DNA of 64,000 bases from Streptomyces fradiae ATCC 10745 = DSM 40063 (GCF_008704425.1 NZ_CP023696.1:6302501-6366500), one strand, 5' to 3'; counted from the first letter of the stretch, positions 1 through 64,000 are shown. Numbers and translations are program-made. Notes: a model not told the origin generated them from the sequence alone.

Positions 1-529
1 CGTGGTCGAGTTCGGCCGCTACCCCTACCGGGGCCGCTGGGGCAAGGGCGACCCGCGGGGCCGCGCGGCCGTCGACCGGGCGCTCGACCTCACGGGCGTC
101 GCCGAACTCGCCGACCGGGGCGTCGAGCACCTCTCCGGCGGACAGCTCCAACGCGTCTGGCTGGCCGGCTGCCTCGCCCAGGAGACGGGCGTGCTCCTCC
201 TCGACGAGCCCACCACCTACCTCGACCTGCGCTACCAGGTCGAACTCCTCGACCTCATGCGCGACCTCGCCGACGACCACGGGATCGCCGTCGGCGCCGT
301 CCTCCACGACCTCGACCAGGCGGCGGCCGTCGGCGACCGGATCGTCCTCCTGCGAGCGGGGCGCGTCGTCGCCGACGGCTCCCCCGAGGAGGTCCTCACG
401 GCGCAGCGCCTGACCGAGACCTACGGCATCCGCGTCGACGTCGACGCCGACCCCCTCACCGGACGGCTCCGCACCCGCGCGGTCGGCCGCCACCACATAC
501 GAAGCGAAAGGCCCAGCACCACCCCATGA
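1..529 (+). CDS. Iron-siderophore ABC transporter ATP-binding protein (5' partial)
   Basis: The gene enters from the left edge, so the Walker A motif is missing. The visible part shows the ABC signature LSGGQ, a Walker B (VLLLDEPTT) and the switch histidine (VLHDLDQA), in the arrangement of FecE/FhuC-type ATPases that power ferric-siderophore uptake at the inner face of the membrane. The reading frame starts at base 2 and the stop overlaps the ATG of the next gene (ATGA), so it is translationally coupled to the lipoprotein and permease that follow. Assignment to iron rather than B12 or heme is inferred from the downstream binding protein and fused permease. Any iron-box operator would lie outside the window. 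Confidence 0.9.
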   Translation, partial: VVEFGRYPYRGRWGKGDPRGRAAVDRALDLTGVAELADRGVEHLSGGQLQRVWLAGCLAQETGVLLLDEPTTYLDLRYQVELLDLMRDLADDHGIAVGAVLHDLDQAAAVGDRIVLLRAGRVVADGSPEEVLTAQRLTETYGIRVDVDADPLTGRLRTRAVGRHHIRSERPSTTP

Positions 530-1512
530 GACGACACCTCCTCACCGCCGCGGTCCTCACCGCGGCGGCCCTCACCCTGACCGCCTGCGGCACCACCGAG
601 CCCGCCGCCGACGACAAGGCGAAGAAGTCCGGCGAGAAGATCACCCTCACCGACGCCTCCGGCAAGGAGGTCGTCCTCGACGGCCCCGCCGAGAAGGTCG
701 TCGGCACCGAGTGGCACGAGGTCGAACTGCTCGTCTCGCTGGGGGTCGACCCGGTCGGCGTCGCCGACGTCAAGGGCTACAAGACCTGGGACTCCGCCGT
801 CCCGCTGAAGAACGAGCCGAAGGACATCGGCACCCGCGGCGAGCCCAGCATGGACACCATCGCCGCCCTCAAGCCCGACCTCATCGTCGCCAGCACCGAC
901 CTGCCGCCGGCCGCCGTCAAGCAACTGCGCGGCATCGCCCCGGTGGTGGAGGTCAAGTCCGCCGACGCGGCCGACCCGATCGGGCGCATGAACGGCAACC
1001 TCGACCTGCTCGCCCGGGCCACCGGCACCACCGAGAAGGCCGCCCAGCTCAGGAAGGCGTTCGAGGTGAAGATCGAGGAGGGCAGGAAGGCCCTCGCCGA
1101 CGCCGGGCTCGGCGGCGCGAAGTACGCCTTCGCCGACGGCTACATCGTCTCCAACCAGACCGCGATCCGCCCCTACACCAGCGGCTCCCTGATCGGCGCG
1201 GTCAACGAGAAGCTCGGCCTGAAGAACGACTGGACCGTCGAGGGCGACCCCGCGTACGGCCTGGGCTCCACCGACGTCGAGGGCCTGACCAAGCTGAGCG
1301 CCGACGTGCACTTCGCCTACATCGGCAGCGACGGCGACAAGAACAGCACGCCCTTCACCGGCGTCCTCGCCAAGGACAAGGTGTGGACCTCGCTGCCCTT
1401 CGTGAAGAAGGGCAACGTCCACCGCCTGCCCGACGGCATCTGGATGTTCGGCGGCCCCGAGTCGATGAACCGGTACATCGACTCCGTCGTGGCCGAACTG
1501 ACGAAGAAGTAG
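526..1512 (+). CDS. Iron-siderophore ABC transporter substrate-binding lipoprotein
   Basis: 328 residues. The N-terminus is a lipoprotein signal with lipobox L18-T-A-C21, so the mature protein should be anchored outside the membrane. The body has the FecB/FepB/BtuF layout: two lobes around a long helix, with segments such as VVGTEWHEVELLVSLGVDPVG and the typical MDTIAALKPDLIV. It should capture a ferric siderophore and hand it to the permease 5 bp downstream. The start overlaps the ATPase stop. The substrate cannot be told from sequence. Confidence 0.92.
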   Translation: MRRHLLTAAVLTAAALTLTACGTTEPAADDKAKKSGEKITLTDASGKEVVLDGPAEKVVGTEWHEVELLVSLGVDPVGVADVKGYKTWDSAVPLKNEPKDIGTRGEPSMDTIAALKPDLIVASTDLPPAAVKQLRGIAPVVEVKSADAADPIGRMNGNLDLLARATGTTEKAAQLRKAFEVKIEEGRKALADAGLGGAKYAFADGYIVSNQTAIRPYTSGSLIGAVNEKLGLKNDWTVEGDPAYGLGSTDVEGLTKLSADVHFAYIGSDGDKNSTPFTGVLAKDKVWTSLPFVKKGNVHRLPDGIWMFGGPESMNRYIDSVVAELTKK

Positions 1513-1516
1513 GACC

Positions 1517-3577
1517 ATGGCCGTCACCGCGACCACCCCCGCCCGTCCCGCGGCCGCCCCGTCCCGGACGGGCGCGGCCGCGGTGACGGCCGCACTGCTC
1601 CTCCTCGTCGCGGGCCTCGCGCTCGCCGACGTCACCCAGGGCACCGCCGCCGTCGGCGCCCCCGAGGTGTGGAAGGCCCTCACCGGCCGGGCCGACCCCG
1701 CCGACGCCTCCGTCGTCATCGCCTCCCGGCTGCCCAGGGCGGCCGCGGGCCTGCTCGTCGGGATCGTGCTCGGCATGGCCGGCGCCGCCCTCCAGGCGGT
1801 CAGCCGCAACGTCCTCGCCTCGCCCGACACCCTCGCCGTCAACGCCGGCTCCTACTTCGCCCTCGGCCTGGCCGCCGCCACCGGCGTCTCCCTCCCGCTG
1901 CTCGCCTCCTCCGGCATCGCCTTCGCCGGCGGCCTCACCGCCGCCGCCGTCGTGCTGGGCCTCTCCGGCCTGGGCACCGGCACCATCCGCCTCGTCCTCG
2001 CCGGCAGCGCCCTCACCCTCGGCCTGACCGCCATGACCGAGGGACTGGTCCTGCTCTTCCCCCACGAGACCAAGGGCGTCTACCACTGGAACCAGGGCAG
2101 CATCGCCCAGAACGGCTTCGACGGCGTCCTGCAGATGGCGCCCGTCGCCGTCGCGGGACTCGCCGGGCTGCTCCTGCTCGCCCACCGGATCGACGTCCTC
2201 GGCCTCGGCGACGAGGCCGCCCGCGGCGTGGGCGTCCCGGTCCGCGCCACCCGCGTGAGCGCCGTCGTCCTGGCCGCCCTCCTCGCCACGGCCGCCGTCA
2301 CCCTCGCCGGGCCCGTCGGCTTCGTCGGACTGTGCGCGCCCGCCCTCGTCCGCCCCCTCGCCCGGCGGCTGCGCGGCTTCGCCCGCGCCCGCGCCGCCAT
2401 CCCGGCCGCGGGCCTCGTCGGCGCCGCGCTGGTGCTCGGCGCCGACGTGCTGCTGCGCTCCCTCGTAGCCGCGGACACCGCGGTCGCCGTGCCCACCGGC
2501 GTCGTCACCAGCCTCGTCGGCGCCGTCTTCGTCGTCGTCATGGCCGCGCGGCTCCGGGACACCTCCGGCGTCGCCGCCGACCGGCTCCGCATCAGGAGCC
2601 GGGCCGTCTTCCTCACCACCACCGCCGTCCTGATCGCCGTGCTCGCCGGTGTGACCGTCGCCGCCGTGCTGCTCGGCGACGCCAAGCTGCTCCTGGGCGA
2701 CGTGGCCAACTGGGCGCTCGGCCAGGCGGGTCAGACCGTCTCCTTCGTTCTCGACACCCGCGTGCCGAGGGTCCTCGCCGCGCTCCTCGCGGGCGCCGCC
2801 CTCGCCCTGGCCGGCACGCTCGTCCAGGCCGTCACCCGCAACCCGCTCGCCGAACCGGGCATCATGGGCGTCTCCGGAGGCGCCGCGCTCGGCGCCGTAC
2901 TCCTCGTCACCACCGTCCCCCTCGCCGGTACGTGGAGTGTGGCCGGCGCGGCGTTCGCGGGCGCCGCGCTCGCCTCCGCCCTGCTCTTCGGACTCGCCGC
3001 GCGCGGCGGCTTCCAGCAGACCAGGCTCGTCCTCGTCGGCTTCGCCATCCACACCGGGACGGCCGCCCTGGTCAGCCTCCTCATCATCCTCACCGACCCG
3101 TTCAACGCCACCAAGGCCCTCACCTGGCTGTCCGGCTCCACCTACGGCCGGACCCTGCCCGACCTGGCGCCCCTCGCGGTCGCCGTGGCGGCGGGCGTGG
3201 CCGTCGCCCTGACCCGGCGCACCGAACTCGACCTCGTCTCCCTCGACGAGGACACCCCGCGCCTCCTCGGCCTCGACCTGGGCCGCCGGCGCCTCGGCTT
3301 CCTCGCCCTGAGCGTGCTGCTGGCCGCCACCGCCGTGGCCGCCGCCGGCACCATCGGCTTCGTCGGGCTCGTCGCCCCGCACGCGGCCCGCGCCCTCGTC
3401 GGCCGGCAGCACGCCCGCGTCGTGCCGGTCGCCGTCCTCCTCGGGGCCGTCCTGGTCTGCACGGCCGACCTCGTGGGCCGCACCGTCATCGCCCCCGCCC
3501 AGCTCGGCGCCGGCCTGGTGACCGCCGTGATCGGCACGCCGTACTTCCTGTACCTGCTGGTGCGCAGCCGCAGGTAG
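1517..3577 (+). CDS. FecCD-family permease, two permease domains fused (FhuB-like)
   Basis: 686 residues, about twice the length of a single FecC or FecD. Both halves carry the family signature (first half: GLVGIVLGMAGAALQAVSRN and GPVGFVGLCAPALVR; second half: AGAALALAGTLVQAVTRNPLAEP and GTIGFVGLVAPHAAR), so one polypeptide supplies both membrane subunits, as in FhuB. It starts 4 bp after the binding-protein stop and ends the operon; a strong hairpin follows at 3672-3711. The ATPase / binding protein / fused permease order resembles CdtABC-like systems of streptomycetes, but that comparison is from memory. Confidence 0.93.
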   Translation: MAVTATTPARPAAAPSRTGAAAVTAALLLLVAGLALADVTQGTAAVGAPEVWKALTGRADPADASVVIASRLPRAAAGLLVGIVLGMAGAALQAVSRNVLASPDTLAVNAGSYFALGLAAATGVSLPLLASSGIAFAGGLTAAAVVLGLSGLGTGTIRLVLAGSALTLGLTAMTEGLVLLFPHETKGVYHWNQGSIAQNGFDGVLQMAPVAVAGLAGLLLLAHRIDVLGLGDEAARGVGVPVRATRVSAVVLAALLATAAVTLAGPVGFVGLCAPALVRPLARRLRGFARARAAIPAAGLVGAALVLGADVLLRSLVAADTAVAVPTGVVTSLVGAVFVVVMAARLRDTSGVAADRLRIRSRAVFLTTTAVLIAVLAGVTVAAVLLGDAKLLLGDVANWALGQAGQTVSFVLDTRVPRVLAALLAGAALALAGTLVQAVTRNPLAEPGIMGVSGGAALGAVLLVTTVPLAGTWSVAGAAFAGAALASALLFGLAARGGFQQTRLVLVGFAIHTGTAALVSLLIILTDPFNATKALTWLSGSTYGRTLPDLAPLAVAVAAGVAVALTRRTELDLVSLDEDTPRLLGLDLGRRRLGFLALSVLLAATAVAAAGTIGFVGLVAPHAARALVGRQHARVVPVAVLLGAVLVCTADLVGRTVIAPAQLGAGLVTAVIGTPYFLYLLVRSRR

Positions 3578-3589
3578 CCCCGTGCCGCC

Positions 3590-3671
3590 CGCCCGCCCGC
3601 CTGCCCGCGCCGCCCGCCCGCCCGCCGGTCCGCCTGCCCGCGCCGCCCGCCCGCGCCGCCCGCCGGTCCGT
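3590..3671. repeat. C/G-rich degenerate tandem repeats
   Basis: Imperfect copies of a CCGCCTGCCCGCGCCGCCC-type unit lie just after the permease stop and run into the terminator stem. Low-complexity intergenic sequence; no gene seen. Confidence 0.6.
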
Positions 3672-3711
3672 CCGCCCGCCCGCCGTCCCGCCCCGGACGG
3701 CGGGCGGGCGG
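3672..3711. terminator. Strong GC hairpin after the siderophore operon
   Basis: A perfect 17-bp inverted repeat (3672-3688 and 3695-3711) with a 6-nt loop. There is no U-tract, as is usual for streptomycete terminators. Confidence 0.75.
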
Positions 3712-3764
3712 CCTCGCGGAGCGGCCCGGCGGCCGGGCCGGGTGCACCGCCCGGCGCCCGGCGG

Positions 3765-3878
3765 CCCTCCGATGAGCTAGCCGCGGTGGTGCCGCGGGCG
3801 GGGACGGAGCATGGTCGACAGGGTGACTTCTCCCCCGAGGACGGATCCTCGGCGACGGATCCCAGGAACGGAGCGACC
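3765..3878 (+). promoter_or_regulatory. Upstream region of DUF1254 gene A, conserved at a second locus
   Basis: The words CCCTCCGATG, CTAG, GCGGTGGT, CATGGTC and ACGGAGCGACC occur here and in the same order at 26701-26788, upstream of a relic of the same gene. Such conservation outside the coding region suggests promoter or leader elements, or simply a shared duplication. A weak ATG at 3811 lies out of frame with the gene. Confidence 0.5.
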
Positions 3879-5471
3879 GTGACGCACGCCGCACCCCTGC
3901 CACCCCAGGTCGTGGAGTCGGTCTCGACCCCCGAGCGGGTCGAGACCCACCTGGGCACCCTCGAGTTCCCGCTGGGTGTTCCCACCGACGAGACCGCCGA
4001 CCGCCTCTACGACCACCTGGACCACCTGCACGCGGTCCGCGGCTTCCTCGACGCGTACTCCGGCGTCAACCTGTGGGCGGCCCGCAGGGGCCTCGCGGAC
4101 GTGGGGGTCCGGGACCACGACGTCCTGCTCTTCTCCGAGTTCATGGACGCCAAGTCCCTCGTGCTCACCGGCAACGCGGACACCGTCTACTTCATCACGT
4201 TCCTCGACCTGACCGAGGGGCCCGTGGTGGTCGAGATGCCGCCCCTCACCCTGAGCTTCGTCAACGACCTGTGGTTCCGCTACGTCGCCGACCCCGGCAT
4301 GCCCGGACCCGACCGCGGCACCGGCGGCGCCTACCTCTTCGTGCCCCCCGGCTACGACGGCCCCCTCCCCGAGGGCGGGTTCTTCACCCACCGGGTCCGC
4401 ACCACGCGGCTCGTCCTGGCCGGGCGCGCGTTCCTGGAGGACGGCGACCCCGCGCCGATCGCCCAGCGCGTCCGCGAGCGGCTGCGCATCCACCGCTACG
4501 AACCCGGTCTGTACGGGACGAGCGTGGCGGAGATCGTCACCGGTGGCACCGCCCCGCCGCCGCCGTGGACCGCCGACACCTGGACCGCCGCGCTGCGCCC
4601 GGCCGACCCGCCGCGCTTCGTCGAGGCGACCGGGCTGCCCCTGAACATGGTCCCGCCCGCCGACGCGACGTACTTCGACTTCGCGAACGAACTGGTGCAG
4701 GACCAGCCGGCCGAGGCGCTCGACCCCGAGATCGCCGGACCGCTCGCGGCGGTCGGGATCGTCAAGGGCGAGCCCTTCGAACCGGACGAGCGGATGCGCG
4801 GGATCCTCGCCGAGGCGGCCGCCGTCGGGAACGCGACGGCCCGCACCCTCGCCTGCCGCCCCCGCCCGTCCGAGGGAGCCCACTACTACGGCCCCTCCTC
4901 GCAGTGGGTCAACGGCCTGCTCGCCGCCGGGTACGACTTCATGACGCCGCCCGCCGACATCACGGACAGCGGCGTCCAGCCGCGCCCGACCAGCGGCGCC
5001 CGGAAGCTGAACCTGCGGTCCTGGTGGTGGTACCTGGCCGTCGGCATCAGCCCCACCTTCGCCACCCGGCTGACCGGCGTCGGCTCGCAGTACCTGTTCT
5101 CGTTCGCGGACCACGAGGGCCGGCCGCTCGACGGCGGCAGGAACTACCGCCTGGTGCTCCCGCCGGACATCCCCGCCGCCCGGTTCTGGTCCGTCACCGT
5201 CTACGACAACCAGACGCGGTCCATGCTCGACACCCCGCAGCGCTTCCCCCGCTCCGGCAGCCAGGGCTACCCCGGTCCGGCGGCCACCGCCGACGCGGAC
5301 GGCACGACCACCGTGCACTTCGGACCCGAGCGGCCCGACGGGGTCCCCGAGGGCAACTGGGTGCAGACCCTGCCGGACCGGGGGTGGTTCGCGGTCCTGC
5401 GGCTCTACAGCCCGCTGAGTCCGTTCTTCGACAAGACCTGGCGGGCGGGCGAGATCGAGGCGGCCGGCTGA
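3879..5471 (+). CDS. DUF1254/DUF1214 domain protein A
   Basis: 530 residues from the GTG at 3879, chosen because AGGAACGGAG lies just upstream and because the open frame upstream of it is only proline/alanine-rich repeat. An N-terminal DUF1254 domain (roughly residues 40-170, with LTGNADTVYFITFLDLTEGP and FVNDLWFRYVAD) is followed by a C-terminal DUF1214 domain (roughly 400-520, with FWSVTVYDNQTRSMLDT and GNWVQTLPDRGWFAVLRLYS). No signal peptide is seen. The biochemical function of this family is not established. It shares motifs with the genes at 6437 and 27089 but is clearly more divergent. It heads a row with a HAD hydrolase and a second DUF1254 gene. Confidence 0.85.
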   Translation: MTHAAPLPPQVVESVSTPERVETHLGTLEFPLGVPTDETADRLYDHLDHLHAVRGFLDAYSGVNLWAARRGLADVGVRDHDVLLFSEFMDAKSLVLTGNADTVYFITFLDLTEGPVVVEMPPLTLSFVNDLWFRYVADPGMPGPDRGTGGAYLFVPPGYDGPLPEGGFFTHRVRTTRLVLAGRAFLEDGDPAPIAQRVRERLRIHRYEPGLYGTSVAEIVTGGTAPPPPWTADTWTAALRPADPPRFVEATGLPLNMVPPADATYFDFANELVQDQPAEALDPEIAGPLAAVGIVKGEPFEPDERMRGILAEAAAVGNATARTLACRPRPSEGAHYYGPSSQWVNGLLAAGYDFMTPPADITDSGVQPRPTSGARKLNLRSWWWYLAVGISPTFATRLTGVGSQYLFSFADHEGRPLDGGRNYRLVLPPDIPAARFWSVTVYDNQTRSMLDTPQRFPRSGSQGYPGPAATADADGTTTVHFGPERPDGVPEGNWVQTLPDRGWFAVLRLYSPLSPFFDKTWRAGEIEAAG

Positions 5472-5520
5472 CCCCGCGGACGGCACCGCGGGGCACGACG
5501 GCACGGAAGGCGAGGCGGTG

Positions 5521-6453
5521 ATGGGCGCGAGCCCGCTGGGAAGCTGGAACGACGGCCCGGCCAGACGGGCGATCGTCGCGTACGTGACGTCCACGGCGGA
5601 CGAGCGGTCCCCCGACTTCGTCCCGCCCGCGGACCGGATCGCCGTCTTCGACAACGACGGGACCCTCTGGGTGGAGAAGCCCGCGCCCGTGCAGACCGGC
5701 TTCGTCCTCGGGAAGCTGGCCGAGCGCGTGGCCGCGGACCCCGCCCTGGCCCGTGAACAGCCCTACCGGGCACTCGCCGAGCGCGACGAGTCGTTCCTCC
5801 GCGCGCTGGACGCGCAGGAGCCCGACGCGGTGGAGTCGATGGTGCGGGCGGTCGGCGCGGCCTGGGAGGGCACCCCCTTCGGCGCGTACGAGGCGCAGGC
5901 CGCCCGCTACCTGGCCTCCTGGCGCCACGAACGGTTCGGGGTGCCCGCCACCGGCCTCGTCTACCGGCCGATGCTGGAGCTGTTCGACTACCTGCGGGCG
6001 CACGGCTGGCGGCTGTTCGTCTGCTCGGGCGGCGGACGCGACTTCATGCGGGTGATCTGCGAGGACACCTGGGGCCTGCCGAGGGAGAACGTCATCGGCT
6101 CGGCCCCCGAGTTCGCCTGGCGGGACGGGACACTGGTCCGCCGCGCGACCCCGCACGGCCCCATCGCGCTCGGTCCCGGCAAACCGGAGTACGTCCTCGC
6201 CCGCACCGGCCGGCTGCCGCGCCTCGCGGCCGGCAACGACGACGTGGACGTCGAGATGCTGCGGTCCGCGCCCTTCGCCCTGCTCGTCGTGCACGACGAC
6301 GCCGAACGGGAGTACGCCTACACCGACGGCGCCGCACGCGCCCAGTCGGCGGCCCGGCGGTACGGCTGGACCACGGTCAGCGTCAAGCACGACTGGAAGA
6401 CGGTTCTCACACCACCGCACACCCAGGAGGAGCCCGGTGCCCCAGGTCAGTGA
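5521..6453 (+). CDS. HAD-superfamily hydrolase
   Basis: 310 residues from the ATG at 5521 (AAGGCGAGG upstream; a GTG directly before it is also possible). Motif I is FDNDGTLW with D44 as predicted nucleophile and D46 as acid/base. A later FVCSGGGRDF supplies motif II, and AGNDDVDVEM supplies the acidic motif IV. The fold resembles phosphoserine-phosphatase-like HADs, so a phosphomonoesterase on an unknown substrate is likely. The 3' end overlaps the next DUF1254 gene by 17 bp. A decayed copy of the middle of this gene is present at about 26925-27060. Confidence 0.85.
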   Translation: MGASPLGSWNDGPARRAIVAYVTSTADERSPDFVPPADRIAVFDNDGTLWVEKPAPVQTGFVLGKLAERVAADPALAREQPYRALAERDESFLRALDAQEPDAVESMVRAVGAAWEGTPFGAYEAQAARYLASWRHERFGVPATGLVYRPMLELFDYLRAHGWRLFVCSGGGRDFMRVICEDTWGLPRENVIGSAPEFAWRDGTLVRRATPHGPIALGPGKPEYVLARTGRLPRLAAGNDDVDVEMLRSAPFALLVVHDDAEREYAYTDGAARAQSAARRYGWTTVSVKHDWKTVLTPPHTQEEPGAPGQ

Positions 6454-7870
6454 CGCCCCCAGTCCGGGCACACCGCCCGAAGTCCTCGCCTCGATCAGCT
6501 GCCCCGACCGGCAGGAGACGGTCTTCGGCGCGATCGACTTCTTCGACGGCCTGCCGCTGCCCGACACGGTCACCCGCAGCTACGACACGCTCGACCTGCT
6601 CCGCGGCATCGAGGCGTTCCTCAACTGCGTGCCCGGCGCCTCCATGGCGGCGATGCGCCGCGGACTGCGCAGCGTCGGCGTCGACTCCCACACCATCGGG
6701 TACACCGCCCCGCGCTGCACCTCGGCACCCGTGGTGCTCACGGGCAACACGGAGACCACCTACGGCATGACCTTCCTGGCGCTGGACCAGGAAGGGCCCA
6801 CCGTGATCGAGGCGCCGGGCAACTCGCTGTGCGTCGTCAACGACATGTGGCAGCGCTACGTCACCGACATGGGCATCGCCGGACCCGACCGGGGCAAGGG
6901 CGGCAAGTACCTCTTCCTGCCCCCCGGCCACGAGGGCGACGTCCCCGACGGGTACCACGTCGTGCGCCCGGCGACCTACGGCTCCTGGGTGCTGCTGCGC
7001 GCGCTCGGCGGCACCGAGAGCCTGCTCACGGCGCGCATCTACCCGCTCTCCGCCGCGGCCGACCCGCCCGAGCAGCGCTTCGTCAACTGGGCGGAGGCCG
7101 ACTTCAACACCGTCCACGCCAACGACTTCTCCTTCTTCGAGGAGATCGACGGCATCGTCCAGACGGAGCCGCCCGACTCGCTCGACCCCGAGCGCGCCGG
7201 CCAGCTCGCCGCCCTCGGCATCGTGCGCGGCAAACCCTTCCGGCCGGACGACCGCATGCGCTCGATCCTCGACACCGCCGCCAGGACGGCGTCGGGCATC
7301 GTGCGCTCGCTGGCCTTCAAGCCGCGCGACCCGGGCTTCTTCTACTATCCCGGCAGCTCGTGGAAGACCCCGTTCCCCTCGCGCAGCTACGAGTTTCTCT
7401 CCCCGGAGGGAGCCCGGCTCCTGGACTCGCGGGCGGTGTTCTACTACTTCGCCGCCGCCGCCTCACCGGCCATGGTGACCGCGGCCGTCGGGGCCGGCTC
7501 GCAGTACGCCTACACGGCGGAGGACTCCACCGGCGAATGGCTCGACGGCGCCCGCTCGTACACCCTCACCCTGCCCAAGGGCATCCCGGCGAAGAACTTC
7601 TGGGCCGTCAACGTCTACGACCCCCAGACCCGCTCGCTGCTGCGCACCGACCAGCCCTACCCGAGCGTCAACAGCCTTGGCGAAGGCGTACGGGCCGAAG
7701 CCAACGGCGACACGATCGTCCACTTCGGCCCGACGGCGCCCGAGGGACGGGAGGCCAACTGGGTGCGGACCGTACCCGGCAAGGGGTGGTTCGTGCTCCT
7801 GCGGCTCTACGGCCCCCTCGAGAGCTGGTACGACCAGAGCTGGCGTCCCGGCGAGATCGAACCGGTGTGA
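6437..7870 (+). CDS. DUF1254/DUF1214 domain protein B
   Basis: 477 residues from the GTG at 6437, preceded by CCAGGAGGAGCC. It has DUF1254 (GNTETTYGMTFLALDQEGP, VVNDMWQRYVTDMGIAGPDR) and C-terminal DUF1214 (FWAVNVYDPQTRSLLRT, NWVRTVPGKGWFVLLRLYG). It is the close paralogue of the gene at 27089, with long stretches identical (for example KGGKYLFLPPGHEGDVPDG), and a distant paralogue of protein A. Function unknown. The overlap with the HAD gene argues for co-translation, and the exporter gene starts 9 bp after its stop. Confidence 0.85.
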   Translation: MPQVSDAPSPGTPPEVLASISCPDRQETVFGAIDFFDGLPLPDTVTRSYDTLDLLRGIEAFLNCVPGASMAAMRRGLRSVGVDSHTIGYTAPRCTSAPVVLTGNTETTYGMTFLALDQEGPTVIEAPGNSLCVVNDMWQRYVTDMGIAGPDRGKGGKYLFLPPGHEGDVPDGYHVVRPATYGSWVLLRALGGTESLLTARIYPLSAAADPPEQRFVNWAEADFNTVHANDFSFFEEIDGIVQTEPPDSLDPERAGQLAALGIVRGKPFRPDDRMRSILDTAARTASGIVRSLAFKPRDPGFFYYPGSSWKTPFPSRSYEFLSPEGARLLDSRAVFYYFAAAASPAMVTAAVGAGSQYAYTAEDSTGEWLDGARSYTLTLPKGIPAKNFWAVNVYDPQTRSLLRTDQPYPSVNSLGEGVRAEANGDTIVHFGPTAPEGREANWVRTVPGKGWFVLLRLYGPLESWYDQSWRPGEIEPV

Positions 7871-7879
7871 GGCGCAGCC

Positions 7880-8557
7880 GTGGGCGAGGCGATCGGCCAG
7901 GTTCTCCTCTACGGCGTGGCGGTGGCGCTGGGCCCGTTCCCGATCATCGGAGTGGTGCTGATGCTCGGGACGCCCCGAGCACGCACCAACGGGCCGGCGC
8001 TGCTCCTGGGCTTCATCCTCGGTCTGTCCCTGGTCGGCACGGTCGTCCTGCTGGTCTCCGGCGGCGCGGGCCCGGGGGAGCAGGGGCAGCCGGCCACCTG
8101 GGTCAGCGCGCTCTACCTTACGGTCGGCGCGCTGCTGCTGTGGACGGCGGTCAAGCAGTGGCGCGGCCGGCCACGGGGGGACGAGGAGCCTGCGATGCCC
8201 GGATGGATGGCGAGGGTGGACACCTTCACGCCCCCCAAGGCGGCGGGACTCGGGACGGCCCTGGGCGCCCTCAACCCCAAGAACCTGCTGCTCGTGGTCG
8301 CGGCGGCGGCGACGATCGCCCGGACGGACACCTCCGCCGGCGCCCAGGCCGCGGCCCTCGCGGTCTTCGTGGCGATCGGGGCGCTCGGAACCGCGACGCC
8401 GGTCGTGCTCTACTTCGCGCTCAAGGAGCGCTCAAAGCCCCTCCTCGACGCGCTCAAACGCTGGATGGAGCGCAACAACGCGGCCATCGTGTCCGTGATC
8501 TGCCTGCTCGTCGCCGCCAAGCTCGTCGGTGACGCCGTCAGCGACCTCTCCGCCTGA
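7880..8557 (+). CDS. GAP/LysE-type membrane exporter
   Basis: 225 residues from a GTG. About six membrane segments are visible (for example VLLYGVAVALGPFPIIGVVLML and ALYLTVGALLLWTAVKQW), with a cytosolic loop ending in GLGTALGALNPKNLLLV. The GPFPIIGVV and LNPKN motifs are typical of the GAP family (peptidoglycolipid/sulfolipid-addressing proteins related to LysE exporters). It sits 9 bp after a DUF1254 gene and 8 bp before a SulP transporter, so export of a product of the DUF1254-HAD enzymes is an inference. Confidence 0.8.
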   Translation: MGEAIGQVLLYGVAVALGPFPIIGVVLMLGTPRARTNGPALLLGFILGLSLVGTVVLLVSGGAGPGEQGQPATWVSALYLTVGALLLWTAVKQWRGRPRGDEEPAMPGWMARVDTFTPPKAAGLGTALGALNPKNLLLVVAAAATIARTDTSAGAQAAALAVFVAIGALGTATPVVLYFALKERSKPLLDALKRWMERNNAAIVSVICLLVAAKLVGDAVSDLSA

Positions 8558-8565
8558 GGCCGGGC

Positions 8566-10248
8566 GTGGACCCGCTGTTCTCCTCCCTGCGGGGCTACCG
8601 GCGGCGGTGGCTCGGGCGGGACGCGCTCGCCGGGGCGACCGTGTGGGCGGTCCTGGTGCCCGAAGCGCTCGCCTACGCGACGATCGCCGGCGTCCCGCCC
8701 GTGGCCGGCCTCTACGCCGCGCCGGCGGCGCTGCTCCTCTACGCCGCCCTCGGCAGCTCCGCGCACCTGGTCGTCGGGCCGATGGCGGCGACGGCGGCGC
8801 TGTCGGCGGCGGTCGTCGGGGAGGCCGCCGACGGTTCGGGCGCGCGCTTCGCCGCGATGACGGCGGCCCTCGCCCTCACGGTGGGCGGGGCGGCGCTCCT
8901 CGGCGGAGCGCTGCGCCTGGGCTTCCTCGCGTCCTTCGTCTCCGAGCCGGTGATGAAGGGCTTCATCGTGGGCCTCGCGCTGACGATCATCGCGGGCCAG
9001 CTGCCGAAGCTGCTCGGCCTCGAGGGCGGGCCGGGGGACTTCTTCGAGAAGGTGTGGACCCTCGTCGGCGACCTCGGCGCCACCAGCGGCCTCACCGCCC
9101 TGGTGGGCGCCGGCGGCCTCGCCCTGATCCTCGCCCTCCGCAAGGCCGCCCCCGCCGTGCCCGGCTCGCTGGTCGCGGTGGCGCTGGGCATCGGCGCGTC
9201 CGCCGCCTTCGACCTGGCCGACCGGGGCGTCGACACCGTCGGCGACATCGCCGCCGGCCTCCCCCCGTTCGGCTTCCCCGACGTCTCGGCCGGCGACCTC
9301 GGCGCCCTCGCCGCCGGAAGCGCCGGTGTGCTGCTCGTCGCCTTCGCCGAGGGCCTCGGCGCGGCGAAGACCTACGCCGCCCGCGCCCACCGCGAGGTCG
9401 GCGCCGACCGCGAGCTCATCGGCCTCGGCGCCGCCAACCTGGGCGCCGGCCTGTCCGGCGGCATGGTCGTCAACGGCAGCCTCTCCAAGACGGCCGTCAA
9501 CTGGTCGGCGGGCGCCCGCACCCAGCTCTCCGGGATCGTCGCGGCGGCCCTCACCGTGCTCACCCTGCTCTTCCTCACCGGCCTCTTCGAACGGCTGCCC
9601 GAGGCGGTGCTCGCCGCGGTGGTGATCGCGGCGGTGGTCGAGCTCGTCGACATCCCCTCGCTGGTCGCCCTCCACCGCGTCTTCACGCACCGGCTCGGCC
9701 AGGCCTACGGCGTCGCCGCCCGGCCCGACTTCCTCGCCTCGGTGGCGGCGCTGCTCGGCGTGCTGGCCTTCGGCACCCTCCCCGGCCTCTTCATCGGCAT
9801 CACCGTCTCCCTGCTCCTGCTCCTCTACCGCTCCTCGCGCCCGGTCGTCAGCGAACTGGGGCGGCTGCCCGGCGACGGGCACTACGCCGCGCTCGACCGG
9901 CACCCCGAGAGCCGCAGGGTGCCGGGGGTGGCCGTGCTGCGCGTCGAGGGCGGCATCTACTTCGCCAACACCGACCGGATCCGCACCGAGGTGCGCGCGG
10001 CCGCCGCTCGCACGGGGGTGAAGGCCGTGGTCGTCGACGCGGAGACGGTCCCCTTCGTCGACGTCAGCGCCGTGCGCATGCTCGACGCCCTCGCCGCGGA
10101 GCTGAAGGCGGGCGGCACCCGGCTCCTGCTCGCCCGCGACGTGGGCCAGGTGCGGGACGTCCTGCGCACCGCCGATGCCAGGGCGGAGCTGATGCGGGTC
10201 CACCCCACCGTCCGGGAGGCGGTCGACGCGGCCCGGCGGGAGACGTGA
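8566..10248 (+). CDS. SulP-family inorganic anion transporter with STAS domain
   Basis: 560 residues from GTG 8566. The membrane domain begins with DALAGATVWAVLVPEALAYATIAG and contains the SulP signature region around GLYAAPAALLLYAALGSS. A cytosolic STAS domain occupies roughly the last 110 residues (VAVLRVEGGIYFANTDRIR, VVDAETVPFVDVSAVRML). Members move sulfate, bicarbonate or similar anions. It is probably co-transcribed with the exporter gene ending 8 bp upstream. Substrate not determinable. Confidence 0.9.
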   Translation: MDPLFSSLRGYRRRWLGRDALAGATVWAVLVPEALAYATIAGVPPVAGLYAAPAALLLYAALGSSAHLVVGPMAATAALSAAVVGEAADGSGARFAAMTAALALTVGGAALLGGALRLGFLASFVSEPVMKGFIVGLALTIIAGQLPKLLGLEGGPGDFFEKVWTLVGDLGATSGLTALVGAGGLALILALRKAAPAVPGSLVAVALGIGASAAFDLADRGVDTVGDIAAGLPPFGFPDVSAGDLGALAAGSAGVLLVAFAEGLGAAKTYAARAHREVGADRELIGLGAANLGAGLSGGMVVNGSLSKTAVNWSAGARTQLSGIVAAALTVLTLLFLTGLFERLPEAVLAAVVIAAVVELVDIPSLVALHRVFTHRLGQAYGVAARPDFLASVAALLGVLAFGTLPGLFIGITVSLLLLLYRSSRPVVSELGRLPGDGHYAALDRHPESRRVPGVAVLRVEGGIYFANTDRIRTEVRAAAARTGVKAVVVDAETVPFVDVSAVRMLDALAAELKAGGTRLLLARDVGQVRDVLRTADARAELMRVHPTVREAVDAARRET

Positions 10249-10434
10249 CGCACCCGGCGGACACGCCGGCCCGGACGGGGGCGGGTGCATCCGATCCCGG
10301 GTACCGGACGGAAACCACCTCGTAGGCCGCGCGGGGACCGTTCCCGCGGCCACCGCCCGGCCCCCGTGGCGGCCGGTGCGGCGGGAGGTCCGTGCGACGG
10401 CCCGCCCGGCATCCGGACATCCGGAGGTGTGATC

Positions 10435-10614
10435 ATGACGGAACCACTGCGCCGCCCGGGGGAGACGCCCCCCGTGGAGGGCTCGACCGCCGAGGCCCAC
10501 GAGGAGCGGCCGGACCGCGGCGTCTGGGAGCACCCGCGCATCTGGCTGGCCCTGATCCTGCTCGGCTGCGTGATCGTCGCCGCGTTCTTCGTCGCCCGGA
10601 TCGCGGGGCTCTGA
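10435..10614 (+). CDS. Small single-pass membrane protein, DUF6480-like
   Basis: 59 residues. The ATG at 10435 is chosen over an upstream in-frame start because of the strong GGAGG eight bases before it. The hydrophilic N-terminus contains PGETPPVE and is followed by one membrane helix near the C-terminus (IWLALILLGCVIVAAFFVAR). This layout matches DUF6480 peptides common in Streptomyces. Function unknown. Confidence 0.7.
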   Translation: MTEPLRRPGETPPVEGSTAEAHEERPDRGVWEHPRIWLALILLGCVIVAAFFVARIAGL

Positions 10615-10619
10615 CGACC

Positions 10620-10760
10620 GCGGGTCTGCGACCGGGACGCCGGGCCGCCGGGCCGCCAGGACGCCGGAACACCAAGTCGCCGGGCCGCCGGGACACCGGC
10701 ACACCGGGACACCGGCACACCGGGGCGCCGCGGCCCGCATCGAACGGCGGATCGGGGGCA
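10620..10760. repeat. Short degenerate direct repeats (CCGGGACAC type)
   Basis: Repeated CCGGGACACCGGCACA-like and GCCGGGCCGCC-like words fill the gap between the DUF6480 gene and tspO. No gene seen. Confidence 0.55.
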
Positions 10761-10800
10761 CCCGGCCCCCGCACGGCCACACGCCCGAGGAGGCACGCAG

Positions 10801-11307
10801 GTGACGGAGAGTACCCGGCAGGCCCGGCCGGCCCGCCGAGCCCAGGGCTGGCCCCTCCTGCTCCTGCTGCTCGCGCTCTGCTACGCGGTGGCCGCGGTGG
10901 GCGGCCTCGCCGCGTCCGACGCGGGGAGCACGTACCGCTCGCTCGACCGTCCCGCGTGGGCCCCGCCCCCGTGGCTGTTCGGCCCGGTGTGGACGGTGCT
11001 GTACGCCACCATCGCGGTCTCCGCCTGGCTCGTGCTGCGCCGCCGCCCCCTCGCCGAGAGCAGGGCCGAGGCCGCCCTGTGGAGCACGCAGCTCGCCCTG
11101 AACCTGGCCTGGACGCCGCTGTTCTTCGGCGCCGGCGAGTACGGCCTCGCGTTCCTCGACATCTGCCTGCTCCTGGCCGCCCTCGCCGCCACGATGCTGC
11201 TCTTCCGGCGCCGGAGCACGGCCGCCTTCCTCCTCCTCGTCCCGTACGCGCTGTGGGTCACCTACGCGGCGGCGCTCAACCTCGCCATCTGGCGCCTCAA
11301 CACCTGA
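10801..11307 (+). CDS. tspO: TspO/MBR family membrane protein
   Basis: 168 residues from GTG 10801. Five membrane helices are apparent and the TspO/MBR hallmark segments are present: WAPPPWLFGPVWTVLYATIA and the conserved helix LNLAWTPLFFGAGEYGLAF. Family members bind tetrapyrroles and influence porphyrin and stress responses. It is monocistronic; the next gene is convergent. Confidence 0.92.
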   Translation: MTESTRQARPARRAQGWPLLLLLLALCYAVAAVGGLAASDAGSTYRSLDRPAWAPPPWLFGPVWTVLYATIAVSAWLVLRRRPLAESRAEAALWSTQLALNLAWTPLFFGAGEYGLAFLDICLLLAALAATMLLFRRRSTAAFLLLVPYALWVTYAAALNLAIWRLNT

Positions 11308-11444
11308 CGTCCCGGCGCACGTGCGCCGGGGCCGCGCGGGCCGGACGGTGCCGGTCCGCACGGCCCCGGCGGGGACGTGGCGCCGCTGGTGCGCGGCGGC
11401 TGTCAGGGCTGGTCCGGAGCTGCTTCAGCGCCGCTCCGGGGCCA

Positions 11445-14414
11445 CTACTTCAGGTAGGGGCCGGCCGTGCCGATCTTCCCCGGGCCGTTCAGCACGTAGA
11501 CGCGGAGGTTGCCCTTGCCGGGCGCCGCGACGCTGAGCCGACCGTCGGTCACGGTGCGGGTGTCGCCGGTGACGGCGTCCCGGTAGGTGCCGTTGGGGAT
11601 GCCCGTGTAGGTGGCCGCGCCCGACACGGCGACGAGCGCGAAGCTGTCGGTGCCGCCTTCGGTGTACCGGCGCTTGAAGGCCATGTCGCCCGAGATGCCC
11701 TCCGTGGAGTACTGGCCCATCTGGAGGGCCGGGACGGCGCGGCGGATCTGGTTGAGCCGCTGCAGGTGCTTGACCAGCGGCTGGTCCAGGGTGGTGGCGA
11801 CCTGGCCGCTCGCCGACGCGACCGAGCCGAAGCCGGAGGCCGTGACGGAGCCGGCCAGGTGGTCGCCGAAGTAGGCGCGCCCCGTCGTGGCGAGCGGGCA
11901 GGTGGGCCCGCAGTCGATCTTCTTGCCCTTCTGGAACTCGATCTCCGAGCCGTAGTAGAGGGTGGGGATGCCGCGGAAGGTCCACATCAGCGACATGTTC
12001 TCGGCCCAGGCGTCGGTGCCGCCCGTGTACCGCTCGCTGCTCTTGTTGGGGCCGTAGTCGTGGCTGTCGACGTAGACGACGTTGTACGTGGCGTCGTTGA
12101 CGCTGTCGTCGGAGTCCTTGCCGTTGTGGAACGCGTTGTGCGCGTCGCCGAAGTTCATGTGCATGCGCATGTCGATGATGTGCATGCCGGAGAACCGGCT
12201 GCGGTCGGGGGTGCGGTAGGTGTTGCCGTCCAGGAAGGCGTTGGCCGAGGTCGGCTGGTTGGCCGTGCCCAGGCCGTTCTCGTGGTCGTACTGCTCCAGG
12301 GCCGCCTTCGCGTCGTCGGCGCTGTACTCCTTGCGTTCCTTCCAGGTGTAGAACTGCGCGGAGTGGTTGACGGAGCCGCGGTTCCACTTGTCGTTGACGA
12401 AGGCGGCGACCTCGCCGAAGACGAAGAAGTTCTTCGCGGCCTCGGCGCCGAAGCGCTGGGTGACGCGCTCCTGGATGGCGGGGAGGAAGCGGCGGTTCCA
12501 GGTCACGCGCGGGATGTGGACGGCCGTGTCGACCCGGAAGCCGTCCACGCCCATGTCGATGTACTTGTTGTAGGCGCCGATCAGGTAGTTCTGCACGGGC
12601 GCCGACTCGGTGTCGAAGTCGGCGAGGTCGTCGTGCAGCCAGCAGGAACGGGAGTCCTCGCCCTCCCAGTTGCCGATCCAGCAGTTGTGGTAGTACGCCT
12701 TCGGGAACATGCCCGACGTCGGGCTCGGCCACTGGCAGTTGTAGAGCGTGTACCCCTCGGGGCTCTTGCCGCCGGTGGGCTTGCCCCAGTTGAGGCAGGT
12801 GTTGCCGGACGGCTCGGCGGTGGACCAGAGGTCGCCGTTGTAGTACGACTTGCCGGACTTGGTCTCGACGGTGAGGCCGTCGTACTCGAAGCCCGGATTC
12901 TTCTCGTCGTACAGCCAGCTCCACTGGTTGTCCCGCACGCCGTACACGGTCGGCGTGAACAGTCCCTTGGCGCCCCAGCGGGAGCTGTGGTTGTAGACGA
13001 CGTCCTGGTAGATCTTCATGCCCTTGGCGTGGGCCGCGTTGATCAGGTCCTGGTAGCTCGCGCCGGCCGACTCCAGGCGGGCGTCGACCTTGTAGAAGTC
13101 GTAGCCGTGGTAGCCGTGGAAGTCGTAGTCGGAGCGGTTGAGGACGACCGGGGTGATCCAGACCGCCGAGAAGCCGAGGGCCTTGATGTAGTCGAGCCGC
13201 TCGACCAGGCCCTTGAAGTCACCGCGGAACATGGGGTCGTTGTTGGCGGCGTTGCCCGACCGCACGTGCTGGCTGCCGCCCCGGTTGTTGGAGCTGTCAC
13301 CGTCGTTGAAGCGGGCGGTCATGACGAAGTAGATCGGGTCCTTGCGCGGGTCCGTGCCCAGCGGGGCGCCCGTGGCGGGGGTGGGCGGCTTCTTGCCCGT
13401 GGTCGCCGTCGCCGCGGCGGAGGCGGCGGAGGTGTTCCCGGCCGCGTCCAGGGCCTTGACGGTGTAGGTGTAGGCGGTGTTCTCCTCCAGGCCCGTGTCG
13501 GAGAGCACGGTGGAGGTCACGTCGGTGACGGTGCTGCCCTCGGTGCCGCCGGTGCGGGTGACCTGGTAGCGGGTCACGCCGGTGTCGTCGTCGGCGGCGT
13601 TCCAGGTGACGACGACGGAGGTGCCGGTCGCGCTCGCCCGGACGCCCGTCGGGACGGTGGGCGCCTGGGTGTCGGGCGGCTCGGCGGCGCAGGGGTCGGG
13701 CGCGTTCGCGGTGACGGTGTTGTTCTTCACCGTGCTCGTGCCGGACTTCAGGGTGTAGTCCGCGCCGTTGTTGTTGTCCCAGATGCCGTTGCCGTTGTTG
13801 AAGGCCGCGGTCATCGAGGTGGCGGAGCCCAGGCCGACCGTCCGCTTCCACCAGCCGGTGCAGGCGGCCTCCATGCCCGTGCCGGGGACGGCGGTCCAGG
13901 AGCCGCCGGCGGGCCGGTAGTGCAGGTTGGCGGTGGTCCAGCCGAGGGCCTGCGTCGAGTAGTACACGGTCGCCTCGTTGCCGGGGCCCGTGCCGGAGCC
14001 GGCGCACGGGTCGCTGTGGGCGACCACGCCGTCCTTGACCGTGATGCTGCCGGCGCCCAGGTCGTAGTCCTGCCCGCCGTTGTTGTCCCAGACCCCCTTC
14101 CCGTTGTTGAAGGCGGCCTTGAGGCCCTGGGCGGAGCCCAGGTCGACGGTCAGCTTCACCCAGTCCGTGCAGGCGGCCTGCATACGGGCGCCGGGCACGG
14201 CCGTCCAGGTCCCGCCGTCGGGGGCGTAGTGGAGGTAGTGGTCCGTCCAGCCCTTCGTCTTGGTGTAGTAGAAGACCGTGGCCGAGGCGGCGGCTTCGGG
14301 GGCCGGCGCGGCGGCGGCCACGGGGGTCGTGGGCGGGGTGAGTGGCAGGGCGAGGATGCCCGCGGCGAGGGCTCCTGCCGCCCAGGGGCGGGCGAGGGAG
14401 CGGCGGCGTCTCAT
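11445..14414 (-). CDS. Secreted multidomain alpha-amylase (GH13) with two starch-binding modules and FnIII
   Basis: 989 residues from the ATG at 14414, chosen because CTGGAG precedes it and the signal peptide (MRRRRSLARP..., cleavage near residue 44) follows at once. Two CBM25/26-like modules (about 45-135 and 147-238, each with a VFYYT/VYYST start and a conserved FNNGxGxWDNN) are followed by one fibronectin III domain (250-342), a GH13 barrel (355-885) and a C-terminal beta domain (890-985). Catalytic residues are D629 (GVDGFRVDT), E668 (FGEVA) and D786 (VDSHD); DVVYNHS is conserved region I. The protein should degrade extracellular starch. CTTGCAG repeats and a hexanucleotide repeat lie upstream. 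A decayed amylase and an amylase inhibitor are neighbours. Confidence 0.93.
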   Translation of the reverse strand: MRRRRSLARPWAAGALAAGILALPLTPPTTPVAAAAPAPEAAASATVFYYTKTKGWTDHYLHYAPDGGTWTAVPGARMQAACTDWVKLTVDLGSAQGLKAAFNNGKGVWDNNGGQDYDLGAGSITVKDGVVAHSDPCAGSGTGPGNEATVYYSTQALGWTTANLHYRPAGGSWTAVPGTGMEAACTGWWKRTVGLGSATSMTAAFNNGNGIWDNNNGADYTLKSGTSTVKNNTVTANAPDPCAAEPPDTQAPTVPTGVRASATGTSVVVTWNAADDDTGVTRYQVTRTGGTEGSTVTDVTSTVLSDTGLEENTAYTYTVKALDAAGNTSAASAAATATTGKKPPTPATGAPLGTDPRKDPIYFVMTARFNDGDSSNNRGGSQHVRSGNAANNDPMFRGDFKGLVERLDYIKALGFSAVWITPVVLNRSDYDFHGYHGYDFYKVDARLESAGASYQDLINAAHAKGMKIYQDVVYNHSSRWGAKGLFTPTVYGVRDNQWSWLYDEKNPGFEYDGLTVETKSGKSYYNGDLWSTAEPSGNTCLNWGKPTGGKSPEGYTLYNCQWPSPTSGMFPKAYYHNCWIGNWEGEDSRSCWLHDDLADFDTESAPVQNYLIGAYNKYIDMGVDGFRVDTAVHIPRVTWNRRFLPAIQERVTQRFGAEAAKNFFVFGEVAAFVNDKWNRGSVNHSAQFYTWKERKEYSADDAKAALEQYDHENGLGTANQPTSANAFLDGNTYRTPDRSRFSGMHIIDMRMHMNFGDAHNAFHNGKDSDDSVNDATYNVVYVDSHDYGPNKSSERYTGGTDAWAENMSLMWTFRGIPTLYYGSEIEFQKGKKIDCGPTCPLATTGRAYFGDHLAGSVTASGFGSVASASGQVATTLDQPLVKHLQRLNQIRRAVPALQMGQYSTEGISGDMAFKRRYTEGGTDSFALVAVSGAATYTGIPNGTYRDAVTGDTRTVTDGRLSVAAPGKGNLRVYVLNGPGKIGTAGPYLK

Positions 14415-14427
14415 GCGCGTCTCCAGA

Positions 14428-14457
14428 ATGCGGATGCGGATGCGGATGCGGATGCGG
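14428..14457. repeat. Five perfect ATGCGG hexanucleotide repeats in the amylase leader
   Basis: Five copies in tandem, ending 13 bases upstream of the amylase ATG (gene on the minus strand). This places a slippage-prone tract next to the ribosome-binding site. Confidence 0.8.
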
Positions 14458-14545
14458 TCGTGGGGAGTGGCTCTTTCGTGCGGGACGCCGACTGCGACCT
14501 TGACGCGCCTCGAGGTCTCCCGGGTCCGTACCCGCGATGCGCCAC

Positions 14546-14574
14546 CTTGCGGAGCTTGCAGCAACATCTTGCAG
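14546..14574. promoter_or_regulatory. CTTGCAG direct repeats (MalR/Reg1-type amylase operator)
   Basis: CTTGCAG occurs at 14555-14561 and 14568-14574, with a variant CTTGCGG at 14546-14552. Directly repeated CTTGCAG-type words are known operator elements of streptomycete amylase promoters (maltose regulator MalR/Reg1). Here they lie between the divergent amylase gene and amylase pseudogene. Confidence 0.6.
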
Positions 14575-14846
14575 GTCCCCGGAGGTTACTCGTACATGAC
14601 AGGGGCGTAAAGGGTTCGCGCGCCCGCGTTCACCGCCGCGCTCCGCGGTGGGGCGATCCCCACAGGTCGGGGCGGTGCCGAGACGCTCTCGCGGCGCCCG
14701 CACGGAGCTTTCGCACCGTCACATCCCCGGGCTGGGCAGCGCCTTCCCGGTGTGGTCGAACGTGCAACCGATGTGCGCGTGAAGGGTTGACCGGGGGCGG
14801 GGCGGCTCGTGCGGTCTCGACCGCAAGGAACCGCTGACGTGTTGCG

Positions 14847-14858
14847 GCAAGAGCTTGC
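14847..14858. promoter_or_regulatory. GCAAG/CTTGC inverted repeat before the amylase pseudogene
   Basis: GCAAGAGCTTGC holds two half-sites like those of the CTTGCAG operator, in inverted orientation, about 60 bases ahead of the relic start. It may be a leftover MalR-type site of the decayed amylase. Confidence 0.35.
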
Positions 14859-14919
14859 GCAGGACCTGTCGGGCACGGCGCGTTGCCGCGGGAGGGCCTC
14901 TCGTCCGCATCAGTGGATC

Positions 14920-15817
14920 AGGAGGAACCACGGCCGGCAGGACCACGGCCGCGCTCGCCCTCTTGCGGGAGCCGCTCCGGTCGTCACGGCGCCCGGGACC
15001 GCGGAGGCGGACGCCCAACGAGCGGGTCCAGGGCCCGCAGTGGTGGACCGCGTACCAGCCCGTCAGCTACGGGATCGCCACCAGGCCGGGCGACCGCACC
15101 GCCTTCAAGCGCATGATCGACACGTGTCACGCCGCCGGAGTCGAGGTCGTCGTGGACACGGTCATCAACCACCTGGCCGACAGCGCCGGCACCGGGACCG
15201 GCGACTCCCCCTGGCGCGAGATCGCCGGCATGGTGGGCTTCCGCAACACCGCCGGCGGCGCGGCCGTGACCCACTGGTGGGACAACGGCGGCAACGCCGT
15301 CGCCTTCGGCCGCGGCGGCAAGGCGTACGCGTGATCAATCGCGGGTCCGGCTCGCTGCACCGCACCTTCCAGACGTCGCTGCCCGCCGGCACGTACTGCG
15401 ACGTCCAGAGCGGCAGGCCGGTCACCGTGGACGGCGCCGGCCGGTTCACCGCGAACCTCGGTGCCGACACCGCCCTCGCCCTGCACACCGGGGCGACCAG
15501 CTGCACCGGGCCCCGGCCCGGTGACGGGACCGGAGCCTCGTTCCACGTCGACGCCGCCACGGCCTGGGCGAGCGGATCCACGTGACCGGCGGCCATCCCG
15601 CACTCGGCGGCTGGAACCCGGCCGACGCGCTCGCGCTCGACCCGGCGGCCTCCCCCACCTGGAAGCTCGACGTCGCCCTCCCGGCCGGAACCGCCTTCGC
15701 GTACAAGTTCCTCGCAAGGACGCCTCCGGCGACGTCGCCTGGGAGAGCGGCGCCAACCGCACGGCCACCGTCCCGTCCGGCGGCCCGACCCTGCTGAGCG
15801 ACACCCGGCGGAGCTGA
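14920..15817 (+). pseudogene. Decayed secreted alpha-amylase with C-terminal CBM20
   Basis: Fragments of a typical streptomycete GH13 amylase occur in order but in three frames. After an AGGAGG site (14920-14925) comes a damaged signal peptide without an ATG, then [14 protein letters not shown] and [18 protein letters not shown] (conserved region I). A large internal deletion follows, removing most of the catalytic barrel, and the sequence resumes at [10 protein letters not shown] and [17 protein letters not shown]. Stops or frame changes fall near 15334, 15585 and 15715. The last part, [19 protein letters not shown] to [12 protein letters not shown], is a CBM20 starch-binding domain. The nucleophile and acid/base regions are gone, so it cannot be active. 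It is divergent to the intact amylase. Confidence 0.85.
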
Positions 15818-16259
15818 CGCCCGGGAGCTCCCCCGGTGCCGTACGTCCCACGAGGTGCCCGTGCCGCCCCCGGCGCGGGCGCCTCCGCGTCGGGGGACCG
15901 GCGACCCGGTCCGGCTGCGGGACGATCGCTTTCGGACGACTCGCGAACGCTCCGCCCCTCGCCTCACGTGTTCGCTTGTCGATGGCGCAGGAGGCGGTGG
16001 CAAGAGGTGGACCAGCCACTTCATCCGACGGAAACCCCACCGGACCCTGCGGTTCACCGACGGCGCCATGACGGCCCTCTCCGTCGCGCGACCCTCCTTC
16101 ACCCCCCTGACCTGGCATGACATGGGAAGCGAACAGTGCCAGGCCCGTCGGGAGGCGGCCTGACGGCCGGCCGCGCTGGCTGCCGAAAAACCTCTCATGC
16201 CGAGTCGAGCCCCGCATACGCTGCCGGTGTCAGTTCGGCAAGTGAAGGGGGATCCAGTG
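15818..16259. other. Intergenic region before the amylase inhibitor
   Basis: No convincing gene. The 3' end carries the AAGGGGG ribosome-binding site of the inhibitor gene. Confidence 0.5.
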
Positions 16260-16589
16260 ATGAAGCGTTACATGCGTTCAACTCTTGTGGTCGGCGCGGC
16301 GGTTCTGGCCCTGGCGGCACCCGGTACGGCCGCCCACGCCGTCTCCCCGGCGAGCGCGGCGGACTCCACGGTCGCACCCGCGTGCGTGGCCTTCAGCGCG
16401 AGCTGGCGCTACACGTTCGTGACCAACGACTGCTCCACCACCCACACGGTGAGGGTCGTGTACGGCGACGGGACACAGGTTCCCTGCCGCGAGGTGGCGC
16501 CGGGAGCCACGGCGACCTTCCCGGGGTACGGGACCACGGGGAACACGGTCGAGGGCCTGGCCCTGTGCACCGAGGCCGGCGCCGCCTGA
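16260..16589 (+). CDS. Secreted alpha-amylase inhibitor, tendamistat family
   Basis: 109 residues from ATG 16260 (AAGGGGG upstream; an adjacent GTG three bases earlier is possible). A signal peptide ends near residue 27-34. The mature part matches tendamistat/Haim-type inhibitors: the amylase-contacting triplet W49-R50-Y51, then TVRVVYGDGT and CREVAPG. Four cysteines, C42, C58, C76 and C103, fit the two disulfides of the family (C42 is 16 residues from C58 and 7 from the Trp, as in tendamistat). It should bind and block alpha-amylases, classically animal-type ones. It sits beside an intact and a broken amylase gene. Confidence 0.88.
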   Translation: MKRYMRSTLVVGAAVLALAAPGTAAHAVSPASAADSTVAPACVAFSASWRYTFVTNDCSTTHTVRVVYGDGTQVPCREVAPGATATFPGYGTTGNTVEGLALCTEAGAA

Positions 16590-16670
16590 CGCGATGCCGG
16601 AACGGAGGAGCGGCGCGGGGCCCGCGACCGTGACGCGCGGCCGGCGCCCGCAGCGCACGGCCCGTACGAC

Positions 16671-16708
16671 GGGAGGCCGTGCCGCGGAGCACCGCGGCAC
16701 GGCCTCCC
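16671..16708. terminator. Perfect bidirectional hairpin terminator
   Basis: A 17-bp perfect stem (16671-16687 with 16692-16708) and a 4-nt loop AGCA lie between the convergent inhibitor and DUF397 genes. Confidence 0.9.
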
Positions 16709-16717
16709 GGCCGTCGC

Positions 16718-16921
16718 TCAGGTGGCGTCCCGCCCCAGGCCCGCGACGAACCCGGACCAGACGTCCGGCGCGAACACGAGCCGGGGACCGCCGCGTTCCT
16801 TGGAGTCCCGCACGTGCACGGCGACCGCGCCGGAGGCGACCTCGACGCATTCACCGCCCTCGTCACCGCTGTAGCTGCTCTTGGACCAGACCAGTCGCGC
16901 GGAATCTTGCATGGTGTTCAT
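16718..16921 (-). CDS. DUF397 domain protein
   Basis: 67 residues from the ATG at 16921. It has the family pattern WSKSSYSGDEGGECVEVA, then VHVRDSKERGGPRLVF and WSGFVAG. Its start overlaps the stop of the XRE gene (ATGA), the usual pairing in actinomycetes. DUF397 proteins act with their XRE partner in developmental and antibiotic control, and some pairs have been described as toxin-antitoxin-like. Confidence 0.93.
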   Translation of the reverse strand: MNTMQDSARLVWSKSSYSGDEGGECVEVASGAVAVHVRDSKERGGPRLVFAPDVWSGFVAGLGRDAT

Positions 16922-17790
16922 AGGTCTCCCAGCATCTTCTCGAGCAGGCGCAGGGATTCGCGGGGGGTGAGAGCCTGCCCTCGGATGCTGCCATGTTTCG
17001 CGGCCAGGACGCGCACCTCTTCCGGGTCGGTGACGAGGCGGCTCACATGCTGAACCTCCAGATACGCGACCTGCGGCCTGCCCTTCGGAGTGAGAAGTGT
17101 GAACGGGCCGCCCATGCCCGCGTGTTCCTCGCTGGCGGTCGGCATGACCTGGATCTCGACGTGTCGCAACAGCCCGATGCGGAGCAGCTGTTCGAGCTGT
17201 CCGCGCTGGACTTCCCGGCCGCCGAAAGGATGGCGCAGAATGCTCTCCTGGACGACGGCGCAGATGGTCGGCGGTGGCCAACGGGTCATCAACTCCTGCC
17301 GTTGCATCCTCGCGGCCACACGTTCCTCGACGGTCTCCTCGTCGAAGAAGGGCTGCCGACTGGTGAACACGGCCCGTGCGTACTCCGGGGTCTGGAACAG
17401 GCCCGGCACCGCCTGGTTGGCGAAGTAGCACAACCCGACCGCCTCCGCCTCCAACCGCGCGTAGTCCCGGAACCACTCCGGATGCCGCACCCTCCGGCGG
17501 GTCTTCGCCCGTTCCACGTCCTCCGCGGCCGACGCCAGCAGGCCGCCGCAGTCCAGCAACCGGTCGACCGCGAGCAGCAGTTCCGGCTGGGGCGTCCGTC
17601 TCGCCCGCTCGACCGACGAGATGGTCTCCTCGGCGTACCCGATCCGGTCGCCCAGCTCCTTCTGGCTCAGTCCGGCCCGCTCACGGGCGACCTTGACCTG
17701 CCGGCCCAGGGCCCGGAACAGATCCGCGACCTCGTCCGTACCGTCCGTCTCGCCGCCCGTGGGAACCCTCGCACCCGGCTGCACCGTCAT
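16918..17790 (-). CDS. XRE-family helix-turn-helix regulator (HTH + DUF5753)
   Basis: 290 residues. The N-terminal HTH (roughly residues 28-85) reads VKVARERAGLSQKELGDRIGYAEETISSVERARRTP across the recognition helix. The remainder is the DUF5753 region with WFRDYARLEAEAVGLCYFANQAVPGLFQTPEYARAV. It belongs to the large actinobacterial class that includes WhiJ-like regulators and is coupled to the DUF397 gene. Likely targets are its own promoter and unknown genes. Confidence 0.93.
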   Translation of the reverse strand: MTVQPGARVPTGGETDGTDEVADLFRALGRQVKVARERAGLSQKELGDRIGYAEETISSVERARRTPQPELLLAVDRLLDCGGLLASAAEDVERAKTRRRVRHPEWFRDYARLEAEAVGLCYFANQAVPGLFQTPEYARAVFTSRQPFFDEETVEERVAARMQRQELMTRWPPPTICAVVQESILRHPFGGREVQRGQLEQLLRIGLLRHVEIQVMPTASEEHAGMGGPFTLLTPKGRPQVAYLEVQHVSRLVTDPEEVRVLAAKHGSIRGQALTPRESLRLLEKMLGDL

Positions 17791-17937
17791 GCCACACCAC
17801 CACCCTGTTCCGTGTCACCGAGGGCGAACCGGCGAAGGCCCGGCGCGGTCACGGCCGTACGCCCGTACACCACCGCCCCGCGCCGGGACAGCGGCCCCGC
17901 GTACGGCCCGGACATCTGGCGGCCCGGCGGGCGGCCC

Positions 17938-20526
17938 TCAGGAGGCGCCGCGGGCCACCCAGCGGTCCCGGAACCACGTCAGGGTCTCCGCGAGCAGCTT
18001 CCGGTTGCCCTCCTGCGCCACCAGGGACAGCCGGATGTTGGGGCGCAGCTCCAGCTTGCCCTCCGGGATGTCGACACCTTCCAGGGCGTTGAGACGGGCG
18101 AGGAGCCCGGCGCGCAGCGCCCGGTCGGTGAACGGCTCCCGTACGGCCATGTACTGGAACACCACCTCCGCCGTGCCCCCGCGCCCGGCCCCGGGGTAGA
18201 GCGTCATGGGCCAGATGCCGCGGCCGGGACCGCCCGCCTCGCCGAGCATGAGGTAGGCGCTCGTGGTGACGTGCCCCGCGCCGTGGCCGATCCAGCCGCC
18301 CAGTTCCTCCCAGTGGGTGAAGAGCGCGCGCACGGCTTCGACCGTCCCGGGGGAGTCGTCCGCGGCGAGCTGGCGGAAGAACCGCTGGGCGCGGGTCTCC
18401 TCGCCCGGCGGCTGCGCCGCCGTCCCGTCCCACGCGGGGTCCTCGCCGTCCGTCCGGTCGTCGTCCGTGCCGGCCAGCAGCGCGGCGAGGTCGTCGGCGG
18501 TGAGCCGTTGGGCCGGGTCGGCGGCCCCGGTCGCCGTGAAGCGGACGCCGTCGCCGGCGAGCCGGGAGCGTACGTCGTCGCTCCCCGGCTCCTGGGGCGC
18601 CGTCCACCGGAAGCCGTCGGAGACCCGGCCGTCGGAGGTGAGGACGCGGTAGGCGTTGACCACCCCCGGGGTGTTGGCCAGGTGGTTGCCCACGGCCTGG
18701 GCGCCGGAGCCGAGGAACGCGGCGAGGTCGCCGTACGAGGTCCAGGTGCCGTGGGGGAGAGCGGCGAGGACCTGGTGGGCGAGCTGCCAGTCGCGACTGC
18801 GCTCCGCGCGGCCGACTCCCCGCAGCGGCGCCGGCCACAACGCGATCGCGCGGTCGGCGAGTTCGTCGGCGCGGGCCAGGATCTCCCGGACGCCCCAGCG
18901 CTCGGTGGCGGCGATCCGGCGGTTCATCTCCAGATGACTGCCGCGCAGCAGATCCTGCTTGCGGTCGAAGGGGTGGTTGGAAAGCTCCGCGTTGACCCCG
19001 GTGAGCGTCAGGTTGCCCAGGGTGTGCTGGAACCTGGCGTGCAGTTCCTCCGGGGCCTCGCCCCCGGTGGCCTCCTCGCCAAGGGCACTCAGCCAGGCGT
19101 CGCCGGGGGACTGCGGCATGACGTGCTCGATGGTGAGCTGCGCGGAGGCGAAGTCGACCGGTTCGGGGTGCTCGTAGCTCTCCTCCAGCCGCTGCAGCAC
19201 CAGCTTGCGCTGCTGCCAGCGGCCGTACTGGTAGAACGGCGCGGTCCTGATCTTCTCCCGCAGTTCGGCGTCGTCGGGCCAGAAGCGGTTCTCCGAGGAG
19301 AGGAGCCGGCGCAGCCCCTCGGTGACCGGCACGTCGAGCGGGAGCTGTGCGGGCACGGCCTGGAAGATCCGGTTGAGGTTGTTGGTCGGGACTCGGCAGA
19401 TCATGCGGCGGACCAGGAAGCTCTCGACGTAGGACAGGGCGCGGGCGGTCTCGGATGCGTCCAGTTCTCCGCGCTCGCGCCGGTCGAGCAGCAGCATCAG
19501 GGCGGGGTGGGTGACGGCCGCCTGCCACGCCTCGAGGCGGCTGAGCGCGGCCCGGACCGCGGGGTCGGGCTCCTCCCCGGGGTGCAGCAGCCGGCGGAAG
19601 TGGGCGCTGCGGCGGTGCAGTTCCCTGATGTACCGCTCGATCTCCTCTTCACCGGCCCCGGCGTCCTCGAAGCGCCGCTGCTGGGCGGCGTACAGGTCCT
19701 GGCGGCGGACCCGGTCGTCGCCGTCGAGTACCAGCTGCAGCCACATGAGCTGTTCCAGCTCGTCGTTGCCGAGGCTGTCCTGCAGGGGGAGCCAGTATGT
19801 CTCGTAGACGTGCTCGCCGCGCGTCCGCAGTCTCATGAAGAGGTAGTTGCGCAGCAGGTCGGCCTGGCTGAGCTTGAGGCCGGTGTTGTTGAGCGACTCG
19901 AAGATGCGGTGCACGTTGTCGCCGCGCTCGGCGGTCACCGCCACCAGCGCGAGCCGGGAGGTGATCGCCTGCTCGATGCGGAACACGTCCTGCGGGGCCG
20001 CCGGATCGTCCGCCTCGACGAGCTTCCTGCGGAAGAAGGCGTAGGCGGTGGCGATCCCGCTGCCGGGGCCCTGACCGGTCAGGGGGCCGCGGACATGGGC
20101 GGCGAACTGAGCGCGGTCCGCCTGCGTGGGCAGCAGGCGGAGGCGGTCGGCGCCGCTCTTCCACTTGTTGATCAGGTACTGCTCGTCGATTCGCTGGGCC
20201 TCGACGGGCGCGGTGTCCGCGACATGGTCGCGGATGGCGGCCAGGGCCAGGGACAGGGTGGTCAGCCGCTGCTGGCCGTCGACGACGAGCCAGCGGGGGA
20301 AGGTCGCGTCGTTCTGCGGTGACGGTGCCAGCACCACCGAGCCGAGGAAGTGCGTGCTCGCCGACCGGTCCCCCGACTCCAGCAGCAGGGCCTGCTCCAG
20401 GATGTCGTTCCAGAGCTGCTTGAGGTGCTTCTCCGTCCAGGAGTACGTCCGCTGGTAGAGCGGCACCTGGAACTGCTGGGCCCGGCCCTGCATGAGATCG
20501 GCGAACAACGTCTCCTTGGCCTGCAC
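17938..20526 (-). CDS. GmrSD-type DUF262/DUF1524 protein with alkyltransferase-like insert
   Basis: 862 residues from GTG 20526. The N-terminal DUF262 (GmrS-like) domain has QRTYSW (25-30) and DGQQRLTTL (83-91). The DUF1524 (GmrD, HNH-like nuclease) region has IEHVMPQS (466-473), HTLGNLTL (501-508) and NHPFDRK (517-523). Residues about 582-645 resemble the DNA-binding half of O6-alkylguanine transferases (ALPHGTWTSYGDLAAFLG, AVGNHLANTP, YRVLTSDGRVSDGF), but the reactive PCHR cysteine is replaced by NAYR. A last domain (about 705-862) is unrecognised. GmrSD enzymes cleave modified phage DNA, so an anti-phage or DNA-quality role is likely. It lies beside the XRE-DUF397 pair. Confidence 0.85.
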   Translation of the reverse strand: MQAKETLFADLMQGRAQQFQVPLYQRTYSWTEKHLKQLWNDILEQALLLESGDRSASTHFLGSVVLAPSPQNDATFPRWLVVDGQQRLTTLSLALAAIRDHVADTAPVEAQRIDEQYLINKWKSGADRLRLLPTQADRAQFAAHVRGPLTGQGPGSGIATAYAFFRRKLVEADDPAAPQDVFRIEQAITSRLALVAVTAERGDNVHRIFESLNNTGLKLSQADLLRNYLFMRLRTRGEHVYETYWLPLQDSLGNDELEQLMWLQLVLDGDDRVRRQDLYAAQQRRFEDAGAGEEEIERYIRELHRRSAHFRRLLHPGEEPDPAVRAALSRLEAWQAAVTHPALMLLLDRRERGELDASETARALSYVESFLVRRMICRVPTNNLNRIFQAVPAQLPLDVPVTEGLRRLLSSENRFWPDDAELREKIRTAPFYQYGRWQQRKLVLQRLEESYEHPEPVDFASAQLTIEHVMPQSPGDAWLSALGEEATGGEAPEELHARFQHTLGNLTLTGVNAELSNHPFDRKQDLLRGSHLEMNRRIAATERWGVREILARADELADRAIALWPAPLRGVGRAERSRDWQLAHQVLAALPHGTWTSYGDLAAFLGSGAQAVGNHLANTPGVVNAYRVLTSDGRVSDGFRWTAPQEPGSDDVRSRLAGDGVRFTATGAADPAQRLTADDLAALLAGTDDDRTDGEDPAWDGTAAQPPGEETRAQRFFRQLAADDSPGTVEAVRALFTHWEELGGWIGHGAGHVTTSAYLMLGEAGGPGRGIWPMTLYPGAGRGGTAEVVFQYMAVREPFTDRALRAGLLARLNALEGVDIPEGKLELRPNIRLSLVAQEGNRKLLAETLTWFRDRWVARGAS

Positions 20527-20655
20527 TTCGGCCCCCCTTGCTCCTCGGCGTCCCGGCCGATTACATCAGTCCGGCGGGCCTTCGCGCCGGAGAAGTCACG
20601 AGGATGCGCCGCCGCCCGCGGCACGGCCGCGCACCCGCCGAAGGCCGGTTCGGTG

Positions 20656-21048
20656 TCACCGGTGGCGGCGCAGGGTGAACCGGGCGGCGACCGGTATCCC
20701 GACGGCGGTGCCGCAGGCCAGCCAGAACAGGAGCCTGCCGGTGGGGCCGTTGACGGTCCGCAGCTCGCCGTCTGCGTGCAGGCAGAACGCGTCGGGAGGG
20801 AAGTACCGGGCGACGGGGGTCCCGACGTCGTGGCACGGCGAGGTCTCCGGGAAGAGGACGGGCTGGGCCCGCTGCGAGAGGACAGCGCCGAGGATCACCA
20901 CCGCCCACACGGACGTCACCCACACCGCCGTCGCCCCCATGGCGAGCTCGCCGGCGGGGAGCCGCAGCCGCCGGCCCAGCGTCCAGAGCCCGACGGTGGG
21001 CAGCACGAAGAGGGCGAGTGCGACGGCCGACAAGAGCAGGCCGGTCAT
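20656..21048 (-). CDS. Small membrane protein of unknown function
   Basis: 130 residues from the ATG at 21048, preceded by AAGGAG at ideal spacing. Three or four hydrophobic segments are visible (LLLSAVALALFVLPTVGLWTLG, MGATAVWVTSVWAVVILGAVL, LLFWLACGTAVGIPVAARF), with a loop between the second and third that contains a pair of cysteines. No family recognised. Confidence 0.6.
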   Translation of the reverse strand: MTGLLLSAVALALFVLPTVGLWTLGRRLRLPAGELAMGATAVWVTSVWAVVILGAVLSQRAQPVLFPETSPCHDVGTPVARYFPPDAFCLHADGELRTVNGPTGRLLFWLACGTAVGIPVAARFTLRRHR

Positions 21049-21492
21049 TCCTGTGCTCCTTGGGTACGACGGCCCCGGTGCGGGGCAGAGGGGTCTCTGG
21101 GCGGGCGGTGGGGGCGGTGTGCGCGGGTGTACGTGTGCGCCGGGCGGGTGCGCCGGACGGGTGCGCCGCGGTGTGTGGTCCGCTGTGTGGACGCGCGGGC
21201 CGCGCACCTGGTTGCACCCCCTCCCCGCCCCGCGCCGCCCCGGCCTTCGGCCGCTCGCCGCCGCCTCGGTGCCCGGGGCCGCGCGGGCCCTGCCTCGACC
21301 GGGCGCCTCCATCGCCACGCGGACCGTCCCGACGGACCCCGCCCAGCCGCAGCCGCCGTCCCGGGCCGGGCCCGCGACGCGTCACCCCGCGCGCCCCCGG
21401 CTTCCGCGCGTGCGCCCTGCCGCCCGGCCCGCGGGGCTCGTACGGTGGGCGACGGACGGGTGAGGCGCATCGAGGGGGAAGGCGGTCGCGGG
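21049..21492. other. Low-complexity GT/GC-rich intergenic region
   Basis: Runs of GGGCGGGTGCGCC-like and GTGTG words. No gene, and no operator with good symmetry, was seen. Confidence 0.5.
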
Positions 21493-21611
21493 TGGAGCAC
21501 CAGGCCGAGGGCAAGCACCGGTCGCCGATCGGAGACGACGGGCACCAGCCGAACCGCCCCGTGCCGCCCCCGCCGCCTCCCGCGCCCGCGCCGGTGCCGG
21601 AGCGGAAGTAG
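21493..21611 (+). CDS. Candidate 38-aa peptide with polyproline tail
   Basis: A GTG start at 21493 with GAGGGGGAAGG upstream gives a 38-residue peptide: a polar N-terminal half (HQAEGKHRSPIGDDGHQ) and a proline-rich tail (PVPPPPPPAPAPVPERK). Its stop lies 8 bp before the methyltransferase ATG, compatible with translational coupling. It may be a real small protein or a modification substrate, or simply leader sequence; codon bias alone cannot decide at this length. Confidence 0.4.
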
Positions 21612-21619
21612 CGGCCCAC

Positions 21620-23029
21620 ATGACCGTCGGCGGCCCCGCGCGGGGACGGACCGGCTCCGCTCCGGTCGACACGGACCTCGGACCGGGGCGGGTCGGCACG
21701 CCCCCGGCCGACGCGGGCCCCGTGCCAGGGCGGATCGGCACGCCTCGGGGCGGCGCGGGACCCGCGTCGGGGCGGGCGAGCACCGCTCCGGCCGACGCGG
21801 TCCCCGCGCCGGGGCGGCCCGGTGCGGCGGCGCCCCTCGGCACCCGCCCTCCGGCGGGGCGTGGAGGCCCCGCCCCGGTCGACGCGCTCCTGGCAGCGCT
21901 CGCCGGGCACCTGGGCCGGCCGCTGCCCGCGCGGTACGAGGCGGCGGTGCGCGCGGTGCCGCGGCACCTCTTCCTCCCCGACCGGCTGTGGCTGCGCGAC
22001 GGCGCCGGCGGCTACGCCCCCTGCGACCGCGCCACGGACCCCGGCGGATGGATGCGGGCCGCGTACGCCGACACCACGCTCGTCACCCGGTTCACGGACG
22101 GCCTGCCGTCCTCCGCCGCCTCCATGCCCTCCATGGTCCTGCGCACCCTGCTGCTCGCGGACCCGGCTCCCCACCACCGGATCCTGGAGCTCGGTACCGG
22201 GACGGGCTTCAACGCGGCCCTCCTCGCCGTGCTCGCCGGCGACGGCCGCGTCACGTCCGTCGAACTGCACCCCGGACTCGCCGGGCGGGCCGTGGCCGGC
22301 CTCCGGGCCGCCGGGCGCGATCCGCTGGTCGTCACGGCGGACGCGGCCGGGGGCTGGGCGCCCGGCAGCCCGTACGACAGGATCGTCGCCACCTTCTCCG
22401 TCGACCGCGTCCCGCCCGCCTGGCTGCGGCAGGCCCGCGAGGGCGGGCGGATCGTCACGCCGTGGACGTCGTCCTGGTGCTCGTACGGCACCCTCGGTCT
22501 CGACGTCCGCCCCGGCGGCGCGGCGCTGGGCCGCTTCCACGCGTTCGCGTCCTTCATGCCGATGCGCACCCCGGGCGGCGGCTCCGCGCACCCGGCCGGG
22601 GAGCGCCCGGCCGCCCTGCCCGACTCCACCGGCGGGACGGCCATGACCCGCCTTTCGCCCTGGTCGGTCGCCGGCGGCGACCTGGACGCGGAGTTCCACA
22701 TCGGGCTGAGCGTCCCCGGTGCCTCCTTCGCCTGGGACACCAGCGGCGAACACGCGCACACCCGCCTCCTCGTCCGCGAGGCCGACGGCCCGTCGTGGGC
22801 GGCCGTCGACCACGACGGCCGGGACGCCGCACGCTTCGCCGTCACCCAGGCCGGCCCGCGCGCCCTGTGGGACGAGGTCGCGGCGGCGTACCGGCTCTGG
22901 GACGGACTCGGCCGGCCCGCGGTCGGCCGCTACCGCCTGACGGCCGACGCCGACGGGACGCAGACCGTGTGGATCACCGTCGAGGGCTCCCGCGCGGTCC
23001 CGGTACGGACGCTCCCCGCCGCCCTGTGA
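21620..23029 (+). CDS. PIMT-like SAM methyltransferase with long N-terminal low-complexity extension
   Basis: 469 residues. The first 85 or so are Gly/Pro/Ala-rich repeats of a PxPGRxGTP type. The core (about 95-330) is related to protein-L-isoaspartate methyltransferases: VPRHLFLPDRLW, then the SAM loop LELGTGTGFNAALLAVLAGDGRVTSVE, VPPAWLRQAREGGRIV and FMPMRTPGGG. This resembles the methyltransferases of ATP-grasp peptide maturase (graspetide-type) systems and lanthipeptide OlvS_A-like enzymes, but no ATP-grasp gene is next to it. It could repair isoaspartate or modify a peptide. The true start may lie within the repeat region. Confidence 0.75.
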   Translation: MTVGGPARGRTGSAPVDTDLGPGRVGTPPADAGPVPGRIGTPRGGAGPASGRASTAPADAVPAPGRPGAAAPLGTRPPAGRGGPAPVDALLAALAGHLGRPLPARYEAAVRAVPRHLFLPDRLWLRDGAGGYAPCDRATDPGGWMRAAYADTTLVTRFTDGLPSSAASMPSMVLRTLLLADPAPHHRILELGTGTGFNAALLAVLAGDGRVTSVELHPGLAGRAVAGLRAAGRDPLVVTADAAGGWAPGSPYDRIVATFSVDRVPPAWLRQAREGGRIVTPWTSSWCSYGTLGLDVRPGGAALGRFHAFASFMPMRTPGGGSAHPAGERPAALPDSTGGTAMTRLSPWSVAGGDLDAEFHIGLSVPGASFAWDTSGEHAHTRLLVREADGPSWAAVDHDGRDAARFAVTQAGPRALWDEVAAAYRLWDGLGRPAVGRYRLTADADGTQTVWITVEGSRAVPVRTLPAAL

Positions 23030-23105
23030 GCGACGCGTCGCGCACGGGGGAGGCGGCGCGGGGCCGGGTGGACGCCCCGGCCGTGCGTGGCCGCCGTCTC
23101 CCGTC

Positions 23106-25160
23106 TCAGGCCCGGTCCCCGCCGGCGGCGGTCCGTTCCGTACGGTCGCCGTTCATCAGCAGCGCCAGCTCGACCCGCGAGCGGACGCCCAACCGGCTGA
23201 AGACGTTGCGCAGGTGGTGGTCCACGGTGCGCGGGCTGAGCGACAGCCGCGTGGCCACCTCGCGGTTGGTGGCGCCCGACGCCACGAGCGCCGCCACGCG
23301 CTGCTGCTGCGGAGTCAGCCGGCCCAGAGCGTCGGCGTCCTCGTCGAGGGCGCTCTCCCCGGCGGCCCGCAGTTCGGACTGCGTGCGCCTCTCCCACAGC
23401 AGGGCGCCGCAGCGTTCGAAGCCGACGAGGGCGGCGCGCAGCTGGTGCCGGGCCTCCAGGGGCCTGCGCCTTCGGCGCAGCCACATGCCGTACGACAGGA
23501 ACGTGCGGGCGTGCTCGAACTGGCCGTCGGCGGCCTCGTGCTCCTCCAGGGCCCTGCGGTACAGCGCGTCGCAGTCCTCCTCCCGCGCCGTCAGGGCCCG
23601 CAGGCGGGTCAGCTGGGCCCTGGCCTGCGGATCGGCGCCCAGGGCGGCCCACTCGGCGTACAGGTCGACCATGCCGGTGACGTCCTCGTCCAGCCCCGCC
23701 AGGACCGTCGCCTCCACGAGGCACGGCACCGCGAGCATCCACAGGCCGAAGTGCCCGCGCCGGGGGCCCGGCCGGAGCAGCGGCCCGAGCCGGACCGCGG
23801 CCTGTCCGGCCCGCCCCTGCCCCAGATCGGCGCGGGCGCGCGCCCACTCCGCCAGGGTGCTCACCTGGAGCAGTCCGTGCGGCCGGGCGACCGACAGGGC
23901 GGCCTCGGCGTGGTGCTCGGTGGCGGAGTCGGCGCCCACCAGGGAGCAGACCAGCGCCAGCAGGGCGTGGTGCTGCGCGCCGAGGTTGCGCTGACCGAGC
24001 CGGCGGGCGGCGCGCAGACCCTCCTCGGCGTGGGCGCGGGCCTGGTGGTGGAGCCCGGCGCGCAGTTCCGCGTACGCCAGGTACTCCAGGATGCGGGCGG
24101 TCGGCCCGCCCTGGGCGCCGGCGGCCGCCAGGGCGCGGCCGAGCAGGCGCCGCGCCGCGGTGAGGTCGCCCAGCACCAGGGCCGCGCGGCCCGCGTACAG
24201 CAGGGTGTCCGGCCGCTGGGTCCGCGCCGCGGCGGCGAGCAGCGGTCCCATCTCCCGCGCCGCACGGGCGAAGTCGGTCAGGACGACGTGGCGCATGCCC
24301 GCCCGGAAGGCACCCCACGGCGCCGCCGCGACATCCGGGCTCACGGCTCCCGGCCCCATGGCTCCCGGCCCCATGGCTCCCGGCCCCATGGCTCCCGGCC
24401 CCATGGCTCCCGGGCTCACGGCTCCTGGGCCCAGGGCTCCCGGCCCCAGGGCTCCCGCGCTCACGGCCTCCGGCTCCACGGCTCCCGGGCTCACGGCTCC
24501 TGGGCCCAGGGCTCCCGGCCCCAGGGCTCCCGCGCTCACGGCCTCCGGCTCCGCGGCTCCCGGGCTCACGGCTCCCGGGCCCACCGCCCCCGCGCCCACG
24601 GCGCCTTGGCCCACGACATCCCCGTCCGCGGCGTCCGCGGCGTCCGCGAAGCCCGCGCCCCCGCCCGCCGCGGCGCCGGGCTCCCGAGCGCCGGTGCCCG
24701 CGGCGCGTCCGGAGGGCAGCGGCGGCGTACCGACCGCACCCCGTTCGAAGAGGCCGGCGGGGCGCCCGCCGGGTCCTCCGGCGGGGCGCTCCAGCGTCTG
24801 GAGGTACGCCGTGAGGTCGCCGGCCGCCCAGGCCGCCTCCGCCGCCGCCGCGAGGGCCTGCTCCGCGCCCCCCACGTCGTGCGGCCCGAACGCCTCGGCG
24901 GCGAGCAGCAGGGTCTGGTGGGCGTCGGCCACGGGGCCGTCGCCCAGCAGGATCAGCCCCCGCAGAAGCTGCGCCCGCGCGCGGAGCGCGTCGTCGTCAC
25001 CGGCCGTGCCGTGGGCGGCCGCGAGGAGGGCGAGGGCCCGGCGGGTCCGCCCGCCCAGGCGGGCGCGCTCGGCGGCCCTCAACAGCTGCGGAGCCCGGCC
25101 GCCGATCAGCCGCGCGGCCTCGTCGCCGACCGCGCCGGCCGTCTGCTCGTCCACGTCCAA
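23106..25160 (-). CDS. LuxR-family regulator (TPR region, C-terminal HTH) with internal minisatellite
   Basis: About 685 residues if started at TTG 25160 (GGGGAG upstream); GTG 25154 is an alternative and an ATG exists further up at 25310. The C-terminus is a LuxR HTH ([44 protein letters not shown]). The rest consists of alpha-helical TPR-like repeats as in the LAL class, but the N-terminal AAA/Walker ATPase domain of LALs is absent. In the middle a proline/glycine/alanine-rich insert is built from 15-nt units (see repeat). It is divergent to the polyester hydrolase gene, which it may regulate. Confidence 0.82.
24335..24618. repeat. 15-nt coding minisatellite inside the LuxR gene
   Basis: About 18 tandem five-residue units on the minus strand ([25 protein letters not shown]). 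There is higher-order duplication: a block of about 75 nt ([20 protein letters not shown]) occurs twice, followed by four identical GPGAM units. The frame is kept throughout. Length is likely to vary between strains. Confidence 0.85.
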
Positions 25161-25617
25161 TGCCGCTCCCCGTCGTGCGCTGTTCCGGAGCGGCACGCCC
25201 GATCCGCTGCCACCCCGCGTGAACCGGGTGGCGAACCGCGCGGAATCACGCTGCTCCGGGCAGCCGATTATCGGACACATCGGGGAGGCAGCCCAGAGGG
25301 GAGCGGCCACGACCCGCTCGGCGCGGGCCGGGAGACCGGTGATTCCACCGATGCGCGGGCGACGACGCCGCTCCTACGCTGAGCGCGGCCGACGTCCCGG
25401 GCAGGTCCCGGGAGCCGGCCGCACGGCGTCCGGCCGGGAGCGTTCCGCGCTCCGGGAGCCCCACACCGCACGGACGCACACGACCCCCGATCCACCGTCC
25501 TCCTCGACCTCCGGGGGCAGGGCCCCGGCCGACGGCACCCGCCGGAAGCCGGTGGGCGCCCACGTCCGGGCGCGCCGCACACCCGCCGCCGGGAGGCGAG
25601 GCGAGAGGAAGACGCTC
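25161..25617. promoter_or_regulatory. Divergent promoter region, LuxR gene / polyester hydrolase
   Basis: 457 bp. TACGCT at 25375-25380 could be a -10 box for the hydrolase gene. The ribosome-binding site GAGAGGAAG lies before 25618. No clear operator palindrome was found. Confidence 0.4.
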
Positions 25618-26556
25618 ATGCAGGCATCCCCCCACACCTCCGCGTCCACACCCGGCGGCGGACCCGCGCGGCACCGCCGCCGTTCCCGCGGCCCGCTCCT
25701 GGGCGTCCTCGCCTCCGCGGCGGCGCTGGCCGGCCTGGCGACCACGCTCGCCGGCGGCGCGAACGCCGCCGAGAACCCCTACGAGCGCGGCCCGGCCCCC
25801 ACCGAGTCCAGCGTGACGGCCCCACGCGGCACGTACGCCGTCTCCGAGACCAGCGTCTCCCGGTACAGCGTGTCCGGGTTCGGCGGTGGCACGATCTACT
25901 ACCCCACCAGCACCGCCGACGGCACCTTCGGCGCCGTGGCCATCGCTCCCGGATACACCGCGCTCCAGTCCTCGATCGCCTGGCTGGGCCCGCGGCTCGC
26001 CTCCCAGGGCTTCGTGGTGTTCACCATCGACACCAGGACCACCTCCGACCAGCCGGCCTCCCGCGGCGACCAGCTGCTGGCCGCGCTCGACTACCTCACG
26101 AAGTCCAGCAGCGTCCGCGGCAGGGTGGACGGCACGCGGCTCGGGGTCATGGGCCACTCGATGGGCGGCGGAGGCACGCTGGAGGCCGCCAAGGACCGGC
26201 CCTCGCTCAAGGCCGCCATCCCGCTCACCGGGTGGAACCTGGACAAGAGCTGGCCCGAGATCAAGACGCCCACCCTCGTCGTGGGGGCCGACAGCGACAC
26301 CATCGCCCCGGTCCGCTCGCACTCCGAGCCGTTCTACGAGAGCCTGCCGTCCTCGCTGGACCGGGCGTACCTGGAGCTGAACAACGCCGGCCACTTCGCC
26401 CCGAACACGTCGAACACGACGATCGCGAAGTACAGCATCAGCTGGCTGAAGCGGTTCATCGACGACGACACCCGCTACGAGCAGTTCCTGTGCCCCCTGC
26501 CGAAGCCGAGCCTGACGATCGCGGAGTACCGGGGCAACTGCCCCCACACCTCCTGA
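25618..26556 (+). CDS. Secreted polyester hydrolase / cutinase-type lipase (PETase-like)
   Basis: 312 residues with a long N-terminal signal (cleavage near residue 50, [13 protein letters not shown]). The fold is that of Thermobifida cutinases and PET hydrolases: APGYTA (oxyanion Y113), the nucleophile elbow G179-H180-S181-M182-G183, D227 in [11 protein letters not shown]259 in NNAGHFAPN, an aromatic W206 in LTGW, and the C-terminal disulfide pair C292/C308. The His before the catalytic Ser and the lack of a second active-site disulfide place it with type I actinobacterial enzymes. Natural substrates are probably cutin or other polyesters and triglycerides. Activity on PET is an inference. 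Confidence 0.92.
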
Positions 26557-26564
26557 CCGCCACC

Positions 26565-26612
26565 GCCCGCCGGCCCCCCGCCTTCCGTGCGGAGCGGCCG
26601 GCCGGCGGGCGG
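26565..26612. terminator. Hairpin after the polyester hydrolase
   Basis: CCGCCCGCCGGCC pairs with GGCCGGCGGGCGG about 23 bases later, shortly after the hydrolase stop. Confidence 0.6.
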
Positions 26613-26700
26613 CGCGCCCGCCGGCTCGCAGGCGACCGGCCCTGACGCCGCCCGCCGCGAGCCGAGCCGAGCCGAGCCGCGTACCGCGCGGCTCCCAAGG

Positions 26701-26880
26701 CCCTCCGATGGCCTAGGTGCGGTGGTGGTCCGTGAGGGGTGGCGCCCATGGTCGGAGTGACGGCCCTCCCACGGACGGAGCGACCCCTTGCAGCAGACCG
26801 CACGGACCGCACCACGGCCCACCACGGGTCATGGAGTCGATCCCCGACTCCGGAGCGGGCCGACAAGGGTGAGCCCCGCG
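26701..26880 (+). pseudogene. Relic of a DUF1254-A gene: upstream region and 5' end
   Basis: The sequence aligns by eye with 3765-3960. Upstream words (CCCTCCGATG, GCGGTGGT, CATGGTC, CGGAGCGACC) are followed by coding-like identity such as GGAGTCG and GAGCGGG in the same spacing as the first codons of the gene at 3879. The start codon region is altered and the frame is broken, and the rest of the gene is missing. Confidence 0.75.
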
Positions 26881-26924
26881 AACCGGACGAGCGAGGACGG
26901 AGGCTCCGCGGCCGGCGGCGGCTC

Positions 26925-27060
26925 GTCCGCTCGGGCGGCGGACGCGTCCTCATGCGGGCGATCCGCGAGGACCCCCGGGGCCCTGCGGGGAAGCGTGAGC
27001 GCTCCCGCCCACCGGACTCCGCCCCTCGGGACGGCGCACTGAGCCGGAGGACCGTCCCGA
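26925..27060 (+). pseudogene. Relic of the HAD hydrolase gene
   Basis: Aligns with about 6010-6145 inside the HAD gene. Shared words in order include the 17-base CTCGGGCGGCGGACGCG, TCATGCGGG, GCGAGGAC, GGGGCC and CGGGACGG. Indels destroy the frame. It lies directly ahead of the third DUF1254 gene, just as the intact HAD gene lies ahead of protein B. Confidence 0.78.
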
Positions 27061-27088
27061 CGGAACGGCCAGACCAGGAGGAGACGCG

Positions 27089-28525
27089 ATGCCCCGAGTG
27101 AGCGACGGTGCCGCCCCCGGCACGTCGGCCGAGACCCTTGCCTCCATCAGCGTCCCGGACCGGTTGGAGACGGTCTTCGGCGCGATGGACTTCTTCGACG
27201 GCCTGCCGCTGCCCGACACGGTCACCCGCGGCTACGACACGCTCGACCTGCTCCGCGGCATCGAGGTGTTCCTCGACTGCGTGCCCGGCGCCTCGATGGT
27301 GGCGATGCGCCGCGGACTGCGGGAGGTCGGCATCGACTCCCACACCATCGGTTTCGCGGCCCCGCGCTGCAGCTCGGCGCCGAGGGTGCTCACGGCGAAC
27401 ACGGAGACGACGTACGGCATGACCTTCCTGGCGCTGGACCAGGACGGGCCCACCGTGATCGAGGTGCCGGGCGACTCGCTGTGCTTCGTCAACGACCTGT
27501 GGCAGCGCTACGTCACCGACATGGGCATCGCCGGACCCGACCGGGGCAAGGGCGGCAAGTACCTCTTCCTGCCCCCGGGCCACGAGGGCGACGTCCCGGA
27601 CGGGTACCACGTCGTGCGCCCGGCGACCTACGGCTCCTGGGTGCTGCTGCGCGCGCTTGGCCGTGAGCAGAGCCTGCTCACGGCACGCATCTACCCGCTG
27701 TCCGCCGCGGCGGACCCGCCCGAGCAGCGCTTCGTCAACTGGGCGGAGGCCGACTTCAACACCGTCCACGCCAACGACTTCTCGTTCTACGAGGAGATCG
27801 ACACCCTCGCCCAGCAGGAGCCGCCCGCAGCGCTCGACCCCGAGCGGGCCGGACTGCTCGCCGCGATCGGCATCGTGCCCGGCAGGCCGTTCCGGCCGGA
27901 CGACCGCATGCGCTCGATCCTCGACACCGCCGCCAGGACGGCGTCGGGCATCGTGCGCTCGCTGGCCTTCAAGCCGCGCGACCCGAGCTTCTACCTCTAT
28001 CCCGGCCGCTCGTCGTGGAAGACCCCGTGGCCGTCACACAGCCACGCGTTCCTCTCCCCGGAGGGCGCCCGGCTGCTGGACGCCCGGGCGGTCTTCCACT
28101 ACGTCGGTGCGGGCACCTCCCCGGCGATGGCGGCGGCCCCCGTGGGGGCCGGCTCGCAGTACGCCTACACGGCGGAGGACTCCACCGGCGCATGGCTGGA
28201 CGGCGCGCGGCACTACACGCTCACGCTGCCCCGCGGCATCCCGGCGAAGAACTTCTGGGCCGTCAACGTCTACGACCCCCAGACCCGCTCGCTGCTGCGC
28301 ACCGACGACCCGTATCCGAGCGTGAACAGCCTGTCGGGCGCCGTCCGTCCCGAGGACGACGGCGACACGGTCGTCCACTTCGGCCCGACGGCGCCCGAGG
28401 GACGGGAGGGCAACTGGGTGCGGACCGTTCCCGGCAAGGGGTGGTTCGTCATGCTCCGTCTCTACGGTCCGCTCGAGAGCTGGTACGACCAGAGCTGGCG
28501 TCCCGGCGAGATCGAACCGGCGTGA
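27089..28525 (+). CDS. DUF1254/DUF1214 domain protein C
   Basis: 478 residues from the ATG at 27089 (ACCAGGAGGAG upstream, as at protein B). It is a near-identical paralogue of the gene at 6437 over most of its length, with the same DUF1254 and C-terminal DUF1214 motifs (VNDLWQRYVTDMGIAGPDR, FWAVNVYDPQTRSLLRT). The frame is intact and bias is normal, so it is probably expressed. It is the only surviving gene of a duplicated DUF1254-HAD-DUF1254 block. Function unknown. Confidence 0.87.
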   Translation: MPRVSDGAAPGTSAETLASISVPDRLETVFGAMDFFDGLPLPDTVTRGYDTLDLLRGIEVFLDCVPGASMVAMRRGLREVGIDSHTIGFAAPRCSSAPRVLTANTETTYGMTFLALDQDGPTVIEVPGDSLCFVNDLWQRYVTDMGIAGPDRGKGGKYLFLPPGHEGDVPDGYHVVRPATYGSWVLLRALGREQSLLTARIYPLSAAADPPEQRFVNWAEADFNTVHANDFSFYEEIDTLAQQEPPAALDPERAGLLAAIGIVPGRPFRPDDRMRSILDTAARTASGIVRSLAFKPRDPSFYLYPGRSSWKTPWPSHSHAFLSPEGARLLDARAVFHYVGAGTSPAMAAAPVGAGSQYAYTAEDSTGAWLDGARHYTLTLPRGIPAKNFWAVNVYDPQTRSLLRTDDPYPSVNSLSGAVRPEDDGDTVVHFGPTAPEGREGNWVRTVPGKGWFVMLRLYGPLESWYDQSWRPGEIEPA

Positions 28526-28971
28526 GGTCCGTCGCCCCTGCAGGCCGGTGGCGGGTCCCCGGCTCCGCCCGCTCGGCGGGTCTTCCCCGGACAGCACCGG
28601 TGACGCCTTCCCGGCCGTGCGAGAAAGCGGGCCCGGGACGACAGGGTCGGCGCCCCTCGGGCGGCCACCTGAAGCGGGACGAGGCTGCTTCCGGCTCCTG
28701 ACCGCCGCCCGGGACCGCCGGAGTGACGGTGATCACGGTCACCCGGCGCAGGGCGCTGCGTAGGCTTGTGCAGTCGTCGCGGTGGGGAACAGGAGGACGG
28801 GCGAAGCTCCCCTGCGAGCACCTGGCGATGTGTCGGAGGAGTCGGCAATGGTCAGCACGGGTCTGGGAGAACCTGGGGGAAGCTGCCCGGGACGCGACTC
28901 GTTGTAGGGTAGGAGAACCGCCCTTGACCTGCACAAACGCAGGCAGGGAGCCTATGTTCGGGAGTACCTCG
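28526..28971. promoter_or_regulatory. Upstream region of panD
   Basis: No gene seen. It holds a 20-bp imperfect palindrome (28723-28742), a possible -10 TAGGGT at 28904-28909 and a short hairpin (CCTGC/GCAGG, 28928-28943). Confidence 0.4.
28723..28742. promoter_or_regulatory. Operator-like palindrome GTGACGGTGATCACGGTCAC
   Basis: Both arms match except one pair, around a perfect GTGATCAC core, about 230 bp upstream of panD. A dimeric repressor site is plausible; the regulator is unknown. Confidence 0.4.
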
Positions 28972-29397
28972 ATGATGCGTACCATGTTCAAGTCCAAGAT
29001 CCACCGGGCCACCGTGACGCAGGCCGATCTCCACTATGTGGGGTCCGTCACCATCGACGCGGATCTGATGGACGCCGCCGACCTGCTGCCCGGCGAGCTC
29101 GTGCACATCGTCGACATCGACAACGGCGCCCGGCTGGAGACGTACGTCATCGAGGGCGAGCGCGGGTCCGGGGTCATCGGGATCAACGGCGCCGCCGCGC
29201 ATCTCGTCCACCCCGGCGACCTGGTCATCCTCATCAGCTACGCCCAGGTCGACGACGCCGAGGCGCGCGCCCTCGTGCCGCGCGTCGTCCACGTCGACGC
29301 GGACAACCGGATCGTCGAGCTCGGCTCCGACGCCTCCGCCCCCGTCCCCGGCACCGACACCGCGCGCAGCCCCCACGCCGTGCCCGCCGCCCGCTGA
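28972..29397 (+). CDS. panD: Aspartate 1-decarboxylase (pyruvoyl-dependent)
   Basis: 141 residues. The start at ATG 28972 is taken because GGGAG sits 8 bases upstream and the product begins [20 protein letters not shown] as in other actinobacterial PanD proteins; an ATG at 28954 is an alternative. The self-cleavage site is G-S in HYVGSVTID, which produces the pyruvoyl group. Conserved [17 protein letters not shown] and [11 protein letters not shown] follow. It converts aspartate to beta-alanine for pantothenate and CoA. It stands apart from other pan genes. Confidence 0.95.
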
Positions 29398-29404
29398 TCG
29401 GGCG

Positions 29405-29424
29405 CCCTCCCCCGCGGGGGAGGG
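29405..29424. terminator. Short GC palindrome after panD
   Basis: CCCTCCCCC and GGGGGAGGG form a perfect inverted repeat within 8 bases of the panD stop. Confidence 0.6.
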
Positions 29425-29538
29425 GCCCGGAGCGCCGGCGGGATCCCGCGTGCCCGGCAAGGCATGGTCACCGTCTGCCGGGGAACACGGCGCGCGAGAC
29501 CCTCGACAGGGAGGGACGCCGTTCCGCAGGGAGAGGCC

Positions 29539-29763
29539 ATGACCGAGCCCCGACCCGACCCCGTGCCGCCCATGCCCGACCCGGCGCCCGTTCCGGAGCC
29601 GCCCGCCCCGGAACCGCCCGTGCCCGCGCCCGGACCCGGTCCCGTGCCGGCTCCGCCGCCGCACCCGGCCCCCGGGCCGGTGCCCACCCCGGAGCCCGTA
29701 CCGAAGCCGCCCGGCCCCGACCCGGTGCCCGACCCCGATCCGGCCCCCGGCCCCCTGAGCTGA
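29539..29763 (+). CDS. 74-aa proline-rich protein
   Basis: Starts at ATG 29539 behind AGGGAGAGG. Almost half of the residues are proline, in PxP and DPVP/EPPxP repeats (for example PDPAPVPEPPAPEPPVPAPG). There is no signal peptide and no membrane segment. Similar small Pro-rich ORFs occur in streptomycetes, but their roles are unknown. The strong ribosome-binding site supports a gene; the composition weakens it. Confidence 0.5.
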   Translation: MTEPRPDPVPPMPDPAPVPEPPAPEPPVPAPGPGPVPAPPPHPAPGPVPTPEPVPKPPGPDPVPDPDPAPGPLS

Positions 29764-30255
29764 GCGAGCCGCGCCGCGCTGCGGACCCCGAGCCCCCGGA
29801 GCCGATCGCCCGGGCACACCGGAGCCCTCGGCCGCCGAGTCGTGCCGCCGTACCGTCCGGGCCCCGGCCCGCCGGGTCCGGGCGGCCCCGGCGGGCCCGG
29901 CTTCGTGGCGGCGCGGGGTGCGGCCCGCCCGGCGCGGAAGCGGCCCGCACGCCCCAGGCGCCCGGCGCACCGGCACGGCCGGCCCGCACCCGGCGCCGCC
30001 GCCCGGCGTACGAGTGCCGTCCCGGCCTCACCGGTACGAAGGGCCCGCCCCTGGCACGGCGCGCGGGCGGCGGGCGCGTCGTGCGGGCGTTCCCGTGGGG
30101 TGGTACGGGCTCCGCCGCGCTCCCGCCCCGCCGTGCGGCTGCCGACCACGTACGGGGCGGTCCGCGCCCCCTGCGCTCTGTGCGCCCCCTTGTCACGCCC
30201 TGGCGCCCGCCTCTAGGTTGGGCGGCTGCTGACCTGTGCACAGGGGGGTACCGCC
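29764..30255. promoter_or_regulatory. Upstream region of the Rpf/M23 gene
   Basis: No gene seen. TTGTCA (30190-30195) and TAGGTT (30214-30219), separated by 18 bp, form a good vegetative-type promoter. I looked for the c-di-AMP (ydaO) riboswitch found before some streptomycete rpf genes and saw none. Confidence 0.5.
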
Positions 30256-31623
30256 ATGGCCGTTCGGGGACGACACCGTCGGCAGCAGCCGAGCCGTCTC
30301 AACCGCGCCTCGTTAACCGTCACGATCGGCAGCGCGCTGCCGCTGATCGGCGCCGGTACCGCCCACGCCGCGTCCGTCGACGTCTGGGAGAAGGTCGCCG
30401 CCTGCGAGTCCACCAGCCGCTGGCACACCAACACCGGCAACGGCCACTACGGCGGGCTCCAGTTCACCCAGGCCACCTGGGAGGCGTACGGGGGAACGCG
30501 CCACGCGCCCCGCGCCGACCTGGCCACCAAGGACCAGCAGATCGCCGTCGCCGAGAAGGTGCTCAAGGGCCAGGGGCCCCGCGCCTGGCCGACCTGCTCC
30601 GAACGGGCCGGACTGGCCCGCGGCGGCGAGGCACCGGCCGTCCAGGCCGCCACCACGCGAAGCGACCGCGCCGAACGCGACCAGCGGCCCGCCACGCCGA
30701 CCACCATCCCCAACCAGCGCCGCGAGAGCTACACCGTCGCCCGCGGCGACACGCTCACCGGCATCGCCGCCGACGAGGGCGTGCCGGGCGGTTGGAAGCG
30801 GCTGTACGCGCAGAACCGCTCCGTCATCGGCGAGGACCCGGACCTGATCTTCCCCGGCCAGCGCCTCACGCTGCGCGCCGCCGCCCCGGCCAAGCCGAAG
30901 CCCGGCACCGGACCCTCCACCAAGGCCCCGGACCGGCCGCACACCACGACGAAGCCGCCCTCCGGCACCCGGCCGCAGGCCAAGCCGGACACCGACGCCG
31001 GGCAGTGGCAGGCCGAGACCAAGAGACCGGCCGCCAAGCCGCAGGCCGAGCCCCGCACCCAGCCCGTCGCCCGGCCCCGGCCCCAGCCGGCGGCCAAGCC
31101 GAAGCCCCAGCCCGTCGCGAAACCCCGCACCCAGCCCGTGGCCAAGCCGAAGCCGCAGCCGCGTCCCGCGGCCGAGCCGAAGCCGCAGACCCGGCCCGCG
31201 GCCGCCAAGCCGCGCTCCGGCGGCCTCAGCGCTCCCGTCGACTCGGCGCCCGGCACCCGGTACGGCAAGCCCGGATCCTCCTGGTCCTCGGGCTACCACA
31301 CGGGCGTCGACTTCCCCGTCCCCACCGGCACCTCCGTCAAGGCCGTCTCCTCCGGCCGGGTCGTCTCCGCCGGGTGGGCGGGGTCGTACGGGTACCAGGT
31401 CGTCATCCGGCACGACGACGGCAAGTACAGCCAGTACGCCCACCTGTCGGCGCTCACCGTCCGCGCGGGGCAGACCGTCAGCGCCGGACAGCGCATCGCC
31501 CGGTCCGGCTCCACCGGCAACAGCACCGGCCCCCACCTGCACTTCGAGGTGCGCACCGGCCCCGGATACGGCTCCGACATCGACCCGCTGTCCTATCTCC
31601 GCAGGGGCGGCGTCGACCTCTGA
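30256..31623 (+). CDS. Muralytic enzyme: Rpf transglycosylase + LysM + M23 endopeptidase
   Basis: 455 residues. Signal peptide to about residue 39. An Rpf-like transglycosylase domain (39-115) has catalytic E51 in AACESTSRWHTNTGNGHYGG. A LysM peptidoglycan-binding domain (158-207, YTVARGDTLTGIA) follows. A long PKPQP-type linker (about 210-320) leads to an M23 metallopeptidase (325-450) with zinc ligands H348 and D352 (HTGVDF) and H429 (HLHF), and H396. It should cut both glycan and peptide bonds of peptidoglycan, as RpfD-type enzymes in germination and growth. Codon 20 is a TTA (30313-30315), so translation should depend on the bldA tRNA. Confidence 0.93.
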   Translation: MAVRGRHRRQQPSRLNRASLTVTIGSALPLIGAGTAHAASVDVWEKVAACESTSRWHTNTGNGHYGGLQFTQATWEAYGGTRHAPRADLATKDQQIAVAEKVLKGQGPRAWPTCSERAGLARGGEAPAVQAATTRSDRAERDQRPATPTTIPNQRRESYTVARGDTLTGIAADEGVPGGWKRLYAQNRSVIGEDPDLIFPGQRLTLRAAAPAKPKPGTGPSTKAPDRPHTTTKPPSGTRPQAKPDTDAGQWQAETKRPAAKPQAEPRTQPVARPRPQPAAKPKPQPVAKPRTQPVAKPKPQPRPAAEPKPQTRPAAAKPRSGGLSAPVDSAPGTRYGKPGSSWSSGYHTGVDFPVPTGTSVKAVSSGRVVSAGWAGSYGYQVVIRHDDGKYSQYAHLSALTVRAGQTVSAGQRIARSGSTGNSTGPHLHFEVRTGPGYGSDIDPLSYLRRGGVDL

Positions 31624-31719
31624 CGGCGCCCCCGCCGCCCCTGTGGGCCGCATGGTCCCGCCCGGCCGCGCACCGCTACCGTGGTGCGCGGCCGGGCGGG
31701 ACCAGGGGAGGGGCTACGG

Positions 31720-32616
31720 ATGGGCACGGACGCGGCACGGGTACGGGCTTTCACCGCCGCCGACCTGCGGGCGGTGAGCGCCGTCGGCGGGTTCTTCGTC
31801 CTCGCCGCCGAGCCGCCGGGGCCCGGCCCGTACCTCCCCCTCGCCGACGTGTACGCGGGCGCGCCCCACGGGCCGGATAGGCGCCCGGACGGCCACGGCT
31901 CCCGCCCCCGTGCGATGAGCACCGACCCCCACGCGATGAGCGCCGACCCCGGCGGGCCTGACGCCGGCCCCGGTGCTCCGGAGTCCGGCCCCCGCGCCGC
32001 CCCGCTCGCCCGGCGTGTCGCCCTGGTCGCCGAGCGGCTCGGCACCCCCGAGTACCGGGTGGCCGCCTCCATCGCCCAGCTCGGGCTGGCCGCGCGGCTC
32101 TGGTCGGTCGCCCTCGGCGCCGCCGCGCTGCACGGCGCCGTCCCGGACCTCTCGCCCGGCACGCTGCACTGGGACCCCGCCCGTTCCACGCCCGACGAGC
32201 TCTGGTGGTCCGGTACCGGGGCCGGGCCCGCCACCGCCCCGGAGCTGCTGCGGACCGTCCAGCACGGGCACCTCGAACCGCTCGCCGCCGCCTTCCGGGC
32301 CGCCGGGCCCGTCTCGCCCGCTCTGCTGCGGGGCAACTCCGGGTCGGCGCTGGGCGGGGCCCTACGGGAGCTGACCCGCTGGGCGGAGCGCAACGGCCGC
32401 CCCGACGCCGCCCGGCGGGCCGCCGCGCTCGCCGCCGAACTGCTCGACCACCCCGACCTCGCCGGCACGCTCCAGCGGCCGGCGCTGCGCCGCCGCACCT
32501 GCTGCCTGTACTACCGCTGCCCCGGCGGCGGACTGTGCGGCGACTGCGTGTTCGACGCCCCGCCCCGGCGGGCCGCCGCCGGGCCGGGTTTGGCGGGCGG
32601 GGCGTCCGCTCCGTAA
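31720..32616 (+). CDS. FhuF-like (2Fe-2S) protein
   Basis: 298 residues from ATG 31720 (GGGGAGGGG upstream). The C-terminus has the FhuF-type cluster signature C261-C262-x10-C273-x2-C276, which binds the unusual [2Fe-2S] of ferric-siderophore reductases. The N-terminal two-thirds are helical, with an Ala/Pro/Gly-rich insert (about 45-95). It may release iron from imported siderophores, a job linked to the importer at the window start although 28 kb away. Confidence 0.8.
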   Translation: MGTDAARVRAFTAADLRAVSAVGGFFVLAAEPPGPGPYLPLADVYAGAPHGPDRRPDGHGSRPRAMSTDPHAMSADPGGPDAGPGAPESGPRAAPLARRVALVAERLGTPEYRVAASIAQLGLAARLWSVALGAAALHGAVPDLSPGTLHWDPARSTPDELWWSGTGAGPATAPELLRTVQHGHLEPLAAAFRAAGPVSPALLRGNSGSALGGALRELTRWAERNGRPDAARRAAALAAELLDHPDLAGTLQRPALRRRTCCLYYRCPGGGLCGDCVFDAPPRRAAAGPGLAGGASAP

Positions 32617-32640
32617 AGTGCCACTTTTGGAACGTGGCAA
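32615..32640. promoter_or_regulatory. Overlapping small palindromes between the FhuF-like and SDR genes
   Basis: AAAGTGCCACTTT (32615-32627) is a perfect inverted repeat around one base. TGCCAC and GTGGCA (32619-32624, 32634-32639) form a second one. Either an operator for the SDR gene or a weak terminator. Confidence 0.3.
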
Positions 32641-32667
32641 ACGAGTGATCGAGGAACGGCAGCGGCC

Positions 32668-34134
32668 ATGACGGTGACAGAAGAGAACCAGGCGTACGGG
32701 CCGGGAATCGACCCCGAGCGCCTGGCCGTCTGCCTGAGCGTCCTCGAGGAGCTCGACAAGCTGGAGGTCGACCACCCGGACGCCGTCGCCGTCCGGCGCG
32801 CCACGGCCGGCATCTACCGGTCGGTCAAGCAGCGGCGCCGCCAGGAGCGCCGGGCCGCCAAGACGGCGCACGACCGCGCCGTCACCGAGGCCACGGCCAC
32901 CGGCTCGGCCGACCGGATCGACGACGAGACGCAGGGCCTGCTGCCCAGCTCGTCCGCGGTCGGGGAGATCGCGGGCATCCTCCAGCGCCCCCGCTCCTGC
33001 TACACCTGCAAGGACCGGTACGTCCAGGTCGACGCCTTCTACCACCAGCTGTGCCCCTCGTGCGCCGTGGAGAACCGGGCCCGCCGCGACGCCCGCACCG
33101 ACCTCACCGGGCGCCGCGCCCTGCTCACCGGCGGCCGGGCCAAGATCGGCATGTACATCGCGCTGCGGCTGCTGCGCGACGGGGCGCACACCACCGTGAC
33201 GACGCGCTTCCCGAAGGACGCCGTCCGCCGCTTCAAGGCGCAGCCGGACAGCGACCAGTGGATCCACCGGCTGAAGATCGTCGGCATCGACCTGCGCGAC
33301 CCGGCGCAGGTCGTCGCCCTCGCGGACTCCGTCGCCGCGGCCGGCCCGCTCGACATCCTGATCAACAACGCGGCGCAGACCGTGCGCCGCTCCCGCAGCG
33401 CCTACAGCGAGCTGGTCGCCGCCGAGTCGGCGCCGCTGCCCGCCGGTGAGCTGCCCGCCTCGGAGGTCATCGGCACCTTCGGCAGCGGCGCCGTCGAGTC
33501 CGTGGCGGCCCTGCCGTCGCCGCGCGGCGGCGACGGGCTCACCGCCCAGGAGGTCACGGCCCTCGCGCTGGTCAGCGGCTCCGCGTCCCCGGCCCGGATC
33601 GCCGCGGGCACGGCCATCGACGCGGGCGGCCTCGTGCCGGACCTCGCGCCGGTGAACAGCTGGATCCAGACGGTCGAGCAGGTCGACCCGGTGGAGCTGC
33701 TGGAGGTGCAGCTGTGCAACTCCACGGCGCCGTTCATCCTGATCAGCCGGTTGCGCCCGGCGATGGCGGCCTCCCCGGCCCGCCGCAAGTACGTGGTGAA
33801 CGTCTCGGCGATGGAGGGCGTCTTCGGTCGCGGCTACAAGGGCGCGGGGCACCCGCACACCAACATGGCGAAGGCCGCGCTCAACATGCTGACGCGCACC
33901 AGCGCCCAGGAGATGTTCGAGTCCGACAGGATCCTCATGACGGCCGTCGACACGGGCTGGATCACCGACGAGCGGCCGCACCCGGACAAGATGCGGCTGG
34001 CCGAGGCCGGTTTCCACGCCCCGCTCGACCTGATCGACGGCGCGGCGCGGGTGTACGACCCGATCGTGCGCGGCGAGGCCGGCGAGGATCTGTACGGCTG
34101 CTTCCTGAAGGACTACGCGCCCGGAAAGTGGTGA
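32668..34134 (+). CDS. SDR-family protein with N-terminal zinc-ribbon-like domain and no catalytic Tyr
   Basis: 488 residues. An N-terminal helical extension (1-100) is followed by a four-cysteine motif, C111-x2-C114-x14-C129-x2-C132, like a zinc ribbon. The Rossmann fold starts at about 147, with the dinucleotide loop LLTGGRAKIG (152-161), D208 of IDLRD and NNAAQ (233-237). At the usual YxxxK site the sequence is T398-N-M-A-K402, so the catalytic tyrosine appears to be threonine, although S380 (VNVSAMEG) is kept. It may bind NAD(P) but act atypically. A hairpin follows, then a 56-aa peptide gene. Confidence 0.8.
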   Translation: MTVTEENQAYGPGIDPERLAVCLSVLEELDKLEVDHPDAVAVRRATAGIYRSVKQRRRQERRAAKTAHDRAVTEATATGSADRIDDETQGLLPSSSAVGEIAGILQRPRSCYTCKDRYVQVDAFYHQLCPSCAVENRARRDARTDLTGRRALLTGGRAKIGMYIALRLLRDGAHTTVTTRFPKDAVRRFKAQPDSDQWIHRLKIVGIDLRDPAQVVALADSVAAAGPLDILINNAAQTVRRSRSAYSELVAAESAPLPAGELPASEVIGTFGSGAVESVAALPSPRGGDGLTAQEVTALALVSGSASPARIAAGTAIDAGGLVPDLAPVNSWIQTVEQVDPVELLEVQLCNSTAPFILISRLRPAMAASPARRKYVVNVSAMEGVFGRGYKGAGHPHTNMAKAALNMLTRTSAQEMFESDRILMTAVDTGWITDERPHPDKMRLAEAGFHAPLDLIDGAARVYDPIVRGEAGEDLYGCFLKDYAPGKW

Positions 34135-34156
34135 CGGGCGACCGCCGTTGACGACA

Positions 34157-34183
34157 CGGAGTGCCCTGCTATGGGGCACTCCG
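34157..34183. terminator. Hairpin terminator after the SDR gene
   Basis: CGGAGTGCCC (34157-34166) pairs perfectly with GGGCACTCCG (34174-34183) around a 7-nt loop. Confidence 0.8.
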
Positions 34184-34410
34184 GGCCATTGTGTCCGGAT
34201 CTCGTGGGTGTGACGCGTTCCATCGAGCGCGCATGCGCTCATGTGGTTAGTCTGAGGCGGACGGTCGGCCGACCGGGATCCACGAACTCCCTGGTGCCGA
34301 CCGCTGGACCGGCCTGCCACCGAGGGGCCGCGCTCCGGACCGGAAGCCGGCGCCACCGCGACCGAACGGCATGACACGTCCCACAGGTTCGCGACACTAA
34401 GGAGTGCGCG

Positions 34411-34581
34411 GTGACACCAGAAGCGACCACGCAGGAGCAGCCGTCGGAGTTCTCCGGCCGGCCCACCCGCCGTTCGGACGAGCTCGGCAGCCTGGAGGTG
34501 TGGGCCCGCTCGGCCCCGATCCGGCTCGCCGGCTACGAGGACGACCTCGCGGAACCGCACATCCTGCCCGGCATCGACTGA
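34411..34581 (+). CDS. 56-aa peptide, possible precursor peptide
   Basis: GTG start with AAGGAG seven bases upstream, an excellent ribosome-binding site. The peptide is hydrophilic with a charged N-terminal half (FSGRPTRRSDELGSLEVWAR) and a C-terminal part SAPIRLAGYEDDLAEPHILP ending in GID. There is no signal peptide, no cysteine and no membrane segment. Size and two-part design would suit a RiPP precursor with leader and core, but no maturase gene is adjacent. The last nine codons and stop are repeated downstream (see repeat). I do not recognise the family. Confidence 0.65.
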   Translation: MTPEATTQEQPSEFSGRPTRRSDELGSLEVWARSAPIRLAGYEDDLAEPHILPGID

Positions 34582-34694
34582 GCCGGGCGTCCGGCCGGCG
34601 CCGACCGAGCCCAGTGTCCGGTCGGCATCGACCCAGCCGCACGTCCCGCCCCGCATCGGCCCGAGCCGCACGTCCCGTCCGGCATGGACCGAGC
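34555..34694. repeat. 27-29-nt tandem repeats starting in the 3' end of the peptide gene
   Basis: Five degenerate units of about 28 nt in a row. The first codes for the end of the peptide and its stop. Units 2-5 have the pattern GCACGTCC..CCGGCATCGACCGAGCC. Units 4 and 5 still read like PHVPP and EPHVPSGMDRA, echoing EPHILPGID. Confidence 0.7.
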
Positions 34695-34981
34695 CGGGCG
34701 GGCGCCGGACCCGAGGTCCCCGCGCGTGAGTCCCGCGCCCCCGCCGGCGAGGACGGCGGGGGCGCGGGGCGTCTCACGCCCGGGGCCTCCCGAGGCGCGG
34801 GACCCCCGGTCCGTCGGAGGTCGCGGGTGCCGTCCGGTGCCGGCACGGGAGAGCGCACCGGACGGGCCGCCGCGGCGGGGCGGACCCGCCGGGCCGAACG
34901 TCATCGGCATCCGCTCGGCCCGGCGCACCGCCGCTGAAACGTAGCGGAGACCGCCCGAGCCCACCACCTTTGACCACGGCT
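34695..34981. other. Gap before the convergent lipase maturation factor gene
   Basis: GC-rich, no convincing gene on either strand. Confidence 0.4.
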
Positions 34982-36430
34982 TCACGCAGCGCGGCTCCCG
35001 TCGCCGGGGGCCGCCGTGCCGAGGCGGGTGGGCGGCAGGAAGTCCCGTACGGGGGTCCGCTCCCACCACGCGCCCGTGGAGCGCAGCTCGCGCCAGGTGG
35101 TGAAGCGGTACCGGTACAGCCGCGCCCGGACCAGGGCCGGCGGGGCGCCCGGGAACGGATCGCGCCGCAGCAGCCGCAGCGTGTCCCGGTCGCCCTCCAG
35201 GAGCCGCTCCACGAACGGCCCGAACCACTGCGCCGCGTAGGCCGGGGACAGCGCCGCGAACCACATCATCCAGTCCAGCCGCAGGTGGTACGGGGCGAAC
35301 TGGCGCGGCAGCCGCCGCACATCGCCCGGCTTGCCCCGGAACTCGTACGCCCGCCAGACCGTTCCCTCGCGCGCCACCGGTTCGGTGGTGCCCTCGACGA
35401 CGATCTCGTACCGCACCCGCCCGACCGTGCCGAAGGCGCCGTAGGTGTTGACCAGGTGCAGCGGGTCGAAGGAGCGGTTCATCGCCTGGCGGCGGGAGAG
35501 CAGGTTGCGCACGGGCCGCACGCTCAGGGCGAGCACGAGCACGGTCACGGCGGTGACGGCGACGGCGTACCAGAGCGGGGGGCCGGGCAGGTTTGGCGCT
35601 TCGGTCACGAGGCGGCCGTCGACGGCGGACAGGGCCAGCACGATCGTGATCCAGTTCAGCCAGGCGAAGTTCCCCGACAGCACCAGCCACAGCTGCGTCA
35701 CCGCGATCGTCAGGGCCGCGGCGGTCGCCACCGGCTGCGGGGCGAACAGCAGGAAGGGGACGACCAGTTGCGTCACGTGGTTGGCGGCGGCCTCCACCTT
35801 GTGCAGCGGCCGGGGCAGCCGGTGGAAGAACCAGCTGAGCGGGCCCGGCATCGGCTGGGTCTCGTGGTGGTGGCACAGGCACGTCAGATCGCGCCAGCAC
35901 CGGTCGCCGCGCAGTTTGATCAGCCCCGCGCCGAACTCCACGCGGAACACCAGCCACCGCAGCAGCCACATCAGGAGCACGGGCGGCGCGGTCTCGTCGT
36001 TGCCCAGGAAGATCGCCAGGAACCCGGCCTCCAGCAGCAGCGACTCCCAGCCGAATCCGTACCAGGTCTGGCCGACGTTCACGATCGACAGGTACAGCCC
36101 CCACAGCACGGCCCACAGCGGCATCGACACGGCCAGCGGCACCGCGTCCCCCGCACCGGCCGCCAGCGCCAGCGCGAGCCCCGCGCCCGTCCAGGCGCAC
36201 ACCGCGAAGAACCGGTCGGAGTAGTGCAGCCGGAACAGGCTCGGCGCCCGGCGCGCGGGCACCCGGCGCAGGTAGGCCGGTACGGGGGTCATGCCGCGCT
36301 CGCCGATCAGCGGCCGGAACTGCAGCGCGGCGCAGAGGAACGCGACGAGGTACACACCGGCGAGACCCCGCTGGAAGACCAGCCGGCCCAGCCAGTAGTC
36401 GGACGAGGCGAACCAGGCGAACGGCTCCAT
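34982..36430 (-). CDS. Lipase maturation factor family-like membrane protein
   Basis: 482 residues, many membrane helices. It starts at ATG 36430 (GGAGG close upstream). The conserved core of LMF1-like proteins is visible: GQTWYGFGWESLLLEAGFLAIFLG, then LLRWLVFRVEFGAGLIKLRGDRCWRDLTCL and HHHETQPMPGPLSWFFHRLP, and a later HLRLDWMMWFAALSP. In animals LMF1 helps fold secreted lipases in the ER. The bacterial role is unknown, though this genome segment does encode a secreted lipase-like hydrolase. Confidence 0.87.
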   Translation of the reverse strand: MEPFAWFASSDYWLGRLVFQRGLAGVYLVAFLCAALQFRPLIGERGMTPVPAYLRRVPARRAPSLFRLHYSDRFFAVCAWTGAGLALALAAGAGDAVPLAVSMPLWAVLWGLYLSIVNVGQTWYGFGWESLLLEAGFLAIFLGNDETAPPVLLMWLLRWLVFRVEFGAGLIKLRGDRCWRDLTCLCHHHETQPMPGPLSWFFHRLPRPLHKVEAAANHVTQLVVPFLLFAPQPVATAAALTIAVTQLWLVLSGNFAWLNWITIVLALSAVDGRLVTEAPNLPGPPLWYAVAVTAVTVLVLALSVRPVRNLLSRRQAMNRSFDPLHLVNTYGAFGTVGRVRYEIVVEGTTEPVAREGTVWRAYEFRGKPGDVRRLPRQFAPYHLRLDWMMWFAALSPAYAAQWFGPFVERLLEGDRDTLRLLRRDPFPGAPPALVRARLYRYRFTTWRELRSTGAWWERTPVRDFLPPTRLGTAAPGDGSRAA

Positions 36431-36473
36431 CCCCTCCAGTATCGGCCGCGCGCCCTCCCGCGCGAGCGGCCGG

Positions 36474-37028
36474 TCAGCCGCGGGCGACGCGCCGCACGGT
36501 CCGGCCGAGGCGCCGGGCGTACCAGCGCTGCGCGACCGGCACGAGCGGCCCGGCCAGCCGGGTGAACCAGCGGCCCGGGCGGCTGAACGCGGTCACCGTG
36601 AACCAGACCGAGCCGTCCGGTGCGATGTCGACCACGAACGCCTCCTCGCCGATCTCCGCGTGGCCGGGCAGGGTCCCGTACGCGAAGCCGGTCCGGGTCC
36701 GCTCGTACGCGGTCCACACGACCTCGCACGGCACGCCGTACTCCAGCGGGCCGAGGCCCAGGGCGACCCGGACGCGCACGCCGGGGGCGGCGCGGACCGC
36801 GTCGGCCCGCAGGCGGGTGCCCGCGGCGCGGTGCATCCGCCAGGTGGTGACGGCGGTGCCCGCCGCCTCGAAGGCGCCACGGCCGTGGCCGACGAGGGTG
36901 CGGTGGCGCAGGTGGTGGTAGCCGCCGGGCAGGGCCTGCGGGGTGCGGGTCGCGCCGACCTCCGGGTACGTGAGGCGGGGCGGGCCCGCGGGGGCGGTGC
37001 GGCCGAGCGGGCGGGCGGGCGGCGTCAT
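36474..37028 (-). CDS. DUF1990 family protein
   Basis: 184 residues. It shows the DUF1990 pattern LTYPEVGATR, a middle LGLGPLEYGVPCEVVW, FAYGTLPGHAEIGEEAFVV and a final FSRPGRWFTRLAGPLVPVAQRWYARR. Function unknown. It lies 43 bp downstream of the lipase maturation factor gene start on the same strand, so the two are probably co-transcribed. A perfect palindrome lies about 80 bp upstream. Confidence 0.88.
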   Translation of the reverse strand: MTPPARPLGRTAPAGPPRLTYPEVGATRTPQALPGGYHHLRHRTLVGHGRGAFEAAGTAVTTWRMHRAAGTRLRADAVRAAPGVRVRVALGLGPLEYGVPCEVVWTAYERTRTGFAYGTLPGHAEIGEEAFVVDIAPDGSVWFTVTAFSRPGRWFTRLAGPLVPVAQRWYARRLGRTVRRVARG

Positions 37029-37105
37029 GCGGGCGGCTCCTCGTCACGGGGCGGAGCGGTGACCGCGCGGGCGGCGCGGGGTGACCGCTCGGGCGGCCAC
37101 TCGTG

Positions 37106-37119
37106 TTGAACGCGTTCAA
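37106..37119. promoter_or_regulatory. Perfect palindrome TTGAACGCGTTCAA
   Basis: A 14-bp perfect palindrome of TetR-operator style between divergent genes. A second partial copy, ACGCGTTCAA, lies at about 37155-37164. Probably controls the DUF1990/LMF pair; the cognate regulator is not in the window. Confidence 0.6.
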
Positions 37120-37270
37120 TACCGCCTGCCGTCGAGCGTAGCGCCGCCGCCCGGACGCGTTCAACCGGGGTCCGGCCCCTCCCGGGCGGCCGAACCCCGG
37201 TTGCGGGCGGGCCGCCGGTCCGGCAGACATGAAGGGAAACGGTCCGGTCAGCTCGGTGGAAAGGCTGGAG

Positions 37271-38539
37271 ATGCGCGTGCGTCCACCCACACGCCGCCCC
37301 TCGGTACGACCCCGTCACCCCTACGCGGCCGCCGCGGCGGCCCTCGCCGGGCTGCTCGCCGCCGGCTGCGGGGGCGACGGCGGCCGCCCGGCCGCCCGGC
37401 CCTCCGCGGCGGCCGGCGCCGTCCCCCTGCTCCAGCCCGCCGCAGCACCGGGGCCGAGCCCGTTCACCGCCTCCACCGTGCTGACCGCCGACCGCGCCGC
37501 CCGGCCGGCCGCGCCCTCGCCGTCCGGCTCGCCACCCCCCTCGCCGTCCGGCTCCGGCGGGCCCTCCGCCCCCGCCGGGGCCGCCGGGGCGCCCGCCCCG
37601 CGCACCGTGGACGGTGCCACCCCCGGCCTGTACGGCGGCACGCACTCCCTGCCGAGCTGCGACGTGGACCAGCAGGCCCGCCTCCTCGCGGCCGACACGG
37701 CCAAGTCACGGGCCTTCGCCCAGGCCGCCGGGGTGACCCCGAGCGGGCTCGGCGCGTGGCTGCGCGGTCTCACCCCCGTGATGCTGCGCGCCGACACCCG
37801 CGTGACGGGCCACGGCTACCGCGACGGCAAGGCGGTCCCGTACCAGGCCGTCCTCCAGACCGGCACCGCCGTCCTCGTCGACGCGTACGGCGCGCCGCGC
37901 GTCCGGTGCGCAGCGGGCGCACCGCTGCGCACCGCCGCCCAGGCCCCGCCCGCCACCGCCTACCGGGGCGAGCCCTGGCCCGGCTTCCGCCCCGACCGGG
38001 TCGTGCTGGTCAGCCCCACGCGGCGGGCGCTCGAGAGCCTGCTCGTCGTCAACGTCTTCAACGAGACCTGGCTCGAGCGCGCGACCGGCAGCCGGGGCGA
38101 CCGGGACCGCGAGCCCGCCGTGCCGCCCGCGTACGAGGCCGCCCGGCACGTGGCGGACGCGCCGGTGGCGGCGGGCGCCGGGGCGGGCTCGGGCTCCGCC
38201 GCGCCGCCCGGCGGCGCGGGGCGCTCGGCCGTGCCCCCGCCGCCCGCCACCCCCTCCCGGCCGTCGAGCCCGCCCCAGGTCCCCGAGCCGGCCCCCGAGC
38301 CTGACTTCGAGCCGGACTCCGAGCCGGACGCCGGTGGCTTCGACGCCGAGGACGGCCCCGGCTACGAGGCGGACACCGGTGCCGGCGACCCCGGCGCCGA
38401 GGGCGGCACGGCCCCCGACGGGCCGGACTCCGACGCGGACCCCGGCTTCGAGGGGCTCACGGGCCCGGACGGGTCCGGCACCCCGCCCGACGGCGGGGCC
38501 CTGTACGGCCCGCTGCCGGACCCGGCCGCGGGCCCGTGA
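37271..38539 (+). CDS. DUF6777 lipoprotein
   Basis: 422 residues from ATG 37271 (GGAAAGG upstream; an in-frame ATG at 37229 also exists). The signal ends in LLAAGC33, a likely lipidation site. The DUF6777 core lies between low-complexity regions: FTASTVLTAD, RTVDGATPGLYGGTHSLPSC, FAQAAGVTPSGLGAWLRGLTPV, RADTRVTGHGYRDGKAVPYQ and VLVDAYGAPRVRC. The C-terminal third is acidic and proline-rich (EPEPD, DGPDSDADP). A surface protein of unknown role, common in Streptomyces. Confidence 0.82.
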   Translation: MRVRPPTRRPSVRPRHPYAAAAAALAGLLAAGCGGDGGRPAARPSAAAGAVPLLQPAAAPGPSPFTASTVLTADRAARPAAPSPSGSPPPSPSGSGGPSAPAGAAGAPAPRTVDGATPGLYGGTHSLPSCDVDQQARLLAADTAKSRAFAQAAGVTPSGLGAWLRGLTPVMLRADTRVTGHGYRDGKAVPYQAVLQTGTAVLVDAYGAPRVRCAAGAPLRTAAQAPPATAYRGEPWPGFRPDRVVLVSPTRRALESLLVVNVFNETWLERATGSRGDRDREPAVPPAYEAARHVADAPVAAGAGAGSGSAAPPGGAGRSAVPPPPATPSRPSSPPQVPEPAPEPDFEPDSEPDAGGFDAEDGPGYEADTGAGDPGAEGGTAPDGPDSDADPGFEGLTGPDGSGTPPDGGALYGPLPDPAAGP

Positions 38540-38670
38540 CGGGGCGGCGACCCGCCGGGGGGCGGCCCGCGGCGCGACGTACCGCCGCCGGGCCGCCCGG
38601 CTCCTCGCTGCTCCCGGCGGCTCCGGAAGGGCCGGCGGAGGGTGCGGGGCGCGCGGCCACCATGGCCGCA

Positions 38671-38697
38671 ACAGTCGATAAAACAGACAAATGATGG
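38671..38697 (+). promoter_or_regulatory. AT-rich element before the SpoIIE phosphatase gene
   Basis: CGATAAAACAGACAAATGAT stands out in GC-rich surroundings 15-35 bp upstream of the ATG at 38710. The words GATAAA and GACAAAT recur, on the other strand, before the CapA gene (about 49475-49500). Confidence 0.4.
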
Positions 38698-38709
38698 CAG
38701 AGTGGCCCC

Positions 38710-40854
38710 ATGGTTGATCCGGCAGCGGACGCCCTGTCGCTTCCCGAGGACTGGCCCGCGGATTCGGATCTCAGCCTGTCCCTGAACCGCATGGGCAGCT
38801 TCGACTGGGACCTCGACAACGGGCTCATGCACATGGACGGGACCGCGCTCGGCCTCTTCGACATGGACCCCGCCGAGTACGACGGCCGCCCCGAGACCCT
38901 CGGGCGCCGCGTGCCGCCCGCCGAGGCCACCCGCCTCGACGGCATGGTGGCGCAGGCCCTGAAGGGCGGCAGCTCGCACTACGGCGCGTACTTCCGCGTC
39001 CGCACCCGCGCCGGGGAACTGCGCTGGACCCACACCCAGGGCTGCATCCAGCGCGACGGCACCGGCCGCCCGCACCGCATCATCGGCATCGTCCGGGACG
39101 CGACCCTGGAGCTCGCCGAGGCCACCGCCCGCCGCGAGGCGGACGAGGAGCGGCGCCGCCAGAGCAGCGTCGTGGAGTCCACCACCGCCGCGCTCGCCCA
39201 CGCCCGCACCGTGCAGGACGTCATCGACGTGCTGATCGACACCCACGGGCTGGAGCACCTCGGCGCGACCAGCGTCGTCATGGGCCTGCTGGAGGCCGGC
39301 CGCATCCACCTGGTCGCCGACGGCCCGCAGGGCGTCTACGTCCCCGGCACCCGCTGGACGCGCGTGGACGAGGAGTACCCGATGAGCGAGGTCGTCCGCA
39401 CCCTCACACCCCGCTTCATCGAGTCGCCCGAGGACTTCGCCTCCTCGTACCCGATCCTCTGGCCGCACCTCACGCACCTCGGCATCACCGCCGCCGCCTA
39501 CCTCCCGCTCATCGCCCAGGCCCGGCCCATCGGCGCCCTGGGACTGCTCTACAGCGGCAAGAACGGCTTCACGCCCGAGGAGCGGGACGTCCTCGTCGCC
39601 CTCGGCAGCAGCATCGCCCAGAGCCTCCAGCGGGCCATGCTGTTCGAGCAGGAGCACGACCTCGCCGAGGGCCTCCAGCAGGCCATGCTCCCGCGCCGCA
39701 TCCCCGACATCCCCGGCGCGCAGGTCGCCGTCCGCTACCGGGCCGCCCGCCTCGGCCGGGACATCGGCGGCGACTGGTACGACGTGATCCCGCTCCCCGG
39801 CGGCCGGGTCGGCGCCGTCATCGGCGACGTCCAGGGACACGACACGCACGCCGCCGCCGTCATGGGCCAGCTCCGCATCGTGCTGCGCGCGTACGCCGCC
39901 GAGGGCCACAGCCCCGCCACCGTCATGGCCCGCGCCTCCGTCTTCCTGCGCGAACTGGACACCGACCGCTTCGCCACCTGCACCTACATGGAGGTGGACA
40001 CGGCGACCGGCGTCGTCCAGGCCGTCCGGGCGGGCCACGTCGACCCGCTGCTGCGCGACACGGACGGCGACTGCCGCCGGGTGTCCGTGCGGGGGGCGCT
40101 GCCGCTCGGGCTCTCCGCCGAGTTCGGCGCGCTCGACTACCCGGTCAGCGTCCTCGAACTGGAGCCGGGGCAGACCCTCGTCCTCTACACCGACGGCCTG
40201 GTCGAGCAGCCCGGAGCCGACCTCGACGAGGGCATGGAGTGGCTGACCTCGCGGGTGCGCAACGGCCCGGCCGACCTCCAGACCCTCGCCGACCAGCTCT
40301 GCGAGGCGGTGGGGGACCGGGGCGGCGACGACGACGTGGCGATCCTGCTGCTGCGCCGCCGCCACGGCTACGCCCCCCAGACGGGCGGCAAGCTCCAGCA
40401 GCACGTCGCGCAGAACGACCCGGAGGCGCTGCGCTCCGCCCGCCACATGATCCGTGCCGCCGTGCGGGCCTGGGGCGCGGAGGAGCTGGCCGACGAGGTC
40501 GAGCTGGCCGCCGACGAGCTGATCACCAACGCGCTGCTGCACACCGACGGCGGAGCCGTCGTCACCCTGCGGATGCTCACCGGGACCGAGCGGCGGCTGC
40601 GGGTCGAGGTCGAGGACCGCTCCAGCGCCCTGCCGCGCCGCCGCGACCCGGACGCGAGCGGTGTGTCCGGGCGGGGGCTGGTCCTCGTGGACCGGCTCGC
40701 CGACGTGTGGGGCGTCGAGTCGCGCGGCGGCGGCAAGTGCGTGTGGTGCGAGTTCGGGGTGGCGGACGGGCCGGCGGAGGGCCGCGGGAGGCGGCCGGCC
40801 CTCGGGGCGGTGGGCCCCGCGGGCGAGGCGGGCAGCCGCATGTGGCGGACCTGA
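38710..40854 (+). CDS. PAS-GAF-SpoIIE phosphatase with C-terminal ATPase domain
   Basis: 714 residues. Order: PAS (about 25-135), GAF (160-312), PP2C/SpoIIE phosphatase (338-548) with metal-binding GGDWYD (353-358), GDVQGHD and DDDVAIL, and an RsbW-like HATPase_c domain (565-685) with ELAADELITNALLHTDG and SGRGLVLVDRLADVWG. One protein could thus both dephosphorylate an anti-sigma antagonist and bind a sigma or antagonist through the kinase-like domain. Such multi-sensor phosphatases are numerous in streptomycetes. Ligands of the PAS and GAF domains are unknown. Confidence 0.93.
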   Translation: MVDPAADALSLPEDWPADSDLSLSLNRMGSFDWDLDNGLMHMDGTALGLFDMDPAEYDGRPETLGRRVPPAEATRLDGMVAQALKGGSSHYGAYFRVRTRAGELRWTHTQGCIQRDGTGRPHRIIGIVRDATLELAEATARREADEERRRQSSVVESTTAALAHARTVQDVIDVLIDTHGLEHLGATSVVMGLLEAGRIHLVADGPQGVYVPGTRWTRVDEEYPMSEVVRTLTPRFIESPEDFASSYPILWPHLTHLGITAAAYLPLIAQARPIGALGLLYSGKNGFTPEERDVLVALGSSIAQSLQRAMLFEQEHDLAEGLQQAMLPRRIPDIPGAQVAVRYRAARLGRDIGGDWYDVIPLPGGRVGAVIGDVQGHDTHAAAVMGQLRIVLRAYAAEGHSPATVMARASVFLRELDTDRFATCTYMEVDTATGVVQAVRAGHVDPLLRDTDGDCRRVSVRGALPLGLSAEFGALDYPVSVLELEPGQTLVLYTDGLVEQPGADLDEGMEWLTSRVRNGPADLQTLADQLCEAVGDRGGDDDVAILLLRRRHGYAPQTGGKLQQHVAQNDPEALRSARHMIRAAVRAWGAEELADEVELAADELITNALLHTDGGAVVTLRMLTGTERRLRVEVEDRSSALPRRRDPDASGVSGRGLVLVDRLADVWGVESRGGGKCVWCEFGVADGPAEGRGRRPALGAVGPAGEAGSRMWRT

Positions 40855-40965
40855 GGGGCGACCGGGCCGGGCGGCCGGCGCCGTGCGCGGGGACCGGGCG
40901 CGCTGCACGGTTCCGCCGGTGTGCCCGGCGAGGCGGGGCGCCGCCTCCTGATGCAGGCTGGAACC

Positions 40966-41826
40966 ATGCCCGAACTGCCCGAGGTGGAGGCGCTCCGCGC
41001 GTTCCTCGACGACCATCTGACCGGCAAGGAGATCGCCCGCGTCCTGCCCGTGGCGATCAGCGTCCTCAAGACCTACGACCCCCCGCTCTCCGCCCTCGAA
41101 GGGGCCACCGTCACCTCCGTGGGCCGGTACGGCAAGTTCCTCGACATCCGGGCGGACGGCCTGCACCTGCTGATCCACCTGGCGCGCGCCGGATGGCTCC
41201 GGTGGCGCGACACGCTGCCCTCCGGGCCGCCCCGCCCCGGCAAGGGCCCGCTCGCCCTGCGGACCGCGCTGACCGGCGGGGACGGCTTCGACCTCACCGA
41301 GGCGGGGACCGCCAAGCGGCTGGCCGTCCACCTCGTCCACGACCCGGCCGAGGTGCCCGGCGTCGCCCGGCTGGGGCCCGACCCGCTCGCCGGGTCCTTC
41401 GACCGGGAGGCGTTCGCCGCGCTGCTGGCGGGGGAGCGGCGGCAGATCAAGGGCGCCCTGCGGGACCAGTCCCTCATCGCGGGGGTCGGGAACGCGTACA
41501 GCGACGAGATCCTCCACGCGGCCCGCATGTCCCCCTTCAAACCCGTCCGGAACCTCACCGAGGACGAGATCACCGCCCTGTACGAGGCGCTGCGCACCAC
41601 CCTCGCGGAGGCGGTCGCCCGCTCGCGCGGGGTGGAGGCGGGCAGGCTCAAGTCGGAGAAGAGGTCCGGGCTGCGCGTCCACGGCCGCACCGGCGAGCCG
41701 TGCCCGGTGTGCGGCGACACGATCCGGGAGGTGTCGTTCAGCGACTCGTCGCTCCAGTACTGCCCCACCTGCCAGACCGGCGGCAGGCCGCTGGCCGACC
41801 GCCGCCTGTCGCGCCTGCTGAAGTAG
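40966..41826 (+). CDS. Fpg/Nei-family DNA glycosylase
   Basis: 286 residues. The start at ATG 40966 is fixed by the family N-terminus MPELPEVEALR, where the new N-terminal Pro is the nucleophile and Glu the acid. The helix-two-turn-helix region (IKGALRDQSLIAGVGNAYSDEIL) and a C-terminal zinc finger (C-x2-C ... C-x2-C in CPVCGDTIREVSF and CPTCQTGG) are present. It excises oxidised bases from DNA and nicks the strand. Whether it prefers 8-oxoG or oxidised pyrimidines is not clear. Confidence 0.94.
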   Translation: MPELPEVEALRAFLDDHLTGKEIARVLPVAISVLKTYDPPLSALEGATVTSVGRYGKFLDIRADGLHLLIHLARAGWLRWRDTLPSGPPRPGKGPLALRTALTGGDGFDLTEAGTAKRLAVHLVHDPAEVPGVARLGPDPLAGSFDREAFAALLAGERRQIKGALRDQSLIAGVGNAYSDEILHAARMSPFKPVRNLTEDEITALYEALRTTLAEAVARSRGVEAGRLKSEKRSGLRVHGRTGEPCPVCGDTIREVSFSDSSLQYCPTCQTGGRPLADRRLSRLLK

Positions 41827-42112
41827 CCGCCCGACCGGGCCGCCGCGCCCCACACCCGCACCGGAGGCCCGCCCTCCCGCCGACCCGGGGCCTTCGCCCC
41901 CCTCCGCCCGGAGCCGCGTACGGACCGCACGGACCCGGGACGCGGACCGGCGCCCCGCCCCGGCCGCGCTCCGCGGCGCCCGGACCCGACGACCCCGACC
42001 CGCGCCCGCGTACCGCCCCACCCGCCCCACCCTGCCCACCCGCCCCCCGACGGGCGGCCCCCGGTCCGGTGACCGCTTCTCGCCCGCCCGGTGCCCGCCT
42101 ACACTCCGCTGC

Positions 42113-42859
42113 ATGCTGCGCGTACTGGCCGTCGACGACGAGAAACCCGCCCTGGAGGAGCTGCTCTACCTGCTGCGCGCCGACCCGCGCGTCCGCAGCG
42201 CCGAGGGCGCCACCGACGCGACGGAGGCGCTGCGCCGCATCGGCCGCGCCCTGGAGGCGGGTCCGGACGGGGAGGACGCCGTCGACGTGGTGTTCCTCGA
42301 CATCCACATGGCCGGGCTCACCGGCCTGGACGTGGCGCGCCTGCTCGCCGGGTTCGCCCGGCCCCCGCTCGTCGTGTTCGTCACCGCCCACGAGGGCTTC
42401 GCCGTGCAGGCGTTCGACCTGCAGGCGGTCGACTACGTCCTCAAGCCGGTCCGCAAGGAGCGCCTGGCGGAGGCCGTACGCAGGGTCAGCGACCTGTCCG
42501 GGCCCGCGCCGGCCGTCCAGGCGCCCGCCGAGCAGATCGCCGTGGAGCTCGGGGGAGTGACCCGCTTCGTGCCGGTGGACGACATCGCCTACGTCGAGGC
42601 GCAGGGCGACTACGCGCGGCTCCACACCGAGGACGGCAGCCACCTCGTCCGCATCCCGATCTCCACGCTGGAGGAGCGCTGGGCGGCGCGCGGCTTCGTA
42701 CGGATACACCGCAGCCACCTCGTGGCCCTCGGGCGCATCGACGAACTGCGGCTGGACGGCGGCGCCACCACCGTCCGGGTGGGCGCCGCCGAGCTGTCCG
42801 TCAGCCGCCGCCACGCCCGCCACCTGCGGGACCTGCTGATGCGCCACGTCCGCGCGTAG
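42113..42859 (+). CDS. LytTR-type response regulator
   Basis: 248 residues. Receiver domain (1-120) with the acidic pocket VDDE, phosphoacceptor D63 in VVFLDIHM and K in VDYVLKPV. The C-terminal LytTR DNA-binding domain (about 140-245) has VPVDDIAYVEAQGDYARLHT and FVRIHRSHLVALGRID. It is the first gene of a set with a two-TM protein, a sodium/solute symporter and a LytS-like kinase. It probably controls the symporter in response to a carboxylate. Confidence 0.94.
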   Translation: MLRVLAVDDEKPALEELLYLLRADPRVRSAEGATDATEALRRIGRALEAGPDGEDAVDVVFLDIHMAGLTGLDVARLLAGFARPPLVVFVTAHEGFAVQAFDLQAVDYVLKPVRKERLAEAVRRVSDLSGPAPAVQAPAEQIAVELGGVTRFVPVDDIAYVEAQGDYARLHTEDGSHLVRIPISTLEERWAARGFVRIHRSHLVALGRIDELRLDGGATTVRVGAAELSVSRRHARHLRDLLMRHVRA

Positions 42860-43127
42860 CCCCCCCGCCCGCGAGCGCGACGCCACCGGGGCGGCGGGTC
42901 ACGGGTCGGACAACCCGCCTACCCGACCGCCGGGGATCCGCGTACACTCCACCCACCCGAGCCCCGGAGACCCCTGGCACACCCTCGGGCCCACCGTCGC
43001 ACCCGCACCTCCGTCCCCTCCCGCGCCCGCCCGGCCCGCAAGCCCGTCCCGCGCCCCCTCCCGCGCCCGCCCACCCCGCACCCCTCCCGCACGCCCGCAC
43101 CCCACCCCGACCCCCCCCCGGACGCCG

Positions 43128-43532
43128 ATGCCCCCAGAGCCGCAGCCCGCGACGCCCCGCCCCCGGCGCGAGACCGTCACCGGAGTGCCCCGCTCCGGCC
43201 GCCGCCGCCCCCCGGGCCACGCTCCCGCCCGCTCCGAGATCAGCGAGCAGACCACCCTCGGGCACACCTACGTCCGGTCCCTGATGCGCAGCCAGCTGCG
43301 CGCCGCGCTCGGGGCGCTCGGAGCGCTCGCCCTGCTCGTGGGCACCCTGCCGCTGCTGCTCGCCCTCCCCGCCGCGCTGGCGCCCGGCCGGCCCGCCCCG
43401 TCGCCCGAGCCGTTCCTGTGGGCCGCCCTCGGGGTCGCCGTCCACCCCCTCCTGTGGCTCGTCGCCCGCCGCTACGTCCGCCGCGCCGAGCGCAACGAAC
43501 GCGACTTCACCGGCCTCGTCGAAGGCAGGTGA
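43128..43532 (+). CDS. Small two-helix membrane protein, DUF485-like symporter partner
   Basis: 134 residues. An N-terminal basic/proline-rich region (1-40) is followed by LGHTYVRSLMRSQLRAALGALGALALLVGTLPLLLAL and a second helix near PEPFLWAALGVAVHPLLWLVARRYV, ending in RRAERNERDFTGLVE. This is the layout of DUF485 proteins that accompany acetate/pyruvate symporters. The symporter GTG follows 9 bp later. Confidence 0.75.
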   Translation: MPPEPQPATPRPRRETVTGVPRSGRRRPPGHAPARSEISEQTTLGHTYVRSLMRSQLRAALGALGALALLVGTLPLLLALPAALAPGRPAPSPEPFLWAALGVAVHPLLWLVARRYVRRAERNERDFTGLVEGR

Positions 43533-43541
43533 GCCGGGCCG

Positions 43542-45278
43542 GTGAACCAGACGTACGCGATGGCGGCGGTCGCCGCCGTCGTCGCCGCGACCGTCCTCAT
43601 CGGCTCGCTCGGGCTGCGCGTCTCCCGCACCACCTCCGACTTCTACGTCGCCTCGCGCTCCGTCAAGCCCGGCCTCAACGCCGCCGCCATCAGCGGCGAG
43701 TACCTGTCGGCCGCCTCCTTCCTCGGCGTCGCCGGACTGGTCCTCCTCCAGGGCCCCGCCATGCTCTGGTACCCCGTCGGCTACACCGCCGGGTACCTGG
43801 TGCTGCTCGTCCTGGTCGCCGCCCCGCTGCGCCGCTCCGGCGCGTACACGCTCTCCGACTTCGCCGAGGCCCGCCTGGAGTCGCCGCACGTGCGCCGCCT
43901 CGCCAGCCTCCTCGTCGTCGGCATCGGCTGGCTCTACCTGCTGCCCCAGCTCCAGGGCGCCGGGCTCACGCTGGAGATCCTCACCGGCGCGCCCGAGTGG
44001 TTCGGCGGCCTCCTCGTCGCGGCCGTCGTCACCGCGGCCGTCGCGGCGGGCGGCATGCGCAGCGTCACCTTCGTCCAGGCGTTCCAGTACTGGCTGAAGC
44101 TGACCGCCCTGCTCGTGCCCGCGCTCTTCCTGGTCGCCGCCTGGACCGCCGACGACGCGCCGCGCGCCCGGTTCGACGCGCCCGCCGCGTTCCGGGAGCA
44201 CACGTCCGTCCGCGTCGACGAGACCGTCCGCCTCGACCTCGACGCCCCGCTGGCCCTCACCGTGACCGGCACGGTCGACGGCGCCCCGTACAGCGGGACG
44301 CGGACCACCCTCGGCGAGGGGCTGCACCGCGTCGAGGCCGGCACCGTCCTGGGCTTCCCGGCAGGCGCCCGCGTCCCCGAACGCGCCCCCGACCCGGACG
44401 ACCCGCTCGGCTGGTCCGGCGCCCTGTCCGGCGGCGGCCCCGACGGGCAGCGGCTGTACGCCACCTACGGCCTCATCCTCGCCACGTTCCTCGGCACCAT
44501 GGGCCTCCCGCACGTCGCCGTGCGCTTCTACACCAGCCCGGACGGGCGGGCCGCCCGCCGCACCACCCTGGTCGTCCTCGGCCTGGTCGGCGCGTTCTAC
44601 CTGCTGCCGCCCCTGTACGGGGCGCTCGGCCGGATCTACGCGCCCGAGCTGGCCCTGACCGGTGACGCCGACGCGGCCGTGCTGGTCCTGCCGGACCGGC
44701 TCGTCGGCGGGACGACCGGGGACCTGCTGGGCGCGCTGGTGGCGGGCGGCGCGTTCGCCGCGTTCCTGTCGACGGCGTCCGGGCTCACCATGTCGGTCGC
44801 CGGGGTGCTCAGCCAGGACGTGCTCCCCTCGCGCGGCGTGCGCCCCTTCCGCCTGGCGACCCTCCTCGCCATGGGCGTGCCGCTCGCCCTGAGCGTCGTC
44901 GCGAGGAACGTGCCGGTCGCCGACGCCGTGGGCCTCGCCTTCGCCGTGTCCGCCTCCTCCTTCTGCCCGCTGCTCGTGCTGGGCATCTGGTGGCGGCGCC
45001 TCACCCCGCCCGGCGCGGTCGCCGGGCTGCTCGCCGGCGGGGGCGCCGCCCTCACGGCCGTGATGGCCACCCGCGCCGGACTCGCCCCCGACGGCTGGCC
45101 GCACACCCTGATGGCCTGGCCCGCCGTGTGGTCGGTGCCGCTGGGCTTCCTCACCATGGCCGGCGTCTCGCTCGCCACGCCCCGCCGCGTCCCGCCCCAC
45201 GCCCTCGCGACCCTGGCCCGGCTGCACCTGCCCGAAGGGCTGCTGGGCCGCCCCCGCACCGAGGCGGCCGACCGGTGA
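43542..45278 (+). CDS. Sodium/solute symporter (ActP/MctP-like)
   Basis: 578 residues from GTG 43542, with about 13 membrane helices. The SSS family signature is visible in TTSDFYVASRSVKPGLNAAAISGEYLSAASFLG and in GGMRSVTFVQAFQYWLKL. A large extracellular-type insert (about residues 205-300) is typical of acetate permeases. Likely cargo: acetate, pyruvate or another monocarboxylate. The stop overlaps the start of the kinase gene (GTGA). Confidence 0.9.
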   Translation: MNQTYAMAAVAAVVAATVLIGSLGLRVSRTTSDFYVASRSVKPGLNAAAISGEYLSAASFLGVAGLVLLQGPAMLWYPVGYTAGYLVLLVLVAAPLRRSGAYTLSDFAEARLESPHVRRLASLLVVGIGWLYLLPQLQGAGLTLEILTGAPEWFGGLLVAAVVTAAVAAGGMRSVTFVQAFQYWLKLTALLVPALFLVAAWTADDAPRARFDAPAAFREHTSVRVDETVRLDLDAPLALTVTGTVDGAPYSGTRTTLGEGLHRVEAGTVLGFPAGARVPERAPDPDDPLGWSGALSGGGPDGQRLYATYGLILATFLGTMGLPHVAVRFYTSPDGRAARRTTLVVLGLVGAFYLLPPLYGALGRIYAPELALTGDADAAVLVLPDRLVGGTTGDLLGALVAGGAFAAFLSTASGLTMSVAGVLSQDVLPSRGVRPFRLATLLAMGVPLALSVVARNVPVADAVGLAFAVSASSFCPLLVLGIWWRRLTPPGAVAGLLAGGGAALTAVMATRAGLAPDGWPHTLMAWPAVWSVPLGFLTMAGVSLATPRRVPPHALATLARLHLPEGLLGRPRTEAADR

Positions 45279-46480
45279 GCGGGACGCTGTTCGCCGCGCT
45301 CGCCGCCGCCGGGGCGCTGCTGCTCGCCGCCGGGTTCGCGCTCGGCCGCGCCGCCGCCCGGCGGGACGGCCGCGACCGGCTGGACCTCGGCACGCCCGTC
45401 GAGCGCGCCACCTTCCACACCCTGCACACCGCGTCCCTCGCCGCCCCGCCGCTGCGGGCCGGGCTCACCGAGGACACCGCCCGCAAGGCCGCGCGCCGGC
45501 TGCGTCCCCTCCTCGGCACCGAGGCGCTCGCGCTCACCGGCCGCACGGCCGTCCTCGCCTGGGACGGGAGCGGCGCCGGCCATCACGCCGAGCAGGTCAT
45601 GGAGCACGTCGCCGAGGTCGTGGCGAGTGGCCGGGGCAAGAGCGTACGGGCCGGGTGCGCCGACCCGGGCTGCCCGCTGCGGTGGGCCGTGATCGCCCCG
45701 CTGACCGGCGAGGAGGGCGTCGCCGGCGCGCTCGTCGCGTACGGCTCCCACGAGTCCGCCGTCCTCGTGCGCGCCGCCACCGAGGTGGCCCGCTGGGTCT
45801 CCGTCCAGCTCGAACTGGCCGAGCTGGACCTGTCCCGCACCCGCCTGATCGAGGCGGAGATCCGCGCTCTGCGCGCCCAGATCTCCCCGCACTTCGTCTA
45901 CAACTCGCTGGCCGCCATCGCCTCGTTCACGCGCACCGACCCGGAGCGGGCGCGGGAACTGCTGCTGGAGTTCGCCGACTTCACCCGGTACTCCTTCCGC
46001 CGCCACGGCGACTTCGCGCAGCTCGCCGACGAACTGCGCGCCATCGAGCAGTACCTCGCGCTCGCCGGGGCCCGCTTCGGCGACCGGCTCCAGGTCACGC
46101 TCCAGGTCGCGCCGGAGGTGCTGCCGGTGACGCTGCCGTTCCTCTGCCTCCAGCCGCTGGTGGAGAACGCCGTCAAGCACGGGCTGGAGGACTCCCGCAC
46201 GGCGTGCCGCATCACCATCGCCGCGCGGGACGCGGGCGCCGAGGCCGTCGTGACCGTCGAGGACGACGGCGTCGGCATGGACCCGGCCGTGCTGCGCGCC
46301 GTCCTGGCGGGCCAGGGCCCCCGGTCGTCGGGCATCGGCCTGCCCAACGTCGACGAGCGGCTGCGCCAGGTGTACGGCGACGACTACGGCCTCGTGGTGG
46401 AGACGGGGGTCGGCGCGGGCATGAAGGTCACCGTCCGCGTCCCCAAGTACCGGGCGGGCGTCCACCGGGCCCCGGCGTAG
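45275..46480 (+). CDS. LytS-like sensor histidine kinase
   Basis: 401 residues from GTG 45275, which overlaps the symporter stop. One N-terminal membrane helix, a GAF-like domain (about 45-175) with a C128-x4-C133 pair (GCADPGC) that might sense redox or metal, then a His_kinase domain with phosphorylated H206 in QISPHFVYNSL and ATP-binding ENAVKHGL and GIGLPNVDERL. It should phosphorylate the LytTR regulator at 42113. The last 53 bases overlap the end of the convergent gene. Confidence 0.93.
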   Translation: MSGTLFAALAAAGALLLAAGFALGRAAARRDGRDRLDLGTPVERATFHTLHTASLAAPPLRAGLTEDTARKAARRLRPLLGTEALALTGRTAVLAWDGSGAGHHAEQVMEHVAEVVASGRGKSVRAGCADPGCPLRWAVIAPLTGEEGVAGALVAYGSHESAVLVRAATEVARWVSVQLELAELDLSRTRLIEAEIRALRAQISPHFVYNSLAAIASFTRTDPERARELLLEFADFTRYSFRRHGDFAQLADELRAIEQYLALAGARFGDRLQVTLQVAPEVLPVTLPFLCLQPLVENAVKHGLEDSRTACRITIAARDAGAEAVVTVEDDGVGMDPAVLRAVLAGQGPRSSGIGLPNVDERLRQVYGDDYGLVVETGVGAGMKVTVRVPKYRAGVHRAPA

Positions 46481-47561
46481 CCCGCGCGCCCGCCCGGCGC
46501 TGCGCGTCGGCGCCCGTGCCGCGGGCCAGCACCGCCTCCGCCAGCTCCCGCACCTCCGCCGCGTCGCCGCTCGCCTCCAGAGCGGGGCGCACGCGGTCGA
46601 GGAGGGCCCGTACCGCCTCGGCCGCGGGGACCCGTTCACCGGTCAGCGGGTGCAGGGCGGGGCCGCCCACCCCGTACCGGGCCGCCGTCCACAGGGCGGC
46701 GGCGGCCGCGTGGTCGGGCAGCCGGGGCGCCGGGCGGCCCCGTGTGGCCGCGTCGAGCGCCGTGGTCACCAGGGCGCGGGTCAGCCCGGCCTGGAGGACG
46801 GCCCCGTCGACGCCGGGCGCGACGTCCGCGATCCGCACCTCGACGGTGGGCAGATGGTGGGAGGGGCGGGCGAACCAGTACGCGTTCCGCGCTCCGGCCG
46901 GCAGGACGCCGGTACGGCGCAGGGCGGCCACCGTCCGGTCGTACTGCGCGGCCGACGCGAAGCGGGGCGGTATCTGGTGGGTGGGCCAGCGGGACAGCAC
47001 GAGGACCCGCCAGCTCGCGTGCCCGGTGTCGGCCCCCTGGTGGTAGGGGGAGTTGGCGGAGAGCGCCAGCAGGACCGGGAGCCAGGGGCGCAGGTGGTTG
47101 AGGACGGCCACGGCCGACTCCCGGTCGGGCACCCCGACGTGGACGTGGCAGCCGCAGGTCTCCGTCTCGTCGGCGAGCCGCCCGTACAGCCGGGCCATCT
47201 GCCGGTAGTGCCGGGTCGGGGTGACCGCGCGGGCCGGGGCGGCCATCGGGGCCGTGCCGCTGGCGAGCGGGCGCAGCCCGGCCTTGCGGGCGGCGCGCTC
47301 CAGGCGGGCGCGGGCGGCGGCCAGTTCGGCGCGCACCCCCGCCAGGTCGGTGCACACGCCGGTCGCCGTCTCCACCATCGTGGCCAGCAGCTCCCGCTGG
47401 AGGCCGGGCCCGCCGCCCGGGCCGCCCAGCGCCCGGTCGGCGTCCACGACGTCGCGCCCGCCGCCCGCCGGGGCCCCGTCGTCCGCGCCGACGAGCAGGA
47501 ACTCCTCCTCGACGCCGAGGGTCACCCCGCGGGCCGGGGCCGCCTCGACCATCCGGACCAC
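46428..47561 (-). CDS. Carboxylate-amine ligase, YbdK/GCS2 type
   Basis: About 377 residues from GTG 47561 (GGGAG five bases upstream); ATG 47552 is an alternative. It has the GCS2 start GVTLGVEEEFLLV, the catalytic/metal region ETCGCHVHVGVPDRE, and LSANSPYHQGADTGHASWR. Members ligate glutamate to cysteine or another amine in an ATP-dependent way; many actinobacterial copies have unknown substrates. Its 3' end overlaps the histidine kinase gene tail to tail by 53 bp, and its C-terminus is a basic/Gly-rich tail. Confidence 0.88.
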   Translation of the reverse strand: MVRMVEAAPARGVTLGVEEEFLLVGADDGAPAGGGRDVVDADRALGGPGGGPGLQRELLATMVETATGVCTDLAGVRAELAAARARLERAARKAGLRPLASGTAPMAAPARAVTPTRHYRQMARLYGRLADETETCGCHVHVGVPDRESAVAVLNHLRPWLPVLLALSANSPYHQGADTGHASWRVLVLSRWPTHQIPPRFASAAQYDRTVAALRRTGVLPAGARNAYWFARPSHHLPTVEVRIADVAPGVDGAVLQAGLTRALVTTALDAATRGRPAPRLPDHAAAAALWTAARYGVGGPALHPLTGERVPAAEAVRALLDRVRPALEASGDAAEVRELAEAVLARGTGADAQRRAGARATPGPGGRPPGTWGRGR

Positions 47562-47914
47562 CACCACTCCCGCCCAGCCGTACGGACCCGCGCCCGGCGC
47601 GGCGCCGGCCCGCGCCGGCGGCCCGGCCCGCTCAGCATGACCGGCGCCTCCCCGGCCCGGCAACGGTGGCTTTCCGGCCTCTGCGGGGGACGCGGTCGGC
47701 CGGCCCGGTCCTCGCCGGGCACGCGGGCGCCCGGCGAGCCCCCCCCGTGCGGTCGGCGGGGGCGGTGCCCGGCCCCAGGCGGTCGGCCTTCGCCGGGCAC
47801 GCGGGCGGTCGGCCCCGCCCCCGGCGGGGGCAGCCGCTCCCACGGCGGGCTCCAGGTGGTCGGCGCGGGGCGCGCGGGCGCTCGTCGGCGCGGCCTCCGC
47901 GGCCCGCGCGGCGG
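47562..47914. other. GC-rich intergenic region
   Basis: Two imperfect copies of a GCCGGGCACGCGGGCG-containing segment (about 47715 and 47793). No gene seen. Confidence 0.45.
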
Positions 47915-48409
47915 TCAGTACAGGTGCAGCGACAGGTGGCCGAGCGGCAGCCCCAGCTGCCACGACGGCAGCCACGTCCGCGCCGACTCGTCCACCGCGA
48001 CCGGGCGGCCCGCCGACGGAGCGGGCAGCGCGCCCAGGTCCGCCGCGAGCAGCTCGGTCTCCTCCAGCAGCCGCCAGGTCTCCAGCGCCAGGGCCAGCCC
48101 CGGCTCGCCGTCGCCCTCGCGCTCCCGTCGCGCGGCGAGCCGCCCGCGCACCCACTGGGGCCAGGGGTGGCCGTGCGAGGTGCGGTCCAGCCACTCGCCG
48201 ACCCGCTCCTCGGGGGCGGCGCCGTCGCTGAGGTAGACCGTCAGCGCGAGCGTCCGGCGGCCCGCCACGTACTCCAGGGAGCCGGTCTCCACCAGCCCGC
48301 CTCCGCGCAGCAGCTCATCGGCCAGGTACTCGGCACACAGCCAGTCCATGGGGACGGCCAGACCGCCCCCGCCGCTGCCGTCCGTGCTTTCGGGCCGCAA
48401 CGTTCCCAC
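47915..48409 (-). CDS. Hypothetical protein
   Basis: 164 residues if started at GTG 48409, which follows GGGAGAAG; an in-frame start exists up to 48565. A mixed alpha/beta, acidic soluble protein with MDWLCAEYLADELLRGGGLVETGSLEYV, a middle GHPWPQWVRGRLAARR and a C-terminus WLPSWQLGLPLGHLSLHLY. Codon bias is normal and the frame is clean, but I do not recognise the family. Confidence 0.6.
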   Translation of the reverse strand: MGTLRPESTDGSGGGGLAVPMDWLCAEYLADELLRGGGLVETGSLEYVAGRRTLALTVYLSDGAAPEERVGEWLDRTSHGHPWPQWVRGRLAARREREGDGEPGLALALETWRLLEETELLAADLGALPAPSAGRPVAVDESARTWLPSWQLGLPLGHLSLHLY

Positions 48410-48601
48410 CTTCTCCCAAACGTTCTTCCGCGCGTAACTCGGCCACGCACCCTTGACGACGAGCCTCCACCGAAAGACGGGGTGGGAGGCCGCTTTTTGC
48501 ACAACTTCACGGTGTGGTTTCGCATACGTTCGCGTCCGTGCCGTTACGTGTGGGAAGGAACGCATCCGGTGGGTCGCCGGGGGCGCCCGTGACCAGCCGC
48601 G

Positions 48602-48680
48602 GCCCCCTCCGCTCCGGCCCTCTCCGCGCCGACCCCCTCCGCTCCGGCCCCCTCCGCTCCGGCCCTCTCCGCTCCGGCCT
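48602..48680. repeat. 15-nt tandem repeat (CCTCCGCTCCGGCCC type)
   Basis: Five to six near-identical units lie just past the end of the sigma factor gene. Intergenic. Confidence 0.7.
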
Positions 48681-48727
48681 CGGCGCCGCCCGCCGCCCCG
48701 CCTCGGCCGCGCCGCCCGCCGCCCGCC

Positions 48728-49312
48728 TCAGCCGGGGCGCCGCCCCGCGCGTGCCGCACGGCCCCTGCCGCCGGCCGGGCGCGTCCGGCTGTACCCGGGC
48801 AGGCACCGGCCGAGGGCGCGCAGCGCGTAGTACGAGCGCGACTTGACCGTCCCGGCCGGTATGCCGAGTTCCTCCGCCGCCTCGCTGACGGTCAGCCCGT
48901 CGAAGTAGATCCGCTCCAGCACGGCCCGGTGCGCCTCGCTGAGCCCGGCCACCGCCGCCCGCACGTCGAGCGCGGCGACGGCCGACTCCGTGGCGTCGGC
49001 CGGGTCGGGGGTGGTGGAGAGGACGCCGTCGCCGATCTCGGCGGGGCGCGCCATCCGGGAGCGCCGCGCGTCGATGGCCAGCCGCCGGCCGACCGTGAAC
49101 AGCCAGGGGCGCATCGACGTGTACGGCGCCTCGAACGCCTCCGGGTGCTGCCAGGCCCGCACCAGGGTCTCCTGGAGCAGGTCCTCGGCGCGCTGCCGGT
49201 CGCCGTAGGTGAGCCCGAGGAGAAAGCTCAGCAGCGCCGGTCCGTGTTCCCGGTGCAGCTCCTCCAGGGTCCGCTCGTCGGTGGTCGCCGTGGTCGTCGT
49301 GGCCGTCGTCAT
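48728..49312 (-). CDS. ECF-type RNA polymerase sigma factor
   Basis: 194 residues. Region 2 (about 20-90) has FLLGLTYGDRQRAEDLLQETLVRAW and PWLFTVGRRLAID. Region 4 (about 118-170) has LSEAHRAVLERIYFDGLTVSEAAEELGIPAGTVKSRSYYALRAL. This is the SigK/SigL-like part of the ECF class. The N-terminus is threonine-rich (MTTATTTTATTDERT). No anti-sigma gene follows; a repeat region lies downstream instead. Neighbouring envelope genes to the right are divergent. Confidence 0.92.
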   Translation of the reverse strand: MTTATTTTATTDERTLEELHREHGPALLSFLLGLTYGDRQRAEDLLQETLVRAWQHPEAFEAPYTSMRPWLFTVGRRLAIDARRSRMARPAEIGDGVLSTTPDPADATESAVAALDVRAAVAGLSEAHRAVLERIYFDGLTVSEAAEELGIPAGTVKSRSYYALRALGRCLPGYSRTRPAGGRGRAARAGRRPG

Positions 49313-49470
49313 CGTTCACATCCCTTCCCGCCGGCTCCGGGGGTCCACGAGCGGTATCCGAACGCATCCGCGCCCGTCCGGACAGCCGCCGCACCGGGGT
49401 GTGCGACGAGCGGTCGCACCGAGCGGCGAGTGGTGCGCCGAACGGTCGGCGCGCGGACGGGTCGTCGGTT

Positions 49471-49512
49471 CGGCTGATTTATCGTATTTGTCCTATTAAG
49501 TGATTGATCGGG
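49471..49512. promoter_or_regulatory. AT-rich upstream element of the CapA gene
   Basis: An unusually AT-rich stretch (GATTTATCGTATTTGTCC, then TATTAAG) about 70-100 bp ahead of the CapA start. Likely promoter region. Shares GATAAA/GACAAAT words (opposite strand) with 38671-38697. Confidence 0.45.
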
Positions 49513-49576
49513 GTGTCCATGCGCCTATGGATGCCAGACGTCCCCTCTCACCCGTCCCGCGTCCAGGGAGCCCCGC

Positions 49577-50860
49577 ATGCCCCATCGCAGCCCCCACCCG
49601 AGACCGTGCCGCGCACTGTGGCCCGCACCCCGGTCCGCGCCGAGGCCCGGGCGCCGGCCGGTGCTCCGGTCCGCGTCCCGCCGGGCCGCGCTCGCCACCG
49701 CCGCCCTGCTCGGCGCCACCGCCGCCTGCACCGGCGCCCCCGCGCCCGCCCCGTCCGCCCCCGCCACCTCGTCGGCCCCGCCCGCCGCCCACTCCGGCGT
49801 CGGACGCGCCGCCCCCGCGCCGAGGCCCTTCACGCTCGCCGCCACCGGAGACGTCCTCCCGCACGACTCGGTGATCCGCGCCGCCCAGGCCGACGCCGGA
49901 GGCTCGGGACACGACTTCCGGCCCATGCTCGCCGGTGTCGCTCCCGTCATCTCCGGCGCCGACCTGGCCATCTGCCACATGGAGACCGTGTACGGGGAGG
50001 ACGGCGGCCCCTTCACCGGCTACCCGTCCTTCAAGTCCCCGCCGCAGGTCGCCGACGCCCTGCGCGCGACCGGCTACGACTCCTGCTCGACCGCCTCCAA
50101 CCACACCCTCGACGCGGGCGCCGACGGCATCAGCCGCACCCTCGGCCACCTCGACCGCGTCGGCATCAAGCACGCCGGCTCCGCCCGCAGCGCCGAGGAG
50201 GCCGCCACCCCGACCGTGCTGCGGGCGGGCGGGGCCCGCGTCGCCCACCTCGCCTACACCTACGGCACCAACGGCATCCCCGTCCCCGCGGACCGCCCCT
50301 GGGCCGTCAACCTCATCGACGAGAGCCGCGTCCTCAGCGACGCGCGGGCCGCCCGCGAGGCCGGCGCCGACGTGGTCGTCGTCAGCCTCCACTGGGGCAC
50401 CGAGTGGCAGACCGCCCCCGACCGGCAGCAGCTCGAACTCGGTGAGGCCCTCACCGCCTCCACCACCGGGGGCCGCCCCGACATCGACCTCATCCTCGGC
50501 ACCCACGCCCACGTCCCGCAGGCGTACGAGAAGGTCAACGGCACGTGGATCGTCTACGGCATGGGCGACCAGATCGCCGGAGCCATGATCAACCACTCCG
50601 GAGTCCACGACCCGCGCGGCAACGAGGGCACCATCGCCCGCTTCACCTTCACCCCGCCCCGCGTCCCCGGAGGCCGCTGGGAGGTCACCCGGGCCGAGTT
50701 CGTCCCGCAGTGGTACGACACGGCGGCCAACCGCGTCGTCGACCTCAACGCCGCCGTCGCCTCCGGCGACACCGCCCTCGCCGCCGTGCGGGAGCGCATC
50801 ACCGGTGTCGCCCTCAGCCGCGGCGCCGCCGCCCAGGGCCTGGTCCGCGCCGCCCCGTAG
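49577..50860 (+). CDS. CapA-family exported metallophosphatase-like protein
   Basis: 427 residues from ATG 49577 (AGGGAG seven bases upstream). A long basic N-terminus leads into a hydrophobic stretch ending at C51 (LLGATAACTG), a lipobox-like site. The PGA_cap domain follows: LAATGDVLPH, CHMETVYG, STASNHTLDAGADGI, SLHWGTEWQ and DLILGTHAHVPQ. CapA/PgsA proteins take part in poly-gamma-glutamate capsule formation, but many actinobacterial members have unknown roles. The next gene, a polysaccharide deacetylase, begins 92 bp downstream. Confidence 0.9.
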   Translation: MPHRSPHPRPCRALWPAPRSAPRPGRRPVLRSASRRAALATAALLGATAACTGAPAPAPSAPATSSAPPAAHSGVGRAAPAPRPFTLAATGDVLPHDSVIRAAQADAGGSGHDFRPMLAGVAPVISGADLAICHMETVYGEDGGPFTGYPSFKSPPQVADALRATGYDSCSTASNHTLDAGADGISRTLGHLDRVGIKHAGSARSAEEAATPTVLRAGGARVAHLAYTYGTNGIPVPADRPWAVNLIDESRVLSDARAAREAGADVVVVSLHWGTEWQTAPDRQQLELGEALTASTTGGRPDIDLILGTHAHVPQAYEKVNGTWIVYGMGDQIAGAMINHSGVHDPRGNEGTIARFTFTPPRVPGGRWEVTRAEFVPQWYDTAANRVVDLNAAVASGDTALAAVRERITGVALSRGAAAQGLVRAAP

Positions 50861-50952
50861 GCCCCGTGGCCGCTCGTCCCAACGGGTGCTTTCGCCCCGC
50901 GCGCCCGGTGTCGCGCACCTGATCCGCCCATCGCCCGTGCGGAGCATTGGTC

Positions 50953-51885
50953 ATGAAAAAGGACCAGATGCCTACCGGGCGGCGGATGGTGCTGCGCATC
51001 GCCGCCGCGCTCGGGGCCACCACCACCGTCGGCCTGTTCGGCCTCGGCCGGGAGGGCGCGCCCGGCACGGGCACCACGGCGGCGCCCGCGCGCCCGTCCC
51101 CGCCCGGCACCTCCCCGCCCGGCACCCGCGCGCCCACGGCGCCCACCGCGCCCGCACCGGCCGGCGGCCCCGCGGTGGGCCCGGCCGCCGGGTCGGCGAA
51201 CCGCCCGATGGCCCCCTCCCCGTACCGGCTCCAGCCCATGACCTCCCACACCCCGCCCCGCCTCCAAGGCGCCCGCGCCCTGCCGCCCGTGCGGCAGCGG
51301 CCGTTCCTGCGGGTCGCCGGCGCGGGCAACACGATGGTCCTCACCTTCGACGACGGGCCGGACCCCCGCTACACCCCGGCCATCCTCGGCACCCTGCGCC
51401 GGTACGGGGTGCGCGCCATGTTCTTCGTCTGCGGCGAGATGGCCGTCCACCACCCGGACCTGCTGCGGGAGATGGCCGACGACGGGCACGTCGTGGGCAA
51501 CCACTCCTGGTCCCATCCGCTCATCCCGAAGCTGAAGCCCTCCCGCATCCGCCACGAGCTCGGCGCGACCAGCGAGGTGATCGAGCGGTCGCTCGGCTCC
51601 GCCCCCCTCTGGTACCGCGCCCCCTACGGCGCCTGGAACCGGCACTCCTTCGAGATCGGCGCCGAACTGGGCATGGAACCGCTCGCCTGGACCGTCGACA
51701 CCCTCGACTGGAAGGAGCCGGGCACCGCGACCATCGTCGGCCGCGTCCTGGACGGCGCCGCGCCCGGCGTCATCGTGCTCTCCCACGACGCGGGCGGCGA
51801 CCGCTCGCAGAGCGTGCGCGCCCTGCGCACCTACCTGCCGCGCCTGATCGACGAGGGGTACCACCTCACCGTGCCGCGCCGCTGA
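50953..51885 (+). CDS. Secreted polysaccharide deacetylase (NodB domain)
   Basis: 310 residues from ATG 50953. The N-terminus MKKDQMPTGRRMVLRIAAAL has a twin arginine and may use the Tat route. A Pro/Ala-rich stalk (35-90) leads to the NodB domain: MVLTFDDGPDP (D133, D134), metal ligands H184 and H188 in NHSWSHP, WYRAPYGAWN and the final VIVLSHDAGG. It should remove acetyl groups from peptidoglycan or another cell-wall glycan. Confidence 0.93.
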   Translation: MKKDQMPTGRRMVLRIAAALGATTTVGLFGLGREGAPGTGTTAAPARPSPPGTSPPGTRAPTAPTAPAPAGGPAVGPAAGSANRPMAPSPYRLQPMTSHTPPRLQGARALPPVRQRPFLRVAGAGNTMVLTFDDGPDPRYTPAILGTLRRYGVRAMFFVCGEMAVHHPDLLREMADDGHVVGNHSWSHPLIPKLKPSRIRHELGATSEVIERSLGSAPLWYRAPYGAWNRHSFEIGAELGMEPLAWTVDTLDWKEPGTATIVGRVLDGAAPGVIVLSHDAGGDRSQSVRALRTYLPRLIDEGYHLTVPRR

Positions 51886-52060
51886 CCCGCCCGGCGGGGC
51901 CGGCGCGACCGGCCCCACCGGGGCCGCGGACCCGTCGGACGGGACCGAACCGGCCGGGCGGCCCGCCGGCCGGGCCGGCACGGCCGCCCGGCCGGCCGCC
52001 CCCGCGTCGGCCGGCGCCGCCGCCCCGTCGCGACGCGGAGCCGTTCCCGGCCGTACCGCG

Positions 52061-52092
52061 CCGCCGCCCCGCCCGCCGCGGCGGGGCGGCGG
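52061..52092. terminator. Bidirectional hairpin between deacetylase and sortase genes
   Basis: A 13-bp perfect stem (52061-52073 with 52080-52092) and a 6-nt loop between convergent genes. Confidence 0.75.
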
Positions 52093-52106
52093 CGGGGCGG
52101 GGGCGT

Positions 52107-52784
52107 TCAGCGGGTGGCCACCAGCCGGGCGTAGACCACGACGTTGCCGTCGTAGCCACCGGCGCGCGAGTACCCGCCGCCGCAGGTGATCACCCGCAGT
52201 TCGGGGTGGCCCGTGTCCCCGTAGACCCGTACGCCGGGGAAGTCGTCCTTGTCGTACACCTCGACGCCGTACACCTGGAAGACCGCCACCCGCCCGTCGT
52301 ACCGCGTCACCTCCACCCGCTGTCCGGGCTTCATGGTGCCCAGCGTGTAGAAGACCGCGGGCCCCGTCTCGTTGTCCACGTGCCCGACGATCACGGACGT
52401 GCCGGACTGGCCCGGCGCGATGCCGTTCTGGTACCAGCCGGCCAGATTCGGGTCCTGCGGCGGGGGCGCGCTGATCCAGCCCTGGCTGTCGAGCCCCACG
52501 TCGATGACGGGCGCGTCCACCTTCAGCGCCTCGATCCGCACGCGGGACGCGGGCGCGTACTCCAGGGGGCGCAGCCCGGCCGCCGGCTTCGGCGCCGCGA
52601 CGGTGCGCCCCTGCTCGGCCGAGACCGCGCCCACCGGCTGGGGCGGCCCGGACGACACGTCCACCCCGTTGCGGACCATGGCCAGACCGGTGAGCATGAC
52701 GAGCGCCAGCGCCCCCCACGGCTGGCGCCCCCTGATCACGTCCCAGGCGCTCCGGTCCCCGGCGCCTCTGCGCTCCAGGCCCAT
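52107..52784 (-). CDS. Class F sortase
   Basis: 225 residues from ATG 52784 (AAGGGAG upstream). One N-terminal membrane helix (WGALALVMLTGLAMV), a stalk, then the sortase barrel with H135 (VIVGHVDN), C201 (VITCGGGY) and R207. The single-domain, N-anchored form with no LPXTG-operon neighbours is class F, whose substrates in actinobacteria are poorly known. Two homologous surface proteins with a shared C-terminal signal are encoded immediately to the right. Confidence 0.9.
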   Translation of the reverse strand: MGLERRGAGDRSAWDVIRGRQPWGALALVMLTGLAMVRNGVDVSSGPPQPVGAVSAEQGRTVAAPKPAAGLRPLEYAPASRVRIEALKVDAPVIDVGLDSQGWISAPPPQDPNLAGWYQNGIAPGQSGTSVIVGHVDNETGPAVFYTLGTMKPGQRVEVTRYDGRVAVFQVYGVEVYDKDDFPGVRVYGDTGHPELRVITCGGGYSRAGGYDGNVVVYARLVATR

Positions 52785-53164
52785 GCTTCTCCCTTCGTGG
52801 CCTCCTCCGGGCACGGTAAGCGCGGCCCGCGCACCCGGCGATCACAGCGCGGCGAACGGGTGGCGGCCCGCCGGACGGGTGGCGCACGCCCCGGCGGGCG
52901 GGTGCCTCGGGGAAGGCCGTCACGTCGGCGGACGGGTGATCGTCCGTCCGGGTCCTTCCGCACGCGGCCCCTGACGAGCCGTGACCTGCGGGACCGTCAG
53001 CCGCGCCGCGCGCCGTCCGGGCGTGTCGCCTCACCGGGGTGGCGTAGGTGGCGCGAACCCGGAATGCGGCGGTCCGGATCTCCGGTGAGGGTGCGTCATG
53101 GAAGGCGCATCCGTCGATTTCCCGGAGCACCGCTTTGGGGGCGTCTTCCGCTGGAGGTTCAACG
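52785..53164. promoter_or_regulatory. Divergent promoter region, sortase / surface protein
   Basis: 380 bp, no gene seen. Contains the GGAGG site of the gene at 53165. No clear operator recognised. Confidence 0.4.
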
Positions 53165-53689
53165 ATGCGTGCTTCACGCGCCCTCGCGGTGGCCGCCACC
53201 GCATGCGCGGTGATCGGGTTCACGGCCCCGATCGCCGCCGCCACCGACCACGACAGCCACACGGGCACCGGCGGCAACGGCGGTATCGCTCCGACGAACG
53301 TCACGGTCTCCCCGACCCACGTGCACCAGGGCGGCGCCCTGGCGGTGAGCGTCACGGGCTGCTCCCGCGGCGGTGTCGTCACGTCCAACGCGTTCCCGAA
53401 GACGGCTCTCACGTACAACACCTCGGGCAACTCCGCCGCCTCGCCGCGGATCTACGACCACGCCACTCCGGGCCGCTACAACCTCGCGGTCCGCTGCACC
53501 GGCAGCTCGCGCGTCGCCACCGCCTCGTTCACCGTCATCCGCGGCCGCGGCACGGAGGGCGGCCTCGGCGGCTCCATGGCCCCCAGCTCCACCGAGATGG
53601 CCGTCGGCGCGTCGATGGTCGGCGCGGCGGCCCTGGGCGGCGCCGTGTTCGTCAACCGCCGGCGCCGCATGAGCGGCGGAAACGCCTGA
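53165..53689 (+). CDS. Secreted surface protein with C-terminal GGLGGS-TM-RRRR signal
   Basis: 174 residues from ATG 53165 (GGAGG seven bases upstream). Signal peptide to about residue 26. An Ig-like domain follows (NVTVSPTHVHQGGALAVSVTGC) with C66 and C111 likely paired. The C-terminus has the motif G132-G-L-G-G-S137, then a hydrophobic helix (MAVGASMVGAAALGGAVFV) and a basic tail NRRRR. This three-part end resembles a cell-wall sorting signal without LPXTG. Homologue: the convergent gene at 53846-54373. Confidence 0.82.
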   Translation: MRASRALAVAATACAVIGFTAPIAAATDHDSHTGTGGNGGIAPTNVTVSPTHVHQGGALAVSVTGCSRGGVVTSNAFPKTALTYNTSGNSAASPRIYDHATPGRYNLAVRCTGSSRVATASFTVIRGRGTEGGLGGSMAPSSTEMAVGASMVGAAALGGAVFVNRRRRMSGGNA

Positions 53690-53722
53690 CCGGCCGAACC
53701 TCCCGGTCGGCCGAGTACGCCG

Positions 53723-53757
53723 GTCGCCCCGGGTCCTGGCGCGGGACTCGGGGCGAC
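53723..53757. terminator. Bidirectional hairpin between the two surface-protein genes
   Basis: A 14-bp stem (53723-53736 with 53744-53757) with one G-U pair and a 7-nt loop between convergent genes. Confidence 0.8.
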
Positions 53758-53845
53758 GGGCGCTCTCGCCGCCGGTGTGCACGTACCACCGGCGGAGGAC
53801 GGCGGGGGAGCGGGGCGGGGGAACGGCGGTGTGGTGGGTGCGGGG

Positions 53846-54373
53846 TCAGTGGCGGCGGCCCGCGGCGGTGGACCGGCGGCGGACCACGAACACCGTGCCG
53901 GCGACCGCCGCGGCGACCAGGGAGCCGCCCGCGGCCAGCTCACCGGCGTCCCAGGTGCCGACGCTGCCGCCGAGACCGCCCCGGACGCCCGAGGGCGTGG
54001 TGGTGACGGTCGCCGTGCGGGTCACCGTCGGGACGGACGTCGAACTGGTCGTCGCGGACGCGATGGTGAGCTGGGCGGTGCCGGGCGAGCCCCCGGCGCA
54101 GGTGAAGGACACCGTGTAGGAGGCGCCCCGCCGGGCGTCCCAGTCGACGGTGGCCAGCGCGGAGCCGCCCGCCGGGATCGTCACGGTGTCGAAGACCCCG
54201 GACGCGGCCATGGCGGTGCCCGAGCAGCCGGGCGCGGCGAGCACCACCCGGCCGCCCGGGTTGACGGTCGAGGGGGAGACGGTGAAGGGGTCCACCGCGG
54301 CCGCGGGCGGCGCGGTGAGGGCGAGAGCCGCCGCTCCGAGCAGAGCGGCGGAAGCGGCACCTATCGCACGCAT
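53846..54373 (-). CDS. Secreted surface protein, paralogue with the same GGLGGS-TM-RRR end
   Basis: 175 residues from ATG 54373 (GGAGG upstream). Signal peptide to about residue 26, an Ig-like domain (FTVSPSTVNPGGRVVLAAPGC) with C50 and C92, a Thr/Ser-rich stretch (105-128), then G132-G-L-G-G-S137, a hydrophobic helix and RRRSTAAGRRH. Domain plan and motif position match the protein at 53165, so the two are paralogues. Likely anchored at the surface, perhaps by the class F sortase next door. Confidence 0.82.
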   Translation of the reverse strand: MRAIGAASAALLGAAALALTAPPAAAVDPFTVSPSTVNPGGRVVLAAPGCSGTAMAASGVFDTVTIPAGGSALATVDWDARRGASYTVSFTCAGGSPGTAQLTIASATTSSTSVPTVTRTATVTTTPSGVRGGLGGSVGTWDAGELAAGGSLVAAAVAGTVFVVRRRSTAAGRRH

Positions 54374-54538
54374 GGAATCAGTCCTCCGGTCCGAGGGGCA
54401 GGGGCGGAAACGGCTTCCGCGACGGTTGACGGACATGGCCCTCTATGACCGGAACGCTAGGAGCGCCCTACCACACCCGCGACCCCGGACGGGCGAACGG
54501 GGCATTCCCTCACCCGGTCGGTCCACCCACGGGCCCGC

Positions 54539-55303
54539 TCAGTCGCCGAGATGCGGGAAATGGTGCAGGAACGGCTCCGTCGTCGCCGACACGCCCCGCC
54601 CGAACGGCGCGTCGATGGACCAGATCAGGAACAGCAGGAAGGCGATCAGCGCGCTGTACAGGCCGGCGAGCAGCAACTCCCGGAACGTCCGGCGGATCTG
54701 GAGCGCGAAGATCAGGCCCACCGCGACCAGCGCCCCGGCGACCAGCCCGAACCAGACGACCCCCGGCATCGTCGCGCCCGCCGAGTCGGCCCGCAGGCCG
54801 CGCGCGTCGTCGGCCGCCGCCACCTGGTCCACCAGCGGCTGGTACGCCCCCGCCTCGTGCGCGTCGGCCGGACGGTACTCCGACACCGTGCGCCGTACCC
54901 GCCCGAGCAGTTCGTCGCCCCGCGGGGTCACCTCGCCCCGCTCGGCCATGGCCCGCCACTCGGGGCCGACCACGTGCCGCACGTACGCGTCGACGTCCGC
55001 GCCGATCCGCTCCCGCACGCCGGCGGGCCACACCTCGGAGCGCGCCACCACCTCGTGCAGCGCCTGCGCCTCCAGGCGGACGCTCTCCTGGGCGGCGCCG
55101 CGGCCCTCCCAGACACCGGCGATGGCCAGGCCGAGGACGATCGCGTAGACCACGCCGATCATCATCGTCATGTACTCCATGACGTCCGGTGTCTGCGTCG
55201 GGTCGTCGTCCTCGCCGACGCGGCGGTGGTTGATGACGACGATGGCCAGCACGACCGCGCAGGCGGCGGCCATCGCCAGGGTGAGGGCGAGCCATTGCGA
55301 CAT
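54539..55303 (-). CDS. DUF4239 membrane protein
   Basis: 254 residues from ATG 55303 (AAGGAG upstream). Two N-terminal helices (LALTLAMAAACAVVLAIVVI, MTMMIGVVYAIVLGLAIAGVWEG), a cytosolic or external helical middle, and two C-terminal helices (VVWFGLVAGALVAVGLIFAL, LLLAGLYSALIAFLLFLIW). The family is related to bestrophin-like proteins; function unknown. Confidence 0.88.
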   Translation of the reverse strand: MSQWLALTLAMAAACAVVLAIVVINHRRVGEDDDPTQTPDVMEYMTMMIGVVYAIVLGLAIAGVWEGRGAAQESVRLEAQALHEVVARSEVWPAGVRERIGADVDAYVRHVVGPEWRAMAERGEVTPRGDELLGRVRRTVSEYRPADAHEAGAYQPLVDQVAAADDARGLRADSAGATMPGVVWFGLVAGALVAVGLIFALQIRRTFRELLLAGLYSALIAFLLFLIWSIDAPFGRGVSATTEPFLHHFPHLGD

Positions 55304-55317
55304 GTGTCTCCTTGTCG

Positions 55318-55382
55318 GGTGTCGGGTGGCGGGTGGCGGTGCCGGTGCCGGCGCCGGTGCCGGTGTCGGCGGCGGTGCCGTG
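55318..55382. repeat. GGTGCC/GGTGTC hexanucleotide tandem repeat
   Basis: About ten degenerate hexamers lie between the start of the DUF4239 gene and the end of the next gene on the same strand. Confidence 0.7.
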
Positions 55383-55388
55383 CCCGGC

Positions 55389-56018
55389 TCAGCGGGAGCG
55401 CGGGCGCAGGACGGCCGCGGCGAACACGGCGGGTGCGGTGAGCAGCAGCATCAGCGACACCATCGACGGCCCCCGGCCGGCCTGCGAGCGCCGCACGCCC
55501 CGGTAGCCGGGCGGCGGCGGGACGGGCAGGGGGCCGGGCGCCGCGCTGTGCCACGGCCCGGGCGGACGGGGCGCGGGCGGCGCGGGCAGGGCGGGCGGCG
55601 GCGCGGGCGCCGCGGGGACGGAGGGCGGGGGGAGCGGTGGCAGGGGATCGGCCGGGCGGGCGGGGGGCACGGGCGCGGGCGCCGGGGAGGGCGGAGGGCC
55701 GGGTACCGGGGCGGGGGCGGGGGTCGCGGGCGGCGACGGCGCGGGCGACGGCGAGGGCACGGGGGCGGAGGTGGGGGAGGGGACGGGCGTGGAGGTGGGG
55801 GAGGGGGACGTCGATGGGGAGGGTGGCGGGGGCGGGGTGCAGCGGGCGCCGCCCGCGACGGCCACCGCGTCCGTACGCCCGCCGGGTCCGGTGGTGGCGT
55901 GGGCGCAGCTGTGCGCGGACGCCGGACCGGTCAGGGCGGGGGAGAGGAGGAGCGGCCATACGAGCGCGACGCTCGCCGACACCCGTAAGGCCAGGGATCC
56001 GTACACGCCGAGGAACAT
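55389..56018 (-). CDS. Proline-rich secreted protein with C-terminal membrane anchor
   Basis: 209 residues from ATG 56018. Signal peptide (MFLGVYGSLALRVSASVALV..., cleavage near 37). A short Cys-containing region (HSCAHATTG, GGARC) is followed by a long PSPTSTPVPSP / PAPAPVPGPP stalk (about 60-165) and a final membrane helix with a basic end (MVSLMLLLTAPAVFAAAVLRPRSR). Codon 11 is TTA (55986-55988), so expression should need bldA. The ribosome-binding site is weak. No family recognised. Confidence 0.6.
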   Translation of the reverse strand: MFLGVYGSLALRVSASVALVWPLLLSPALTGPASAHSCAHATTGPGGRTDAVAVAGGARCTPPPPPSPSTSPSPTSTPVPSPTSAPVPSPSPAPSPPATPAPAPVPGPPPSPAPAPVPPARPADPLPPLPPPSVPAAPAPPPALPAPPAPRPPGPWHSAAPGPLPVPPPPGYRGVRRSQAGRGPSMVSLMLLLTAPAVFAAAVLRPRSR

Positions 56019-56533
56019 GATCTGATCAACGACGGCCCGCCCGTGGAAGCGCGGGCAGTCCCCCGATGGCGGCACGCTCCGAACGCCCGTCCGGCCGCCG
56101 GTCCACCCGCCCGTCCGTCCGCCCGCCCCTGCTCCCGTCCGGGCCGGTCACCGCCGGCCGCCGTGTCCGACGGTGAGCCCGGGGGCCGGAGGGGTCCCGG
56201 ACCACCCGCCGCGAGGTCCGGGGCGTCACAGGGCTCACGTCAACGACGCGTGTTCGAAAGGGACTTGCCGCCTCACCGCACGGACGGGCGGTCGGCCGGG
56301 GCGCCGGGGTAGAGTGCCCCGCGCGCGACGCGGACCGGCCGGCGTCCCGTCAGGCCACCGGCGGCGGGCCGCCGCCGGACCGCCGGCCGGTCCGCGCACG
56401 TGCCGGTGGCCTGTGACGAAGAACGGATCGCATTTTTCCGTTTCCCCTCGCCCTCCCGGCGGGCGATCAGTAGCCTCGGCTCGAACACCGGCCCGCTTCA
56501 AGGCCGAACACCGTGGCGACTGTTGGAGATTCG
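56019..56533. promoter_or_regulatory. Divergent upstream region of the SAM methyltransferase gene
   Basis: 515 bp, no gene seen. It has several GC-rich inverted repeats near 56350-56400 and an AT-rich GCATTTTTCCGTTTCC stretch near 56430, likely part of the methyltransferase promoter. Confidence 0.4.
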
Positions 56534-57346
56534 ATGGACCGTCCCGCCTGGGCCCCGCCGGGCATCGACCTGTCGGTGCCGAGCGTGTCCCGCATCTACG
56601 ACTACTACCTGGGCGGCTCCCACAACTTCGAGGTCGACCGCGAGGCCGCGCGCAGGGCCATGGAGTTCCTGCCGGGCCTCCCCAAGATCATGCAGGCGAA
56701 CCGGGCCTTCATGCGCCGCGCCGTCCGCCACGCCGTCGGCGAGGGCGTCACCCAGTTCCTCGACATCGGCTCCGGCATACCGACGTTCGGCAACGTCCAC
56801 GAGGTCGCCCGGCAGGCCGCCCCCGACGCCCGCGTCGTCTACGTCGACCACGACCCGGTCGCGGTCGCCCACAGCAAGGCCGTCCTCGACGGCGACGACC
56901 GCGCCGACATCGCCGCCGCGGACCTCCGCAAGCCGCACGACATCCTCAACAGCCCCGAGGTGGGCCGCCTCCTGGACCTGGACCGGCCCGTGGCGCTGCT
57001 CCTCGTCGCCGTCCTGCACTTCCTGGAGGACGCCGACCGGCCCTACGACGCGGTCGCCACCCTCCGCGACGCCCTGGCGCCCGGCAGCCTCCTGATCCTC
57101 ACCCACGCGTCGTTCGACGGCATCCCCGTCCCGCAGGAGCAGGCGGGCGGCACGGTCGGCGTCTACCGCGACATCAGGAACCCGCTGGTCATGCGCTCCC
57201 GCGACGAGGTCGCCCGGTTCTTCGACGGCCTGGCGATGGTCGAGCCCGGCCTCGTGTCGATGCCGCACTGGCGGCCCGACACCCCGCCCGAGCAGGAGGA
57301 TCCGTACGCCTTCTCGGGCTTCGCCGGGGTGGGGCGCAAGGGGTGA
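56534..57346 (+). CDS. SAM-dependent methyltransferase (DUF574 family)
   Basis: 270 residues from ATG 56534 (GGAG six bases upstream; an in-frame GTG at 56513 is possible). Family signature: VPSVSRIYDYYLGGSHNFEVDREAA, SAM loop FLDIGSGIPTFGNVHEVA, VVYVDHDPVAVAH. A large actinobacterial family without known substrate. The stop overlaps the start of the GGDEF-EAL gene (GTGA). Confidence 0.92.
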   Translation: MDRPAWAPPGIDLSVPSVSRIYDYYLGGSHNFEVDREAARRAMEFLPGLPKIMQANRAFMRRAVRHAVGEGVTQFLDIGSGIPTFGNVHEVARQAAPDARVVYVDHDPVAVAHSKAVLDGDDRADIAAADLRKPHDILNSPEVGRLLDLDRPVALLLVAVLHFLEDADRPYDAVATLRDALAPGSLLILTHASFDGIPVPQEQAGGTVGVYRDIRNPLVMRSRDEVARFFDGLAMVEPGLVSMPHWRPDTPPEQEDPYAFSGFAGVGRKG

Positions 57347-59511
57347 GCACGCCGGCGCAGGTGTCGGGTTCCACGGCGGAACCCGACGGCCTGGAGGACA
57401 GACTCCAGCGGTTCGCGACCATATGGAGCCGGGCCATCTTCCCCGTCACGGCGACGTCGATGACCCGCACCGAGTTCGAGCAGCACCTGCTGCCGCTCGC
57501 CGAGCGGCTCAGCGCCGCCCTGCGCGCCCGCCCCTTCGACGTGGCGCCCGCCCAGGCGGTGGGCGCCGCCCTGGTCGCCGCCCACTGCACGGACCCGGAC
57601 GCCCTGAGCCGCACGCTCGGCGTCGTCGACTCGTACCTGGTGCTCTACTGCGGCACCGGCGCGGACACGCCCGCCGACGACCTGCGGGCCCGCTGCGCCC
57701 GCCTCCAGCACGCCCTGGCCGCCGGGTTCGCGCGGGCCCTGCGCGAGCGGACCCTCAGCGAGCAGGAGGCCATCGCCCGGTCCGCGCTCGCCGCCCGCGC
57801 CTTCGCCGAACAGGCCCTGCACGCCACGGAGGCCCGCTTCCGCGCCGTCTTCGAGGACGCCGCCATCGGCATCGGCATCGCCGACCTCGACGGCAACGTC
57901 CTCGACGTCAACGGGGCGCTCACCCGCATGTTCGGCGGCCTGGAGCAGGTCGTGCGCGGCCGCAAGGTCACCGAGTGGGTCCACCCCGAGGACGCGCCGC
58001 ACGTCTGGAACCTGTACGGCGAGCTCGTCCGCGGCGAGCGCGACCACTTCCGCGTCGAGAAGCCGTTCTACCGCTCCGACGGCACCGTCCTGTGGACCAA
58101 CCTGACCGTCTCCCTGCTCCGCGACCCCGAGGGCCGCCCCCAGTACCAGCTCGCCCTCATGGAGGACACCACCGAGCGGCGGCTGCTCAACCTGCGCCTG
58201 CGCTACGAGGCCACCCACGACGCGCTCACCGGGCTGCCCAACCGCACCCTGTTCTCCGAGCGGCTGGAGAAGGCGCTCACGGCCGGCGAGGACAGCCGCT
58301 TCGGCCTGTGCTACCTCGACCTGGACGGCTTCAAGGCCATCAACGACAGTCTGGGCCACGCCGCGGGCGACCGGCTCCTCGTGGAGGTCGCCGACCGGCT
58401 GCAGACCTGCGCCACCGCGCCCGGCGAGATGGTCGCCCGGCTCGGCGGCGACGAGTTCGTCGCGCTCACCACCGGGCCCCGCGTCACCGAGCGGGACGCC
58501 GAGGAGCTGGCCGGCCGCATCCTGGCCGCCCTGTCCACCCCGATCAGCCTCGACGGACGGGAGATCACCGTGCGGGGCAGCATCGGCATCGTGGAGGGCC
58601 GCGCCGGCGAGCGCGGACCCGCCGACGTGCTGCGCAGCGCCGACATCACCATGTACCGGGCGAAGTCGGCGGGCGGCAACCGCTACGAGCGGGCCGACCC
58701 GGAGGCCGACGCCCGCGCCATCACCCGGCACGGCCTGACCACCGCCCTCCCGGCCGCCCTGGACCGGGGCGAGTTCTTCATCGAGTACCAGCCCCTCATC
58801 CACCTCGGCGACGGCACCGTGCACGGCGCCGAGGCCCTGGTCCGCTGGTGCCACCCGCAGCACGGGGTGCTCGGGCCCGACCGGTTCATCCCGCTCGCCG
58901 AGCACACCGGCCTGATCGTCCCGCTGGGCCGCTGGGTCCTGGACGAGGCGGTCCGGCAGGCCCGGTTCTGGAAGCACCGCCACGCCGACGGCGGCCCGCT
59001 GCGCATCAACGTCAACCTGTCGCCCACCCAGCTCCACCACCCCGGCCTCGTCGGCGACATCACCGACGTGCTGGACCGCTCGGGGCTCGCACCGGGCGCG
59101 CTGTGCCTGGAGGTCACCGAGTCCGCCCTCATCGGCGCCGACGAGGACCTGCTCAAGCCGCTGCGGCAGCTCGCCGAGATGGGCGTCGACATCGCGCTGG
59201 ACGACTTCGGCACCGGCTACTCGAACCTGGCCAACCTCCGCCGACTCCCGGTGAGCGTCCTCAAGCTCGACCGCTCGTTCACGCGGGGCATGCAGCAGCA
59301 CCCGGCCGACCCGGTCGACATGAAGATCGTGGAGGGCATCGTCTCGCTGGCGCACAGCCTCGAACTGGCCGTCACCGTCGAGGGCGTGGAGACCGCCGCG
59401 CAGGCCGAGCAACTGCGCGCCCTGGGCTGCGACACCGCCCAGGGGTGGTACTACGCCCGCCCCGGCGCCCCCGACCGCATCCACTCCCTGGTCCTCGCCG
59501 ACGCCGTCTGA
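57343..59511 (+). CDS. PAS-GGDEF-EAL bifunctional c-di-GMP enzyme
   Basis: 722 residues from GTG 57343, which overlaps the methyltransferase stop. A helical N-terminal region (1-155) resembles an RsbR-type or globin-like sensor. PAS (160-278), GGDEF (285-450; motif G368-G-D-E-F372 intact) and EAL (460-715; E497-A-L, NVNLSP, EVTES, DDFGTGYSNL and VEGVET intact) follow. Both synthesis and breakdown of c-di-GMP are therefore possible. No RxxD inhibitory site is seen before GGDEF. The plan matches streptomycete RmdA/CdgA-like proteins that time sporulation. Confidence 0.93.
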   Translation: MSTPAQVSGSTAEPDGLEDRLQRFATIWSRAIFPVTATSMTRTEFEQHLLPLAERLSAALRARPFDVAPAQAVGAALVAAHCTDPDALSRTLGVVDSYLVLYCGTGADTPADDLRARCARLQHALAAGFARALRERTLSEQEAIARSALAARAFAEQALHATEARFRAVFEDAAIGIGIADLDGNVLDVNGALTRMFGGLEQVVRGRKVTEWVHPEDAPHVWNLYGELVRGERDHFRVEKPFYRSDGTVLWTNLTVSLLRDPEGRPQYQLALMEDTTERRLLNLRLRYEATHDALTGLPNRTLFSERLEKALTAGEDSRFGLCYLDLDGFKAINDSLGHAAGDRLLVEVADRLQTCATAPGEMVARLGGDEFVALTTGPRVTERDAEELAGRILAALSTPISLDGREITVRGSIGIVEGRAGERGPADVLRSADITMYRAKSAGGNRYERADPEADARAITRHGLTTALPAALDRGEFFIEYQPLIHLGDGTVHGAEALVRWCHPQHGVLGPDRFIPLAEHTGLIVPLGRWVLDEAVRQARFWKHRHADGGPLRINVNLSPTQLHHPGLVGDITDVLDRSGLAPGALCLEVTESALIGADEDLLKPLRQLAEMGVDIALDDFGTGYSNLANLRRLPVSVLKLDRSFTRGMQQHPADPVDMKIVEGIVSLAHSLELAVTVEGVETAAQAEQLRALGCDTAQGWYYARPGAPDRIHSLVLADAV

Positions 59512-59559
59512 GGGCCCGGCCCGCCGCGCCGGTGCGGGGGCGGCGCCCCGGCCGGGCCC
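59512..59559. terminator. Possible terminator after the GGDEF-EAL gene
   Basis: GGGCCCGGCC and GGCCGGGCCC flank a 28-nt GC-rich loop immediately after the stop. Confidence 0.4.
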
Positions 59560-59904
59560 CGGCCCGCCGGGGTGAGGCCGCACACACCGCCCGTGCGGCC
59601 CGGGGGACCGGCGCTTCGGTGCCGGGGACGCGGGCGGCCCGCCTGCGGGGCGGGTACGGGGTGGCCGCGCGCGGGCCCGCACGGCCGCGGGCACCGGCGC
59701 GTGCGGCCCCGCTCGCACCGCCGCGTGCGCCGCCGCCCGTCACCGGATGCGGGCGCCCCTGTGGAATCGGCCACTCCGCTCCCTGTGGCCGAACGGTGAG
59801 GACCGGCGGGCACGAGGTTGATCCGCGCGTGCGACTGAGGGAAGGTGGGGGAATCCTGTCTTCCAGTGGAAGGTGATCGGCCCCGCGGCGCGGGGACCGG
59901 AGAT
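59560..59904. other. Intergenic region before the partner-switching operon
   Basis: No gene seen. The last 60 bases (GAGGGAAGGTGGGGGAATCC, CTTCCAGTGGAAGG) are less GC-rich and likely hold the operon promoter; TTCCAGTGGAA is a small palindrome. Confidence 0.4.
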
Positions 59905-61569
59905 ATGGAGAGTTGCGAAGGCCCCCCGCGCTCGGCGCAGGGCCTGATGTCGTCCGTGGGCGCCTCCTGGTTGAGGGCGCCCTACCCGGCCATGGTCGTG
60001 GACACCGCCGGAACCGTCGTGGAGGCGAACGCGCGGGCCGCCGCCCTGTTCCCCGGGGCGGTGCGCGGAGCGCGGCTCGCGGACGCGGCGCCCGACTGGC
60101 TCGTGCGGGGGCACCGGAGCACCGGCCCCGGCGCCGCGCGGCGGGCGGGACCGGCGGGGCCGGTCCGCGGACGCCACGGGACCCGGACCCTGGAGGCCCA
60201 CCCCACACCCGGCGAGGGCGGCCACACCGTGTGGTGGCTGGTCGACGACACCGACCGGTCGCAGGCCCAGGCGGCGCTCCGCAGCGAGCAGGAGCGCACC
60301 GCGTTCCTGGCGGACGCCTCCTCCCGGCTGCTGGCCTCCCTGAACACGGAGCGGTGCATGGAGGTGACGGTCGGCATGGCGGCCGAGCACCTGGCCGACG
60401 CCGCCGTCCTCGTGGCGCCCGGCGCGGGCCGGCGCCACCCGCTGGCGGTCGCCGCCGGCGGCACGGTCACGCACCGCACGGCGCGGATCGACCCGTCGGC
60501 CGTGCCCGGCCTGGCCGAGGCCCTGCAGGGCTTCCCGCCGGTCCCGTCGCGCTGGATCGACCCGGCGGCGCTGCCCGACTGGGCGGTGCCCGAGGCGCTG
60601 ACCGGCCCGGTCGGGTCGGTGGCGGTCACCCCGCTGCCGGGCCACGGCGTACCGGCCGGGGCGCTGATCCTGCTGCGGCGCGGCGACCACGCCGCCTTCG
60701 ACGCCTCGGAGGAGGTCTTCGCGCGGATCTTCGCCGCGCGGGCGGGCATCGCCCTGTCCGCCGCCCGCCTGTACACGGAGCAGAGCGGCATCACGGCCAC
60801 GCTCATGGCCGAGCTGCTGCCCCCGGCCCTGCGGCAGGTGCACGGGGTCGAGTACGCCGGCGGCTACCGCGCCTCCAAGGAGACCGAGCGCGTCGGCGGC
60901 GACTTCTACGACGTCCACCCCGGCGCCGGACCCGACGACGAGACCCTGGCGGTCCTGGGCGACGTGTGCGGCAAGGGACTCCAGGCCGCCGTGCTGACCG
61001 GCAAGATACGCAACACCCTGCAGGCGCTGCTGCCGCTGGCGGACGACCACGGCAGGCTGCTGTGCCTCCTCAACGGCGCCCTCCTCAGCAGCCACCACAC
61101 CCGCTTCGCCACCCTCGTCCTCGCCTCGGTGCGGCGCAGCGGCGGCGTCACCCACCTGCGGCTGACCAGCGCCGGCCACCCCGCCCCGCTGATCCTCCGC
61201 CAGGACGGCACGGTCGAGGAGGCCGACACGTCCGGCACCCTGGTCGGCGCGCTGCCCGACCTCCGGTCCACCACCGCCCACGTCGACCTCCAGCCCGGTG
61301 AGACCTGCCTGCTCTACACCGACGGCGTCACCGAGGCGAGGGGCGGCCCGCTGGGCGACGTCATGTGGGGCGACGAGCGCCTGCGGGACACGCTCGCGGA
61401 GTGCGCCGACATGCCCGCCGAAGCCGTCGTCGAGCACATCCAGCTCGCCGCCGCCACGTGGACCGGGGACCACCGCCAGGACGACGTCGCGGTCATGGCG
61501 ATCACCGCGCCCCGTACGACGCACCTGACAGCGGTGGACGGCCACACACGGGGCAGGTACACCGCATGA
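59905..61569 (+). CDS. PAS-GAF-SpoIIE (PP2C) phosphatase of a partner-switching operon
   Basis: 554 residues from ATG 59905 (CCGGAG upstream; in-frame ATG 59947 is an alternative). PAS (about 20-115), GAF (135-292), then a PP2C/SpoIIE domain (310-536) with metal ligands in GGDFYD (331-336), GDVCGKG (352-358) and DDVAVM. It should dephosphorylate a STAS anti-sigma antagonist, which is encoded two genes downstream. The stop overlaps the ATG of the B12-binding protein. Confidence 0.93.
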   Translation: MESCEGPPRSAQGLMSSVGASWLRAPYPAMVVDTAGTVVEANARAAALFPGAVRGARLADAAPDWLVRGHRSTGPGAARRAGPAGPVRGRHGTRTLEAHPTPGEGGHTVWWLVDDTDRSQAQAALRSEQERTAFLADASSRLLASLNTERCMEVTVGMAAEHLADAAVLVAPGAGRRHPLAVAAGGTVTHRTARIDPSAVPGLAEALQGFPPVPSRWIDPAALPDWAVPEALTGPVGSVAVTPLPGHGVPAGALILLRRGDHAAFDASEEVFARIFAARAGIALSAARLYTEQSGITATLMAELLPPALRQVHGVEYAGGYRASKETERVGGDFYDVHPGAGPDDETLAVLGDVCGKGLQAAVLTGKIRNTLQALLPLADDHGRLLCLLNGALLSSHHTRFATLVLASVRRSGGVTHLRLTSAGHPAPLILRQDGTVEEADTSGTLVGALPDLRSTTAHVDLQPGETCLLYTDGVTEARGGPLGDVMWGDERLRDTLAECADMPAEAVVEHIQLAAATWTGDHRQDDVAVMAITAPRTTHLTAVDGHTRGRYTA

Positions 61570-62684
61570 GCGAAACGACGACCACGTCCGCGACGGACGA
61601 CGAGACCCTGCTGGCCCGCGCCCGCGCAGCGCTGTGGCAAGCCGTGAGCGCCGGGGACGAGCCCGCCGCCACGCGGGCGGTGTTCGCCGCCCTCGACGAC
61701 GGCGCCGCCACCGAGCACGTCCTGCTGGAGGTCATCGCCGCCGTGCAGAACAGGGTCGGCGAGGAGTGGGCGGCGGGGCGCCTCACCGTGGCCCGGGAGC
61801 ACGCCGCCACCGCCATCCACGAGCGGGTCATCGCCGCCATGGCCCACCACGCGCCGGCGCCGCCGCCCGGCTCCGCGGGGGCGGTGACCGTGGCGTGCGT
61901 GGACGGCGAGTGGCACGCCCTGCCCGCACGGCTGCTGGCCGAGGTGCTGCGCCACCGCGGCCACCGGGTCGACTTCCTCGGCGCCCACGTGCCCACCCCG
62001 CACCTCATCGCCCACCTGCACCAGACCGCCCCCGCGGTGCTGGCGCTGTCCTCCTCCCTCCCCACGCGCCTCCCGGCCGCCCACACGGCGATCACCGCGG
62101 TGCAGGCCATCGGCATCCCCGTCCTCGTGGGCGGGGCCGCGTTCGGCGCCGACGGCCGCCACGCCCGGCTGCTGGGCGCCGACGCCTGGGCCCCGGACGC
62201 CCGCGCCGCGGCGGACGTCCTCGGCCGCGGCCTGCCGCGCCCCTCGCCCGGCGCCGCCCGGCTGACCGTGGACGACCTGCCGCACCTGGGCGACCAGGAG
62301 TACACCCTGGTGATGCGGGACAGACGGGGACTGGTGAGGGACACACTGACGGCCCTGGAGGAGCGGCTCCCGGCGATGCGCGCCTACACCGGCGCCCAGC
62401 GGGAGCGCACCGCCGAGGACATCGCCCACATCGTCGACTTCCTCGCCGCCGCCCTCTACACCGACGACGACCGGCTGTTCACCGACTTCCTGCTGTGGAC
62501 CGGCGACGTCCTGGAGGCGCGGCGCGTCCCCGCCCGCTACCTCGACCCCGCCCTCGCCGCCATGACCGAGCACCTGAAAGACTTCCCCCGCACCCTGGCC
62601 CTCCTCGCGCGGGGCCGCGCCGCGCTGCGCGCGCGTGATACTCGTCCCCCCGTCCCCGGCCCCGCCTCTCACCATGAACGCTGA
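61566..62684 (+). CDS. Cobalamin-binding (CarH-type sensor) protein without DNA-binding domain
   Basis: 372 residues from ATG 61566 (ATGA overlap). A four-helix B12-binding_2-like domain (about 10-95) carries W68-x9-E78-H79, the signature of AdoCbl photoreceptors of the CarH/LitR type. The Rossmann cobalamin domain (105-225) has E115-x-H117, with H117 as likely lower ligand; the following Gly of ExHxxG is Pro120. A C-terminal helical domain (about 240-350) resembles RsbR-type sensor regions. No MerR DNA-binding domain is present, so output must pass through protein partners, most simply the phosphatase or STAS protein of the same operon. Confidence 0.88.
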   Translation: MSETTTTSATDDETLLARARAALWQAVSAGDEPAATRAVFAALDDGAATEHVLLEVIAAVQNRVGEEWAAGRLTVAREHAATAIHERVIAAMAHHAPAPPPGSAGAVTVACVDGEWHALPARLLAEVLRHRGHRVDFLGAHVPTPHLIAHLHQTAPAVLALSSSLPTRLPAAHTAITAVQAIGIPVLVGGAAFGADGRHARLLGADAWAPDARAAADVLGRGLPRPSPGAARLTVDDLPHLGDQEYTLVMRDRRGLVRDTLTALEERLPAMRAYTGAQRERTAEDIAHIVDFLAAALYTDDDRLFTDFLLWTGDVLEARRVPARYLDPALAAMTEHLKDFPRTLALLARGRAALRARDTRPPVPGPASHHER

Positions 62685-63087
62685 CCGATACGACTACCTC
62701 GACCTGGTGACGACCGTGGACGGTTCCGGCGTCGCCCGCATCCGCCTCGGCGGCGAGCTCGACTGGGAGACCGCCGACGACCTCACCGCGGCCGCGCGGT
62801 CCTGCCTGACCGCCGACCCGCCGCCCCGGCGGCTCCGCCTGGACTGCGCCGGGCTCACGCTCTGCGACTCGCTGGGCCTCGCGGCTCTGCTCATGATCCA
62901 CCGGAAGGCCGGCGAGACCGGGACGCCGCTGCACCTGGACAACCGGCCGCCGCTGCTCGACCGCCTCCTGGAGCTGACCGGCACGGCGTACCTCTTCGCG
63001 ACCGCGGAGGAGGCGGGCGGCCGGATGGCCGCGGCCGAGCAGGCCGCCGCCACGCGCCCCGCGCCGCCCCCGCCCCCGTCCTCGTAG
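62674..63087 (+). CDS. STAS-domain anti-sigma factor antagonist
   Basis: 137 residues from ATG 62674, overlapping the B12 gene by 11 bp. STAS fold with IRLGGELDWETADDL and the regulatory site D65-S66-x-G68 in LTLCDSLGLAALL; S66 should be phosphorylated by an RsbW-like kinase and dephosphorylated by the PP2C phosphatase. The tail is Ala/Pro-rich (RPAPPPPPSS). Confidence 0.9.
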   Translation: MNADRYDYLDLVTTVDGSGVARIRLGGELDWETADDLTAAARSCLTADPPPRRLRLDCAGLTLCDSLGLAALLMIHRKAGETGTPLHLDNRPPLLDRLLELTGTAYLFATAEEAGGRMAAAEQAAATRPAPPPPPSS

Positions 63088-63459
63088 CAGCGGGGCCACC
63101 GCCCGCCGCACGTACGGGCCCCCGCCCGCCGCCGGGCAGGCTCCGGACGCCCGGCGCGCCCCCGCCCGGGTACCGAGGGCGCCGGAAGCCCGACGTCCGG
63201 GCCACCGGACGTCCCCGACGGCCGGACGCGCGAGGTCGCCGACCGGGCGGTGGACGCCCCGAGGGCCGGGTCGTACGGGCCCACAGGTCGACTCACCGGC
63301 GGCGCGAGGGGAGAATACGGGCAGGGCGACGCGGCCCCGGGAGCCACGCGGCAGCGGGGCGGCGGCGATCCGGACCACGCCGCCCGGCGCCGGGTCACCG
63401 GGGACGTGAAGGAGCCCCACCACGGGTCATGACCGGCACCGGAGCACCGCGGGAGGAAC
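63088..63459. promoter_or_regulatory. Intergenic region between STAS and ATP-binding genes
   Basis: 372 bp, no gene seen. GAGAATAC at about 63310 may be a -10 element; GGGAGGA before 63460 is the ribosome-binding site. The gap suggests that the kinase gene may have its own promoter. Confidence 0.4.
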
Positions 63460-64000
63460 ATGACGGCCGCCGAGCACCCCGCCGCACACCCGGCGGGGCA
63501 GCCCCCCGCCCGCGCCACCGGAGGCGGACCGCGTCCCACCGGGGGCGGGCCGCCCGCCGCCGCCCCCGTGCCGGAGCGGCCCCCCGCCCACTCCGCCGCG
63601 GACGCACGGCACCCCACCACCGACGGGCGGCAGCCGCCCCCGGAAGGTGCACCCGCCGAGGCGCGGCCGCCCACCGCCGCCGGGCCGCCCACCACCCCCG
63701 AAGCGCGGCCCCCGACCGCCGCCGGGCCGTCCACCAGTGCCTACGCGGGGCCGCCCACCGCCGCCGGGCCGTCCACCAGTGCCTACGCGGGGCCGCCCAC
63801 CGCCGCCGGGCCGCCCACCACCCCCGAAGCGCGGCCGCCCACCGCCGCCCGGCCACCCGGCGACCCCGCCGACGGCCGGCACCGCGCCGTCGCCGCCGCG
63901 CGGGCCCGTGTGCGCGACCTCCTGCGCACCCGCGCGGCGGGCCCGGTACCGCCGCGGGTCGAGGACGACGTCCTCCTCGTCGTCACCGAGCTGGTCACCA
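63460..64000 (+). CDS. RsbW-like ATP-binding anti-sigma/kinase protein (3' partial)
   Basis: Open from ATG 63460 (GGGAGGA upstream) to the window end. The first 135 or so residues are a Pro/Ala/Gly-rich region containing 14-residue repeats. The following part, AVAAARARVRDLLRTRAAG then VEDDVLLVVTELVT, is the start of an HATPase_c (RsbW/SpoIIAB-like) domain, with the ELVTN-type ATP-binding helix cut by the window edge. It should be the kinase partner of the STAS protein upstream, or an orphan anti-sigma kinase. Confidence 0.82.
   Translation, partial: MTAAEHPAAHPAGQPPARATGGGPRPTGGGPPAAAPVPERPPAHSAADARHPTTDGRQPPPEGAPAEARPPTAAGPPTTPEARPPTAAGPSTSAYAGPPTAAGPSTSAYAGPPTAAGPPTTPEARPPTAARPPGDPADGRHRAVAAARARVRDLLRTRAAGPVPPRVEDDVLLVVTELVT
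63664..63852. repeat. 42-nt coding tandem repeat in the kinase gene
   Basis: Four units of 14 residues (PPTAAGPPTTPEAR, twice PPTAAGPSTSAYAG, then PPTAAGPPTTPEAR) and a partial fifth. Frame maintained; the order A-B-B-A suggests repeated unequal exchange. Confidence 0.85.

Follow-up and report, generated by a model that had tools for sequence, protein, structure and literature searches.

The right end of the 64,000-nucleotide stretch of Streptomyces fradiae ATCC 10745 = DSM 40063 DNA that we analyzed (NZ_CP023696.1:6302501-6366500; hereafter, the window) raises the question of what a cobalamin-binding (B12) protein does between a SpoIIE-type phosphatase and a STAS protein. A preliminary description of the locus, made from the sequence alone, interpreted it as a CarH-like light sensor that signals by protein contact to a SpoIIE-STAS-RsbW partner switch, and suggested that a carotenoid, stress or developmental sigma factor gene may lie just beyond the right edge.

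Gene organization of the operon

The gene arrangement in that description was borne out (Table 1). The phosphatase and B12 genes overlap by 4 bp (ATGA) and the B12 and STAS genes by 11 bp, and the residues it had cited in the B12 protein (W68, E78, H79 and H117) and in the STAS protein (S66) are all where it had placed them. It also correctly described an RsbW-like kinase gene after the STAS gene. This gene starts 373 bp past the STAS stop codon without overlap and is truncated by the window edge; the complete product has 264 amino acids, with the HATPase_c_2 domain at positions 142-257. The annotated kinase start is uncertain because the N-terminus is encoded by a 42-bp tandem repeat.

Table 1. 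Features of the operon and its upstream region, in window positions.
Feature	Position	Strand	Basis
PAS-GGDEF-EAL c-di-GMP protein, just upstream of the operon	57400-59511		Pfam EAL 1.9e-72, GGDEF 5.1e-42
Promoter-like element TTGATC-N17-GAAGGT	59818-59846	+	Eye reading of upstream regions
Shine-Dalgarno GGAAGGTGAT (59868-59877), then predicted G+C-rich hairpin (59878-59899)	59868-59899	+	36 homologous leaders
SpoIIE/RsbU-type PP2C phosphatase, 554 aa; PAS-GAF-coiled coil-PP2C	59905-61569	+	Pfam SpoIIE 3.9e-42
Predicted standalone photocobilin, 372 aa; B12 four-helix bundle, Rossmann domain, C-terminal bilin globin domain	61566-62684	+	phmmer, AF2/Foldseek, residues
STAS anti-anti-sigma-type protein, 137 aa; candidate phospho-acceptor S66	62674-63087	+	Pfam STAS_2 3.4e-17
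RsbW-type HATPase_c_2 kinase	63460-64000, on to 64254 (L009:4961-5755)	+	Pfam HATPase_c_2 1.7e-16

Two components expected of a partner switch, a PP2C phosphatase with an intact metal site and a STAS protein with a candidate phospho-acceptor serine, were found in the operon. The metal-site motifs of the SpoIIE phosphatase (GGDFYD, GDVCGKG, TDG and DD) are near-invariant in 80 sequences. Its AlphaFold (AF2) model has PAS-like and GAF-like domains followed by a coiled coil and the PP2C domain, and its best fold match is the RsbU-RsbW part of Rv1364c; the Pfam matches to PAS and GAF fall below the curated cut-offs. The STAS protein carries the motif D-S-x-G, whose serine (S66) is kept in 73 of 76 aligned sequences, the preceding aspartate (D65) in 75 and the glycine (G68) in all 76.

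Assignment of the B12 protein to the photocobilins

Photocobilins combine a CarH-type B12 domain with a biliverdin-binding domain of the globin type, and exciting either chromophore leads to loss of the adenosyl group from cobalamin (PMC10979010). Several lines of evidence place the S. fradiae protein in this group. Pfam recognizes the B12-binding (2e-17) and B12-binding_2 (3.7e-13) domains and, as the preliminary description had it, no MerR domain. Residues 15-356 match the photocobilin structures 8j2w (E 5.4e-77) and 8j2x (E 4.4e-77) in phmmer searches, whereas the score against the NCBIfam CarH model is 49.8 for a cut-off of 400. The AF2 model (pLDDT 86) aligns over the whole chain with 8j2w (Foldseek TMt 0.92) and is all-helical past residue 239, where a globin-type domain lies C-terminal to the Rossmann domain. 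Sequence and model thus identify the B12 protein as a predicted photocobilin, more than a CarH minus its DNA-binding domain. The CarH-like sensor of the preliminary description stands as far as the CarH-type B12 light domain and the missing DNA-binding domain are concerned; the full-length photocobilin match adds a second, bilin-binding domain that it had overlooked.

The closest counterpart is SasPcob from Saccharothrix syringae (PDB 8J2W/8J2X), which resembles the S. fradiae photocobilin in length, domain order and the residues for adenosylcobalamin (AdoCbl) and bilin. W68, E78, H79 and H117 align with SasPcob W61, E71, H72 and H108, and the bilin-pocket residues H146, D285 and W311 correspond to H137, D270 and W296. 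SasPcob is converted by excitation of either chromophore and is monomeric in its light state (Zhang et al., 2024, PMC10979010); the S. fradiae protein is expected to answer both red and green light. The photocobilin-diguanylate cyclase fusion AbDPcob (PDB 8J2Y) shares the sensor fold (TMt 0.89, 31% identity) but has its output in the same chain and a histidine in place of the bilin aspartate. CarH and LitR share the B12 domain with its W-x9-EH motif and lower-ligand histidine; they differ in that they lack the globin domain and bind DNA through a MerR domain.

Could the C-terminal part be an inert remnant, leaving a plain B12-only sensor of the CarH type? AbPcob binds biliverdin poorly (PMC10979010), and the bilin aspartate has been lost in some distant homologues. 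However, AbPcob carries a histidine and an alanine at two bilin-pocket places that are kept in S. fradiae along with the third (H146, D285 and W311), and the S. fradiae genome encodes a heme oxygenase. We regard a B12-only sensor as highly improbable. The same genome also encodes a cobalamin adenosyltransferase, so that both chromophores are plausible in the S. fradiae cell.

The supply of biliverdin elsewhere is less uniform. The heme oxygenase family PF01126 was present in 26 of the 48 genomes with a photocobilin and in 91 of the 249 others (p 0.025, uncorrected for kinship); within the genus, the comparison was 9/11 against 11/17 genomes (p 0.42). We therefore set this weak co-occurrence aside as proof of bilin use. 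With PF01126 in only 26 of the 48 genomes, many hosts may lack biliverdin. This bears on an alternative in which the same switch answers a signal other than light: the photocobilin would report the level or oxidation state of AdoCbl, or heme-derived biliverdin, and its photosensitivity would be incidental. Besides the roughly half of photocobilin genomes without PF01126, such a role would fit the finding that the cyclase domain of AbDPcob changes in activity on AdoCbl binding alone (PMC10979010) and the adenosylcobinamide amidohydrolase gene that adjoins one plasmid-borne copy of the operon. Nevertheless, 42-43 of 44 aligned sequences retain W-x9-EH and H117, and 37 retain the bilin aspartate, although plain B12 binding should not need the tryptophan or the Glu-His pair, and the closest studied protein is photoactive. 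These considerations make a non-light signal unlikely, and we retain light as the probable input.

Conservation of the SpoIIE-photocobilin-STAS unit

In a class-wide sample, 48 of 297 genomes and 21 of 114 genera had a photocobilin. The gene order proved to be kept in other actinobacteria, a check that the preliminary description had called for. We compared 80 named loci from Streptomyces, Kitasatospora, Actinacidiphila, Saccharothrix, Amycolatopsis, Mycobacterium, Actinoplanes, Nocardioides, Actinomadura and others. A SpoIIE gene lies immediately upstream of the photocobilin gene in 79 of them, a STAS gene immediately downstream in 75, and both in 74. The arrangement is not a chance one, since it recurs in 74/80 loci while the whole S. 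fradiae genome has about 33 SpoIIE domains. Furthermore, distances for the three proteins are correlated (r 0.56-0.66, where permutations reached at most 0.11), and the unit also occurs on Streptomyces plasmids. The conserved order, the plasmid copies and the correlated distances together indicate that the three genes travel together. One plasmid unit has no adjacent STAS gene, and it is again a plasmid unit that adjoins the amidohydrolase gene; on plasmid NZ_CP116356, a STAS-kinase-STAS cluster is divergent from the unit.

The surroundings of the unit otherwise differ between homologous loci, and no gene family beyond photocobilin, SpoIIE and STAS recurs widely around it. This has consequences for the c-di-GMP protein encoded just upstream in S. 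fradiae, through which the photocobilin might control an output other than a sigma factor. The strong EAL and GGDEF matches of this neighbor (Table 1) and the activation of a diguanylate cyclase in trans by holo-SasPcob in its light state (PMC10979010) are compatible with such a role. A search of the homologous loci for a conserved GGDEF/EAL neighbor found none, however, and we consider a c-di-GMP output the least probable of the readings discussed here.

Constancy of neighborhood also bears on which protein the photocobilin contacts. The target of the photocobilin could be the STAS protein instead of the phosphatase, in the manner of a split RsbR, the stressosome protein in which a globin sensor and a STAS domain are joined. 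Photoglobins have been described as homologues of the RsbR globin domain (PMC10151467), and the 11-bp overlap and the downstream position of the STAS gene in 75 of the 80 loci suit this arrangement. Yet the phosphatase gene is the more constant neighbor, both in the named loci (79/80 versus 75/80) and in a second sample of 43 loci (37 versus 22), which overlaps the first in part and takes in distant homologues. Nor do the homologous loci contain a further recurrent gene fit for RsbR, RsbS or RsbT. We thus judge action on the STAS protein to be quite unlikely and, because it is the more constant neighbor, prefer the phosphatase as the direct partner.

Leader and promoter-like element of the operon

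In the leader of the S. fradiae operon, the Shine-Dalgarno sequence is followed by a predicted hairpin whose last nucleotide lies 5 nt ahead of the SpoIIE start codon (Table 1). The RNAalifold program gave no consensus structure on a MAFFT alignment of the leaders, probably since stem lengths differ, and folding was therefore judged by single-sequence z-scores. In 36 Streptomyces leaders, the stretch from the Shine-Dalgarno sequence to the start codon folds better than its dinucleotide shuffles (mean z -2.22, 35 of 36 negative), and 28 of the measured leaders have 5-7 nt between the stem and the start codon. The window's own leader, folded alone within a longer stretch, is not exceptional (z 0.06). 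The start codon must be 3' of the hairpin in several homologues because in-frame stop codons lie 5' of it. By these sequence comparisons, a hairpin between the ribosome-binding site and the SpoIIE start codon is predicted as a conserved feature of the Streptomyces homologues. No known RNA family was found in positions 59000-64000.

Further upstream, the promoter-like element of S. fradiae has counterparts of the form TTGnnn-N17/18-GAnGGT in many Streptomyces homologues, as read by eye. We rejected an autoregulated promoter of the SigB type: the pattern GTTT-N-GGGTA was no more frequent in the upstream regions than in shuffles.

Linkage to kinases and sigma factors

An RsbW-type (HATPase_c_2) kinase gene lies within 3 kb of the unit, in either orientation, in 36 of the 80 loci. 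The density in the S. fradiae genome (62 HATPase_c_2 domains per 6.7 Mb) would predict about 4-5 of 80, bearing in mind that the species are not independent. The position of the kinase gene is not fixed, and it is absent from the sampled flanks of many loci, including those of Mycobacterium. Genes for SigB/F/G sigma factors are within 7 kb in 8 of the 80 loci (L102, L116, L120, L140, L149, L152, L159 and L171), compared with about 1.2 loci expected from seven such genes per 6.7 Mb in the S. fradiae genome, again with non-independent species. For example, L116 encodes a complete and fully collinear switch on a single strand (SpoIIE-photocobilin-STAS-kinase-STAS-SigBFG), and L171 has the order SpoIIE-photocobilin-STAS-SigBFG.

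The sigma gene suggested past the right edge of the window is not there. To the right of the kinase lie a convergent LysR gene and then succinate dehydrogenase genes, the latter read from translations, and all seven SigB/F/G genes of S. fradiae are at least 330 kb from the unit. Hence, the partner-switch setting of the preliminary description agrees with the conserved operon, the kinases and the SigB-type genes linked to it in some species, but lacks an adjoining sigma gene in this one. A lead for the output comes from the sigma-linked loci: six of the eight encode a sigma protein that shares 78-87% identity with one S. fradiae paralogue out of seven (G000:C1:81545-82219). As a sequence-based lead, it stops short of proof: within the genus, genomes often carry 1-4 copies of this sigma subgroup, and its presence in 9 of 11 genomes with and 10 of 17 without a photocobilin is not decisive.

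The carotenoid sigma factor also suggested as the output is unlikely, because a separate MerR-B12 gene of the LitR/CarH type adjoins an ECF sigma gene elsewhere in the S. fradiae genome (L011). This LitR-like locus probably handles carotenoids.

Proposed mechanism and significance

We propose, with a probability of roughly 0.6, that the operon codes for a partner switch gated by its photocobilin, in which light acts through the photocobilin, the phosphatase, the STAS protein and the kinase on a sigma factor. In the dark, the B12 protein would hold AdoCbl and biliverdin as a head-to-tail dimer. Green light, via B12, or red light, via biliverdin, would break the Co-C bond and the dimer would dissociate, as in SasPcob; these first three steps (light, adenosyl loss and dimer to monomer) have been shown for SasPcob and are extended to the S. 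fradiae photocobilin by analogy. The co-translated phosphatase would then sense the change by contact, most likely via its PAS-GAF-coiled-coil part, and would set the phosphorylation state of Ser66 in the STAS protein. Unphosphorylated STAS protein would bind an RsbW-type kinase and so release a SigB/F/G-type sigma factor. The steps from STAS phosphorylation through the kinase to the sigma factor are established for RsbU/RsbV/RsbW switches, and regulation by contact in trans has a precedent in SasPcob and a diguanylate cyclase (PMC10979010).

The proposed switch shares with the RsbU-RsbV-RsbW-SigB system the PP2C phosphatase, the STAS protein with its conserved serine, the HATPase_c_2 kinase and, in some loci, the SigB/F/G sigma factor. 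It differs in its input, with a separate photocobilin in the place of RsbT or fused sensors, and in having no adjoining sigma gene in S. fradiae. STAS, SpoIIE and PP2C proteins were already named as potential SasPcob partners from genomic context (Zhang et al., 2024, PMC10979010). To this proposal our analysis adds the identification of the S. fradiae photocobilin, the counts of the unit, the leader hairpin and the linkage with genes for RsbW-type kinases and SigB-type sigma factors, a linkage on which the main text of that study is silent.

For the actinobacteria as a whole, the chances seem to us about even that standalone photocobilins are inputs of a partner switch that is controlled by light, widespread and horizontally mobile, in which a green/red B12-biliverdin sensor acts through a co-translated phosphatase on a SigB-family sigma factor, the linked sigma factors of several Streptomyces coming from one subgroup (orthologues of G000:C1:81545-82219). 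What standalone photocobilins do has been less clear (Zhang et al., 2024, PMC10979010). Their partners are named by the conserved unit together with the kinase and sigma genes linked to it in some species, which makes their role directly testable. If the proposal is true, non-photosynthetic soil bacteria would connect green and red light to a sigma-factor output through a photoreceptor that does not bind DNA, and the operon would provide a natural wiring for the control of genes by red light.

Features in and around the photocobilin unit
Feature	Position	Remarks
PAS-GGDEF-EAL c-di-GMP protein gene	window 57400-59511	same strand as the unit (+), directly upstream
Palindrome CTTCCAGTGGAAG	window 59860-59872	immediately 5' of the SpoIIE leader hairpin
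SD-to-start hairpin region, SpoIIE gene	window 59868-59905	compared with leaders of homologous loci L095-L174
42-bp tandem repeat, 5 copies	window 63650-63858	at the annotated N-terminal coding end of the RsbW-type kinase gene
SigB/F/G sigma gene	G000:C1:81545-82219 (L086, L175)	
LitR/CarH-like MerR-B12 protein gene	L011 (G000:C1:6172989-6176348)	W-x9-EH present

Leader and variants of the unit

The Streptomyces SpoIIE leaders carry a conserved hairpin placed 3' of the Shine-Dalgarno (SD) sequence and 5' of the start codon. In most cases 5-7 nt separate the stem from the start codon, as though the hairpin were bypassed, and in some homologs the 3' part of the SD is also drawn into the predicted stem. 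Close relatives retain the adjacent palindrome in varied form; it could belong to the SD region or serve as an operator.

The c-di-GMP gene is not conserved next to the unit. The kinase repeat either encodes a Pro/Thr/Ala-rich N-terminus or sits 5' of the true kinase start. On plasmid NZ_CP023408 (L177), genes for an ATP-binding protein and adenosylcobinamide amidohydrolase, a corrinoid salvage enzyme, immediately precede the SpoIIE-photocobilin pair. At L058 and L059 the photocobilin gene is tandemly duplicated and flanked by SpoIIE and STAS, both copies retaining all checked B12 and bilin residues. The unit seems to have decayed in another genome (G262, L070), where a truncated SpoIIE-photocobilin remnant is left.

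Candidate light sensor and output

The strain's own genome (G000) encodes a second candidate B12 photoreceptor besides photocobilin, the MerR-B12 protein. Its gene adjoins a FAD-dependent desaturase/oxidase-like gene and is divergent from an ECF sigma gene; this locus is probably a carotenoid light switch. In several other Streptomyces, the photocobilin unit is linked to orthologs of the SigB/F/G sigma gene, the candidate output sigma of the unit.
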